A DNA stretch of 64,000 nucleotides from Cinnamomum chago (Eukaryota > Streptophyta > Magnoliopsida > Laurales > Lauraceae): contig CP142451.1 of the NCBI GenBank assembly GCA_038049695.1, positions 36,593,501 to 36,657,500 of the forward strand. The letters are read 5' to 3'. The notes beneath the pieces are model-generated. The model saw nothing but the letters and a program-made list of their open reading frames with translations. It had not been told where the DNA came from and searched no databases. Within the stretch, counting starts at the first letter, position 1; each line of letters starts with the position of its first letter. The translations under genes were made by a program, and so were the position numbers. Below are positions 1 to 64,000 of this stretch, piece by piece.

Positions 1-363
1 AGGAACTCCTTTAAAATCCAGGACCTCCTCAGTGGTACAGATCCAATCAAGAAATTCCTTTGGTTGAAGGCTACCATGAAACTCAAGAACTTCTGTACGC
101 ATCCTTGCCTCCCACCGTCTCCTATCTTCAATAGGAGGAGCAGGAACTTTGCGTCGCCGCCTTGGCGCCTCCTGTGAATCATCGCTCTCCTCAAAATTAT
201 CACCCGCATCATGAGGAATATGATTTGGATGATTTTGATTGGCCATAAACGCCTGAAACTGCTGTGCTAACATCTCAATCTGCTGCTCCAATCGCGTCAT
301 GTGATCACGTTCATAGACCCTTTCTACTAGAATCTCGTTGGCTTGGTGTCTCCTTGGAGGCAT
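1..363 (-). CDS. gag N-terminus of an LTR retrotransposon (partial, runs off left edge)
   Basis: An uninterrupted minus-strand frame begins with ATG at 363 (MPPRRHQANEI) and stays open to the window edge, 121 codons. It has a coiled-coil-like stretch (DHMTRLEQQIEMLAQQ), an acidic patch (DNFEESDDSQEAPRRRR), then the pre-capsid motif QPKEFLDWICTTEEVLDF, which is common in plant Ty3/gypsy gag. The start lies 20 bp downstream of a primer binding site and LTR in the same orientation. Gag would form the virus-like particle. Assignment to Ty3/gypsy is by family knowledge; the rest of gag and pol lie outside the window. No frameshift or stop is visible here. Confidence 0.8.
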   Translation of the reverse strand, partial: MPPRRHQANEILVERVYERDHMTRLEQQIEMLAQQFQAFMANQNHPNHIPHDAGDNFEESDDSQEAPRRRRKVPAPPIEDRRRWEARMRTEVLEFHGSLQPKEFLDWICTTEEVLDFKGVP

Positions 364-382
364 CTCATCAAGAACGAACACC

Positions 383-394
383 GCTCTAATACCA
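383..394 (-). other. tRNA-Met-type primer binding site
   Basis: The minus strand reads TGGTATTAGAGC immediately inside the LTR. It differs by one base from the plant LTR element consensus TGGTATCAGAGC, which pairs with the 3' end of a methionine tRNA to prime reverse transcription. Confidence 0.8.
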
Positions 395-396
395 AT

Positions 397-1052
397 TGAT
401 GCAGCGGAAGTGTTTATGAGAAAGATTCACATGGAAAATTGGAAAACAATCTTTTATTAACCTGTTGATTCGACTAGGAATGCCAGATAATAGGCATCAA
501 AATTCATTGATTCAATTGAATACCGAAAATTGGAAGAAACAAACAGGAAACTTCTTTGAAATTTTATTCAATATCTATTCTGACAGCCATCGGGCTTACA
601 AGGGGTATAAATATAACCCTAAAATGAAAAAGTAACTCTAAAACGAAAAAAGTAACAAAATAACACGAAAATAATTAAAGTATTCAATTTTTCCAAAAAA
701 AGGAAAAAATTGAAATAAAGACACAACTGAAAACTATTAATCACAACCAATTCATCGCAAAAAACGAAAACTTATTTTGACTTTCCTACTAAAAGTTATT
801 ACCCAAATAAATATTACCAAAAATAGAAAAAAATATTTTTGGAGGGCTAAACAATGGAATTTGCCTGAAAAAGGCTGTACGTCAGCGCAAAGCCCTTGAG
901 TTGTGATCATTGGCCTGTTTCCACTAAAAAAACTATGGAATTTCTCCAAAAATGGATACTTTGAAAAGTTTTCCCAAAAATGAAAATTTGCCTTATTTGA
1001 CCCTACATGGATCCCACCTTTCCATGAAATCAAAACCTTTCTCACTGCATCA
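397..1052 (-). repeat. 5' LTR (656 bp) of the left-edge element
   Basis: On the minus strand the segment starts TGATGCAGTG and ends CCGCTGCATCA, so its tips form the short inverted repeat TGATGCAG/CTGCATCA. It is followed directly by the primer site and gag. An AT-rich TATA-like stretch (minus ATATTTATACCCC) lies near plus 604-616. The partner 3' LTR is outside the window, so the target duplication cannot be checked. The LTR tips resemble those of the gag-only element at 44264-47642, which suggests a related lineage. Confidence 0.8.
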
Positions 1053-3415
1053 GCAACCCTGAGACATTTTAAAACTTCAAGTCTGTTAATTTAGGGTTAT
1101 TATAAAGGAATGAGACATTTAGATTACACCCTCCCATGTGTTTCACTTAGTAGGTGGGACTGCTGCAGCTCCTGCCTTCTTCTTCTTCTACTACTACGTC
1201 TATTTCATTACTCGATTATACATGTAAATCCAATTATTTGAGATTTTATTAGCTTATAATTAGTTATGGCCAAGAGTTTGTAGTCATTGAAAACGGTTCG
1301 TGGACCAGATTGAATTAGGTTCAAATCCTTGAGCCAGTTTAGACCAGACCTTCAACTTAAGACCAAATCTTTTTTGTTGGTTTATATTTATTGATTGAAG
1401 TCCACTCATTGGATATCTAAAACTATCAAACCCATTTTGTGGATGGGCCATTAGGTTGTACCTCTTAGTACGGGTGATAACGGGCCCACCAAGGGGCAGA
1501 ACTTGTGTAAGCCATCATGGGCCTGAACTAAGATTGATAAAAATTGTAGGGCCTTCAACTCAAGTCTGTGTCCAACAGGAACTGTAGAACCTGAATCTTA
1601 TCACGCCCGATAAGGAATATGTAGCAGGCCAGAGCCTGCCAGATGAGGTTCGAACCTCCAAAAGGCTCGTGTTCAATGTAGGCCCAACCAAGTCTAATTT
1701 AATATGAGTAAATCAAATCTCCCGGTTTGGTTTTAGGCCAAGTCTAACTATATTTTTTTAGTAATGGTGTTGCATATGTGCTGTACATGATCACTAGCAG
1801 GGGGGCGGCAAAACTGGAGGGAGGGCTCTCTAGGAGCAGAGGATCAACAAAAGGATGTGATGGGATGCGGAGTAGGGTTCATAAATTGGGTGTGATTCAA
1901 GTTTCATCACTGCTAGAGAAGAGTAGTGGATTATGGCTAACTTCTTTTAAGTTTAGACTCCTGCTCCTTTCTTTGCCTAGTGGGTTTCTAAAAAAAAATG
2001 AAAATGCGTAACGACTATCATTAAAAGAAGATGAGAGAGAGAGAACAACAACATGAGCAAAATAGGTACAGGGCAGGTGTTGCCCCACCCCCACCCCCAC
2101 CCCCACCTCTCAAGAAAGCAAAAGTCTAAACGGCCCGACTGGGGGACCGATTTTGGGCCCGGTCCCTCAGGAGGACCGTTGGATCCCAGCGGCGTAGCAG
2201 GGCTCATCAAGAAATACCCTCTCAAACAAATATAAAGAAAAGAAAAAAGGAAAAAAGATACTCTCTTAGCCCCTTTTTGGTTAAAGCATTAGTTATAGAG
2301 TTGGCAAATGTAAGTTCATTGTAAAATAAAATGCCACGAATTCATTAAAGATAATTAAAATTTTCAAGGGTTAGCTTTCCGATTGAATACCAATGCAATA
2401 GCATTAGACCCATGCCATGCCTAGTGGGAATTTTCAACTTTTTTATTTTAAAATTCAAACAGGCGTTTTTAGAAGAAAGTTCAATTAGGAAACGCCAAAA
2501 GCTTCAATGGTGGGCCCACGAGGATTTGATGTTTCAAACCATAGGACCCATAACCATCGAGCAGGACAGGTGGCCCAAACCTGTCAGCTTCAAATTGGCA
2601 GAGCTCTATGCTCATGTCATGTAATGTTGAATGTTCACCAACCCAATGTCTTTTTCCATTTAGATACCCTTTAATGTTTAAGGCACACCTAGCTAAATTG
2701 GGGTCCTGTAATGGTTTAGATTTTCTTCATCCCATTAGTTTTGTGTTTGGTTGACAGATCTAAAAATGAGATCATGCTGTATGATGAATTGGGATTTTGT
2801 ATTGATGTGGACATTCTCTTCTCATGATTCTATATTAGTTGACAGAATGGATATCTCCGAATCTTGTAGATTCTAAAAAATATTTTTTTACTTGCTCTTT
2901 ATCCTCATTTGTGAATTCTGTTCGGGTTGGTTCCAGTAACCGGAACAGTTAAGGAGAAGGTAGAATCGGATCCGGACCCGGAACCATTTTGGAAACTATT
3001 TCTTGGCTATGGAACCGGAACCAGAACTATATATGGGGCGAGTTTGGATCCGGGTCTAGATAGAGAATTATATTAAATAAATATGATTTTTAGGAGTGAT
3101 TTTCGAAAATTGAGGTAATATGTAGTGTCTTGGGTCCACGGGTCTGAACCAAGGTGGAATCGAAACCAGACTCGAACCCATTTACTTATCAGGGCCTAAA
3201 TAAGGACCCATACCCGGTTTTTAACGGGTCGGAACCTTCGGGTAATTGGAGAATCGTGGACCCATTTACATCCCTTTTATTAGGTAATGAAATTTATTGA
3301 GAAATCTCAAATTTATCTCGACATGAGATAATTACATTCCATTCCATTCAAACAAATGAGCCTTTCTTGAAGTCAAAGGAAAGATATTGGGTTCTTTTCA
3401 CTTTCCATCATATGT
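1053..3415. other. intergenic DNA, no gene recognised
   Basis: No coding pattern or clear element was seen. A short CCCCAC simple repeat sits at about 2083-2107. Degenerate, CCGGAACC-rich low-complexity sequence lies around 2930-3260. Short open frames here show no family signature. Confidence 0.6.
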
Positions 3416-3419
3416 TTGA

Positions 3420-3672
3420 TTATGAAGAAATTGACATTAAGGTCTCCTTCTATCATGAGTTTAGATATGCCAACTCCATAATGGCGGATGTGCTACCCAA
3501 GGAAGGGGTTGATAGGCTTGTTCCTAGGGTAGGAGTGATTATGTAATTGGGTGTCTTGTTTTTTGAGGTCGGGTGTGTTGTATCTCTCTTGCACCTTTCC
3601 CATTCCTCTAGATGCTTATTTTCAATGGACTCTTTTGTTACTGTTTCAAAAGAAATAAAGAAGTGAACCAAT
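3420..3672 (+). pseudogene. possible 3' end of an L1 LINE (RNase H C-terminus)
   Basis: A short plus-strand frame contains MADVLPKEGVDR. This resembles the NxxADxLAKEGVDR ending of the RNase H domain in plant L1 ORF2 proteins. It is followed by a stop, a short untranslated stretch and an A-rich end (CAAAAGAAATAAAGAAG). No target duplication was identified and the upstream part is unrecognisable, so this would be a severely truncated relic. Confidence 0.35.
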
Positions 3673-3679
3673 AAAGATA

Positions 3680-4873
3680 AAATAAAAACATATGCATGGG
3701 AGACAAAAACTTATGTGACCAGAGGGGAAAGAGAATCAATTCATCTGAGAGAACAAGAGATTACAATTATGTATCTGAGGACATGTCAAACCCACAAGAA
3801 TCCATCCATTAAACTGTTCTCTCACACAGTCCTTAAACAACCTCGCACAACAAACTCACAAAGAGAGAGATTCACCCTTTATAAGATAAATGGTAGTAAA
3901 GAAGTCCCTCTACTCGAAAAAAAAAAAACTACTAAAAGAAGTTACTCCCTAGAACTTGTTTCTCACCACTAATTTCAACCCTCATCACTTGCATAATATA
4001 ATCCATCACAATGTCCCTATCACTCTTTTGCCTTGATTTTCATGTGCTAAGCTTAGTTAAAGTCCATTGAACGTTCTTGATGCATGAAAAGCAAACCGGA
4101 CTTGAAAATCTGAATACCCAATCCAAACTGAGTCAACCTGACTTAACCAGAATTGCAATGTTTGAGTAGGATTCGGGTATGTATGATTGGATTTCATTCA
4201 AGTCACGTTCAAGTTTGGATTTATGCACTCATAATTTAGGTAGGACCTGGGTTAAGCCAATGTGCAACAAACCCAATATGCTACTCTTCTTCTAGCTATA
4301 TATTTGTGTGTGTGTGTGGGTATTCGTACGACTTTAGAACAAAACAAGAAACAAAAAAGATACTGCTCTAAGGAGGAGAAAACTATGGTCTGGGTTTCTG
4401 AAGCAGAAAAAGATTTCCGCATTGAAAATGTTTCACTATACCAAACTCTATAATATCCACAGCTACTTTCAAATGACCCCTCAATATTTTATTCTTTATC
4501 TAAAGATCTTTTTCTAAACTGCATGACTGTTTAATATCTAAAATCCTTTTAAAATGCCAAAACACTCACGGTTGAGTGGTGTTGACATGTTAGTCTCACA
4601 TGTGGCCAGGAATCCATTCCCGGGTCCTTGTGAAAGCATCACTCTTAGACCAGTAGCCAACTTAGAATAAAAAAAAAAAGACTTTTTAAAGCATTTTGTT
4701 GCTCTTTGTACTGAAAATGCTACTCTTTTAATCTCAATGTTTTGTTTTTAATCTCTCATGCACAGAAGCTCATTTTAGCTCCTTGTTGCAAAAGGAAAAC
4801 TGGTGAGTGGGGTAGTTAGCAGGATGAAAGAAGAAAATAAAGAAAGAAAAGGAAAAGGCATATATGCAACACA
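3680..4873. other. intergenic DNA, no gene recognised
   Basis: AT-rich sequence. A TG dinucleotide run lies at about 4304-4318 and a poly-A run at about 4669-4678. No gene, complete element or convincing structure was seen. Confidence 0.6.
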
Positions 4874-4878
4874 GATCT

Positions 4879-5274
4879 TGGCACGTTCTGGGGATTGTTG
4901 CTCTTTTGTTTGCTAGAACCTATTTTGAGCAGAGAGAAAGAGAATAGATTTATAATAAAATGAGTTAGGTCGACTGAGGAACCTAGGCCTCTGATGGAGC
5001 ACAAGTGCTGAGAATTGAAGAATTTTTCATACTTTATTCATGACTTCCATTGCCTTATATCGACATGGAATTACAATACAAACAGAGGTTGCAGGAAATA
5101 CCAACAGAATAGGAGAAGACTAGCTCTTCCCTTAATACTAGGACTAGCTCAACAACTCTCCTAAATATCCCAACTACACAACAACTTTCGGCATGAGATA
5201 AACAACCCCTGTTGAGGTGTTATTTCAGAATTAAAAATGCATAAAAGGAAAACAGTAAAACTAGACACGTAACA
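4879..5274 (-). repeat. 3' LTR of chromovirus
   Basis: A 396-bp LTR with TG...CA tips; on the minus strand it starts TGTTACGTGTC and ends CGTGCCA. It is equal in length to the 5' LTR and about 95 percent identical by eye. GATCT flanks it at 4874-4878. Confidence 0.93.
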
Positions 5275-5291
5275 ACTCCACCCCCCTTTAA
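5275..5291 (-). other. polypurine tract
   Basis: The minus strand reads AAAGGGGGGTGGAGT directly before the 3' LTR. This is the purine tract that primes plus-strand DNA synthesis in LTR elements. Confidence 0.85.
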
Positions 5292-5725
5292 AAGGTTGCC
5301 TTGTTCTCAAGGCCTTGATCAGGGAATTGCTCCTTGATGGTTGCTAGATCCTCCCAAGTAGCTTCAGCAGGAGATAATCCTTGCCAGTGGATGAGAACTT
5401 CTTCCTTCTTCTTGATCACCCGGCGATCCAAAATTGCTTGCGGCCGAGGGCAAATATTTTTATCACCATTTCGTATCATAGGAAGCTCACTTTGTACTAG
5501 AATTTTTTCACCGATCTGTTTTTTTAACAATGAGACACGGAACACCGAATGAATTCACGACTCCTCAGGCAAGTCCAATTTATAAGCCACAGCTCCTATT
5601 TTCTTAAGCACTTTAAATGGCCCATAATATTTGGGAGACAACTTGAGATTTTTCCTCATCGATATTGAAGTTTGCCGATATGGTTGGAATTTAAGATAAA
5701 CCCAGTCTCCTCCTTCAAACTCTCA
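5288..5725 (-). pseudogene. integrase GPY/F-like segment and chromodomain
   Basis: This is the C-terminal part of the chromovirus polyprotein. Downstream of the integrase core the frame contains a KYYGPFKVL-type GPY/F motif, then a chromodomain with LIHWQGLSPAEATWED near the 3' end, followed by the stop just before the polypurine tract. In-frame TGA codons at 5723-5725 and 5555-5557 break it. Chromodomains of this group are thought to guide integration to particular chromatin marks. The segment ends 13 bp before the 3' LTR, as is usual for the family. Confidence 0.85.
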
Positions 5726-6895
5726 CTCCCTGTGATGGCGATCATAAAACTTCTTCATGCGTGATTGGGCTTCTTTGAGTGTGGTCCGCAATTCCTTAAT
5801 CATTTGATCCCGCTTTATTAATTGCCTCTCCACAGCATCAACCTCAACCAGGCCTGGAATGTAAGACAGTAAAGTAGGTGGTGGTCGGCCATAAACAATT
5901 GCAAAAGGGGTTGTTTTAGTAGCAGAATGCCAGCTGGTATTATAACAATACTCAGCCCATGCTAAACACTTACTCCACTCGTTGGGCTGTGAACTTGTGA
6001 AACATCGCAAGTACATCTCCATTGTTCGATTTACTTCGCTTTGGCCGTCGGTTTGAGGATGATATGCCAAGCTATAATTAAAATATGTGCCATTCATCTT
6101 GAATAATTCTGACCAAAATATACTTGTGAAGGTTGGGTCCCGATCACAAACAATGGTCCTTGGCATTCCATGCAGCTTGAAAATGTTATCAAAGAAAATT
6201 CTTGCAACTCCAACAGCCGTGTATGGATGTGATAAAGGAATAAAGTGTGCATATTTAGAAAGCCTGTCAACAACTACTAAAATAGTAGTTTTCCCTTTGG
6301 ACATAGGCAACCCATCAATGAAATCCATGGAAATATCTTCCCATACCTGGGATGGAATAGGAAGTGGCTGGAGTAGTCCGGCAGGAGCAAGCTGTTCAGA
6401 TTTGTTACATTGACATGTGTCACAGGCCGCAACAATTTCCCGAATTTTCCTTCTCATACCTGCCCAATAAAAATTTGCTCTAATTCGCTGGAGAGTTTTT
6501 TGATATCCTTCATGAGTGCTGTTGTGAAACTGACTGATAATATCATTAATTAAGGAAGAGTTTTCAGCGAGATAAATCTTGTCCTTAAAAAATATAATTC
6601 CATCTTTGTATTCCCATGGGCCTATTGCTTCCTCTTCCTCGATGCGTTTAATCAGCTCCTGCAAAACTGAATGGGACTTTGCCTCCTCCTTGACTGCCTC
6701 CACCCAATTAAGAATTGGTTGAGTAATAGCTCCAAGTTCCCCATGTGCCTCTCTTTCTGCTCTTCTTGATAGTGCATCAGCGACAATATTTTCATTTCCC
6801 TTCTTATATTCAATAACAAAATCAAATCCCATCAATTTATAGAGCCATCTCTGTTGAGCTGTTGTAGTGATCCTCCGGGCCCACAAATACTTCAA
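5723..6895 (-). pseudogene. chromovirus RNase H end plus integrase core
   Basis: A 390-codon open stretch. The first roughly 50 codons are the RNase H C-terminus (QQRWLYKLMGFDFVIEYKKG, then VADALSRR). The integrase zinc-binding HHCC region follows (HNSTHEG ... CDTC). The catalytic core then shows the three acidic positions: MDFIDGLP, CDRDPTF and QTDGQSEVNRTME. The integrase would insert the cDNA into host DNA. The catalytic residues are intact, but the stretch is cut off by a TGA at 5723-5725 from its GPY/F and chromodomain tail and by upstream frameshifts from RT, so no working polyprotein can be made. Confidence 0.92.
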
Positions 6896-7317
6896 ACTAC
6901 AATGATCAGTCTCATTACAAACTGTCGCCCTAATAAATAAGGACGCCGCTTTTGCACAGCTAGAACTAGCGCTAGAATCTCCTTCTCGTAGGTGGACAGC
7001 AACAGATTCTTTCCTTGTAGTGCATGACTATAAAATGCTATTGGCCGATCTTACATTAGGACAGCTCCTACACCTGATCCACTGGCGTCGTATTCACCAA
7101 TAAATGTCCTTGGGAAGTCAGGCAAGGCTAACACCGGTGCCTTATTCATGGCTTCCTTTAAATTCTAAAATGCAACGTCGGCAGCCGATGTCCATAGAAA
7201 GGAGTCCTTTTTCAACATTCTGGTAAGTGGTCTAGCTATTTTTCCGAAGTCTTGGATAAATTTCGGTAGTATCCGGACAACCCCAGAAAGCCTCTCAATG
7301 CCTTAGGCATTGTGGGC
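6896..7317 (-). pseudogene. RNase H region, degenerate
   Basis: Fragments in shifting frames match the connection and RNase H domains: NWPKP and [12 protein letters not shown] in the thumb/connection, then a [12 protein letters not shown] motif carrying the first catalytic Asp. At least two frameshifts (near 7375 and 7268) and stops near 7165 and 7053 interrupt it. The enzyme would remove RNA from RNA-DNA hybrids. This is the most decayed part of the element. Confidence 0.8.
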
Positions 7318-7947
7318 TTAGGCCAATTTATCATCGTACCAATTTTGTCCAGATCCACAGCTACACCTGTAAGAAATTACATGGCCCAGGTATTGCACCT
7401 CATTTTGGCCAAACTGACAATTCTCTTTTTTAGGAAATAACTTGTGAGATCTTAATGTAGCCATTGTAATTTCTAAATGCTGGAAATGTTCATCCCAAGA
7501 TTTACTATAAACAAGAATATCATCAAAAAATACTAGAATGAATTTTTGCAAACAATCTTTAAATACCTCATTCATCAAGGTTTGGAAGGTAGACGGAGCG
7601 TTGGTAAGGCCAAATGACATCACCAAAAATTCATAATGGCCATGATGTGTCCTGAATGCCGTCTTTGCTGTGTCCTCAGGTACCACTCGAATTTGATGAT
7701 ATTCACTTCGCAAATCAAGCTTTGAGAATACTTTTGCTCCATTTAAATAATCCAACAATTCATCAATTATTGGAATTGGAAATCGGTCCTTGATTGTGAT
7801 TTTATTAAAAGCACGATAGTCAACACACATACGCCACGACCCATCATGCTTTTTAACTAAGATAACAGATGATGAATAAGGACTAGTGCTGGGTTTGATC
7901 ATGCCTGTAGATAGCATCCCAGCCACTAATTTTTCTATCTCTGCCTT
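7318..7947 (-). pseudogene. reverse transcriptase domain
   Basis: A largely open frame with the standard Ty3 RT landmarks: KPSTSPYSSSVILVKKHDGS, WRMCVDYRAFNK, SKLDLRSEYHQI, SFGLTNAPSTFQ and the catalytic VFFDDILVYS. The usual glycine in LDLRSGYHQI is a glutamate here. The domain is separated from the protease by a TGA at 7948-7950 and from RNase H by a frameshift near 7375. It would copy the element RNA into cDNA. Confidence 0.92.
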
Positions 7948-8730
7948 TCAATAATATGGGTAGCGGTATGGCTTGACACATACAGGTTCACTTCCTACCA
8001 TCAAGGGAATTTTGTGATCTTGAACACGTGAAGGTGGCAGGCTTTTGGGCTCTTCAAATACATCTTGTAACTTTTCCGGAATCTGCTGTAATTGTGGAGG
8101 TTGATATCCAACCTCAACCTTAGTAACCGGGGCCCTCAGTGAAAATAATTGGAACAATAATACTCCCTTTTTAATTTTCCTTACTTCAGGTATGAATTTT
8201 AACTCCCCAACTATCTCATCATTTGGAATTGATGCCCCTTGAAGAACCACTTCTTTATCAGCTACCTTGAATCTCATTTGCAACTTAGCAGAGTCCCACC
8301 AAATTGGACCCATCATACACAACCATTGCGTGCCCAACACAATATCATATCCTTCAAGAGGAAGCAAATAAAAATCCACAAAAATATGTATTCCTTGCAA
8401 AATTAATTTTACATTATTGCACTTACCCGGACTAGATAATCTATTACCTGAAGCCACACAAATCTTCCTCCACTTTCAGGTTGCATTCCCACCTTTCTGG
8501 AAAGGACTTCACTCATAAAATTATGAGTACTTCCGGAATCCACCAAAACAGTGGTTGATATGTGCCCAATGCCACCCTTCACCCACATTGTTTCTGGTGC
8601 CCGTGTGCCTGAAATAGCATGTAAAGAAATCTCTGGCGTCTCCTTTAAGTTTTCCATAACGGCTTCTTCTTTCGCCATTATAACGTCTCCATCTTCTTCT
8701 TTGCAACAAGCCTCAATCATGAACAACTTT
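7948..8730 (-). pseudogene. aspartic protease and linker
   Basis: The retropepsin active-site motif VLVDSGSTHNF is present, followed after about 60 codons by the flap/end motif YDIVLGTQWL. A frameshift at about 8455-8475 separates the two halves. The protease would cut the polyprotein. The linker to RT (LPPSRVQDHKIPL) precedes the in-frame TGA at 7948-7950. Confidence 0.88.
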
Positions 8731-9458
8731 TTACATCGATGTCCAGGAACAAACTTCTCATTACAATTATAGCACATTATCTTTGCGCGTCACTCTTGTA
8801 ATTCAGCTAGTGACATCCGCCGAACTGGAAGAGTGGAGCCACTGGTTACTGCTCCCTTGTTGGCCAAAGGATTCTTCTGCAATTCGGGAATTGAAGTCAT
8901 ATGCCGCTGCGATGTATTGCAAGCTTCATATAAGTGGGTTAATCCAATGGCTGATGTTAAGGATGTAGGATGCCCAGCTAATACATCAGCCTTGATGGTT
9001 TCCTTCAATCCGCTAACAAAACAGCTTACTTGGCGGTCTTGAGGAAGGTGTCCCGCCTTAGACAAAAACTTCTCAAACCGGGTTTGGTAATCACGTACAG
9101 TTCCAACTTGCTGACATTTGATTAACTCTCCGAAAAAATCCTGGAATTGATTAGGGTCGTACCGAGCATGTAGGCCATTACATTCTTTTTCCAGTGTTTG
9201 ATGGAATTGAAAGAACTGTTCCACTCTACAAATCCAACTCGTTGTATCTTCTTCACCATTAAAACGAGGAAAATCAAGTTTGATGAATTTTGGAGCATAT
9301 GATTGCTGCGAACCACTTTGGCGATTCAAGTCAGCATGTTGTGGAACAGTCTGTGAATTAAGCTTATTGAATAACTCGGTAAGCTTCTCCATAATTTGAT
9401 GTTGACCGGTATTGAGAGAGCCCACTTCAGTCTCCAACTTCTCCACTCTTTGATCCAT
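8731..9458 (-). pseudogene. gag with CCHC-type knuckle
   Basis: The start ATG is at 9458, 7 bp after the primer site region (MDQRVEKLETEVGSL, a coiled-coil-like N-terminus). Capsid motifs include KLDFPRFNGEED, W(I)CRVEQFF and DYQTRFEKFL. The nucleocapsid knuckle CYNCNEKFVPGHRCK follows. An in-frame TGA at 8790-8792 lies just before the knuckle; the same frame continues after it. The shorter knuckle with PGHRC is typical of chromovirus gag. Confidence 0.9.
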
Positions 9459-9464
9459 GGCTTT

Positions 9465-9476
9465 GCCCTGATACCA
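9465..9476 (-). other. tRNA-Met-type primer binding site of chromovirus
   Basis: The minus strand reads TGGTATCAGGGC three bases after the 5' LTR end. It matches the start of the Met-tRNA-type site at 10 of 12 positions with the plant consensus. Confidence 0.8.
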
Positions 9477-9479
9477 CAA

Positions 9480-9875
9480 TGGCACGTACTGGGGATTGTT
9501 GCTCTTTTGTTTGCTAGAACCTTTTTTGAGTGGAGAGAAAAAGAATAGATTTATAATAAAATGAGTTAGGTTGACTAAGGAAACTAGGCCTCTGATGGAG
9601 CACAAGTGCTGAGAATTGAAGAATTTTTCATACTTTATTCATGACTTCCATTGCCTTTTATCGACATGGAATTACAATACAAAAAGAGGTTGCAGGAAAT
9701 ACCAACAAAATAGGAGAAGACTAGCTCTTCCCTTAATACTAGGACTACCTCAACACCTCTCCTAAATATCTCAACCACACAACAACTTTCTGCATGAGAT
9801 AAACAACCCTCGTTGAGGTGTTATTTCAGAATTAAAAATGCATAAAAGGAAAACAGTAAAACCAGACATGTAACA
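9480..9875 (-). repeat. 5' LTR of chromovirus
   Basis: A 396-bp LTR adjoining the primer site and gag, matching the LTR at 4879-5274. The duplicated target GATCT follows at 9876-9880. In this orientation it lies directly downstream of the O-fucosyltransferase-like gene. Confidence 0.93.
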
Positions 9876-9948
9876 GATCTTCAATATAATCCTCCCATCT
9901 TATGGGAGAAGCTATTTGATGAGGGTGTCTACCAATCATTGAAGGAAC

Positions 9949-16030
<6,082 letters not shown>

Positions 16031-17330
16031 TGCCCACACAATACAATTCGAAAGCTTCCATCGAATGGATGTGTAGCGTTGCTCCTCCTTTCCTCCTCCT
16101 CCTTGATAGATGCTACATTTCTCCAAGTCAAAAATGCGTCGCCTTGTCATTTTACCTTTATGTGTGATGATGGGTTCCTGTTCCTACCCTCCCAGTTGCC
16201 AGAGTTGGCGACGTTTTAGGCTGGAAATGGAAGGGAAGAATGATTTTTTGTTTTGGTCGTACAAAAGCAAATGCTATCTATCACTCTCCTTAGAAATTTA
16301 GGTAACTACTACTGCACAAAGTGTAGATATCGGATTTTGTTTAAGTGGAAGTTTAAGAGTATATATATCTTTGACATTTAAAATTCAAATAGCTTAGATC
16401 ACCATCTTATCTTGTTAGTCACTCCCATGGTAGTTACGTTAATCACTTCTAATGTGGGACTAAAAGTAATAAAAAGAGTCAAACCATTTATTTTAGATAC
16501 AATCAATCAGATAGTTGATAGTTTTGATGGAAAATTCTTAATGATGATGGAGAAGGATTGGACAGGGATTTTGAGTGGAAGCAACCTTCTAATCAAGGAT
16601 GGGCAAAATGAATAATCTTTTATGATAGCAAAGTAACAATCAAGGACTAAGAGGGTCATCATAAAGGGCCCACAAAAGTGATTAGTAAACTTGACATTAA
16701 TGCACATCAAATTCACCACTAATTTCTAACTTTTTTGAAGAAATAAACCATCACAACAAGTATGGTTTTGTGTGATATCACATAAGTTGGATTTTTGTGC
16801 GATATTACATCAAAGGACATGTTTAGAACTTGCATTCATCCTTCTTCCTATAACCACTAAGACGATAAAATTATTTTGGTTAGCACCTTGCCGGTTAAAT
16901 GATACTCTTAAAACTCAAATACAATCAAAATCTCTTTCTTGTGGGGCCATCAAGAATTGAAACGGTCTCTCTTAGTTAGGTTGGCCTGCTGGCCAGGAGT
17001 GATATCGTTAACCTAAAGATTCAGATCTTGGACATATGTGTGATACTAAGGCGCAAACACCACTCCACCATGAGTGTATGGGTGAAGCGGTCTCATTATA
17101 AACAAGAGTCGTTTGTCCAACGAAGAGGAACGGTTGGATGAGTGTTAAAATTACGCCCAGATGGATTATGGGAGGGTAATGAGTGTAAAAGAGGCACATC
17201 GGTCAAAGGTGAGCCTAAATAAGCTCCATAGACAATACTCATGGTTCAGGTTAGGGTCCGGCTGTTATTGCAGAACTCATGCAAATTCGAGACCCATTAA
17301 TTAATCAATATTGGATGCTATGAGTCCTAC
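16031..17330. other. upstream region of the O-fucosyltransferase-like gene, nothing else recognised
   Basis: This should hold the promoter and 5' UTR of the minus-strand gene starting at 16030. I could not identify a convincing TATA box or upstream exon. No coding signature was seen. Confidence 0.5.
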
Positions 17331-17541
17331 TCTCACTACACCAAAAATCGAAAATTGGAACGGAAAAGCGTTCCTAATCCTCCCGTTCCTAATTCGTTAA
17401 ACCGTTCCAATTTCCGTTCCAATTTGGTACCAACCGTTCCTAATCCAAATTGGAACGGAAATTGGAACGGTTTAACGGATTAGGAACGGGAGGATTAGGA
17501 ACGCTTTTCCGTTCCAATTTCCGATTTTTGGTGTAGTGTCT
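17331..17541. mobile_element. CACTA-type hairpin MITE (205 bp) with TCT target duplication
   Basis: The element 17334-17538 begins CACTACACCAAAAATCG and ends with its reverse complement CGATTTTTGGTGTAGTG bar one base. The two 92-bp arms (17334-17425 and 17447-17538) pair with only two mismatches around a 21-bp loop. TCT flanks both sides (17331-17333 and 17539-17541), the 3-bp duplication expected for CACTA transposons. There is no coding capacity. A near-perfect inverted repeat of this length would fold into a long dsRNA if transcribed. It would need a CACTA transposase in trans. Confidence 0.93.
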
Positions 17542-17859
17542 ACTCATGTACCATATAGGGGAGTCCAAGAAATAGCCACATGAAAACTTATATTTATTGG
17601 AAATTCTCAGCTGTCTGATCTACTACTAGTGTACCACAAACATATCATTCGTGGTATTTTTTTTAAATGTACTTTTATGCTGACTGTCAGTACATTTATT
17701 AGAAGATAGTAGTTCATATGAGTATAAAATCTATTATAAGTGGAGAAAAAAAACAGAAGAAACGATTAGATAAATACATAGAAATATCTCAATTTACCCT
17801 TGATTAATCATTTCAGGCAATACGTGTGATGTTTGTGGACTAACATAATTATACACAGG

Positions 17860-17879
17860 CCACAATATCGCTGCTCATG

Positions 17880-17910
<31 letters not shown>

Positions 17911-18137
17911 CTAACGGAGGGTTCTTAATCTTTTGGAGTGGACTATTCCCTCCTGCCCCAGAGAGAAGCCGAGTAAAACCCCTATGGCCCCTAGGTGGTA
18001 GCACAAGTGAACTTAATCTTTGGTTCCTCAAGAGGGGGGAACCAGGAGTCGATATCAAGACCTCTAACTCCGGAAGAGAGAGGAACCGTGGTCCTGACCA
18101 CTCGACCAACCCCTTGACATGAGCAGTGATATTGTTG
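17860..18137 (-). mobile_element. SINE-like segment enclosed by 21-bp inverted repeats
   Basis: The inner sequence, read on the minus strand, has TGGTCGAGTGG near its start (18107-18097), a good match to an RNA polymerase III box A. A degenerate box B-like ATATCGACTCC follows about 50 bases on, and the tail is T/A-rich ending in an AAAAAAAATATATATAT run. Outside it, 17860-17880 and 18117-18137 are inverted repeats of each other with two mismatches. Either a SINE inserted into a palindrome or this is a small TIR element; no direct target duplication was found. Confidence 0.4.
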
Positions 18138-18139
18138 CT

Positions 18140-19765
18140 AAGCAAAATAATAATAAAAATAAAAAAAGTGGCCGGGAGGCCTTTATGGTCTACATTTAGA
18201 TTTAAGGGATTTTTTTGTCTTTGCCCACTTTAAGGAGATTTTTCGGTAAAACCCCCTTAAAATAAGTATCAATTCAAAATAAATAAATAAAAAGACTACC
18301 GAAATCTCATCAGGCATAGTGATAATTGACGGATGAGAGGATGCAAGAGAAGAAAAGGAGATATTTTTGGTAATCTTGTTTTAAAGTTCAATGGCTGTGA
18401 GAATCTCTTTCTCCAATCTCCACAAGAAACCGTGTCTTTAATTCACTTTCACTCTCGAGCAAGGAAGAAATAATGATTTCTTGTAGCGGTGATTTCCTCT
18501 CAGAAAATAAAGATTCTTTAAAGCCACCTTTTTTCCCATTTTTTAAACCATAAATAGGATTCCTTTTTTTTTCTCCACATCTCATAGTCCTTATAAGTAA
18601 TTGCGTTTATGATGGATTCGGATGAGGAGACTCCGACACACGGCCGGAGATCTATGTGCGTTTTGGCGATTGGAGAGTTTCGTGGATCTCTTCGCCTCTT
18701 GTATCTCCTATCCCAATGACAAGTCTCTCCTAGGGCTCCCTTATCTTATATATAGATAAGTCCCAAAGAGTCACATTTGCTAGAGACTTCTTTGCCAAGA
18801 AACTCACATTCACTAATTCTATTGGGAGTCTTATTAGTGGGACCATATCAAGTCTTACATTAAGTGAGATTGTATTCTCTGTTGGCATCAACCTTGCTTG
18901 ATTTGACGTGGGACCCGTGGCATGCGGACCACATGATTTCCTACAATTTAAACCTAAAATAGGTCCCCTCTCCAAACCTCACTCTTTCTTTTTAACCCAA
19001 CATGACTATTACCTCATGTGACACCCGCTAAACCCACACAAACTCACACCGGATAAAAATGGGGCGGGTATTTAGAGTGGGTTTCAAATATAATGCCTGG
19101 AGAGCAAACCCACACCTTATGCTACTCCAACTCCCAGATTGGTCATACAGGTATTGTTCACTAATATAGGGTACAATCATCTGCTATAAGACTACATTAG
19201 TAAATTTTATAAGCCATCAATACAGGAGAGAGCCAGGGAGGAGCATTAGTGGCGTTTACTTATATCAAAATTGATCGTGTTACTCTCATTGAGAATGTAC
19301 AGGAGAAGGAATGTTAAAATGAGATAGAGACTAGTGTGACAACGCAGTACTTTTTTTCTTTCATAAATCAAGAGAAATAATATGTATCCGTTGCATCCCT
19401 GTAGATCTCATTCCAAGTTCTAACTCACTGGAATCAATCTGTTCCCAATCTTCGGGTGCATACTCAACTATGACATTATTTGAGTGATTCACTGATGGAC
19501 TGGGATTGTAAAGATGGGAAGGATTAACACACTCATCTGATGGACTGAGACTGAAATATCTACCTCATTTGCAGATATTGTTGATGAAGGTTTCTTGGAT
19601 TTATCTCTAGATTGGTCAACTCAACAGCCTAGTGTGTATAAAAATAATATAATATGCAGCAGAAATAAATAACAAAAGCACACACCAGAAGGACACCAGA
19701 TATAACGTTGGAAAACCTTAACTGGGTGAAAAAAACCACGTATCTGAACTGGATTATAAATCCAT
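18140..19765. other. intergenic DNA, no gene recognised
   Basis: AT-rich. A stretch at about 18600-19000 with CTTATATATAGATAAG could be a decayed LTR promoter in minus orientation, but no pair, primer site or ends were found. Confidence 0.5.
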
Positions 19766-19767
19766 CG

Positions 19768-19887
19768 TAAGTTATATATATATATACATGCATACATATA
19801 TATATATATGCATATATACATACATACATATATATACATGCATGCATGCATGCATACATATATATATATATATATATATATGAGAGG

Positions 19888-19923
<36 letters not shown>

Positions 19924-19990
19924 GGAGAGGGAGAGGGAGAGGGAGAGGGAGAGGGGGAGGGAGGGGGGGGGGGGAGAGAGAGGGAGAGTA
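19768..19990. repeat. compound microsatellite: TA/ATGC/GAGAGG/poly-G runs
   Basis: TA runs (about 19770-19810), ATACATGC and ATGC runs (19830-19858), two further TA runs (about 19860-19880 and 19894-19918), then GAGAGG hexanucleotide repeats and a poly-G run to about 19985. Open frames across it are repeat translations, not genes. Confidence 0.9.
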
Positions 19991-19999
19991 ACAATCAAA

Positions 20000-22900
20000 T
20001 CCAATCTAAAGTTCAAACTAATATAATACTTATCTCTAACAATATAACAAACCTAATAAATCTACTGATAAACCTAGTCTCTAATAGACAATCATAGACT
20101 CTATAGGCATATGGAGATTAATAGAGTTGTTGGTAATTCAATACCTAGGAAGGAAGGGCCTGGTGGACTTGGCATAGGCATGATTTTCGTATTTGATAAT
20201 TAAATGACGGGGCTTCGATGTTTGAGTGCTAGCTGCCCGTATTTGGGCCTACCTTACATGGGTATATAATGGTCATGAAAAATTGCAGCGTGTGGAATGA
20301 AACATTTAGTGTGCATTTAACAGCTCTCCTACAACAGATGAATGGAATTAAAGGCACCTTGGGGTAAAATTGTTTTTTTTTTATTTCTTCGAAAAGAAGC
20401 ATTCGTAGAGGCCAGAGGTGACGTTGGAAGGCCCCTCGCATTACGGGACAAAACTCTCATCCTCCCTTTTTTTATTTTATTTCTCTCTTCTATCGTCCAA
20501 CTTCTTTCTTTTTGCATGGTTGTTGCCCAGCCTTCTTCTTCAAGATTCAGCTCATTTGAACTTCAAAGTACATAACCATTTATCAACATGTACTTCTTCA
20601 ACCCATTTGCTTTTTCACTTCCTTTTTTTTGTTTTTCTTTTTACTTGAGTTCAAATGTTCAATTGGTGCTTCTTGGATGAGTCAATATATTTATTTTTTT
20701 ATCTTGATGTTTTGTGCTTTTTTTTTTATCAAATACAAGTACTTCTTAATGATGTTTATTTTTCTTGATTTCATGTTGTGAATTTGTTTATCTTTCTTGA
20801 TGTCTCATGGTTTTTTTTTTCCTTATATATGTTCATTAATGGGTACTTCGTTGGATGGGATTTGCCCTCGAGTAATTGACTTGTATGAGCATTTGATTTA
20901 TATTAAATACCCTTTGGATACCCCTAGGTACTTGACTTCTATGAGGTTTTGGGTCTCTATAGACAGGGTATCAAGCACCAAACATGGCAGATCTCCATTG
21001 GCAAGTGGCCATTTCAAGGTCAACCGATGCTCATCTCCCAACCTGCCCTCAAAAGAAATTCCTAGCTCCATCACTGATGTCAAAAGAAAAAAAAAAAAAT
21101 TAGCTAGATGATGATTGTGTTTTAGCCCAATGGACTTGGCATGGGCATGATTTTCGTGTTTGATAATTGAATGACTGGGCTCTGACATTTTTATATATAT
21201 GCTAGTTGCTTCCAGGGCATAGGTGATGGGGGCTTCAGCCCTCCATAAATATAAAAAAAAGCCCATTATTTATTAGGGTTATATGGGCTAGTTGTCCCAG
21301 CCCCATGGAACGAAACCCATCGCCCCCGTGGAAAAAAAACCAAGTCTTAGTCCGCCCCCCCACTATGTCTCCCTTTCTCTCAAGAAATCCCCAAATCGAC
21401 AATGTATAATGCCCTCCGACTCCGGCGTGCATCACGGTCTCTCTCTCCTTCTCTGTGTATGGATTTTAAATAATTCTTAGGTGTTTCAAGGCCTATTTTG
21501 TCATGTACTTGGTCTCAAAGATATTTTTTAGAACTGGTGACATTAGAAATGGGGATTTTTTAAAAGCCTCATCTCGTGGAATTCCCCATTTTTGAAATCG
21601 GTTCTCTTGATTTGTAAATGATTTTCAAAAAATGGGGTTTTCCTAAAATCACAACATTTCTAAAAAAAAAAACCTATTATTGAAATGGGTTTTCTTGATC
21701 GAGTTGGTTTAATTACAACAAAAAAGTAGAGCAAATATTTGGATTAGAGACAAGGGCAGAGAGAGATGCATCTAACCTGTCATTATTGATTTTTAGATAC
21801 CGATGCATGTTATTAAATATTGTTAACTAATTTTATTTAGTTGTGTTGCAATATTTGGTTGTCTGTGGTTGTAATTTGTGTTAGGGTTTTAGGAAGGAGT
21901 TATAGATTGGATTTTAATAAGTAGTTTTCGTTTTGATTTAAATAAACAAATGAATAAAGAACAAATGATGTTTTGGTTCAAAGTTTGTTTCCAATCAAAG
22001 TGCCCAAACATCAACGTGTCAAGTCCATGAAATCCGTTGTTAGTTCTCCTTTTCAACAGACTTCATGGATTTGTTTTTAATAGACTTTCAATTTAAAAAA
22101 AGAAGAATTCAAAGTGCCCAGTCTCCAGCTTTTCAACATTACAAATTAGAGGCTTGATCTAAAAAATGAAGAGAAAAGAGGTATATTGTACTTTGGCACC
22201 TCTTGTAATAATATCGCTCCACATACAATGTCACTTGGAAATTAAAAAAAGTATTGAATATCTTTTTATTCTAGGGCAAATGCTCAACAGGAGTCAATTG
22301 ACAAATGGGGTTTCATCATTTAAAAAAATTTCAACCTCTAAGTTCATCTTGCTTTTACTTAGAAGGAAATTTCCACTTCTCACTTTTTTCTATTGCTAAA
22401 CGAATCCTAAATTCCTGAGGATAACTCTCGTATTATAGGAATGAACACAACTAGGTAGCGGTTGTATGTGTAGCAACCGGAATGAACATTGATTTACCCA
22501 AGGTCTTGATTGATTATGCTCTTCTAAGGATGAATACAAATACACAATTATCTTGTTTTCTCTTTTGTCATTGGTAATGTGAAGAAAGTATAATAAAATA
22601 GTGACTAAGTTTTTTAGTTTACCATCGTTAGACCCCTCAAACGAAAATCCTAGGTCCTCCACTGGCTGCCTATATATGTGCCTATCTTACATTCAGGCCT
22701 ATAGGCTATGTCCACGACTGAATGTAGACTCAATAACTAGAAGAGTTAACCTGGGGCTAGCTTTATCTCACCTTGACCCAGCCCATCTGCATAAGTGTAC
22801 TATTAGATGTACATGTACATACTCATCTGAAGAAAGGCATTTGTAAAAATTTGCGCATCTGATCTCATTTTGAAAGTATCTGTAATGATGAATGATTTGA

Positions 22901-23380
22901 TTCGCATTTAACACAGGACCTATGCCAAAGAAGAAGAAAAAATGTGTTGAGGACACCAAGTACCGTGAATTATTGGGCAGCCTCCTTAGCCATTGAAGGC
23001 AACTACTGTGAAACTGGGTCATTCATTTTTGTTGCTTTCGCTCGATTGACTATTGATTAATAACTGGGTCCTTGGCTGGTTTATCTTCTTTTTTATCTGG
23101 TGGGGGTAATGGCCTTGTTGAATAGGAAAGACGTCAATTCTTCCTTAAAAAGTTATGAATTTTGGTTGATTTTGGCTCAAACCGCCAAATAATTTTTGTT
23201 TGGGCAATGATCTGAACCAAATAGCCCCACTAAAGACTTCAAACCATTTTAACATAACATTCGGATTATAAGCGTTTGAAATGAAAATTTGAATTTCAAT
23301 AGAAGTTTCTTATGATAAAGAACTCACTAAAGGCATTGTATCAACATCCGACCCTTCCTGTACAATGGGTGGATGTTTAA
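20000..23380. other. intergenic DNA with an 80-bp direct repeat pair
   Basis: A diverged direct repeat occurs at about 20164-20240 and 21128-21208 (shared core GGACTTGGCAT[A/G]GGCATGATTTTCGT). The intervening 0.9 kb is T-rich without a recognisable protein. The rest of the region shows no gene. The pair could be LTR remnants or a duplicated segment. Confidence 0.5.
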
Positions 23381-24066
23381 CCATTTGTAAGATCCCGGCC
23401 CCACTTCTAATATTTTTATTATTTTATTATTATAATATTCCTATTATTTTAATTAAATGTATTTTAGTTATTTAAGTGGTTATGATTAAGTGGGGCACAC
23501 GTTAGATTAGATGTGTGGATTGGTGAGTTGGGTTAATGGGTAGGTGACTTGACCCGTAGTTTTGACCAAATGACTTAAGCCTAGAGGATATCTTCCTAAC
23601 CTAATCCCCTTTATTACGAACACACGTCTTTTTCCCTTCCCACTTATCTCTGCAACTCCTCCCATTTTCCATTCGTCTTCTTCCTTTTTCAACTTCCCAA
23701 TCATCTGCAACTTTTGGATCCAGCCATCAGAATCAAGATTTGAAGACACAATCATTCTTGGCTCAACTTTCTTATCTCAGGTAACCATCTCCTCAAACCA
23801 TTAGGAGTAGATCTGTACTTTTAGGTTACATTCTTAATCTTTCCAATGTTAGGTTTTGGGTAGGAATACAATGGATCTGTTCATCTGAACATTCTTATCC
23901 CATCTTCTATGTCAGATTGGTGATATGGTTATTCTTGAGCGCTGTGGGAATCTCGGTTTGGGTATTGGTTAGGATCTGTTGCATTTTCCTCAAACTCCGG
24001 TGAAAGGCAAGTACCTAAATATAATTTGTGAATTTAATATATGTGTTTCTCGTTGATTCTAATTAA

Positions 24067-24230
24067 TGTGGATACATGTAGAAACCCTTTTATGCCTTTT
24101 TTGATGATAATCTTGCAATGCGATTTTGTTTAATCTGAGATTTGGGGATGTGGATGCATGTAGAAACCCTTTTATGCTTTTTCTGATGATAATCTTGCAA
24201 TGCGATTTTGTTTGATCAGAGATTTGGGGA
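24067..24230. repeat. 82-bp tandem duplication inside solo LTR
   Basis: Two adjacent copies begin TGTGGAT at 24067 and 24149 and share TGATGATAATCTTGCAATGC with a few differences. Confidence 0.9.
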
Positions 24231-24489
24231 TGACCCAATCGATTTCCTCATATTGATGTTACTGCTGTAAATGTCTATTACTCACAACACTTTTGTTTGG
24301 ATTTCAAAACCCCCTTTTCACCTTTTGTTGTTTGGTTTTAAAATCGCTTTTTAATCCTCCAAGATTCTGTTAATTGTATGGTAATATAGATTGGATGCCA
24401 GAATTGAGATCCTGGGAAACCCATTGAGAAACTAGAGGATACCAGCAGGTCTCGGACTTGAATAGTTTGGGACTGTACCCGTGTTTTTA

Positions 24490-25030
24490 ACCGTGGGACC
24501 CAGGTGGGCCACGCGATGATGAATCTGGTCCGTGGATCCAGAAGAGGACCCACGGGCGACCTTGAAAGGGCTGGTCCCATAGGCAGTGGACATCCCTGGC
24601 CCACCATCCATTAGGTTGATCAGAGATGACGTGATTGAGGGAAAATAATTAGTTTTGGACATCAGGCGGTTGTGGGACCCACTAGATGATCTGATTATAG
24701 ATCTGGTCCGTTCATCGGGCCGAACGTGGCGGGGCGATTTTAGAGATGTGGACCTGTGTGAGGTGGACCCCTCTTGGTTCACCATCTGAGAGATTACACA
24801 GTTGGGGCGTGAGATACTTTTGAAATTGTTTCGTTATGAGATATGATAGTGGGGCCAAAGGATGAGACCTGATGACCAATCCGGGCCATAGATCTTACAC
24901 TAGGGCCCTGGGCGACCTTACTGATGAAGGCTGATCGTGGGCTTTGGATCAGTGGGCCACTAACCGAAGTGCACAGAGGCACAAATGCTGTTGACGATGA
25001 GCTACTGTAGAACTGGTTCTGCAATAAGAA
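24490..25030. repeat. degenerate ~180-bp blocks, three copies
   Basis: Blocks beginning GTGGGACCCAGG (about 24493), GTGGGACCCACT (about 24673) and GTGGGGCCAAAG (about 24851) share order and spacing, with a GATCTGGTCCG-like motif about 30 bases in. They are strongly diverged. Confidence 0.55.
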
Positions 25031-28000
25031 AGAAAGGAATGGAGATGACGATGATATCATCCCATGTCACTCCCATGTGACATTAGTATACTACAGACTT
25101 AAAGGGATGAATGGTGGGAGGAATTTGGTGGTCCAGGAGTGCATGGAAAAATGTACCCATCACCCATGTACTGATTTGACTTTTAAGTTATGTTAAATTT
25201 TGTACATTGTCCTTTTAGTTTGTGGAAATTAGGAAAAAGGCCCTGATGATTTTATAAACTCAAATTAAACCCTTGTCTTATTTTAAAGAATGTTTTTGGA
25301 AAGGGTTCTCAGGTTTTCTAAAAATTATAAACTAAGGTTATTGTTAAAATCATATTTTTATACTTTATATTTGGATTATGGGACCTGAGTAAATACCGTC
25401 TGGGCACACGGTATCTTACTAACGTGGGGTTTAGTACTTCTTATGACCTCGGGAAAATCCTAATGGACTCGAACTCAACCCATCTCTATTGGAGAACCCT
25501 TAATTGAGTCTATGCACCATTGATGGAAAAGGGATGTGTTGATCTTATATTTATTAGGGATTTCTATGATTGTTGGGTACGGGATCCTATGTTTGACCTT
25601 AGGATCGATTCGTATCTATGTCTTAACCTTCGCATGCATATATATGTTGGTTTAGGATATGTATTCCTTTAGATGCATACCCTATTGTGTTATGGACTAT
25701 AAAGTAGCTTTGTAATTTTTGTATGACGATTTGATTATGATATGGAATGTGGAAATGCCAGCACTTTACTTTGACTTAGGACTCTTGTGTCGGAGCTTTA
25801 TTATTCAGGTCTATTATGCTTATATGTTTATGTTTATGTGGGTCATTTATGGACGACTGCAGATCGATATATGGACGGTTGATCACCGATGTGACTGGAT
25901 CACTTATAATCCGCTTTGAATGTGAACAGGTTATCCTGATTTGTTTTTAATTCGATCGGTTTATGGTCACCAATGTTATGGATGGACTCTCCCGATTTAT
26001 TTAAGGCTGACCACCTAAAACGGGGACACTTGTCTTCGTGTGAATCATATTGCTCCTTTTGCTTTATTTGGATTATGCTATACGTTCTTTCTTATCATTA
26101 TTACTGTCATTACTTCTATATGATCACTCTCGTCTATATTCTTCTCGTTGTTGTATTAAATTTTGAATTATGATTATGTACTTGCTGTTTACTTTGTAAT
26201 ATTTGGTGCATAGGTACCGAGCCCTACTTTACCGAGGAGACGGAGGAGGGTTAAATGTTTCAAACGTTTAAGCCAACTGATGAACCCGAGTGGGATGCCG
26301 GAGATGGCTTTGGAGCCGTCTGAGCCCGCATAAGAGAGAACGACATCGTAGAATTATTTTAAATGAACTTTCTTTTTAGTGTAGAGACATCTTTTAGAAA
26401 TTATTTAATTTATTCAGCAACTTTAACTATTATTGTTTTATCTGAATTTGTGTTGGTTCTCATTTATGAACATTGGATACCAATTGAATAAAGCTTCTGC
26501 TGCATTTAATGAAATTTATTTGACTCACCACAGGTTGAAAATTTTTTTGTGGGTCCACTTTTGGAAGCTTGTGTTGTATTAAACAAAGGAAATTTGAATT
26601 TAATTTAATTTTTCACGTTTTTTTCCCAATTCTTATTTTGGGGGACGTGACACCATTTCTACATCTTCTATGCTCCCCGCTGTTTCTACATGTACAAGGG
26701 GAATGGGTATGGACACCTTTGGAACGAGCGCTTCTTTGATGTGCTCCGAAACAACAGGAGTCGAGGAAGACACTACTAAACTATCTATCTCCTCCACGCC
26801 TATCTGTACAATGTGAGGAGGTGAAGGAGGAAAGACGATGTCTATGAAAACCTTCGGCGGCAGCTGTATAATAGCTGGGATAGAAGACTCAGCTGACTTA
26901 GACACACTCTGTACAGTAGCTGGATCAAAAGAAGGAGCAAAAGAAGAATCTACAAGAGGGATAGAAGGAGGAATTTCAATTGCAGCCTTAGTTTGATGCA
27001 GTTCCTCTTGCACAGGAAGTTGTGGGGCCTCTGGCACATAGGGCTCATCAACAAAATCGATTTGCCTCCTACAAACCGGAGACGATGCCGCAGCTGTCCT
27101 ACCCTCATCCCCAGGGGCATAATCTTCTATTAATGTAACAACCTCTTTGGCAGGAGAAGGAGGAACTGCAATGGTTGAAAGAGGGGCAACCTGGGAACCC
27201 AAAGGCATATTCTTATCAGCCCCTCGGTGTGAAATATCCGTTCTACTCTTCTTAGAAGTTGGACTGATAGCTACGAGTACCAAGGAAGCCAAGGCTTTTC
27301 TTTTACCCTCCTCTCGCCTTTGCTTGGAGAGGAGGTAGCATCTTTATCAACTGCCTTAAGGGACTTGACGGTGCCTAAAATAGGTGGTTGGGGTCGATCA
27401 GGTCTTTTCCAACTGGCCATGGTACGTAGATTTATTCTCAACTCCATACTTGTAACCATTGTAAGGAGCACAATAGTCAATACCGTCATCATAATGAGCG
27501 ATCTTCCACTCGTGAGTACCGTGGACATATGCATCCAGATGATCCCGGTCAATAGAACCATCAACGTTTGACTCCGAGATGACTCCCACCTCGGACAATC
27601 CGTCTTTAAGAGCAAAACGAATAGAAGTTCGGCTAATGGAATACCATTCGGCAAAACTGGAAGTGTAGACTGGAACTTCATATTGTGGTAGTTGAAAGGA
27701 AGTGCCTGTGTTAGAGGCATAGAAGAAGAGCCAAGCATTCAGCGTGTCTTAGAGAGTAGCACTTTCAGTTACTCCCTTAATTCGGCTCAGATGCCCCAAT
27801 GTCCCTTGTGAATTGCCGAATTGTTAATTGAATCGGGTCGGGACATAAGGTTGAATGTCAATCAACCGCTCTCTGCAAAAGATCAAATCTGAAGGCTGGA
27901 GAGAGACAAGCCATTCCTTTTCCCATGTGGTCAGTGGTAGGATCCAGGTATGAAAATTCTCCTTGTCAATAGGAAACTGGCTATTGACGAGACTTGTGCG

Positions 28001-28144
28001 TTGCAAACCCATCTCCACCGGTCTTTTGCATATGTCGTAAATCTTGTGGTTTGCCACAACTCTTCTGGAGGCCGCAAGAGAAAGACTCATGTCGCTTCCT
28101 GTCGGATGTGAATTTTGATTTCCCCGGGGAGGGGAAATCGCCAT

Positions 28145-29695
28145 TCAACTATATAAGATATTAAAAAATTTACATAGAAAATGAGGATTCCAACCACCCT
28201 CAAAATCGACGGATCACGATTGCTAGCTACGGATACAACCGTAATACCATCCTACGACGAAAGTTGAAAGAAAGTGGGAGAAAATAGGATGGGTTCTTTC
28301 TCTCGTCTAATGTGCTACTGGCAACACACGATGGTTGTCTTGTCACTTAATTTGGGCATTTCAATTTGGGTCAAATTACGGGTCTCATAATAGGGTCATA
28401 GTGAACTAGGTAGGGTAGATCTACATTTATGGGCATTCGGGTTAATTGAAATTAAATCTAAGTATTCTAAAAATAAGTGAAATAAAATAAATCAGGAAAA
28501 TAAGGGGGAAGGTGCCAAATATTTTGAAGAGGATCAGCCCCGTTCTCAGGTATCTCCTTCAATGTCCCTTGACAACCTAGGGTTTGAAGGCTAATTATTC
28601 AAATCGAAAGAACGATGCGAACGAGGTTTCAAGTTGTGATTTCTGTGGGTTTGCATGCGATATGCAAGTGATAAGAGTGCATGGTCAATGATGGGCTGAG
28701 ATTAACTAAAAAAGGCCAATAATAGGCCGGGATTGATTTGAGGGTGGCTGATGATGGGCCGAAAGCAAATAAAATGAAATTGAGGGTGTGTGAAATCACT
28801 CGTTTCGTCTCGTTATTCCCATTAATTTGGATTATCGGAATTAGCCTTCATTCCCTTTAATGTTTGAGTTCAAATGAATATGTGGCACCGAAGGTGGAGG
28901 AAAAAGAGAAGAAAATATTTTTGGGTTTGATTTGTTGGTTTTATGGTTTTTTTAGATTTTTAATAATTGGGGCTAGGGCCTAACCAGGGGACTTTCCTAC
29001 TTGAATTTAATCTAACTAATCGATTTCCCTAATGGATCTCTACCCTATTTTAGGGTCCTAACCGCCCTCATCCGCTCTCCCGATCCTTTAGTGGGGCCCT
29101 AGAGAGAGTGGGGCCTAATTAGTTGGAGTTAAAAAAAACTAGGACAGTCTAAAATATTACTTAATTTCTAACTCCAATTTATTAATATTTTTGGGTTTTT
29201 AATATCTTTTACTTTATTTTTGGTCTTTCGGGTTTTTATTATTTTTATTTTGGTTTTATTTATGTGGCCTAAAATCCTAAATTGATCTTTCCAATCCTAA
29301 TGAAATGAGAAGAAGAGGAGAGAATAAATTGCTAATTTTTTATTTAATAATTAACCTAACTAATTTAAAACTTCCTAATTAAATTCCCTAATCCTAATGA
29401 GAGGAGAGGAGGAAAAGGGGCTGAATTATTAAACCTAACCTAATTGTTTTAATTAATCTAATACTTAGGATTCTATTTTTTATTCTTTTTGGTTTTTTAT
29501 AATGAATTATGCAATTCTAATTTTTATAAAGAAAACAAGATGAAGAGATAAGTAAAACGCAGTCCTAACTTTTATAAAGAGAACGAAATAGAGAAATAAG
29601 ATGCAACATGATTATAATGCATGGGAATATTTTAATGCATGACTATGTTTGAGCAAGTTGGAATAAACGGTAAAATGGAAATTTTACGTAGGCGC
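28145..29695. other. intergenic AT-rich DNA, no gene recognised
   Basis: Low-complexity TTTTATT/TTAATT-rich sequence with no coding or element signature seen on either strand. Confidence 0.5.
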
Positions 29696-29879
29696 AGGAA
29701 CTAGAGAATTAAATTTTAGCGCAAGAAAATGGAAATGGCAGGGATCTATGCATGCATGGACTCGGTTTAGATGAATGGGCTAGCCAGGTGGGTCGGGTTG
29801 GATAGATGTGACATATTAGGCTTGTGCAAGGTGCAGAAGAGGGCTGTGCGGTGGGTGAACAATGGTGACAGTAGAGATG

Positions 29880-30294
29880 GGTGTGTAATTGTGAAAGCAG
29901 GTGGGTGTACAACGGGCGCTGGGGGGTGTGTGTATGGTGTAAGGAGAGTGCAGCAGTGAAGGAGGGAGAAGGGAAGGAAGGAAGGAAGGAGTGCAATGGA
30001 GTGAGATACAGGGGAAGGTGGAAGTGGGTGCACAGCGCTGGGGGGTGTGTGTATGGTGTAAGGAGAGTGCAGCAGTGAAGGAGGGAGAAGGGAAGAATAA
30101 AAGAAAGAAAGAAAGGAAGGAAGGAAGAAGTGCAATGGAGTGAGATGCAGGGGAAGGTGGAAGTGGGTGCACAGTGGGAATGGTGATGCAGAGGTGCTGC
30201 CTAGGAGCAGGTGGGGAAGCAGAAGGTGCAGTAGCGGCAGGGCGATGCAGGGTGCTGAGTGAGGAAGTGAGAGGGAAGAAGAAGAAGAGGAAAA

Positions 30295-30367
<73 letters not shown>

Positions 30368-30720
30368 GTGCAGGTGGTGTGTGCAGGGGGAGTGCAGCGG
30401 CAAGGGAGGAGAGGTTTGTCTGTGCAGGTGGGTGTAGATGCAGGAGGAAGAGAGAAGAGAAAGAAAAGAATCGAAAGGAATGAAGAAGGAGAAGAAGAAG
30501 AAGAGAGAGGGAGGCGGAAGAGAACAGAGAGGGTGCAGGTGGTGTGTGCAGGGAGAGTGCAGCGGCAAGGGAAGAGAAGATGGGTGCGCAGGTGCTGTGA
30601 GGGGAGAAAGAAGAAGAAAAGGAAAGAAGAGAAGGAAGAAAGAAAAAAAGTAGAAGAAAGAGAGGGTGGTGCGAGTGGAGTGCAGGGAAGGTATGTGCAG
30701 GGGAGGCTCTTACCTGTTTC
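29880..30720. repeat. purine-rich minisatellite cluster with (GA)n
   Basis: A block starting GCGCTGGGGGGTGTGTGTATGG is repeated at about 29916 and 30035, and its downstream part GTGCAATGGAGTGAGAT at 29991 and 30130. A second block, GTGCAGGTGGTGTGTGCAGGG, occurs near 30369 and 30534. A GA run of about 60 bp covers 30299-30360. Long open frames on both strands here arise from the purine bias and are not supported as genes. Confidence 0.85.
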
Positions 30721-31278
30721 CGGAGTCTGGCGACGAGAGCGGAGAGAGTGATGGAGAGGAGGGCTGCTGGGTTGCTGGACGCAAGCAATGGAGAAGGCGC
30801 AGATACCGTGGACGCAAGTCTGGCTACGTACGAGGGGTGTTGGCGCTGCCTGGAGTCTGGATCTGCGATGGGAGCTTGGGATCGATCTGCGCCTTGGTTG
30901 CGAGATGGAAGATGAAGATGAGATGGATCAGGGGTGATTGCTGCGCAGGGATGGCGATGAGGCGAGGGAGTGCAGCAGCGTGGGAGATGGAGGAGAGGGG
31001 TTCTGCGCGTGAAGAGGAAGATAGAGATGAGAGGGTGAGAGGTTTAAGTGGGGAGGGAGTCTTCAGAACTGGGACTTTGCTTCCCAGTTCTCGTGGAGTC
31101 TCCCTCCCTTCTGCAGGTGATGGCTAGCGATTAGGGCCAGGTCGGGTCCGGCCTAGGAGCTTAGGTGAGTTGGGTTCCAGGTTGGGCTGGATTGGGTCAG
31201 GTTGACTCGGTTTGGGCTAGAGTTTAGGTCCAATTTGGGATCAGGCCCATGGATTGGTTATTTTGATAATTAATTTTA
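30721..31278. other. GC-rich spacer left of the MULE, no gene supported
   Basis: GGTCGGGT/GGTTGGG-rich sequence with an open plus-strand frame of 153 codons at 30666-31127, but no domain, splice or family evidence. Confidence 0.45.
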
Positions 31279-31287
31279 TTTTTTTAA

Positions 31288-31330
31288 GAGAGCAGCTATA
31301 TACACACTGCGTTTTGCTCTCCACCCTCTA
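31288..31330 (+). repeat. left terminal inverted repeat of MULE
   Basis: GAGAGCAGC at 31288, then about 12 extra bases, then CACTGCGTTTTGCTCTCC. This matches the complement of the right end with small differences. The TIR is short for a MULE. Confidence 0.7.
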
Positions 31331-31684
31331 CATCTCTTTACACAGTGGTCTTCAGTGCGGGATTTGCTCTCCACACTCTGTATTTTCCCTAAAACACCCA
31401 TTGCTGGACTTGATGAAACTACTCCCTACACTCTGCATTCTTCCCTCCCATTTCACGTTCTGAAAACCTCCCATTTCACGTTCGAAAGACCTCATCAGCA
31501 ACTACTTCTTTCGCTGCACCTCCACATCGAAGATGATCTCGACGATATAGCTAATTACGCCGAGCAATACAAAACTGTCTTTCGCTGCACCGTCTTCAGT
31601 GTGAGACCTCGTGTTCAGTCATCTCTCTCTTCTTACCTTCTTCATCAAACTGCATTACTGTGAATCGTCGACTTTCCAACCTCC

Positions 31685-32110
31685 GTGAGTGATTTCGATT
31701 TGTTTTAATTGATTAGAAATGTCTGCAGTTTTGTTTTAAGATCAAAGATTTGGTTTTTTCAAAGTTTTTTACCTCCCTCATTCACCTTTGCATCCCCCAT
31801 TACTCCATCCATCGTCATCGTTTTAGTGTGAGTAAGAAGAACCGGTTCGGCACTATGGGTCCGAAAACAGAGATTACTTTTGGCCTCGATGATCCGCATA
31901 TATGGAGTTATCTCGGTAGTATGGGGCCGAGAGGAAAAACTTTTCTCGGCGTCAATGAACCGAATAGAGTGTCATCTCTCAGCACTGTGTGTCCGATCAA
32001 AACCTAATTTCACGGCTCTGTAACGCCGAAACTATATTTTCCACACGGATAGTCAGGGCCGAATGGTCTGACTCAGTGCTGCACTATGTACTGATATTGT
32101 TTTTTTCCAG
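31685..32110 (+). other. leader intron of the PMD gene
   Basis: A donor AACCTCC|GTGAGT at 31684/31685 and an acceptor TTTTTTTCCAG| at 32110 bracket 426 bp just before the start codon at 32115. The upstream 5' UTR exon would begin near the left TIR. The intron contains the first 33-bp array. Inferred from splice signals only. Confidence 0.6.
31846..32062. repeat. 33-bp-period palindrome array 1 (PMD leader intron), 7 units
   Basis: Seven 19-nt units start at 31846, 31879, 31912, 31945, 31978, 32011 and 32044, that is every 33 bp without exception. Examples are TTCGGCACTATGGGTCCGA, CTCGGTAGTATGGGGCCGA and CACGGATAGTCAGGGCCGA. Each is an imperfect palindrome TCGGC-N8-GCCGA; the 14-bp spacers are not conserved. 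A decayed eighth unit lies in register at 32077. Confidence 0.95.
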
Positions 32111-32114
32111 ATAT

Positions 32115-34136
32115 ATGGATGTGCCGGGTACATCTAGGACTCGACCCACAGCGTCGAACAGGAGACTCCGTCAGAGGTTTGTTGCTGATGAGGTCGATGA
32201 TGACGAAGAAGTAGTTGAAGAACAACCCGAAGCCCAAGTGGAGACCGAAGTTTCCGAACCGGCAGAAGAAGTACGTCAACAAACTTCTTCTGCTGCTCAT
32301 TATAGGACTGGAGATATTCCCGGGGGGCCTACAAGTTTGAGCCTGCTACCTAGTTTCAGGACGCATATTGCTGCAAGTATTTGGCAGCAGCAGGTTTGTG
32401 TTTAATCTTGGTTAACATGTTTTAATCTGTGATGAAAATATTATTATCTTCACTAATTTGTTATTTATTTCGTTTTGCAGGAGAGACCGCCACTGAAATG
32501 CATAAGCCATGGCCAAAAAATCACTGAATGGGCATGGAATTCAGAGGGAAGGCAGAATACGGTTTTTAGTCGTCTCATTGGCCGTTCGGGGTTGGCTCCA
32601 TTGGTGGCGACATCTTATCGTTCCATCAACAAGAACATGATGTCAGCATTTGTGGAAAGATGGCAGCCTGAGACAAACACATTCCACATGCCTTTTGGTG
32701 AAATGACGATTACCCTTGATGACGTGGGCACCATTCTTGGGATCCCGGTCACTGGAAAATCTGTATCATTTGAGCAACTGTCATTTGAGCGATCAAAGAC
32801 ACTTGTAGAGCATGGTCTTGGGGTCACATCCCAGCAGGCACACGAAGAGTTAGTAGGTGTGCGGGGCTCGTCGGTTAGACTGGAGTGGCTGAAGGACCTA
32901 TACGGAGATGTGACTGATGCGGATCCAGAAGAGCACATTAGGCATGCCGCAAGAGCATATCTATTGTATCTCTTGGGATGTACACTCTTCGCAGACAAGA
33001 CCGGCACGAGGGTTCCAGTGGTCTATCTAAGGCTGCTAATGAACTTCGATGAGGCACGCACCTATGCTTGGGGAGCTGGTGCGCTTGCTCACCTATACCG
33101 ACAGTTGGGGTTTGCTACTCGGAGTGGTGTCAAGCAGATTGCAGGATACCTTACTCTACTAGAGGCATGGATTTACGAGCATTTCCCCAAGTGTAGGCCT
33201 CACCAAAACCGCACATACACAGAAAATTTACCGCGGGTGCATCGCTGGGTGCCACGAAGAGAGTCTGGGGACCAAATGTCCAACTTGCAGTCATTACGAG
33301 AGGCACTTGACGATCTTGGTGCCCATGAGGTAAGTTCTTATAAGTTATAAATTCCAAAAATCTTTAAATGAGTATCGTATAATTTAACGTATGCATTTGT
33401 CGATTAATGTTGCAGGTGGTGTGGGACCCCTACCGAGAGCATAGGGCAGAACACCCCTTTCACGAGGTTGCTTATTATACTGGCTGTATTAAGTGCATGG
33501 ACATCGTAGAACCATATCATCCTGATCGGGTGCTTAGGCAGTTTGGTAGGGTCCAACGCATTCCCCCCACTCCACTAGCTCCACAGCGCGCCAGTAGGGG
33601 TGCCACCGCAAATCAATATCGGATTGCTTACAATTACTTGGATCAAATATGGGAGAGGTGGCATAATCACGTCCTGTCTCCGATGGAGCGTGGTGTGCCT
33701 ACGTCACACCCATGGGACTGTGCACCCAATTATATGGAATGGTTCCTCCGAGTGTCGCATCCAATCATTCAGAACCCTGCACATCGCTCCACGTTTAATC
33801 CGCGTGTTCAAGATTCTATGGGCAGCTCTTCTATTGACCCACGTTTGGTACGATCCTTGACGAGCATATCTATCATTTTAAGTATAACCAACTGTACAAA
33901 CATTCTAATTTGTTCATTATGTGATTAATTAACAGAGCATCGTGAATGCCCAAAGTATTATTCAGCCTATTCTGAGGAGAGGCCATACTCTGAGTGTCCA
34001 AAATCCTGATGCCTTGTACACGGCCCTTGAGGACGTCAACAGGGTCCTAGATGGAGTCGATCCAGAAGATCTTGTTCATAGACCGACACGGAGCGAGGCA
34101 CGCACTTACAGCCGCAGGGCTAGACGTGGGGTCTAG
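32115..34136 (+). CDS. plant mobile domain (PMD, MAIN/MAIL-type) protein carried by the MULE, 586 aa
   Basis: Coding exons 32115-32393, 32481-33329, 33416-33847 and 33936-34136 total 1,761 bp; all junctions are phase 0 with GT-AG introns. The N-terminus has a basic stretch (RTRPTASNRRLRQR) and then an acidic one (EVDDDEEVVEEQPE). From about residue 94 it is a plant mobile domain (aminotransferase-like, PF10536 type): SAFVERWQPETNTFHMPFGE followed by MTITLDDVGTILGIPVTG, then LDLxxYLLYLLGCTLFADKTG-type and YRQLGFATR motifs. Host PMD proteins such as Arabidopsis MAIN and MAIL1 act in silencing and genome integrity. The second half (YHPDRVLRQFGRVQ) is the usual C-terminal half. No break is visible. 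Role in transposition or silencing control is inference. Confidence 0.9.
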
Positions 34137-35017
34137 GATGTGATATGTATTTGTTATGGTTGTAAACTGAATTTCAGCAATTTTTTTGGGTAACAGAGAT
34201 GTACCACATGTAAAACTTTATGGATTTAAATTTTTATGTAAAAATTTCTTATCACCTTTTGGCCACTTTATGGATATCTTTTTTTGTGCTTCATTTTGTA
34301 TTGATGTTTCTTTCTATGTACACAGCATTTATTTGAAATAGATAATTGTAAACTAGTTGTTTCAGGTTTGAAATAATGTAGCTCGGCGTCTCAGGCCCGA
34401 GAATATGTATTTTCCTCGGCGTCTCAGGGCCGACCGAATTCGGTCTACTCGGTGTCTCAGAGCCGACCGAATTCTATATACTCGGCGTCTCAGGGCCGAT
34501 AAAATGTTATCTGCTTGGCGTCTCAGTGCCGATTAGATTTGGTATACTCGGCCTCTCAGGGCCGACATTATAGTTTTAACTCAGCTTCTCAGAGCCGAGC
34601 AAAATATTATAACTCATATCAGGACCACTCAGTTGAAATTGTCGTAAGCTATATGCAATTAAGAGATATAGACTGTTCTTTTATAAAACAAAGTGAAAAT
34701 GTTCTCATCTTAATTTACAAAATGCTCAATTGCATTAAGCTCTTAAAATACATTGGATCCGCATTGACATCCTTATAAAATATAACAATCATTCTAGATC
34801 GATGGTTTCGCATGTGGCAACTGATGGACTTATAATCTCTCTGAAAAATTGGATCCGAGATTGATAAGCTGTATCCCAACCATCTGCAGAAGGGTGATGG
34901 TGACGAATCCAGTTAGTAGCAATAGGAGGAATTGGATGACCCTGTACGAGGAAAACCTACATATAAGAAGGAGTTCAAGTGAGTCACGGCATTTCAAGTA
35001 AAATAAAATTTGGGAAT
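34137..35017. other. convergent intergenic space of MULE
   Basis: Lies between the 3' ends of the PMD and transposase genes. It holds the second 33-bp array (34382-34598) and otherwise AT-rich 3' UTR-like sequence. Confidence 0.8.
34382..34598. repeat. 33-bp-period palindrome array 2 (between the 3' ends), 7 units
   Basis: Units start at 34382, 34415, 34448, 34481, 34514, 34547 and 34580, exactly 33 bp apart. The consensus is CTCGGCGTCTCAGGGCCGA; five of the seven units differ from it by 0-2 bases. A decayed eighth unit starts in register at 34613. This is the best conserved of the three arrays. Confidence 0.97.
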
Positions 35018-37934
35018 CTATGCATCTACTATTATCACCTGAACAAAGTGGTTTTGATTGACAAAACCGATTGCGATCTCCCGTCTAGCAACAGTAGGAA
35101 TAGGGACTGATCGAAGAGGAAGAAAAGTCAAGCATTGCTGATTTGACAAATGGTATAGGACAACGTTATAGTGCGAGGCAATTAGATGTCCCATGTCCGG
35201 CATCGTCATCCATCGATCATATGGAGGGCAATCCCCTTGGTACGATATAATATTGAGAAGTTCATCAACCCTTTGGTGTGATCCATATAGTTGTCTGTAG
35301 TGTTCTGCATGAGTCACCAACTCTCTAGAGAGATCTTTCCGTACATGTTGCCACGAATCCTCACCAAGTCCCATCAACCCTGCAATGGCTCTAAAGCCAC
35401 AATTGCCATCCGCATTGACATCTTTTACATGATGAATATAAGACCTTAAGCAATCTGGGAGTGTGTTAATATAAGTGGTTGGCTTCAAATTTCGGGTGCG
35501 GATGACCTTTTGCTTAGGAATCAGCTTCTTCACGGGCACCAAAGAGGCCCCACAGCTGACAATAGTCTCTTCCATCTTTAAGATAGGAGAGTAACTATCC
35601 TGAGCTGATTCGGCATATTCAAAGGAAGAGGGTTCACGTTTAGTAGAGTTGTGCAATTTCAATTTGGGGCGCCCCCGACATTTAGTTTTCGAATCTGGCT
35701 CGATCAGTGAGGTCGTCTCAGGCTTTGCAAGCTCCCTAAGTTTATCCAAGATCTGTAACTTCTTTCTCGAATCATAGCCCCTGAACTGTTCGACAATTAA
35801 ATCTATCTCTGGCATGCAATCCAAATTGACACTGGAGTCCTGGTCATAAGCGGTATGTAGTAAGTCAAGCTTGCGCCAATGCATATGCGTGCAATCTAAA
35901 GGAATAGGGCGACCAGCACTTATGTATTCTGCAATCTCATGAGCACAAGGTAGGCCATGTGTCTGTCGAAGTACACAGCCACAAGCATCTCTATCAATAC
36001 CGACGGATGATGCTCGTTTCGTCTCGGCCAAGATTTTCTCTAATGCACATATAGAAACATTCCCACGAAGTTCTTTGAATTCAGAAGGCTTGAAATTGTG
36101 TTGGACAACCGTCTTACTTTTTTCAAATGATGCTTTTATATCTGTATGTTGCAGCAACAATAGGTTGTGTATCTTCATCCATGAGTCTTCAAAAGTGCCC
36201 TGACTTGATCCAAGCTGCCGCTTCAGCTGTGCATGTGAACTCTCCACCCTGTTTGTAGTAGTGTTCCCAAGATGCATGACCTTGTCCGTCCAGGCAACCA
36301 CAAATCTATCCTTGTATGCATCTAACCAAGACACTCTAACATACTGAAGTGCTGCAGGATAGTTAATGAACTCCTTTAGAAATAAGTTGAATTGCAGATT
36401 GTAATGTTCCTCTGTGGATGAAGAGACCAACATGTTCCAGCTCATTATAAACCGGTCCCACTTTTCCTTCGTCTCAAACAACTTCTTGCATTTAGCCAAG
36501 ATATTTCTGTTGATATGCCATCTACATAAAAGATGTTTGGCGCCGGGGAAAACAATAGATATGGCGTTCATTAAAGCCATCTCTCTGTCAGTGACGATAA
36601 TGCTAGGAAGAACACCCTCGCCAATAACTTTGCGCAAAATACCCAATGCCCATGAGTAGCAATCTTCACGTTCATTCTGGAGATATACAATGCATACCGA
36701 AAAAGTCTTCTCTGTGGATGTAACCCCAACAATCTCCAATAAGGGCATTCGATACCGATTGGTCTTGTAGGTGCAGTCCATTATCAACACATGAGGAAAT
36801 GCACGCAAGAGGTCTACGCTGGTAGGGTGTGTGAAGAACAAGTCAATGACAGTATCTGTTGTAGGACATTTCCTATGCCACTCAATGTAACCATGCTCCG
36901 CCAATAATTTCAACAGTTGCTGCATCTGATTCCGTCCAGCCCTCTCCGCAACTTTATGCCTTTGACGTGCATTGTAAATGGTCTTCATTGTGCTTACATT
37001 TAACTCATTTCTATGTTTCAGTGTCACCAAGATATCCTTTGGCCGAACCATATTCTTGGACATGTCCACCAGCACTGAAGTTTCATCCTTTGTTAATCTC
37101 CCTGCAAATGAGTGCCCTTCCAGAAAGTCTGCAGCAGGATGATTATGCACACCACACACTACATGCAACATCCATTCCTCATTTGAGCCAACCACTTTAC
37201 CTTGTAACGTGAATGGGCATCCGCATTTTTTCGAACCAGTCTGCTTCAATTTCTTCCCACCAGTCCCGTCTTTAGTAATCCTCGTGTTTCTATAAGACCC
37301 ACTCCTCTCACACCCAAGGGTCAGCCTTGGTTTTTTATTTCTCCTGTTGGGCGCTGCTGATGTCTTAATCACAACAATGAAACCATTTCTCCTCCCAACA
37401 TCACGAGCCCAATTAATTAGGGATTCTCGACTAGTGAATATCTGCGCATAACAAAAAAAAAATCATATTGAACAAAGTGACTACATCAATTTAACTATCG
37501 AATGATTCATCTCGATTAATTACCTCTTCGGTGATAAACTTATTACTATAGTCGACCACACATTCCGAGCCAACCTTGCTGCATTCAGTAGGCGCATGAA
37601 ACTGCTATAGAACCAATTTTGTTAGAATAAGTAAATGACACAACTGCACGGCTCTGAATATCCGGTCAAAATTCAATTGTTCGGCCCTGCATGTCCGCAT
37701 ATTTTTCTTATTCTCGGCACTATTGTGCCGCGAAAAGTACCTATGTTCGGTCTTTCAGGGCCGTGAAAAATACCTCTGGTCGGCCCTGAAAGGCCGCGTA
37801 GAGGACATTCGGTCGGACATACAGGGCCGAGCAATTCGTCTCTTCCGATTTGCAAAGTTTGCGATGAATATGCTTACCTCGACGCTCCTAGAATGATCGG
37901 GAGACATCTTCTGCTTGTCCTTTTGCTCTTCCAT
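35018..37934 (-). CDS. MULE transposase with FAR1-type DNA-binding, SWIM, AT-hook-like and OTU domains, 852 aa
   Basis: Exons 37934-37878, 37601-37524 and 37441-35018, all phase 0 with GT-AG introns. The N-terminus holds VGSECVVDY and SLINWARDVGRRNGF, then a FAR1-like zinc region (KKCGCPF ... GVHNHPA, about 118-148). The catalytic core shows MDCTYKTN (Asp about 267), VTDREMAL (Asp about 330), CRWHINRN, and NRVESSHAQLK (Glu about 445). A SWIM zinc finger CGC...CAH is at about 532-546. An AT-hook-like CRGRPKLK is near 632. The C-terminal OTU cysteine-protease domain has ADGNCGFRA (Asp about 723, Cys about 726) and NHFVQV (His about 843). All catalytic residues are present. OTU-bearing MULE transposases are known; the function of the OTU part is not settled. 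Confidence 0.93.
37602..37877 (-). other. intron 1 of the transposase gene
   Basis: A 276-bp intron (GTCGAG|GTAAGC to CTATAGCAG|TTTC) almost filled by the third 33-bp array, mirroring the array in the PMD leader intron. Confidence 0.85.
37647..37830. repeat. 33-bp-period palindrome array 3 (transposase intron 1), 6 units
   Basis: Units start at 37647, 37680, 37713, 37746, 37779 and 37812, again exactly 33 bp apart. Examples are CTCGGCACTATTGTGCCGC, TTCGGTCTTTCAGGGCCGT and GTCGGACATACAGGGCCGA. Each keeps the TCGGN-N8-NCCGN core. A doubtful seventh unit lies in register at 37845. Confidence 0.95.
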
Positions 37935-38281
37935 TGATTAAGAATGCTAGCAAATTGAGTTTCAACTTTGAATGAAATCAAGATTAATGAGGTACAGTCA
38001 ATTGAGAATGAAGTGAGGATTCAAACCGAGAGAGAAGATGAAAGAGGGAGGAAGTAAAGATCAGTAAAATGCGGGAAGAAGTAGAACTTCATTTCATGAT
38101 GCAGAGGAGTGAATGGACGGAAGTGGAGAGGAGGAGTGAAACCCTTAACGCTGCACGTTCAGACGTCTCAAGTGGAGGGAAAATATGCAGTGTGCAGATA
38201 GCATTTCAAGTAGTGTGGGAGGGCTGAAGTTCATACATTTTGGTAAATTTACAAGTGGGCATTTTAGTCACAATCTATTGC

Positions 38282-38309
38282 AGTGTGAGGAGAGCAAAAT
38301 GCAGCACTC
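38282..38309 (-). repeat. right terminal inverted repeat of MULE
   Basis: The minus strand reads GAGTGCTGC then ATTTTGCTCTCC from 38309 inward, pairing with the left end. The 9-bp duplication follows at 38310-38318. Confidence 0.7.
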
Positions 38310-38419
38310 TTTTTTTAATTGTAGGTGTGTAAGGAAAAACCAATGGTGATGGTGCGTTCAGAATCACCCAAATGCAAATGTATCTTGCAATGCGGAATGA
38401 GTGACCGGAGAAGAAGAAG

Positions 38420-39433
38420 ATGAGAATATCCGCCGTCGGCCAAAACTCCTCCCCATTACCCTTTCCAGCTGCAGGAGGAGGAGGAGGAAGAAGAGGCAGA
38501 GAACAACGAATAGCACCACCTCCTCCTCTTCCCTCCTCCAGACCTCCTCTTCCTCCTCTAAAAGCCCAAACCAAAAGACAAAACCCTAAACAATTCCTCC
38601 TCCTCCACCAACAGCGGCAGCAGCAGCAGCAGAAACAAGACCCGGGACTCCTCTTCCGTCAAAAACTCCTCTACCTCGAACGCCACCTCCACATCGACTC
38701 CCTCAAAGCCCTCTCCCAAAACCCCCACCTCCGCTCCGTCTCCCTCGACTCCCTCCTCTCCGTCGAGCACTGCCTCTCCTCCTTCTCCATCGACCGCTCC
38801 GACATGGCCCGCATCTTCGGAATGCACCCTCAGCTCCTCACCTGCAACCCCCACCACCACCTCTACCCTGTCTTCCATTTCCTCCTCGACGACGCTGCCA
38901 TCCCTTTCCCCGACATCCGCAAATCTATCGCCCGCTGCCCCCGCCTCCTCGTCTCCAGCGTCCCCTCCCAGCTCCGCCCCACCCTCTACTTCCTCCGCCG
39001 CCTGGGTTTCGTCGCGCCCCACCATGCTATCACCTGCCAGACCACTCTCCTCCTCGTATCCAGCGTCGAATCGACGCTCATCCCCAAGCTTGATTACTTG
39101 CAGTCTCTGGGGTTTTCCTATCGAGAGGTTGTGAATATGGTTCTTAGGTCGCCGGGATTGCTTACTTTTAGTATTGAGAATAATTTCCGGCCGAAAGTTG
39201 ATTACTTGTTGAATGAAATGAAGGGGGAGGTCAGGGAGTTGAAGGATTTTCCTCAGTATTTCTCTTTTAGCTTGGAGGGGAAGATTAAGCGTCGCCACCG
39301 CCTGCTTGTGCAGCATGGGTTCTCAATGAGGCTGGCTGATATGCTTAAGGTTAGCGACGGTGAGTTTAATGATCGCCTGGTGGAAATGCGGCTAAGGAGG
39401 ATAGATGATGGGCAGGAAATTGGCTGCTTGTAG
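38420..39433 (+). CDS. mTERF-family protein, likely plastid-targeted, single exon, 337 aa
   Basis: Intronless frame. The N-terminus is basic, Gly/Pro/Ser-rich and poor in acidic residues (MRISAVGQNSSPLPF), like a transit peptide, followed by a Gln run (HQQRQQQQQKQ, about 63-73). From about residue 85 come helical mTERF repeats of roughly 30 residues with the recurring Pro/Leu pattern: IFGMHPQLLTC, SIARCPRLLVSSV, MVLRSPGLLTFSI and LKDFPQYFSFSLEG. Members bind organelle nucleic acid and act in transcription termination or RNA processing. Length fits the small plant plastid mTERFs. The start chosen is the first ATG of the frame; 101 bp separates it from the MULE duplication, so the promoter must lie in that stretch or inside the MULE. 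No break seen. Confidence 0.93.
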   Translation: MRISAVGQNSSPLPFPAAGGGGGRRGREQRIAPPPPLPSSRPPLPPLKAQTKRQNPKQFLLLHQQRQQQQQKQDPGLLFRQKLLYLERHLHIDSLKALSQNPHLRSVSLDSLLSVEHCLSSFSIDRSDMARIFGMHPQLLTCNPHHHLYPVFHFLLDDAAIPFPDIRKSIARCPRLLVSSVPSQLRPTLYFLRRLGFVAPHHAITCQTTLLLVSSVESTLIPKLDYLQSLGFSYREVVNMVLRSPGLLTFSIENNFRPKVDYLLNEMKGEVRELKDFPQYFSFSLEGKIKRRHRLLVQHGFSMRLADMLKVSDGEFNDRLVEMRLRRIDDGQEIGCL

Positions 39434-40085
39434 CTAACTACCATTCATATACCATGTATTAGCTCACCACTTCTCCCTTTATCCATTTTTATTTATCTAT
39501 GTCTGTCTGTCCCTATGTTTATGAAAGAAAAGCAAACAATTGATTGTTGATGAATCTTTTTTCTCTAGCCAGCAAATGTCAAATGTACAGTATACAAGTT
39601 GGATGGAATATCCCCCACCCACCCACAATTTTTTAAGCAAATTGTTTGTGTGCGCGAGCTTTCTCCTGTTTAAGGATTTTGGATCAATGTCACTACCCTT
39701 CTCTGTATCACTATCATTTACTAAAATGGTGATCTCCTATGGTAGAGAAATCATTAGTTCTCAGTGTACTGAAACTATGACACCTCTAGGCAGTTTATAG
39801 TTTGTCTGAAAACTGAAGACTATTAGTATTTTTAACAGTTGGAAATGTATTTCTTTTGAAGTTCTGCCTTCTTTTATTCATTTATTTATTTATTTTTGCA
39901 CTTTCCTGAGTTTGAGTCGGTTTGATATGTCCAGTTGCTGAGTCCTCAATGGCATTTTTATTTGCAGTGGTGAGAATGAAAGAGGATTTGGGTGTGGGAT
40001 TTTTTAGGGAGTTTTCTTCCAAGTCCTTTTTCAAGGCTTTCTGCCCATCTTCTTCAGGTGTTTTGGCATATTAACTAGATTTTTG
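39434..40085. other. 3' flank of the mTERF gene, nothing else recognised
   Basis: T-rich with a TTTATTTATTTATT run at about 39883. No gene signature. Confidence 0.6.
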
Positions 40086-40089
40086 ATTG

Positions 40090-40620
40090 ACATAGCCTAG
40101 CTCCTAGAGTTGAAGCCTTTTGTTGCTCTTATATCTCTAAGAAGTTCCTGACGAAGCAGAAACTAGCTGGTAGGGGTGTGGGGCTGTCTAATTCTTCTGT
40201 CCTCTGTACTTTATGTGAGGAATGGGACAGATTCATCTTCCATATATCTGTGAACTGTTCCTTCCCTAGTAAATTATGGCATGCTTTTATGAGGGAGCTC
40301 AACCTTTTTTGGTGTTGGCCAGTTTTCATTTGGAGATGGTGCAAAGCTAGAATTCAGCTCCCTTTGAGACGGAAAAAGTTCTAGTTCACGTGGAAGGTTG
40401 TTTTGGCTGGAATTCTTTGGTCCTCATAAAAGGATAGATAATGCGGTCTTTAAGATCCAAAAACTGTTGGTAGAGGGGATTTTCAAATCACGAAAAGTGA
40501 GGCTAGCAAGATGGATTTTGGCGAGGAAAGATATTCTTCATGTTATTATTTTACTATCTTATGCAGTTGGGAAGGGCTAAGATTTGTGGTGTCCAGATGT
40601 TTTTAGCTGCAAGTGAAGTG
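40090..40620 (+). pseudogene. L1 LINE fragment with zinc-finger RT-associated (zf-RVT) domain
   Basis: The frame reads KFLTKQKLAGRGV, then VLCTLCEEWDRFIFHISVNC and a W. This is the zf-RVT pattern (Cys-x2-Cys ... His ... Cys ... W) found after the RT domain in plant L1-type LINE ORF2. Downstream stops and frameshifts are common. No ends or duplication found. Confidence 0.6.
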
Positions 40621-40826
40621 GTTGCCTCCTATTAGCACCTTAAAGTTAAATTGGGTGGTGCGTCTACTAGAGATAAACCAATGTTAGTGGAAATTGGTGG
40701 AGTATGGTGATCATAATTGTCACATCCAAGAGGTTTACTATGGGCTGGTGGGTAACAAAGATTCCAATGACGCAAAACTATAACTATTCCCAATGTACAT
40801 TGGGTTTTGCATAGCATTTTTCCACA

Positions 40827-41018
40827 AACTTTGTTGATATAGGGGATTTATTAAATGATTCATGTTGCACTAAGAAGTGAGGGACTGAGCCTTTTGCCCC
40901 ATGCTTTGTGTCTGATGAAATTAACTTTGTTGATATAGGGGATTTGTTAAATGATTCGTGTTGCACTAAGAAGTGATGGACTGAGCCTTTGGCCCCATGC
41001 TTTGTGTCTAATGAAATT
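40827..41018. repeat. 96-bp tandem duplication
   Basis: Copies start AACTTTGTTGATATAGGGGA at 40827 and 40923 and differ at only a few bases. Confidence 0.9.
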
Positions 41019-41890
41019 AAGTTCGTTCTAGAGTGGGTCCACTTAATTCATCTTTTAGCATAACGAAAGATTGTCTAATGTGATGATAAGTAAATTTGCA
41101 GGGTCCGGAGTAGAAAGACATCTAGAAGTTGGAGGGCTCTTTTTTGGCCACAGATCGGTGGTTATGTACAGGGGTTGAGGCATATCTTCTAAAGATTTCT
41201 TGTCTTCAGAACTTTAATGCATCGTCTAGGTTCTTGTTGTTTTCATATCAATGATTTTCTGTTACTAAAATTATACATAAACAAAACAGTGTCCAAAAAA
41301 CTACTTTTCTACTTAAGCAAAACACTCAAGAAAGTCCTTTAAGTAACAAATAAAGGAATTGAGTATCCACAAGTTCCCTCGATTCATTATTTTTCTATCA
41401 TGGGCACCATGTGGCCTAACCCATTTTGTACTTGCATCATATCCCCTTAGTTGGCTGGGAGAAATTTGACTTTGGAGTCTGTGAATGCCATCCTCTCTAA
41501 TAAAATAGTAGATGGCTAGTGACTTGCATCATATCCCCCTTAAATTGGCCAGTGACATTTTTTCCTGTATCTTTGCCCTATTGGCCTATGCATAGTGATA
41601 GGGTTTTCTTTTCCACCAATGGTGTTGAGCTATAGCCATTCTTGAATGGTTAGTTTTTTACGTAGATACTATAAAACCATTTTATGTAGGTCTTTGGATT
41701 AGGTCCATGGTGGACGCTCTCCAAGATTCGACCCTGATCAAATGTTTTTAAGTGGAACATAGTCCAAATCGAATCCACCCTACTGAACCTGGACCCAACT
41801 CTTGGCATAGTGCATGACATCCCTAATGAATCACTAGGACTTTCCCTAACGATTTTTGTCGCTCATGCTACTTTCTTTATGGATTATAGC
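41019..41890. other. no gene recognised
   Basis: Between the tandem duplication and the Copia fragment. No coding signature before about 41890. Confidence 0.5.
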
Positions 41891-42640
41891 GACCTCCTCG
41901 AGGATGGTTTGAGAAGTTTGGGCACACTCTTCTTCAAGTTCACTTTAAGCAAAGCAAGAATGATTCATCCATGTTCATTTGGAGCACTTCTACTAGAATT
42001 ACTATTTTACTTATCTATGTAGATTACATCATTATCACAGCAACGATTCCATTATCAATTGTCAGCTCCAATAATCCCTGCATGCTTCTGTCCATATGAA
42101 AGATTTAGGACCACTCATATGCTTTTTGGGTTTAGAGTTCACAAATCCTGTAAATGTTTTTTAATAAATCAGCACAAGTATACCAAAGACCTTGTTGCAA
42201 TGGCTCAATTAGAGAATTCCTCTCTTCTTGACACTCCCTTGCAACTCAATATTAAGTATCAATGATATGATGGATACCTTTTTGATGCCATAGTCTATAA
42301 AAAGCTCGTTGGAAGCCTTGTATACTTGAACATTACTTGTCCTGACATTTCACACGCAGTCAACATCATGACCAAACTGAGACATCTTCACTTGGCAGCC
42401 TTTAAATGGGCATTCAGTATATTCTTGGGACTCCAAAGCATAGAATTTTTTCCTTACTGGATCCGATCTTTGCCTAAGTATGTACTGTGATGCTAACTGG
42501 TTGGATGTCCAGGCACTCGTTCCAGGACAGGTTGGAGTTTTCATCTTGGTTCTGCCTTGATTTCTAGGAAATGCAAGAAACAAGACACAATATATAAATC
42601 TTCTATCGAGGTTGAATATGCTCAAGTTAGATTAAATTTA
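41890..42640 (+). pseudogene. Ty1/Copia pol fragment (RT and RNase H)
   Basis: The frame shows RGWFEKFGHTLLQ, KNDSSMFIW and ILLIYVDYIIIT, where Copia RT normally has YVDD. FLINQHKYTKDLV, YKKLVGSLVYL and CPDISHAVNIM follow, then an RNase H part with YCDANW-like and IEVEYA motifs. Frameshifts and stops separate the pieces. The YVDD second Asp is lost. It is a Copia relic; the LTRs were not identified, although a TATA-like CTATAAAG lies at about 42789. Confidence 0.85.
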
Positions 42641-43507
42641 TTTATATCATTTTGTATAAATTATGTGGGACCCTCTAGAGCCACATGCCTAGCCATAGGC
42701 TTCTTTGGGCAGTTGTAGTATTTAATTGAAGTCCTAATGTGGTAATAATTATAAGTTAGTAGCCCAATGTAAATTAGAGATTAGAGTTCTATAAAGGGGG
42801 CTCAAAGTAGTTGTGTTCTGATACAACTAGGAGAGGAAGTCTTCCAACACCAGTAGGACCCATAGTGCAAATAAGAAGAATGCTTTCCCTAAGAGGTTAT
42901 ACAACTTGAAGTCGTAAAAGAAGACTCCAAATCCAAGCCTTTATAAAACCATTTGATCCTCATCTTGCATGTCTCCAAACGAGGTTCTCTCTCTTGCCCC
43001 CTCTCTGCCCATTGACTTTCTCTCTCACAAACTCCCTTTGCTTCCGCTCCCAAACCTTAGAAGGACCCATCTGATCTCCGATTCCAAGTACTAGAAGCCC
43101 TAATTGGAGGAATCTATAAGAAGACTTGAAGTAAAGAAGAAGAAGATAGAAGGGAAGTTTAGGGTTCATGCAAAACTCCCATCAACCAAGTAAAAGACTC
43201 TCTTGACATATTCCAGGCAAGCGGACAATCTCAAATTCACAAAGCATGGATAAATCCTCTTGTTTCCCTCATAATTTTCTAATTCATAAGCTCTTGTTGA
43301 ATCTATACGTAGAGTACAACATCTTGGGTTGGCTTTTCGCTTGAAATTACCATGATTGGTGATGGAAAGGGTTATTAGGAATTGAAGAAATCATTAACCA
43401 GAATTTTAAGAACATGACAATGGGTTTATCCCCTTTGGCCGAACCTTAGAAGCCAAGGATTCTCGACCATACGACCCCTTTCTCATTATGGGGCAATTAA
43501 TTTTGGG
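42641..43507. other. region downstream of Copia fragment, possibly its 3' LTR
   Basis: AT-rich with a CTATAAAGGGG box at about 42789. It would be the expected place of the 3' LTR, but I could not fix ends or a partner copy. Confidence 0.3.
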
Positions 43508-43520
43508 TAGTTTCATAATA

Positions 43521-44263
43521 TTTTTTTTTTGAAAGGTAATGAATTTTAGTAAAGATAAGTAGCATAAGAGACATATACTGAAAAGCAGAAAAACTAAACG
43601 AAAGGAGAACTCCCTGGACAACAATGTGAAAGACTAAAAAGAAGCAATCTCAATGAACAAATCTGATCTCCCAACCCCTTCTTTAGCCAAACAATCAGCA
43701 ATTTCATTAGAAAACCTCTTGACGAGCACAGATGAGACATTCACGCATTCAGCTTCAAACCTAGGTCCACCATTTCCTCTGCAATGTTTGCGAAACGCCA
43801 AGGGGGCCTAGAAGAGGCCGAAGCCCGCCTGATAACACAGGATGAATCCCATTCAGCAATAAGATTAGACAAACCCAAACGAGCCGTTTGGCGAAGACCC
43901 ATCTCAAAGCAAGCAATTTAACTTCATTAACCGAACAAAATCTAGATGGACCAGAGAACGACAACAATGTAGACCAAGAACTGTCTCTAATAATGCCTCC
44001 AATACCAATCAATCCTGGATTACCCCCAGCACTCCCATCAAAGTTAAGCTTCAGAAACCTTGCATTTGGAGGAGACCAACTCGGAAAGGACCTAGGACGA
44101 CTCCAGGGAGAGGAAAGTACAATCTCATGTCAACTAGACATCATAGTGTCTATGGAGATAGATACCTTTGAATTCTAGAAGAACAGACACCCAAGTAGCC
44201 ACTTGAAATTTCACGCTCTGCAACACCTTGACCACCGGAGAAGAGGAGTCTTTAAAGCATCTT
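43521..44263 (-). pseudogene. L1 ORF2 C-terminus: RNase H domain and 3' UTR
   Basis: RNase H motifs KLNFDGSAGGNPG and RDSSWSTLLSFSGP, then VNEVKLLALRW, are followed by a frameshifted tail and the 3' UTR ending CATTACCTTTC plus poly-A on the minus strand. The upstream half of ORF2 lies beyond the inserted LTR element at 47648 onward. Confidence 0.85.
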
Positions 44264-44631
44264 TGATGCAATCCTAGGGTTAGGATGCCAGTGCGAGAGC
44301 ACAATTAGGGTTCCCGCTTGGAACAATCACGATGAAGACAACCTTCATGCTAAGCCCACGCTGGGAAATTTTATCAACTCCAAAAATCACTCTCTGAGAT
44401 CATTGATCTCTATAATATTTATAATGAAAGAAACTTAATGGCTAAGAAAGCATTCCTAATCAAATTAGGAAACAAGAATAAAATCCTATCCAAATTAGAA
44501 ACTAATTCTAAATACAATTACTTTAACAAAATTTAGAAGCTACTAATAATTAAGAAAGAATTCCTAAACTTCCTTGGGTCCCACATGTGGACCATGAGTT
44601 GAGTATATGGCAACCGTGTGCTACTGCATCA
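44264..44631 (-). repeat. 3' LTR of gag-only element
   Basis: A 368-bp LTR; the minus strand starts TGATGCAGTAGCACAC and ends GGATTGCATCA. The purine tract before it is weak (CTATGGAGAAT). Confidence 0.93.
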
Positions 44632-44765
44632 ATTCTCCATAGGTGGGAAAAGAGTTCGTCCTCGAACTCGGCTTTTCTTCTTGATGTTACTTCTGTAGAT
44701 AGTATGCACGTGAAGCGCATCCTTGGTGAGACGAGAACGTGACCCTTTCTTTGGTGGTGTAGGCT

Positions 44766-45200
44766 TCAGAGGACGGAGTGTGACTTGCTTTGCATAAATG
44801 TGTATGTGTTGTCACGCATGCCATTAGTGCCATTCTTGTCATACATCCATGGACGGCCTAATAAGATATCGTAACTATCCATGGGTATCACATTACACGA
44901 CACAGTATCTGTATAATTTGCACCAATGGAAAAGATAACTGGACAGACATATCGGACTTGCACTTCATCACCTGTCATTAACCATCTAGCAAAATAAGGA
45001 CGATGATGCTTCGGAACTTTCAGTTGTTAGCGATCCACAAAAGCTTGGGAAATAATATTCTGACAACTTCCTTCATGAATGACGACTGTGCATTCTTTAC
45101 CATTGACTGTTCCTTTGGAGCGGAAAATATTTTCTCGCAACCATTTCTTCTCAGTAGTCGATGTAGTTTCTTAGATGACCATGAGAGACTCAAGACCCTC
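44766..45200 (-). pseudogene. damaged aspartic protease of gag-only element
   Basis: The active-site position reads CTVVIHEGSCQNII, where Ty3-type proteases have I-D-x-G-S; the catalytic Asp is replaced by His. The later motif SYDILLGRPWMYDKNGTN is normal. A stop follows VDR near 45030. The frame ends 135 bp from the 3' LTR with no RT. Confidence 0.75.
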
Positions 45201-45217
45201 CTCGAGCAGAATATCCA

Positions 45218-46206
45218 TCACTTCCTCTGTTTCATTCTCTTTAGGATCATCGGGAACACTTTCACATCACTTTCAGTCTCAATGAGGTGGATACGTTTTG
45301 GACATTCTGCTGCACGATGCCCTTGTTGTTTACAATTAAAACATGTGAGCTTATTTTGAACTTTGGGCTTGGTGAAAACTTTCTCCGATGATGCACTCAG
45401 TTTAGAACCTGTAATGGAGGAATTCTTCTGCATAACCCATTTAGCTGAATTAAGTTTTTGGGCTTGATGATGTGCAATTCCCTCAGCTTTGATAGCATGC
45501 TGAATAATCTCATCAATATTATCAAAATGCTTTAATGCGAGGATATCTTGAATGTCAAGTGTAAGCCCATTAAAGTATCTGTCAACTAAGACCTCATTAT
45601 CTTCATTCAAACCACAACGGGCTTGCATGGTCAGAAACTCCTTAGAATACTCAACAATTGTCTTAGATCCTTGTTTCAAGTATTGAAAATGTGAATGCAG
45701 ATTTATGGAGTAATTGACATGCAAGAATTTTTGCTTAAACAAAATTTTCATCTCGCCCACATGTCAACAGGGTCAATTCGTTGGTATCTCCTCTTCTTTT
45801 GCAACTCGGCCCACCATATCGCAACATAATTGCAAAAATGAGTTGCCACCAGAGTAATTTTATGACCATCCATCATTGGTTTATGTGCAAAAATATTTTC
45901 AATACACACTAACCAATCCAAGAACTCATCAGGCTTCAATTTCCCATCATATTCGGGAATCACGAGTTTAATACCCAAATTGCGATCAACATTTACGTGT
46001 GGGTCTCGTTGATTCCGAGTATGTCCACCATCATCCCGATGGTTATCTTCATGCCGATTAGTTTCCAAATTGGTTAATCGGGTCTCAATCCGTGCAAGAG
46101 TCTCTTGCATTTGAACCATCATGGCAGATAGTTGTCCAACGGTTCCCCTCAAATCATCATCATTGTGAGAGGAAGACTCTGCGTCAACTTGCTTCTTGAG
46201 AGGCAT
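45218..46206 (-). pseudogene. gag of gag-only element, one frameshift
   Basis: The start is ATG 46206 (MPLKKQVDAESSSHN), with a coiled coil (IETRLTNLETNRH), then the capsid motifs KLKPDEFLDWLVCIENIF and NYVAIWWAELQ. About 45750 one base is missing (DMWAR then stop); the shifted frame continues KILFKQKFLH, SKEFLTMQARCGLNE. It ends with a CCHC knuckle, CFNCKQQGHRAAECP. Otherwise open to 45218. Confidence 0.88.
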
Positions 46207-47260
46207 CTTTGGTTAATGCAAATTTAAAATTTTTGATTGACCTGATGTAGCTCTGCTATTCATGATCACGCTGGCGAAAACAGATAAAAAATTGGACGGT
46301 AGATGAGCCCGATATCGTTAGAAGAAATCTCAATCGTTGATCTTGGGCAAGGGCTGGATGGTTGGTTAGATGAGATACAATGATGATGTCAGCTTTGATG
46401 TGGTTGATAGGAGCACAACGGTTGTCCTGGCTGTGTTATTGCAGATGGGCTTGAAAATCAGACCTAGCCCAAATTCAAGTGGCCCAAAGTCAAGTTGAGC
46501 ACACACTTGCAAAGAAGCACACGTGTGAAACACCCTCATCCCTGCTTCGATCTGAGCGCCCGAAAGAAGAAGAAAAAGGGGCTAAAGCCCTTCTTTGTTG
46601 TTGCTTCCACGAAACAAAAGGGGAAGATGGAGCGAGCACTGGCGATGGAGCCGCGGGGAGGTGCTCGGCGATGACGATGGCGCTCGACGATGACGATGGT
46701 GCTCGACAAGGCTGATGATTACGATTGGATGATGCACGACAACGACGAGGAGGAGCAAGCGAATGGCAGGGAAGAGCTTCTAGAGTTGAACGACTTCGGT
46801 GCAGGCGAATGGCAGGGAAGAGCTTCTACGTTTCTCGTCCTCTTCTCCTTCTGCTTTCTTCTTTCTTCTTTCTTTCTCTTTCTGTTCGTTTTCTGGTTGC
46901 TGCGGATTTGGTGGAGAGAGGTAGGGGATGTTTTTTTTTTTTTTGGAAGGCAGGGAAAGTTTGGGGATTGACTGTGAAGGGTTATGGGTTCGGCGGTTTG
47001 GGTTATTGGCGGAAGGGCCTTGCGGATTAGGGTTTTGCGGTTTGGAGATTCTGGATGCGGGATGGGTTCGGGTATGGTGTTTCTGAAGTGGGTGGGTAAC
47101 TGGTTTGGTTGATTTAGTGGATTGGGATGGCAGATGGGAAGGGCGATTGGGGTTTGGCAGTGGGTCGAATGGTTATCGCAGGGGACTGACGAAGGGGCTG
47201 GGGATGGAGATAGGTAGGGGTGGGATAGGGGTAACATGCCGACGATCGAGGGATCATTTG
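46207..47260 (-). other. 1-kb leader of gag-only element, GC-richer
   Basis: Lies between gag and the primer site. It is richer in GC than the element and contains GACGATGG-type repeats (46650-46710) and a GAATGGCAGGGAAGAGCTTC repeat at 46761 and 46806. Long open frames on both strands show no domain. It may be captured host sequence. Confidence 0.45.
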
Positions 47261-47272
47261 ACTCTGATACCA
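47261..47272 (-). other. tRNA-Met-type primer binding site of gag-only element
   Basis: The minus strand reads TGGTATCAGAGT two bases after the 5' LTR, one base from the plant consensus TGGTATCAGAGC. Confidence 0.88.
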
Positions 47273-47274
47273 AT

Positions 47275-47642
47275 TGATGCAATCCTAGGGTTAGGATGCT
47301 AGTGCCAGGGCACAATTAGGATTCCCACTTGGAACAATCACGATGAAGACAATCTTCATGCTAAACCCACGCAGGAAAGTTTTATTAACTCCAAAAATCA
47401 CTCTCTGAGATCATGGATCTCTACAATATTTATAATGAAAGAAACTTAATGGCTAAGAAAGCATTCCTAATCAAACTTGGAAACAAGAATAAAATCCTAT
47501 GCAAATTAGAAACTAATTCTAAATACAATTACTTAAACAAAATTTAGAAGCTACTAATAATTAAGAAAGAATTCCTAAACTTCCTTGGGTCCCACATGTG
47601 GACCATGAGTTGAGTATATGGCAACCGTGTGCTACTGCGTCA
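47275..47642 (-). repeat. 5' LTR of gag-only element
   Basis: A 368-bp LTR next to the primer site; partner of 44264-44631. Confidence 0.93.
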
Positions 47643-47647
47643 ATCTT

Positions 47648-48426
47648 TTATTTCTTTCTTTCCATATAGCCCAGATTATAGCCAAGAAGGAAACTCTCCA
47701 ATCTGTTTACCTCTAGCTGGGATCTTAAGAAACTTCCAGGCTTGGAATAAGGATCTGAGCGACAAAGGCAATGCCCAACTCAATGCAAGCCATTGGAAGA
47801 CAGCATACCACAATGAATGAGCGAAATCACACGACACCATCAGGTGATCCACATGGTCTGCTTCGTTAAGATACACCAAAATGATGTTTCTTTTATGAAG
47901 ATTATCCTTCGTCAAGATCCATCCAGAAAGGGCCAACCATGCAAAAGCCACAACCCTCGGAGGAGCCTTAAGCTTCCAGATGTCCGCAAAGGGAGAGGGA
48001 GAGGTGGAAGCTGCGTCAAGGACGTAGAAAAAAAATATTTCAGCGAAATGAACCCATCAACTGTCCCTTCCCACACTCGTGTATCAACCCTCCCCAACGG
48101 GACATAGACATCTTCCAATAAGGAGAGCAGAACGTTTAGTTGAGTCATCTCAATCTTTAATCGATTTCTTCTAAAAGTGGGCCCCCAAACAACTCTATTG
48201 TCCACTTTAGAAAGATACAAACTGGTCATAGCTGAACCTTCCGTAGTACACTGGTATAGCTTTGGAAACTGAGATGCAAATAGCGTAGATCGCACCCAAG
48301 TGTCATGCCAAAAGTGGATCATGTCGCCTGAACCCACTATGAAGCAGATCATAGCTTGGAAGTCATCTTTGACTGACAAGATGCCCCTCCAAAGTTGCGA
48401 GGTACCGGATCTAGGTAGCTGGAGGT
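47648..48426 (-). pseudogene. L1 ORF2 segment: post-RT and zf-RVT region
   Basis: GSGDMIHFWHDTWVRS and FPKLYQ belong to the region after RT. KAPPRVVAFAWLALSGW, then TKDNLHKRN and HVDHLMVSCDFAHSLW form the zf-RVT domain. One frameshift lies near 47930. The frame at 47648 leads in phase across the inserted LTR element into the RNase H half at 44263. Confidence 0.85.
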
Positions 48427-48439
48427 TAGTTTCATATTA

Positions 48440-49990
48440 CTTGGTTCTTAAATTTTATTTATTACATTGTTTAATTTAATTTGATTGAAATATTTACTTG
48501 TGATGCTACAAAGTGAAAATCTGAAAATCAAGATTTGGTTTGTTTTAACCTTTTTTGGATTTTCCTAACATGTAACCTCCTAGGTTATCTACTGTTTTTA
48601 CTAATTTAGTTTAGTAAAATGCTCATTAGTCATCTTAAAATTGAGTAACATATGACCCTTAAGGTGCACGTTGGAATGCTGGTTGGTATAATGGAAATGG
48701 TTGCACAAATTATGAACCGTAGGAGGGAAAGACTGATATGTAGGTGACAACACTGCAACCAGTATGCACACCAGGTGAATGTATAAATGCCCAACTCATC
48801 CTAGTGGACTAATGAGCATGCCTTTTTATAGTTAGATTTCATAGTGTTGAATCAGAAATGAGAAAATCATGTTGGCTGATATCTAGCAGTTGTACGAATG
48901 TCTTAGGAAAAAACTGCCTTTGGCATTAGGTTGGTGAAATTGACTGAAAACTAGATAGGATAATAGACCTAGTCCTTGCCACTTGTCCAAATTGACTCTT
49001 TGTGTATCCCATCACCTGATCCAACCAATCATTGATGTGAATTCATATAGACAAAATGGCATGCTTAGGTAGTTAAAGAAATTATGTCATCCTTGTCATT
49101 CATAATATTTCTAACTTGGGAAGTTGGCTTGACTTACGTAGTAAAAGACCCTTGTACTCTATTCTTGTGGATCTTAGTAATTCTGCTCAGTTTTATTCTT
49201 GGTTTAAGAAAAATAGGGCAGAAAGTATGTCTTTTATTCCTTGCCTTGTAAGTTGTAATCTCTTCATTTGTAACCTTAGAATATCAGGAATGCCTATAAT
49301 TTTACACTCATATAATATTTTTGATCTAGAGACTTGAAGACTATTTTGTTGGGCCTGGACCTAGAACCCCCATGTATTTGTCCGTTTAAATGAATACCAG
49401 TAAGGTTTCCTATCTGTTAAATATAGAACTTTGATCTTGACCTCATAATAAATGGGCACCACTAAACTGCTTAGCTGTAGTTTAGCCTTATCTGAAGTAA
49501 ATGGTATCCCCTTGATGGCTCTTGTTCCTATAAAGGAAACCCCCTTCATAGTTCTTGTTTACTAGAAGGGATTTTTTGAAATCACTTAATATTTTCTGCC
49601 GGCTCTTGTTCTCTTCGGAAAACCTTGCTAATCCTCTTGCTATTTTTGGGCGGCTCTTGTTCTCTCCCAAAAAACCTTGTTCTTTTTGGGCGGTGCTTGT
49701 TCCCTCTGGACTGAGACCCTTGCTTATATTAACTTGGCTGATGTGGTGTGCCCTTTTGAATTATATGCCTTAATGAATGTATAATATAACTCGTGATCTT
49801 GCATTAATAATTGTCCTAAAATCTTTCAAATTCTATCTCACACTAATAATTATTGTAGAATCTCAACAACTCTATCTTGCACAATCTTGTATTGCTATAT
49901 TAACCTTGACGTCATGCAATCTTTTATTTGTCATTATTTTATTTTGCATGATTGCATGTGGTGTTTACGTAGGCTTGTTTACTTGCTAGA
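48440..49990. other. intergenic DNA, no gene recognised
   Basis: AT-rich. A degenerate GGCTCTTGTTCTCT motif recurs at about 49601, 49652 and 49692. The stretch after 49900 may already belong to the LTR ending at 50563. Confidence 0.45.
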
Positions 49991-50563
49991 TTTTTATAAA
50001 TCTAACCCACTCCCCCAACACTTCTAGGTGAGGAAGTAATACCGGATCCTGAAGATGATGTTTACAAAGGGGAAACATGGGAATATAAAGAATGGATCGC
50101 GGATGACATGGTCTAGAGATGTCAAGATCATTTGAAGACAAACACTTCTAGGTGAGGAAGTAGTACCGGATCCTGAAGATGATGTGTATAAAGGGGAAAC
50201 ATGGGAATATAAAGAATGGATCGCGGATGATGTAGTCTAGAGACGTCAACATCATTCGAAGACATACATTTAGGTTTGCTTTAGTTTCATTTATATATTG
50301 AGTGGTTGTATTAAGACCCCAGATTTGACCAAAATTTTTATATGATTTTTGATTTAGTTCATGTTTGGTTAGTTAGACAATTGAGTTATTAATGAAATAG
50401 ATTTATTATTACTTGTGCCATGTTATTAAATATCTGTTGTGTGATGTTTGTATAAAGAATTCTGCAGTGTTTCTATTTGACCTAATCTCATGAATATGGA
50501 AAAATTTAGTTTGTGAATCCGAAAGACAAACTTATACTGGAATTTGGGTTTCGGGTCATGATA
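49900..50563 (+). repeat. 3' part of a 5' LTR, left boundary unknown
   Basis: The LTR end ...GGGTCATGATA (expected CA, here TA) is followed by GAA and a primer site TGGTATCAGAGCCA at 50567. Upstream sequence order (TGCATG, GTTTAC, then a GAGGAAG block) is loosely like the solo LTR at 23386-26652. The gag of the same element follows. Confidence 0.6.
50017..50264. repeat. 124-bp tandem duplication
   Basis: Copies begin AACACTTCTAGGTGAGGAAGTA at 50017 and 50141 and share CCGGATCCTGAAGATGATGT. They lie in the 3' part of a probable LTR. Confidence 0.9.
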
Positions 50564-50566
50564 GAA

Positions 50567-50580
50567 TGGTATCAGAGCCA
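50567..50580 (+). other. tRNA-Met-type primer binding site
   Basis: TGGTATCAGAGCCA, a perfect match to the plant LTR element consensus TGGTATCAGAGC. Confidence 0.85.
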
Positions 50581-50756
50581 CACAAGTTTCTAGGGTAATA
50601 TGACACTTTAGGACCTTTAGGATGCAATGTGAGATTTAAGTAGATGCTAGATGGGTAGTGATCCTAGATGAATAAATTATTTGGGAAATCCTAACGTTGC
50701 TCATTTTACAAACAAATGGCGTAGGACAAGGTGACAATAACTAGAACAATAATAAC

Positions 50757-51116
50757 ATGGATTGCATATTCCAAATGTTCCTCAAGCCTTCACGGCATCC
50801 CAGTAGAATCAAACAGAAGTACAGAATCATTTCAAGACACAACTGCCAGAAGCCTTTAACAATGTCATGTAACGACTACAAAATCTGGAACTTCAACAGG
50901 TCCTGTAACAATGTCTTGGCTCCCCATGAAGCTGACCCAAATGCATTATATGAGAAATTCCGGAAAATGGGAGTGTCGGAATTTGAGGTAGGTACAGACC
51001 CGATGCAGGCAGATGTATGGATGGTGCGGATAGAGAAGATATTTAAGGTATTCAAGTGCACCAGATGCCAGAAGGTGTCATTGGCTGCCTACAAGAAGAA
51101 GAATAATAATAATTAG
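50757..51116 (+). pseudogene. Ty3/gypsy gag N-terminal fragment
   Basis: YEKFRKMGVSEFEVGTDP, then ADVWMVRIEKIFKVFKC and QKVSLAAY, match the capsid start of chromovirus-type gag (normally FxRxxPPxFxGGxDP ... W...IEKIF ... QKVALATY). The frame ends in an AAG/AAT simple repeat where foreign sequence begins. A second gag part occurs at about 53590. Confidence 0.75.
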
Positions 51117-51655
51117 AGAGAGAAGCAAGTAAAAGAAGATTGAAAGCAAATAAGCATACTTGGCACATCTCCGCTACCTTTATCTTCAGTGCCTCCATAG
51201 TCATCAATTGCATCAACAAGAAGCGAAGACCTCCTCTCCACCTACACTTCAGCAACTAGTAGGATAAAGAATGGTTGAGGCCTTCCTATCTTCGTCAAGC
51301 AGCTACTAAAAGCGAAGGGCCTAGAGGAGGAGATTTCTCTTCATATTCAGCAAATAACAAAGAAAGAAATAGAGGCTGGTGTTTTATTTCTTCATCCTTG
51401 CATGAAAATCGAGCCAAAGACAAGAAAGAGGTTTCCCATATCTTCACACGTGCCCGTACTGCAACAGGTCTAAGCTCAGTCTTTGCGCTTAATTCAGGTC
51501 CGGTCCAACTCAACAGTGGAAAAAAATTCAGGTCAAAGGCCAGTTGACCGGATTAGACGGTCCGAATTTGCTGTGCCGATATTGAAGTTATCTCAACTTC
51601 TACTGACAATCCTTTTTCATGTGTACACTTCTATCAAGTTAGTTATTGCAAGAGC
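51117..51655. other. unassigned sequence between gag fragment and RTE LINE
   Basis: No domain recognised. It could be the 5' end of the inserted RTE LINE or another insertion. Confidence 0.4.
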
Positions 51656-53580
51656 ACTATATTTTATGTTCTTGTGTCCTGGCCAATCTGAAAATTTTGG
51701 GTTCTCCAATAAACTTCAAAGAATCATGTATGAATCCAAGTATGGGGATTGGTATTTTGATAATGTGCTATATAAGAGGTTGGGGACAAGAGAAGGAGAT
51801 AAGGTTATTTTTAAGCTTGCAAATATAAGGGAAAGGAAGAGTAGGGACTTAGATCATGTCAAATGTATTAAGAGCAATGACCAAAAGATTCTAGTGAAGG
51901 ACAATGATATCAAAGAAAAGTGGAGGGAATATTTTAGCAAACTTTTAAATGAAACTATATAGGAGACGTAAGACCAAGAGAGAATAATTCATAAGCAGAA
52001 TGTACTTTTTTTTTCCTGTAGAATTAGGGTGGTGGAAGTGAGGAAAGCACTAAAACAAGGGATTTGGTAAACTAGGCTCTTCAATAAGATATTAATAACA
52101 AAGAAAATGGTGGATTAATGGAGAAGTGTTGTAATACCTATATATAAGAACAAAGGAGATATACAAAACTGTACTAGCTATCGTGGGATTAGTCTTATGA
52201 GTTTCATTATGAAGCTATGAGAGAGAGAGAGAGAGCAAAGACTCAAAAGAACAAGATATTTGAAAATCAATATGGTCTAATGCTAGGGATGTTAGCTTTG
52301 GATGCTGTCTTCTTACTTGGGCAATTAATGGAAAAATATTAAGCTATGAAGCTATGAGAGAGTAATGTTGCAAAGATTTAGACGATCAAGATATCTGAAA
52401 ATCAATATGTTTTTATGCCAGGGATGTTAGCTTTGGAAGCTATCTTCTCACTTGGGCAATTAATGGAAAAATATCGAGTAAGGAGGAACAATCTGCATAT
52501 GGTCTTCATCGATGTAGAAAAGCCTTATGATAGGGTACCTAAAGATTTAATTTGGTGTCTTAAAAAAAAAGAAATGTTCCTAGAGGTTATATTGAAATTA
52601 TTAAAAACATTTATGAAGGAGCAGTAACGAGTGTGAGAGCTACGTGTGGAGAGACAGGTGAGTTCCCAGTGACCATAAGTTTGCATCAAGGGTTAGCCAC
52701 AAGCCCTTATTTCTTGATTATGGATGAGTTAACTGCTCATATTTAAGATGAGGTACCTTGGTGTATGTTATTTGCAAATGATATAGTGTTGGTGGATGAA
52801 TCAAGAGATGGTGTGAACAGAAAACTCGAGTGATGGCGGGAGGCTTTAGAATCCAAAGGCTTTTAAATAAGTCGTACAAAGATAGAATATATGGATTACA
52901 ACTTCAGTGGGTATATACAAAGAGCTAAAACTAATGTGAGATTTGAAGCCCATGAGCATGAGATATCACAAAGAGTTTCATTCTGTTACCTTGGCTCGAT
53001 AATTAGTATGGATGGGGAGATTGATGGGGGTGTCGAACATAGGATAAAGCGAGATGGTTGAACTGGAGACTTATTTTTGGAGTGCTTTGTGACCGTCGAA
53101 TGCAAATAAGATTGTTGGGAAAATTTTACATGACAACGATTAGACTAACTTTGACTTATTGAGCAGAATGTTGGCCAATCAAGAAGCAACATGTGCACAA
53201 AATGCATGTAGCAGAGATGAGAATTTTTTAAGTGGATGTGTGGTAAAACTAGGAAGGATAAAATTAGAAATGAATGCTTTCGAGAGCATTTAGGGGTAGC
53301 ATCAATGGGGGATAAAATTAGAGAAGCCCGTTTAAGATGGTTTGGGTATGTCCATTGCAGGTTGACAACAGGGCCAGTAAGGAAAAGTTTGGCCATGCAT
53401 GTTGACGGCCCACCAAGGGGAAGGAGTAGGCCGAGGAGGACGTGGACGGAGGTAGTAAAAATAGATCTGAAGAAGTGTAATTTATATGAGGATTTAACTC
53501 AGGATAGATCAGAATGAAGAAATAAAATTCAAATTCATGTAGCTGACCCCAACGTAGTTGGGACAAGGCTTTGATAATGA
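51656..53580 (+). mobile_element. RTE-type LINE, decayed copy
   Basis: A plus-strand remnant. MYESKYGDWYFDNVLYKRLG then VIFKLANIRERKSRD and VKCIKSNDQKILVKDN are the segment before RT. RT pieces include HMVFIDVEKPYDRVPKD, LHQGLATSPYF and MLFANDIVLVD, where FADD has become FAND. The C-terminal part (AECWPIKKQH, then HLGVASMGDKIREARLRWFG) closes with the tail GACCCCAACGTAGTTGGGAC then AAGGCTTTGATAATGATG. A 130-bp stretch at about 52220-52360 is duplicated at 52340-52470. It is inserted between two parts of a Ty3 gag. Confidence 0.85.
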
Positions 53581-53589
53581 TGCTGCTAC

Positions 53590-53890
53590 TAAATTGCTCT
53601 GAGCAATTCCTTGGTTTGAAGCCAGACAACTTGACAATTGATGAATATGCTTGCCAATTTTCAAAGTTACAATATTTATGTGAACTAGAGGAGAGCTAGA
53701 CATATGATTTAGATAGTTTTATCGGAGGTTTGAGACTGGACATATTGGAGAATATGAAATACTGCAAGACCATTGGATAAGCATATAGAGAAGCAATCCA
53801 TGTCGAGTGCATGCTTAGACAGTCTCGCACTCGACAATTTAAGTCTCAAGAAGGAAAATCTCAGCAAATAACAAGAGCCCATATTGTGGA
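53590..53890 (+). pseudogene. Ty3/gypsy gag middle fragment
   Basis: EQFLGLKPDNLTIDEYACQF then FIGGLRLDILENMKY resemble the capsid half after the tryptophan motif. Stops occur near 53697 and 53776. It may be the continuation of the gag begun at 50757, separated by the LINE. Confidence 0.6.
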
Positions 53891-54501
53891 ACCCATGCCC
53901 AGAGGATATCAAGACTGACATTGAGAAGAAATTAACAAAAGATTGCATGACGACCTCAGATAAGGTAGCATGTGCAACTCTTGAAGAAGGTCATACTTTG
54001 GAAGAATTAAAAGACAAAGGGACTGACGGTGTTGATCACAAGATGCAAACAACATAGGATTAACAAACGTTGAAGACTTGGATATGGTTAGCAAGGAGAC
54101 TCATTATCTGATGGATATTAGCGTAAGCTCATTTCCAGAAAAGCCAATTAGATAATCAGAAGAAAAAGCTATTGCTTAGGAGGTTGCAAATGACGGTCAA
54201 ATCATTGAGGTTCCCCACATTGATATCATCTTTGAGAATCGACTATTGAAATTAGAAGGTTATGAGCTAGGCCAACAATTGAGGCATCTAATGGTCAGAT
54301 CACACATCCCTGCTGAATTCTCATATAAGGAGAAACAACAACTCTGATCTACTTCTAGGAGGAAAGGATGGTGTCAAGCTTTGAACCCATGCAAAGAGAT
54401 TAAAAATCAAGAAAAACATCGGAAACTTGTATGTGTGACTTTCGACCTAGGAGGACATTTACAAAGCTCGAGGTCGGGTTCTCTCCAAGACGGGGAGAAC
54501 T
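53891..54501 (+). other. internal 3' region of an LTR element, ending in a polypurine tract
   Basis: No coding domain recognised. AAGACGGGGAGAACT at 54487-54501 directly abuts the LTR and is a good polypurine tract. Confidence 0.6.
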
Positions 54502-55740
54502 TGTTGGGAATTTATACTAAAAACATACTTTTATGTATTTGTCTTTGACTGATTCACTTATTAGTATATTTTTTCTTCTCATCTAACTGAGATTTTGTAT
54601 GGGTAAATGGTTGCATTGTTAATTATTATCCATGTGTGTGTCTTTTATTCTATAAAGTAGACAAGTTGGTGTGTAGAGTTCTACTTATACATGGAAGACT
54701 TATTTGTCGGTTCTTATAGAATATAAGTTGTTGTTCACAATCTAGATGGATTTGGACACACCATCGGTACGATTGTAGCATGATGTTTCAGCAGGTTTGT
54801 CTTGGTTGAGAGAAACGGTATAGTTTTGACTCATTATGCTAGTACGCTTTGTGTGTATTGAACATGACCGTTTTTGGGTTTATTGTCTTTATACTGACTA
54901 TATAAGATTTATTATGAGTGCTTGTACTCTTAATTCCGACATAAATAATAGACACATACATTTAGTGTTTGACATTTTGATTTACGAAGGAGTGAGATCT
55001 TTTATGGGTCAATAGTCTCAGTAAATTGGATGACTACACTACATGTATGGTGCATATTAGTTTATTGACGGAATCCACGTCTTGTAATAGGGATTGATGA
55101 TATCCCCTTGATGAAGCTTTTAAGTTTTGATTATGTCAAACCGTGCAGGTGGACTTTGTGTCCGACACATCAAATAAGTTAAGTGTAAGGTCTCAAGGAA
55201 TTATAAAGATATCGATTAAATATATAGATGTCAGTAATTATTTAATCAATGAATATCTGAAATCTTAACGTGGGGAGATTAATAAACATTTAATAACAAG
55301 AAGTTCAAAATATTATTTTGAGAATAAAGACAGGAGTGCAATTATAATTCTTTAGTGGACTGAATTGTAATTTATGGAACTAGGATTCTATTTGGATCGA
55401 ATTAGGGTTTCCTGTTTCCATAAGAAGCCTATCCTTATTTCCTTCTTCAGGTCCTTATTGTAGCCTATATATATGCGCTATTGCTCTCTAGGTTAAAATA
55501 AGAACAAGAGAAATCTCGTTTTAGAGCGCAAAGAGAATTCGCAAAAGAGGCCCACCCCTGGTGCGAGTTCAAGCATAGAGGAATACAGTAGAAGATCTCG
55601 AGATTTTCGGGTTGCTGTAAGACCGAGATCAAATTAGAGAGATCTCGTATGTATGGTTTTTAATCATACTCATCTATAGTTATTTCCGCAGTGATCTGTA
55701 CGCAATATCTAGGGTTCCTGTCGGCTGCTATTTTCTAACA
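54502..55740 (+). repeat. 3' LTR, 1,239 bp, of a plus-strand LTR element
   Basis: It starts TGTTGGGAATTTATAC right after the polypurine tract and ends TTTTCTAACA. A TATATATATGCG box lies at about 55466. The TGTTGGGA start is common in Copia elements, but the superfamily is not proven. The 5' partner is not in the window. Confidence 0.75.
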
Positions 55741-56290
55741 AAACTGACGCGGGACAGACCCATGATCTATGGGTTGATTAGCCTTTGGGCCCAGTCCATA
55801 GGCCCAACGGTTTAGCCATTTATTTTAATTTATTGTGACTATTTAGAGTTATTTGTTGATTTATGTAATTAATTTAAGTTATTTAAGTTGGATGCTTTAA
55901 TCTTGGCCGTTAAATGCGTTTAGATGGCTAGGATTAGTTCTTGGGTTATTTCTTTGCTTATATAAGGTTGTAATGCCTCTTTTAGGGTGAATGATCAATG
56001 AATAGAAAAATTGGGTGTTTTTGCTATCTCTCCTGCGATGAAAACGGTGTGATGCCACTAGGTGTGAAGCCTAGCAATATTGGGTGTGAAGCGTCGCGAC
56101 TCTTCTCCTACCTGCTCCGCATCAATAACTCACTAAATAAAACCCTTACAGTTTTGGGCAAGTATTAACTATCATGTCCAACATAGCCATTTACAATTGA
56201 AAACAACTCGTATGAAAATATTACAGTTTTGGGCAAGTGTTGAAGATATTTTGTGCACATTTTATTAACAAAAGTCACTTAACAAGCACC
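55741..56290. other. LTR-like fragment, no gene
   Basis: Contains a promoter-like TTATATAAGGTTG at about 55960 and GGTGTGAAGC repeats (56063-56093), suggestive of the 3' part of another LTR. No partner copy seen. Confidence 0.35.
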
Positions 56291-56369
56291 AGACATGCTG
56301 GTTTGGTACCGGGGTATGCTGGGGAACAAAATGTTTTTTCCCTCATTGGGAAGTAAACTTATGCAACTC

Positions 56370-58520
56370 CGCCTATTAGATGTGCAGCTATAAAGGTGGA
56401 CTAGAAAAAAGAAGTTGTATAGATGCTCAAGGACTAAATGGTGGAACTTGAAAGGTGATAAGCAACTGGCATTAAGGGAAAGAGTACTAGAGGAAGACGT
56501 TTGAGCGGTAAATGAGAGTGCAAATAATATGTGGGATAAGGTAGCAGAGTGTATTAGGAGGGTAGAGAAAGAAGCCTTAGGAGAATCTAAAGGGGGTGCT
56601 CCGGCATAGAAAGAGGCATGATGGTGGAGCGAGGCCGTCCAAGACAAGATAAGAGTTAAAAGAGAGTGCTTTAAAACTTGCAAAAGGATCGAAATGAAGC
56701 GAACTTGGAGAGGTATAAAGAAGCAAAAAGAGAAGCCAAAAAGGTAGTTAGTGAGGCCAAGGCAAGAGGAGCTATATAGGCGACTCGACACTAAGGAAGG
56801 CGAAAAAGAGATATTCAAGCTGGCCAAAGCTAGAGATAGGCGGACCGAGGACTTAAACCAAGTTAAATGCATTAAGGATGAGGATGAAAAGGTATTAGTA
56901 AAGGAAGAGGAGATAAATGAGCGTTGGAAGAGCTACTTCTACAAGTTGTAGTAGTGACATACAATTGGGGTAGCTTACCATTTTTAGGGAAGAATCGAAT
57001 CATATGTTCTATAGGAGAATTAGTAGGGAAGAAGTTAAAGAAGTATTGAAAAGGATGACGAATGGGAAAGCGGTTGGGCCAGATGGTATCCCTATTGAGG
57101 TCTGGAGGTGCTTGGGGGAGGATGGCATAAGTTGGCTGACAAAGCTTTTTAATGAAGTGCTAAAGAGCAAGAAGATGCCTGATGCATGGAGGAAAAGTAT
57201 TCTTATACCCATATACAAGAACAAAGGAGACATTCAGAACTGTGCGAACTACCGCGGGATTAAATTGATGAGCCATACGATGAAATTATGGGATAGAGTT
57301 ATTGAGAGAAGACTAAGAAGAACAACAAACGTTTCAGAGAATCAATTTGGTTTCATGTCTGGGAGATCAACCATGGAGGCTATCTTTCTCCTGAGAAGGT
57401 TAATGGAACAATATAGAGAAGGTCAGAGAGATTTACATATGGTGTTCATTGACTTGGAAAAGGCCTATAACCGGGTTCCTAGGGAGATTCTATGGAGAGT
57501 ACTGGAAAAGAAAAGAGTGTGTGTCGCATATATTGAGGCGATAAAGGATATGTATGATAGAGTCGTGACATCTATAAGAATGACTGGCGGAGAGACTAAA
57601 GAGTTTCTTATCACGATTGGTCTACACCAAGGCTTAGCGTTAAGCCCGTACTTGTTTGCCCTACTTATGGATGAGATTACAAGACATTCAGGATGAGGTG
57701 CTGTGGTGTATGCTATTTGCAGATGACATTGTTTTAGTGGATAAGACGAGAGAAGGAGTGAATGCTAAGCTAGAATTGTGGCGGAAAACGTTAGAAACAA
57801 AAGGGTTTAGGCTAAGTCGATGCAAGAAGGAATATATGGAATGCAAGTTTAGTCAAAGTAGGACACCTGGTAACATAGAAGTAAGTTTGGGCACACAAAA
57901 GATTGCAGCGAAAGAAAACTTTAGGTACCTTGGATCTATGGTGCAACAGGATGGAGAGATTGATACTGATGTAAGTCATATGATTCAGGCCGGGTAGACC
58001 AAATGGAGGAGTGCTTCAGGGGTCTTGTGTGATTGGAAAGTCCCCCTCAAGGTTAAAGGAAAGTATTATAAGGTGGCGGTACGCCCAGTGTTGTTATATG
58101 GATCAGAGTGTTGGGCAGTAAAGCATAATCATGTTAAGAAGATGGAAGTTGCGGAGATGAGAATGCTAAGATGGATGTGTGGGATCACAAGGAGAGATAG
58201 GATTAGGAATGAGGAGATTAGGGGCAAAGTAGGAATAGCACCGATTGAAGATAAAATAAGAGAAAATCGACTGAGATGGTTCGGCCATGTTAGAAGGCGC
58301 CCAACGGAGGCACCTGTTAAAAGGTGTGAAAGCATGGAGATTGCCAAGAGTAGGAGAGGGGGAGGGAGACCCAAGAGAAGTTGGAAAGAAACTATTAAAC
58401 ATGACCTTGCCTACATGGATCTAACGGAGGACATGGCCCTAAACAGATTTGATTGGCGTCGTCAAATCCATATAGCCGACCCCACCTAGTGGGAAAAGGC
58501 TTGGTTTGGTTTGGGAAGTA
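56370..58520 (+). mobile_element. RTE-type LINE, 5'-truncated, better preserved
   Basis: Lacks an endonuclease. The linker (KWWNLKGDKQLALRERVL then MWDKVAECIRRVEKEALGES) leads to RT and the C-terminal domain. The 3' end is GCCGACCCCACCTAGTGGGA then AAAGGCTTGGTTTGGTTTGG, the simple-repeat tail of plant RTE elements. Defects are stops in the linker, a 2-bp deletion near 57690 and a TAG at 57995-57997. No clear target duplication was found. Confidence 0.88.
57004..58489 (+). pseudogene. RTE reverse transcriptase and C-terminal domain
   Basis: RT motifs in order: [71 protein letters not shown] and [20 protein letters not shown] 2-bp deletion near 57690 follows, then the catalytic MLFADDIVLVDKTREG. 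After a TAG at 57995-57997, the frame continues into VLLYGSECWAVKHNH, RMLRWMCGITRRD and LRWFGHVRRRP, ending IADPT. The enzyme copies LINE RNA at the nick site. Catalytic FADD is intact. Confidence 0.9.
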
Positions 58521-59500
58521 AACTCAAGCACACACCCTCAGACACACACCTTTTCCCTAACCAGCTGAGCACCAGATGGGGACGAATAAAAATGGTTTTA
58601 CCCATTTATTAGATATGTATAATGGGGCTCCTTTGGATATTGACACGTTTGACTCGGGAAGAAATATTTCTGTGGTCATTTCCTGAAGCCGGTCGTGGAA
58701 TTCCTATTGCGGTTTCTTTCTTATGAATCTATTAATCACCCATTTGTGGTCAGGATGAAGAGAGATTGGTATGGAGCAGCCCTCAAGACTCTTTTGTGCC
58801 AATCCAATGTAAGTACAAAAAAATTGATTGCATTCCTAACTGCAAGGTCCTTTAGGCTTAATGAGCCTTTCCACTCTTGATCATAGCAGCACATGTAACA
58901 TAGACCTCATCCATAACAAGGTTATAACATAGACCTCATCCATAAAAAGGTTATTTGATATTTTGTATTTTTATTTTTTATCATCTAGCCCATCCAGTGC
59001 CTAAGGTTTGACCCGTATATCCATTTGATCACATATGGCAACAATCCGACTACTAAGCAGTTTACTTGCTACTTCTTTGCAGTTGTCTTTACATGGTAGA
59101 TCACAATAGTCCACATTCCCTACATAACCAAATCAGTGCTTCAAATGAAGGGAGATCATAGTAGAGACAGATGCCTATTCTGGCCACCAATCTCCTGCAT
59201 TTTCGAGTTTACTTTTTTATTGATGAGTCTTGTAGCCAGTGGTATTATTTTCCAGTTGGTTTACGGGCGCTTACAAATATGCATATCAGTCTGCAGAAAA
59301 TCAATTCCTGCTGTGTGGCTAAACAGCCGCCTTAAAATACCTACCATTGAGAAACAAGCTAGTCTTTTGTATCCTGTCAGGAAAATAAAACTGTTGCGCT
59401 TTGCTAAAATATCAGGCGCAAGATCTAGAATCTGGGCTCGTTTATGTATTGATGATTAATTTCATGCATCTGCTGTAAGACTGCCTGTTTATTTACTCAA
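58521..59500. other. intergenic DNA, no gene recognised
   Basis: AT-rich. A 30-bp tandem repeat with ACATAGACCTCATCCATAA occurs at 58898 and 58926. No coding signature. Confidence 0.5.
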
Positions 59501-59519
59501 CTCTATGTGCACTTTACTC

Positions 59520-59960
59520 ACATTTGGGAGAAGAAAGGGCTGTCTAAAACTCTTAATGAGGCGGAGGTGGTAGCGACTTTGGAAGCTATTCATATTTTTT
59601 ATTCTTGCTTCAGTGATAGTTTAATTGTTGGGAGTGATTCATCCAAAGCTTTTTCCTGAATCAAGTGTACAGATGCTCACCCTAAAAAAATTCTTTTATT
59701 ACTTTGCAGGAGATTTAGGCGCTAACTACATCTCTGCTAGTGAGTTTTCAGCACACGATGTGGTATAGCGGTTGCTTTGGCCAAACAAGGGCTAGAGAGG
59801 GTCACCCCTTATGGTTTTCCAGTTGGGTTATAGTTTTTGTTTGCTTATGGTAAAATGCTCTTAAACCTATGCCTTTGGTTTTGGTGGTTCGCATTACTGT
59901 ACCCGTCTTATGTACTCTTCTTTTATCTGATAAAATTTCAGTTACTGATAAAAGGCCATC
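59520..59960 (+). pseudogene. degenerate L1 RNase H fragment
   Basis: SLIVGSDSSKAF and GANYISASEFSAHDVV resemble the later RNase H motifs of plant L1 ORF2, followed by CLWFWWFALLYP and an end with TTTATCTGATAAAATTTCAG. Stops interrupt it. No poly-A or duplication is certain. Confidence 0.5.
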
Positions 59961-60348
59961 TGTTATTTACAAAATAAGCAGAAGATACAGAGCATGAAAC
60001 ATCATATATATACACATCCATAATAACCTACTACTACCTGGATACCTGCCATTCCAGACTTAGTATTATATACAAGGACATGGCTAAAACAAGTATTGAC
60101 AACTGAATCCCATAGAGAACTCCACACAATCCAAAAGAAGTGCTTCAGTTCCTATCAACCTCCAGCCCCCAGCCCAACTTCCGCAGTTAAAGTTTAGGTG
60201 ATGATGCAGCTGAACAGCGTGGGCCTGAGCCCGGGTTGATTCCTTTTGTGGGGAAATGGAACACAAGTCGTCTCCATGGGGCTCTTGGAGGTAATGACTA
60301 AGATGGCCAAAGATGTGTTGCTGTGGGGGACCTTATCACAAATGCCAC

Positions 60349-62223
60349 TGTTCTTAGTCTTTGCTTGTTCGTGTTTGGTTTCTGGGTTAATCTGTGGTCC
60401 ATCTGGGTCAGCCAGGATCAAGGTTTAGGGGTATTTTTGGTAATGTTTACTAGGTTTTCTTAATAGGGATTGAGAAAGGAAAAGCTATTATATAATGCAA
60501 CTTGAAAACCCTAATCCTTTGCAAAAAAATAAAATAAAATAAAATCCTTTGGGTTTTGTTTAGCACAAACAGTAATGGCGGCTTTTTTCAGAGTGGGAGA
60601 AGTAAACTTATGATGTGAACTGGTTACCTTTTACTCCTCCAGAAGCCTTTTCTTTCTTTTTTTTTTTTTTTTCACAAAAAAGTGTGATAAAGTGTGGTGC
60701 AGTAGACTTTAACCCAATAAAAGTGCTTTTTAATCGACAGTCACGGTCTCGCCTATACTTCATACCATCCAAACAAGGATTTTACCATACCTCCACTTTA
60801 ACATACTTTACCTTTACATTTTCCATGATTTGACATCCACCTCATCTTTACTTCGCTTATTTATACAAACAGGCTTAAGGGAAAGAGGAAAAAAAAAGGA
60901 GGAATAATGTCGTAAGAATACCCTTTGATTTTCCCTTGCGTGTGCTTGATTGAATTTTCTTTTTTGCATTGTGGCTATGCGTCAATTGCAGGTTGCCGCT
61001 ACGTAGAACAAGTTGTATCAGAGAGAGGTTCAAATCAAATGGGTTTGATTGATGTGATCAATAGATTTGGTTTATTGAAGGAACCTCTTTTGATTTTGTT
61101 TGTAAGGAAGTAGAATACTATTCGAGTCAAGCCTTGTGTGAGGCAAAAAAAGACCAAAGACTGATTTGTTCTTTATCTGCAGGCCGGCCAGTTTTAAACT
61201 CATAGGGTTACAAGTGCACAACTGCAAGTGGGTTTATGAAGATTTTAAGAGAGCTATGGCTGTCGTAAAAGTCAAAATGCCAAATCACGAAATCTCTACA
61301 TGATGATAGGAAGTAGTATAGTTATGGGTGGAGCAGCTTCAAATGAAAGGGCGCTGTCAGTTCAGGTGGAGCTAGATGAGACAAAATCATCCAAAAGGGA
61401 AGACAGCACAATTTGCTCATGCAAAGAAGCATCTAGCGGCAGTCTATAATTGCAAGAATGACGATCTGAACACCAGGCCGAAAGTAAAATGAGGATGACT
61501 TCTAAAGCCTTGGAGAGAGAGTGTATGTGGTAAGAAGATTTTTTGTATCTTGGCAACTTGAAGTGGAAACTCGTTATATTGCAATGATTGCATAGCTTGC
61601 AAGGACGACAACAAATGGTAGAAATCACTTGAAAAGAACAAGGCTGGGAAGTTGGCGAAACTATCCACCGGAAGAAAAGCTTCAAAGTGTGAGCGGGTGT
61701 TTAGAAGTAAAGAAATGCCTCCAGAGAAGTTCATGCCTTACTTGGACTTGATGGATGGACATTTTGTTGAAATTGTGTGTGCACCCGAGCAAAGGACATG
61801 ACCTTACAACGAGGTACTTGAGTGTGAAGATGTTTACAGTTGTTCTCAATGTGTCTCGAGCTCGACAGAATCTTGGAGATTGTTGGGTTAAATTTCTTGT
61901 ATCTGGGTTAACCTGTAGTTCATCTGGGTGGCCAGGATCTAGGTTTAGCGTTTAGGGTTTAGGGTTATTTTAGTAATGTGTAAAGAGTTTCTAGGGATTA
62001 AGAAAGGAGAAGTTATTTAGATGATGTAACTTGTAAACCCTAACCTTAAAGTGAAAGAAAAAAAGAGGAAGAAAGCCGAGAGGCTCCTCTTTTGCCGTGG
62101 ACATAGACATGCACTTAATTACATAAATGTTGCTGTGATTTTTCTCCTTTGCATGTGCTTGATTGGATTTGCTTGTTTGTATCGTGGTTTTGTGTCGATC
62201 GTAGGCTCCACTATGTGAACACA
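60349..62223 (+). mobile_element. small degenerate LTR element (about 1.9 kb), no coding domain
   Basis: Two diverged LTR-like copies, about 60349-61010 and 61881-62223, share CTGGGTTAA.CTGT, CATCTGGGT.G.CCAGGAT and TGTGCTTGATTG. A degenerate primer site TTGTATCAGAGAGAGG (about 61012) follows the first copy, and the purine stretch CTTGGAGAT precedes TGTTGGGTTAA of the second. The first copy carries about 0.4 kb extra (60530-60930) with a poly-T run. The inner 0.87 kb has no recognised protein. Ends are approximate. Confidence 0.6.
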
Positions 62224-64000
62224 ATTTGAAAGATTTGAAGCTGGGTTTGAAGGTTCTTGACCAAGCTTTGAGGTGATGTATGGAATCATACCAAAGGACT
62301 TTTTCCATTCACGTCTGTTCATATAAATTATGTACATTTTTATATATTTTGCGTGAAAGGGTGTGAACCTTTAATTATATTGTCTCTTCAAGACATCCTT
62401 CAACATTTATATGAGTGAAACCCATTTAGTTTCCAAGAACAAATGAAGTCCTTGTTGTTTGATGGAGTCCTTTTAAGAGTTATTGTTTCTTCGGACAGAC
62501 TTTTTGACGTGTCCACCTACCTTGTGTGGAAATCAGTGTCTTCAGAAAAGCACATTATATGTAGTGTGGTTTGTTGTCTCAGCTTCTTCTCTTTCAATTA
62601 TATATTTTAATTAATTGCGTATTTCCAATTTCCCATTTCTCGTTTTCTGTATTTTCCCCAACAATGTCGCAGTGATGATTTCCACATCAAGAGAAATGTG
62701 CAATTACGAGTAAGTGAAAGTCAAAAGTTTTATAATACAGTGCAAAGTGTATGGTTTGACTTATTTCAAATATGATTTGTTTTTCTTTTTTATTTTAGAT
62801 TTTATCATGTTTCATAAGAGCTCTTTAGAAAGAGACTAATTCTAAATTTGTCACCAATAATTACTGACTGGTACATGTGACTAAGATGGTGAATGAATTG
62901 CCATTGTAGTAAGTTCTAAATAGGTTTGCAATTTTTCTTTTTTGACTTTTACATGAGAGGAATGGTAAACCATCCTAATCCTAAACTAGATTAATCTACG
63001 GTCATCTCTAGGGTGTTCCATTCCTTTGTCAGTTCTCTGCCCGAGTACTCTTTCCATCGGTTGAGCCCTGGCACTTAGGTGACTTGGTTGAGCGTGGGAT
63101 GACCCTACTAACCACTTGGCTACTCCATGCTTCTCATAGGTTTTTGCATTTCTGCCATTGCTCTTTACGTAAGACTATATTACCGTCCCATAAATGGGAG
63201 AAGCACCATTCAGAAATACGAGAGAAAGGGTGAAATGAAAGGATACATGGATTAGGGGAGATTTGAAACATGTTTTAGGAAAATTTCCATCTTCATTGCC
63301 ACTGTACTACTGGACTCTCAGATGAAATGAAATACACGCAGTAATCTATATAGTTAAGATATATGGGATGGGGTGGTTTGGGTTGTTGCACCCAAACATC
63401 CAAATCCGCCCCGAACCCATCTTGCGTTAATGAATGAAAAACCATGCCCGACTTGAACCCTACCAAGACGCTACGAAACCCGCCCCTAATAGGAGAGGGT
63501 CGGGGCAGGTCCCCTTTAAACCCGGCCCATTGCCATCGCTATGTGAGTTGTGACTAAGACGGTGAATGACTTGCCGTTATAGTAACTTGTTAATAGGTTG
63601 CATTTTTGCTATTGCTCTTTGTTGCCTATCCAGTCTTTAGATAGGATCGAATCACGTAAGATCACATTTCCATCCCATAAATGGGAGAATAGACCCCCCA
63701 CTGTCCCCATGCTTATGTTGCCGAACCATGCTTCAGGCCAAATAATGTTGAGGCCATCAGATTTGTCTGGGCCCATTTATCAATGAAGTGACCAAGAAGA
63801 TGGGATTCAGGATCCTGGGAATCTTGATCATCGAAATTAGGAGATGGGACCCCCCATCTAGATGATTCTTGATCTGATCATCGAGATCAGGAACTTGGGA
63901 ATCTTGATCATTGGTGAAGTTGCAGGTTTGTGGTTTTGCAAATAGTAGCCATCATTTGCTGGCCTGTTTGGATAGATGAGGAGTGGAGTAAAATGAAGTG
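62224..64000. other. intergenic DNA with a local duplication
   Basis: GTGACTAAGA[T/C]GGTGAATGA begins matching blocks at about 62877 and 63549. CATTGCTCTTT...CCCATAAATGGGAGAA is shared by 63157-63213 and 63613-63689. Short GATCATCGA[G/A]AT repeats lie at 63820-63930. No gene was recognised to the window edge. Confidence 0.55.

Follow-up and report, generated by a model that had tools for sequence, protein, structure and literature searches.

The question raised by this locus is what is served by three arrays of short palindromes that lie in the non-coding parts of a single transposon of Cinnamomum chago. The window (the whole stretch of DNA analysed, 64,000 nucleotides) holds a MULE with its own transposase, recognized by its MULE domain and by a 9-bp target site duplication (TSD). 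Features are listed in Table 1; the gene structures are those of a predicted splice model, read from the sequence alone. The terminal inverted repeats (TIRs) are present yet divergent (local alignment of 31305-31464 with 38158-38345, score 48; maximum of 50 shuffles, 38), the feature compared being the degenerate or absent TIRs of VANDALs. The left and right arrays are each about 0.5 kb from the nearest element end, and the middle array is far from either end, between two convergent 3' ends.

Table 1. Features of the MULE and its arrays (window coordinates).
Feature	Position	Strand	Basis or detail
MULE, 7,022 bp	31288..38309	.	TSD; divergent TIRs; both genes (transposase, PMD) have open frames in the splice model; element ends borne out by further copies
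Left 9-bp TSD, TTTTTTTAA	31279..31287	.	identical 9-mer at 38310-38318
Right 9-bp TSD, TTTTTTTAA	38310..38318	.	same 9-mer as 31279..31287
Left TIR, divergent	31288..31464	+	local alignment
Right TIR, divergent	38158..38309	-	local alignment; end set by TSD
PMD predicted leader intron, 283 bp, 231 bp of it left array	31828..32110	+	splice sites GTGAGTAAG (donor) and TTTTTTTCCAG (acceptor), from the sequence alone
PMD gene, 586 aa	32115..34136	+	splice model; predicted exons 32115-32393, 32481-33329, 33416-33847, 33936-34136; PF10536 E 1.5e-76
Transposase gene, 852 aa	35018..37934	-	splice model; predicted exons 37878-37934, 37524-37601, 35018-37441; MULE E 2.8e-27, FAR1 E 2.5e-6
Transposase predicted intron 1, 276 bp, ~199 bp of it right array	37602..37877	-	splice model
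Left array, 7 units of 33 bp	31846..32076	+	motif starts 31847+33n; decayed remnant at 32077
Middle array, 7 units, convergent intergenic space	34382..34612	+	motif starts 34383+33n; decayed remnant at 34613
Right array, 6 units	37647..37844	.	motif starts 37648+33n

The PMD domain was well above its Pfam cut-off (PF10536, 258.3 bits versus 34.9), and the closest PMD match was a Cinnamomum micranthum protein (83% identity over 62% of the protein). The transposase carries a FAR1 DNA-binding domain (Pfam). At its C-terminus (window 35018-35500) Otubain was weakly matched in Pfam (E 0.22); from DGNC and NHF motifs we take this region to resemble an OTU cysteine protease.

An earlier note on this DNA had described 20 units in three arrays, with every gap 33 bp, and this was borne out (17/17 intervals exactly 33 bp). 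The motif given there, TCGGC-N8-GCCGA, is best regarded as an ideal: the dyad recurs in all arrays, and the exact form occurs in three units only, all of the middle array, which are its sole occurrences in the 64-kb window. With up to one mismatch allowed, 14 sites were found, all inside the arrays; the expectation from 20 first-order Markov simulations is 0.25 per window. At two mismatches six sites were found versus 5.35 expected (4/6 inside arrays), and at three mismatches 69 versus 68.35; these counts are close to expectation, so single weak matches carry no meaning. Elsewhere within the element, no site was found at up to two mismatches. With matrices built on two arrays and the third left out, the 20 held-out units scored 8.4 to 26.9 bits and the best non-array site of the window 9.6, 8.2 and 10.6 bits in the three runs; only the left-array unit at 31847 (8.4 bits) fell below its background site (9.6 bits). 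A motif-free scan of the element for imperfect dyads gave 14 pairs at 33 bp, four at the next spacing and a maximum of four in 20 simulated sequences. The scan for perfect-arm dyads (one pair at 33, two at 35) is too strict to inform for this copy.

Across the 20 units, the bases of the left-arm CGG were retained 18, 18 and 20 times and those of the right-arm CCG 20 times each. The spacers, described before as unconserved, mostly are (linker identity between units 0.36-0.46), except that RRG before GCCGA, a linker A at +22 (17/20) and a T at -5 (14/20) are enriched. The additional in-register units reported beside the left and middle arrays are present, strongly decayed, and the consensus unit has the two CG sites ascribed to it, plus two CCG sites. 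Placement of the arrays in the PMD leader intron, the convergent intergenic space and transposase intron 1 agrees with the predicted splice model. The suggestion that all sites face one side of the helix was not upheld: with 10.5 bp per turn, one 33-bp period makes 3.14 turns, so that each unit is rotated by about 51 degrees.

Copies of the family were then compared. At least 55 transposase matches were scored in the genome, 30 of them with loci. Related copies were found to keep both arrays and period: over the 30 loci, of which one is the window's own, the middle and right arrays gave 315/322 neighbouring intervals of 33 or 66 bp, though most copies are young. Copies without internal stops gave 192/194 such intervals and those with internal stops 123/128. 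In the middle array 5 to 9 units were detected per copy, except for L011, whose locus showed no such array. Left ends were retrieved for 18 copies; 17 could be aligned and 16 carry the left array, with 95/95 intervals of 33 bp. Both ends were found in 16 other copies; by eye, their 9-bp flanks match directly in 15 and with a 2-nt offset in one. Since the family was mobile in recent times, conservation of the arrays among copies is in part common descent. Arrays also persist in incomplete copies: the internally deleted L058 retained the left and right arrays, and L062, with a transposase reduced to its N-terminal part, has all three. A further copy, L057, has a four-unit middle array.

The sibling L035, whose transposase is 91% identical to the window's, has arrays at the same three places (13/13 intervals 33 bp). 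In blastn the coding parts of the two copies align, whereas most of the arrays do not. dN/dS was 0.17 for the transposase (dS 0.27) and 0.17 for PMD exons 2 and 3 only (dS 0.30), and array identity was 59% (left), 53% (middle) and 64% (right). In right-array units compared in register, 83% of arm bases were kept versus 47% of linker bases.

Genome-wide, the window dyad was matched at 1985 sites versus 99 for the reversed control. Among 50 listed of the 1985, 14 of the 16 spacings below 100 bp were 33 or 66 bp, the others being 42 and 60 (by eye). Fifteen hand-picked loci were opened around exact genome dyads. Six had at least three units in 33-bp register, and all six were MULE copies or MULE-like elements, which counts against a wide occurrence of the array outside MULEs; six others had a single dyad, with neither PMD nor transposase matched. 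Some exact TCGGC-N8-GCCGA sites are due to CTCGGCCGAG palindromes of an apparent other repeat (L061 near 1341-1493, L059 and L060), which sit between two transposase segments of a distant MULE and elsewhere.

Two of the MULE-like elements, L036 (about 710 bp, five dyads) and L037 (about 650 bp, four dyads), have inverted ends, and neither the PMD nor the transposase query matched them. Six of their seven dyad spacings were 33 bp and one was 42, and their TIR matches that of L035 at 37/45 bases (L036 copy aligned). L037 is flanked by an 8-bp repeat; the sole candidate at L036 overlaps the TIR and is not credible. Retention of cis sites without genes points to a reader acting in trans.

A distant MULE (C1:24038300-24054300), segments of which share 51-56% (transposase) and 44-60% (PMD) identity with the window's proteins, bears another dyad, CCGTGCA-N9-TGCACGG, in 6, 5 and 3 units at the left, middle and right places (11/11 intervals 33 bp; 33-bp arrays at the middle and right places were also found by TRF). 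A second copy of that family (L069) has 6, 4 and 3 units (10/10 intervals), and a locus beside an interrupted related PMD (L068) has six units (5/5). This dyad was matched at 397 sites genome-wide versus one for the reversed control, and among 50 of these that were listed all eight spacings below 110 bp were 66 or 99 bp (by eye). The unchanged places and period with switched letters are the strongest sign of a co-evolving reader encoded by the element.

The earlier note had drawn an analogy to VANDAL/VANC, which may be raised to homology: the fold predicted for PMD matches that of VANC21, and PMD is remotely similar to DUF1985, so that PMD-VANC homology is probable. DUF1985 itself scored 13.2 bits in the PMD protein versus a Pfam cut-off of 35.1, and exact matches to the VANC21 and VANC6 motifs were absent from the element. 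DUF7745 was matched by 4 of 28 aligned PMD proteins (best 3.8e-6) and may be a third relative with the same fold.

In the available text on Arabidopsis VANDAL21/VANC21 (PMC5735166; PMC10398659), as here, a MULE-type transposon encodes a non-transposase protein sharing the predicted fold, arrays of short motifs occupy introns, intergenic space and terminal non-coding DNA, the arrays evolve faster than the coding parts and related families differ in motif. VANC21 locally removes CG methylation (PMC5735166; PMC10398659, available part). The systems differ in domain (PMD here, DUF1985 there) and in motif (a dyad here, a 9-mer there); on the side of the present element stand a strict 33-bp period common to families with different motifs, and two genes found, transposase and PMD. 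MAIN/MAIL1 PMD-C proteins and MULE-captured PMDs share the Pfam domain; in its available part PMC5418596 describes the MULE capture and raises anti-silencing as speculation, whereas it names no DNA target, array or relation to the VANC fold, and the host proteins act in silencing. Host MAIL1 is described, in the part available, as acting without DNA methylation changes. The accessible text of a 2021 review (PMC8616336) treats PMD as a domain of unknown function and states that transposons may use PMD proteins as counter-silencing; there and in PMC6419827, as far as available, VANC21 and the plant mobile domain are separate topics. In our literature search DUF1985 and plant mobile domain appeared nowhere together, and no paper since 2023 combined VANC21, crystal structure and DNA; the paper behind 9lnj could state the relation and may lie beyond the reach of that search. 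Unpublished VANC-DNA structures are mentioned in the available part of a 2026 meeting report (PMC12859917).

The arrays are probably binding platforms for the element's own PMD, a putative VANC-like factor that acts against silencing in a sequence-specific way or at least activates the element. This explanation rests on the element and its recent mobility, the three arrays at fixed places, the conserved dyad and register, the other dyad that a distant relative bears with places and period unchanged, the short arrays of two coding-free MULE-like elements, and the resemblance of the fold predicted for PMD to DNA-bound VANC21. PMD would read the dyad as a dimer or through paired or tandem domains, with several copies side by side on each array and their spacing fixed by the protein itself, which would explain why 33 bp stays constant while the letters change; at 3.14 turns per unit the proteins would form a slowly turning helix. 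Bound arrays might keep the first introns, promoter-proximal DNA and shared 3' space unmethylated and open for transcription, with PMD removing or blocking silencing locally as VANC21 does for CG methylation. The two CG and two CCG sites of the consensus unit are possible targets of this contest. Such binding would act in trans and could reach non-autonomous relatives that keep arrays. The MAIL1 report and the lone dyads weigh slightly against this explanation, and the former leaves room for activation by another route.

Several other explanations were weighed. En/Spm and Ac have subterminal repeats that serve assembly of the transposition complex, and En/Spm TnpA, likewise encoded by its element, has repeated sites close to the ends and is also linked to demethylation; it belongs to another superfamily and is another protein, and its sites are subterminal where those here are also mid-element and intronic. 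A corresponding role here, with the transposase, or PMD as transposition co-factor, assembling on the arrays, is unlikely. The distance of about 0.5 kb from array to end on both sides, the TIR and array kept by the two coding-free relatives and the FAR1 domain speak for it, but neither TIR has an exact half-site (GCCGA or TCGGC), the middle array is distant from both ends and the distant family also has one array between its two genes. Since the half-sites are absent from both TIRs, the transposase appears a less likely binder than PMD. Rather less credit is given to host transcription-factor sites making enhancers of the first introns and 3' space. Both predicted first introns are mostly array, and the CCGA cores resemble DRE-type sites; a relative whose proteins are about half identical has a dyad of its own with places and period unchanged, which is better fitted by an element-encoded, co-evolving binder.

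That the units are hairpins in pre-mRNAs, as had been proposed, was not supported and is very improbable: every unit is an inverted repeat and two arrays are inside predicted introns, yet the innermost arm pair (5-14) is kept in only 8/20 units, the four inner pairs in 20/80, below the shuffle mean of 26.5, and the enriched linker A and T lie outside the hairpin. A young 33-bp satellite, spread by neutral tandem duplication with decaying linkers, is just as improbable. The family is young and the detected unit number of the middle array varies, but linkers of such low identity retain one length throughout, for which the probability of zero indels, assuming descent from one unit with equal linkers, is 3.5e-7 at an assumed indel:substitution ratio of 0.1 and 5.9e-4 at 0.05; period and places also persist in the distant family, where the motif itself differs.

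With PMD as the reader of the arrays, a VANC21-like predicted fold and putative sites within the encoding element would give PMD a testable function, and sequence-specific anti-silencing would extend beyond VANDALs. The two dyads with one period would be ready protein/target pairs for specificity and epigenome-editing studies. Somewhat short of an even prospect, we tentatively suggest that MULE PMDs form a second branch of VANC-fold anti-silencers across angiosperms, with a protein-set 33-bp ruler and a dyad target that can vary. On that view host MAIN/MAIL1 would be DNA-binding proteins of the VANC fold and PMD a DNA reader.

In the flank, the MULE sits upstream of an mTERF open frame (PF02536, window 38405-39433) at a distance of about 0.1 kb, perhaps affecting the mTERF promoter, and a retrotransposon fragment with gag and zinc knuckle occupies window 45218-46212.
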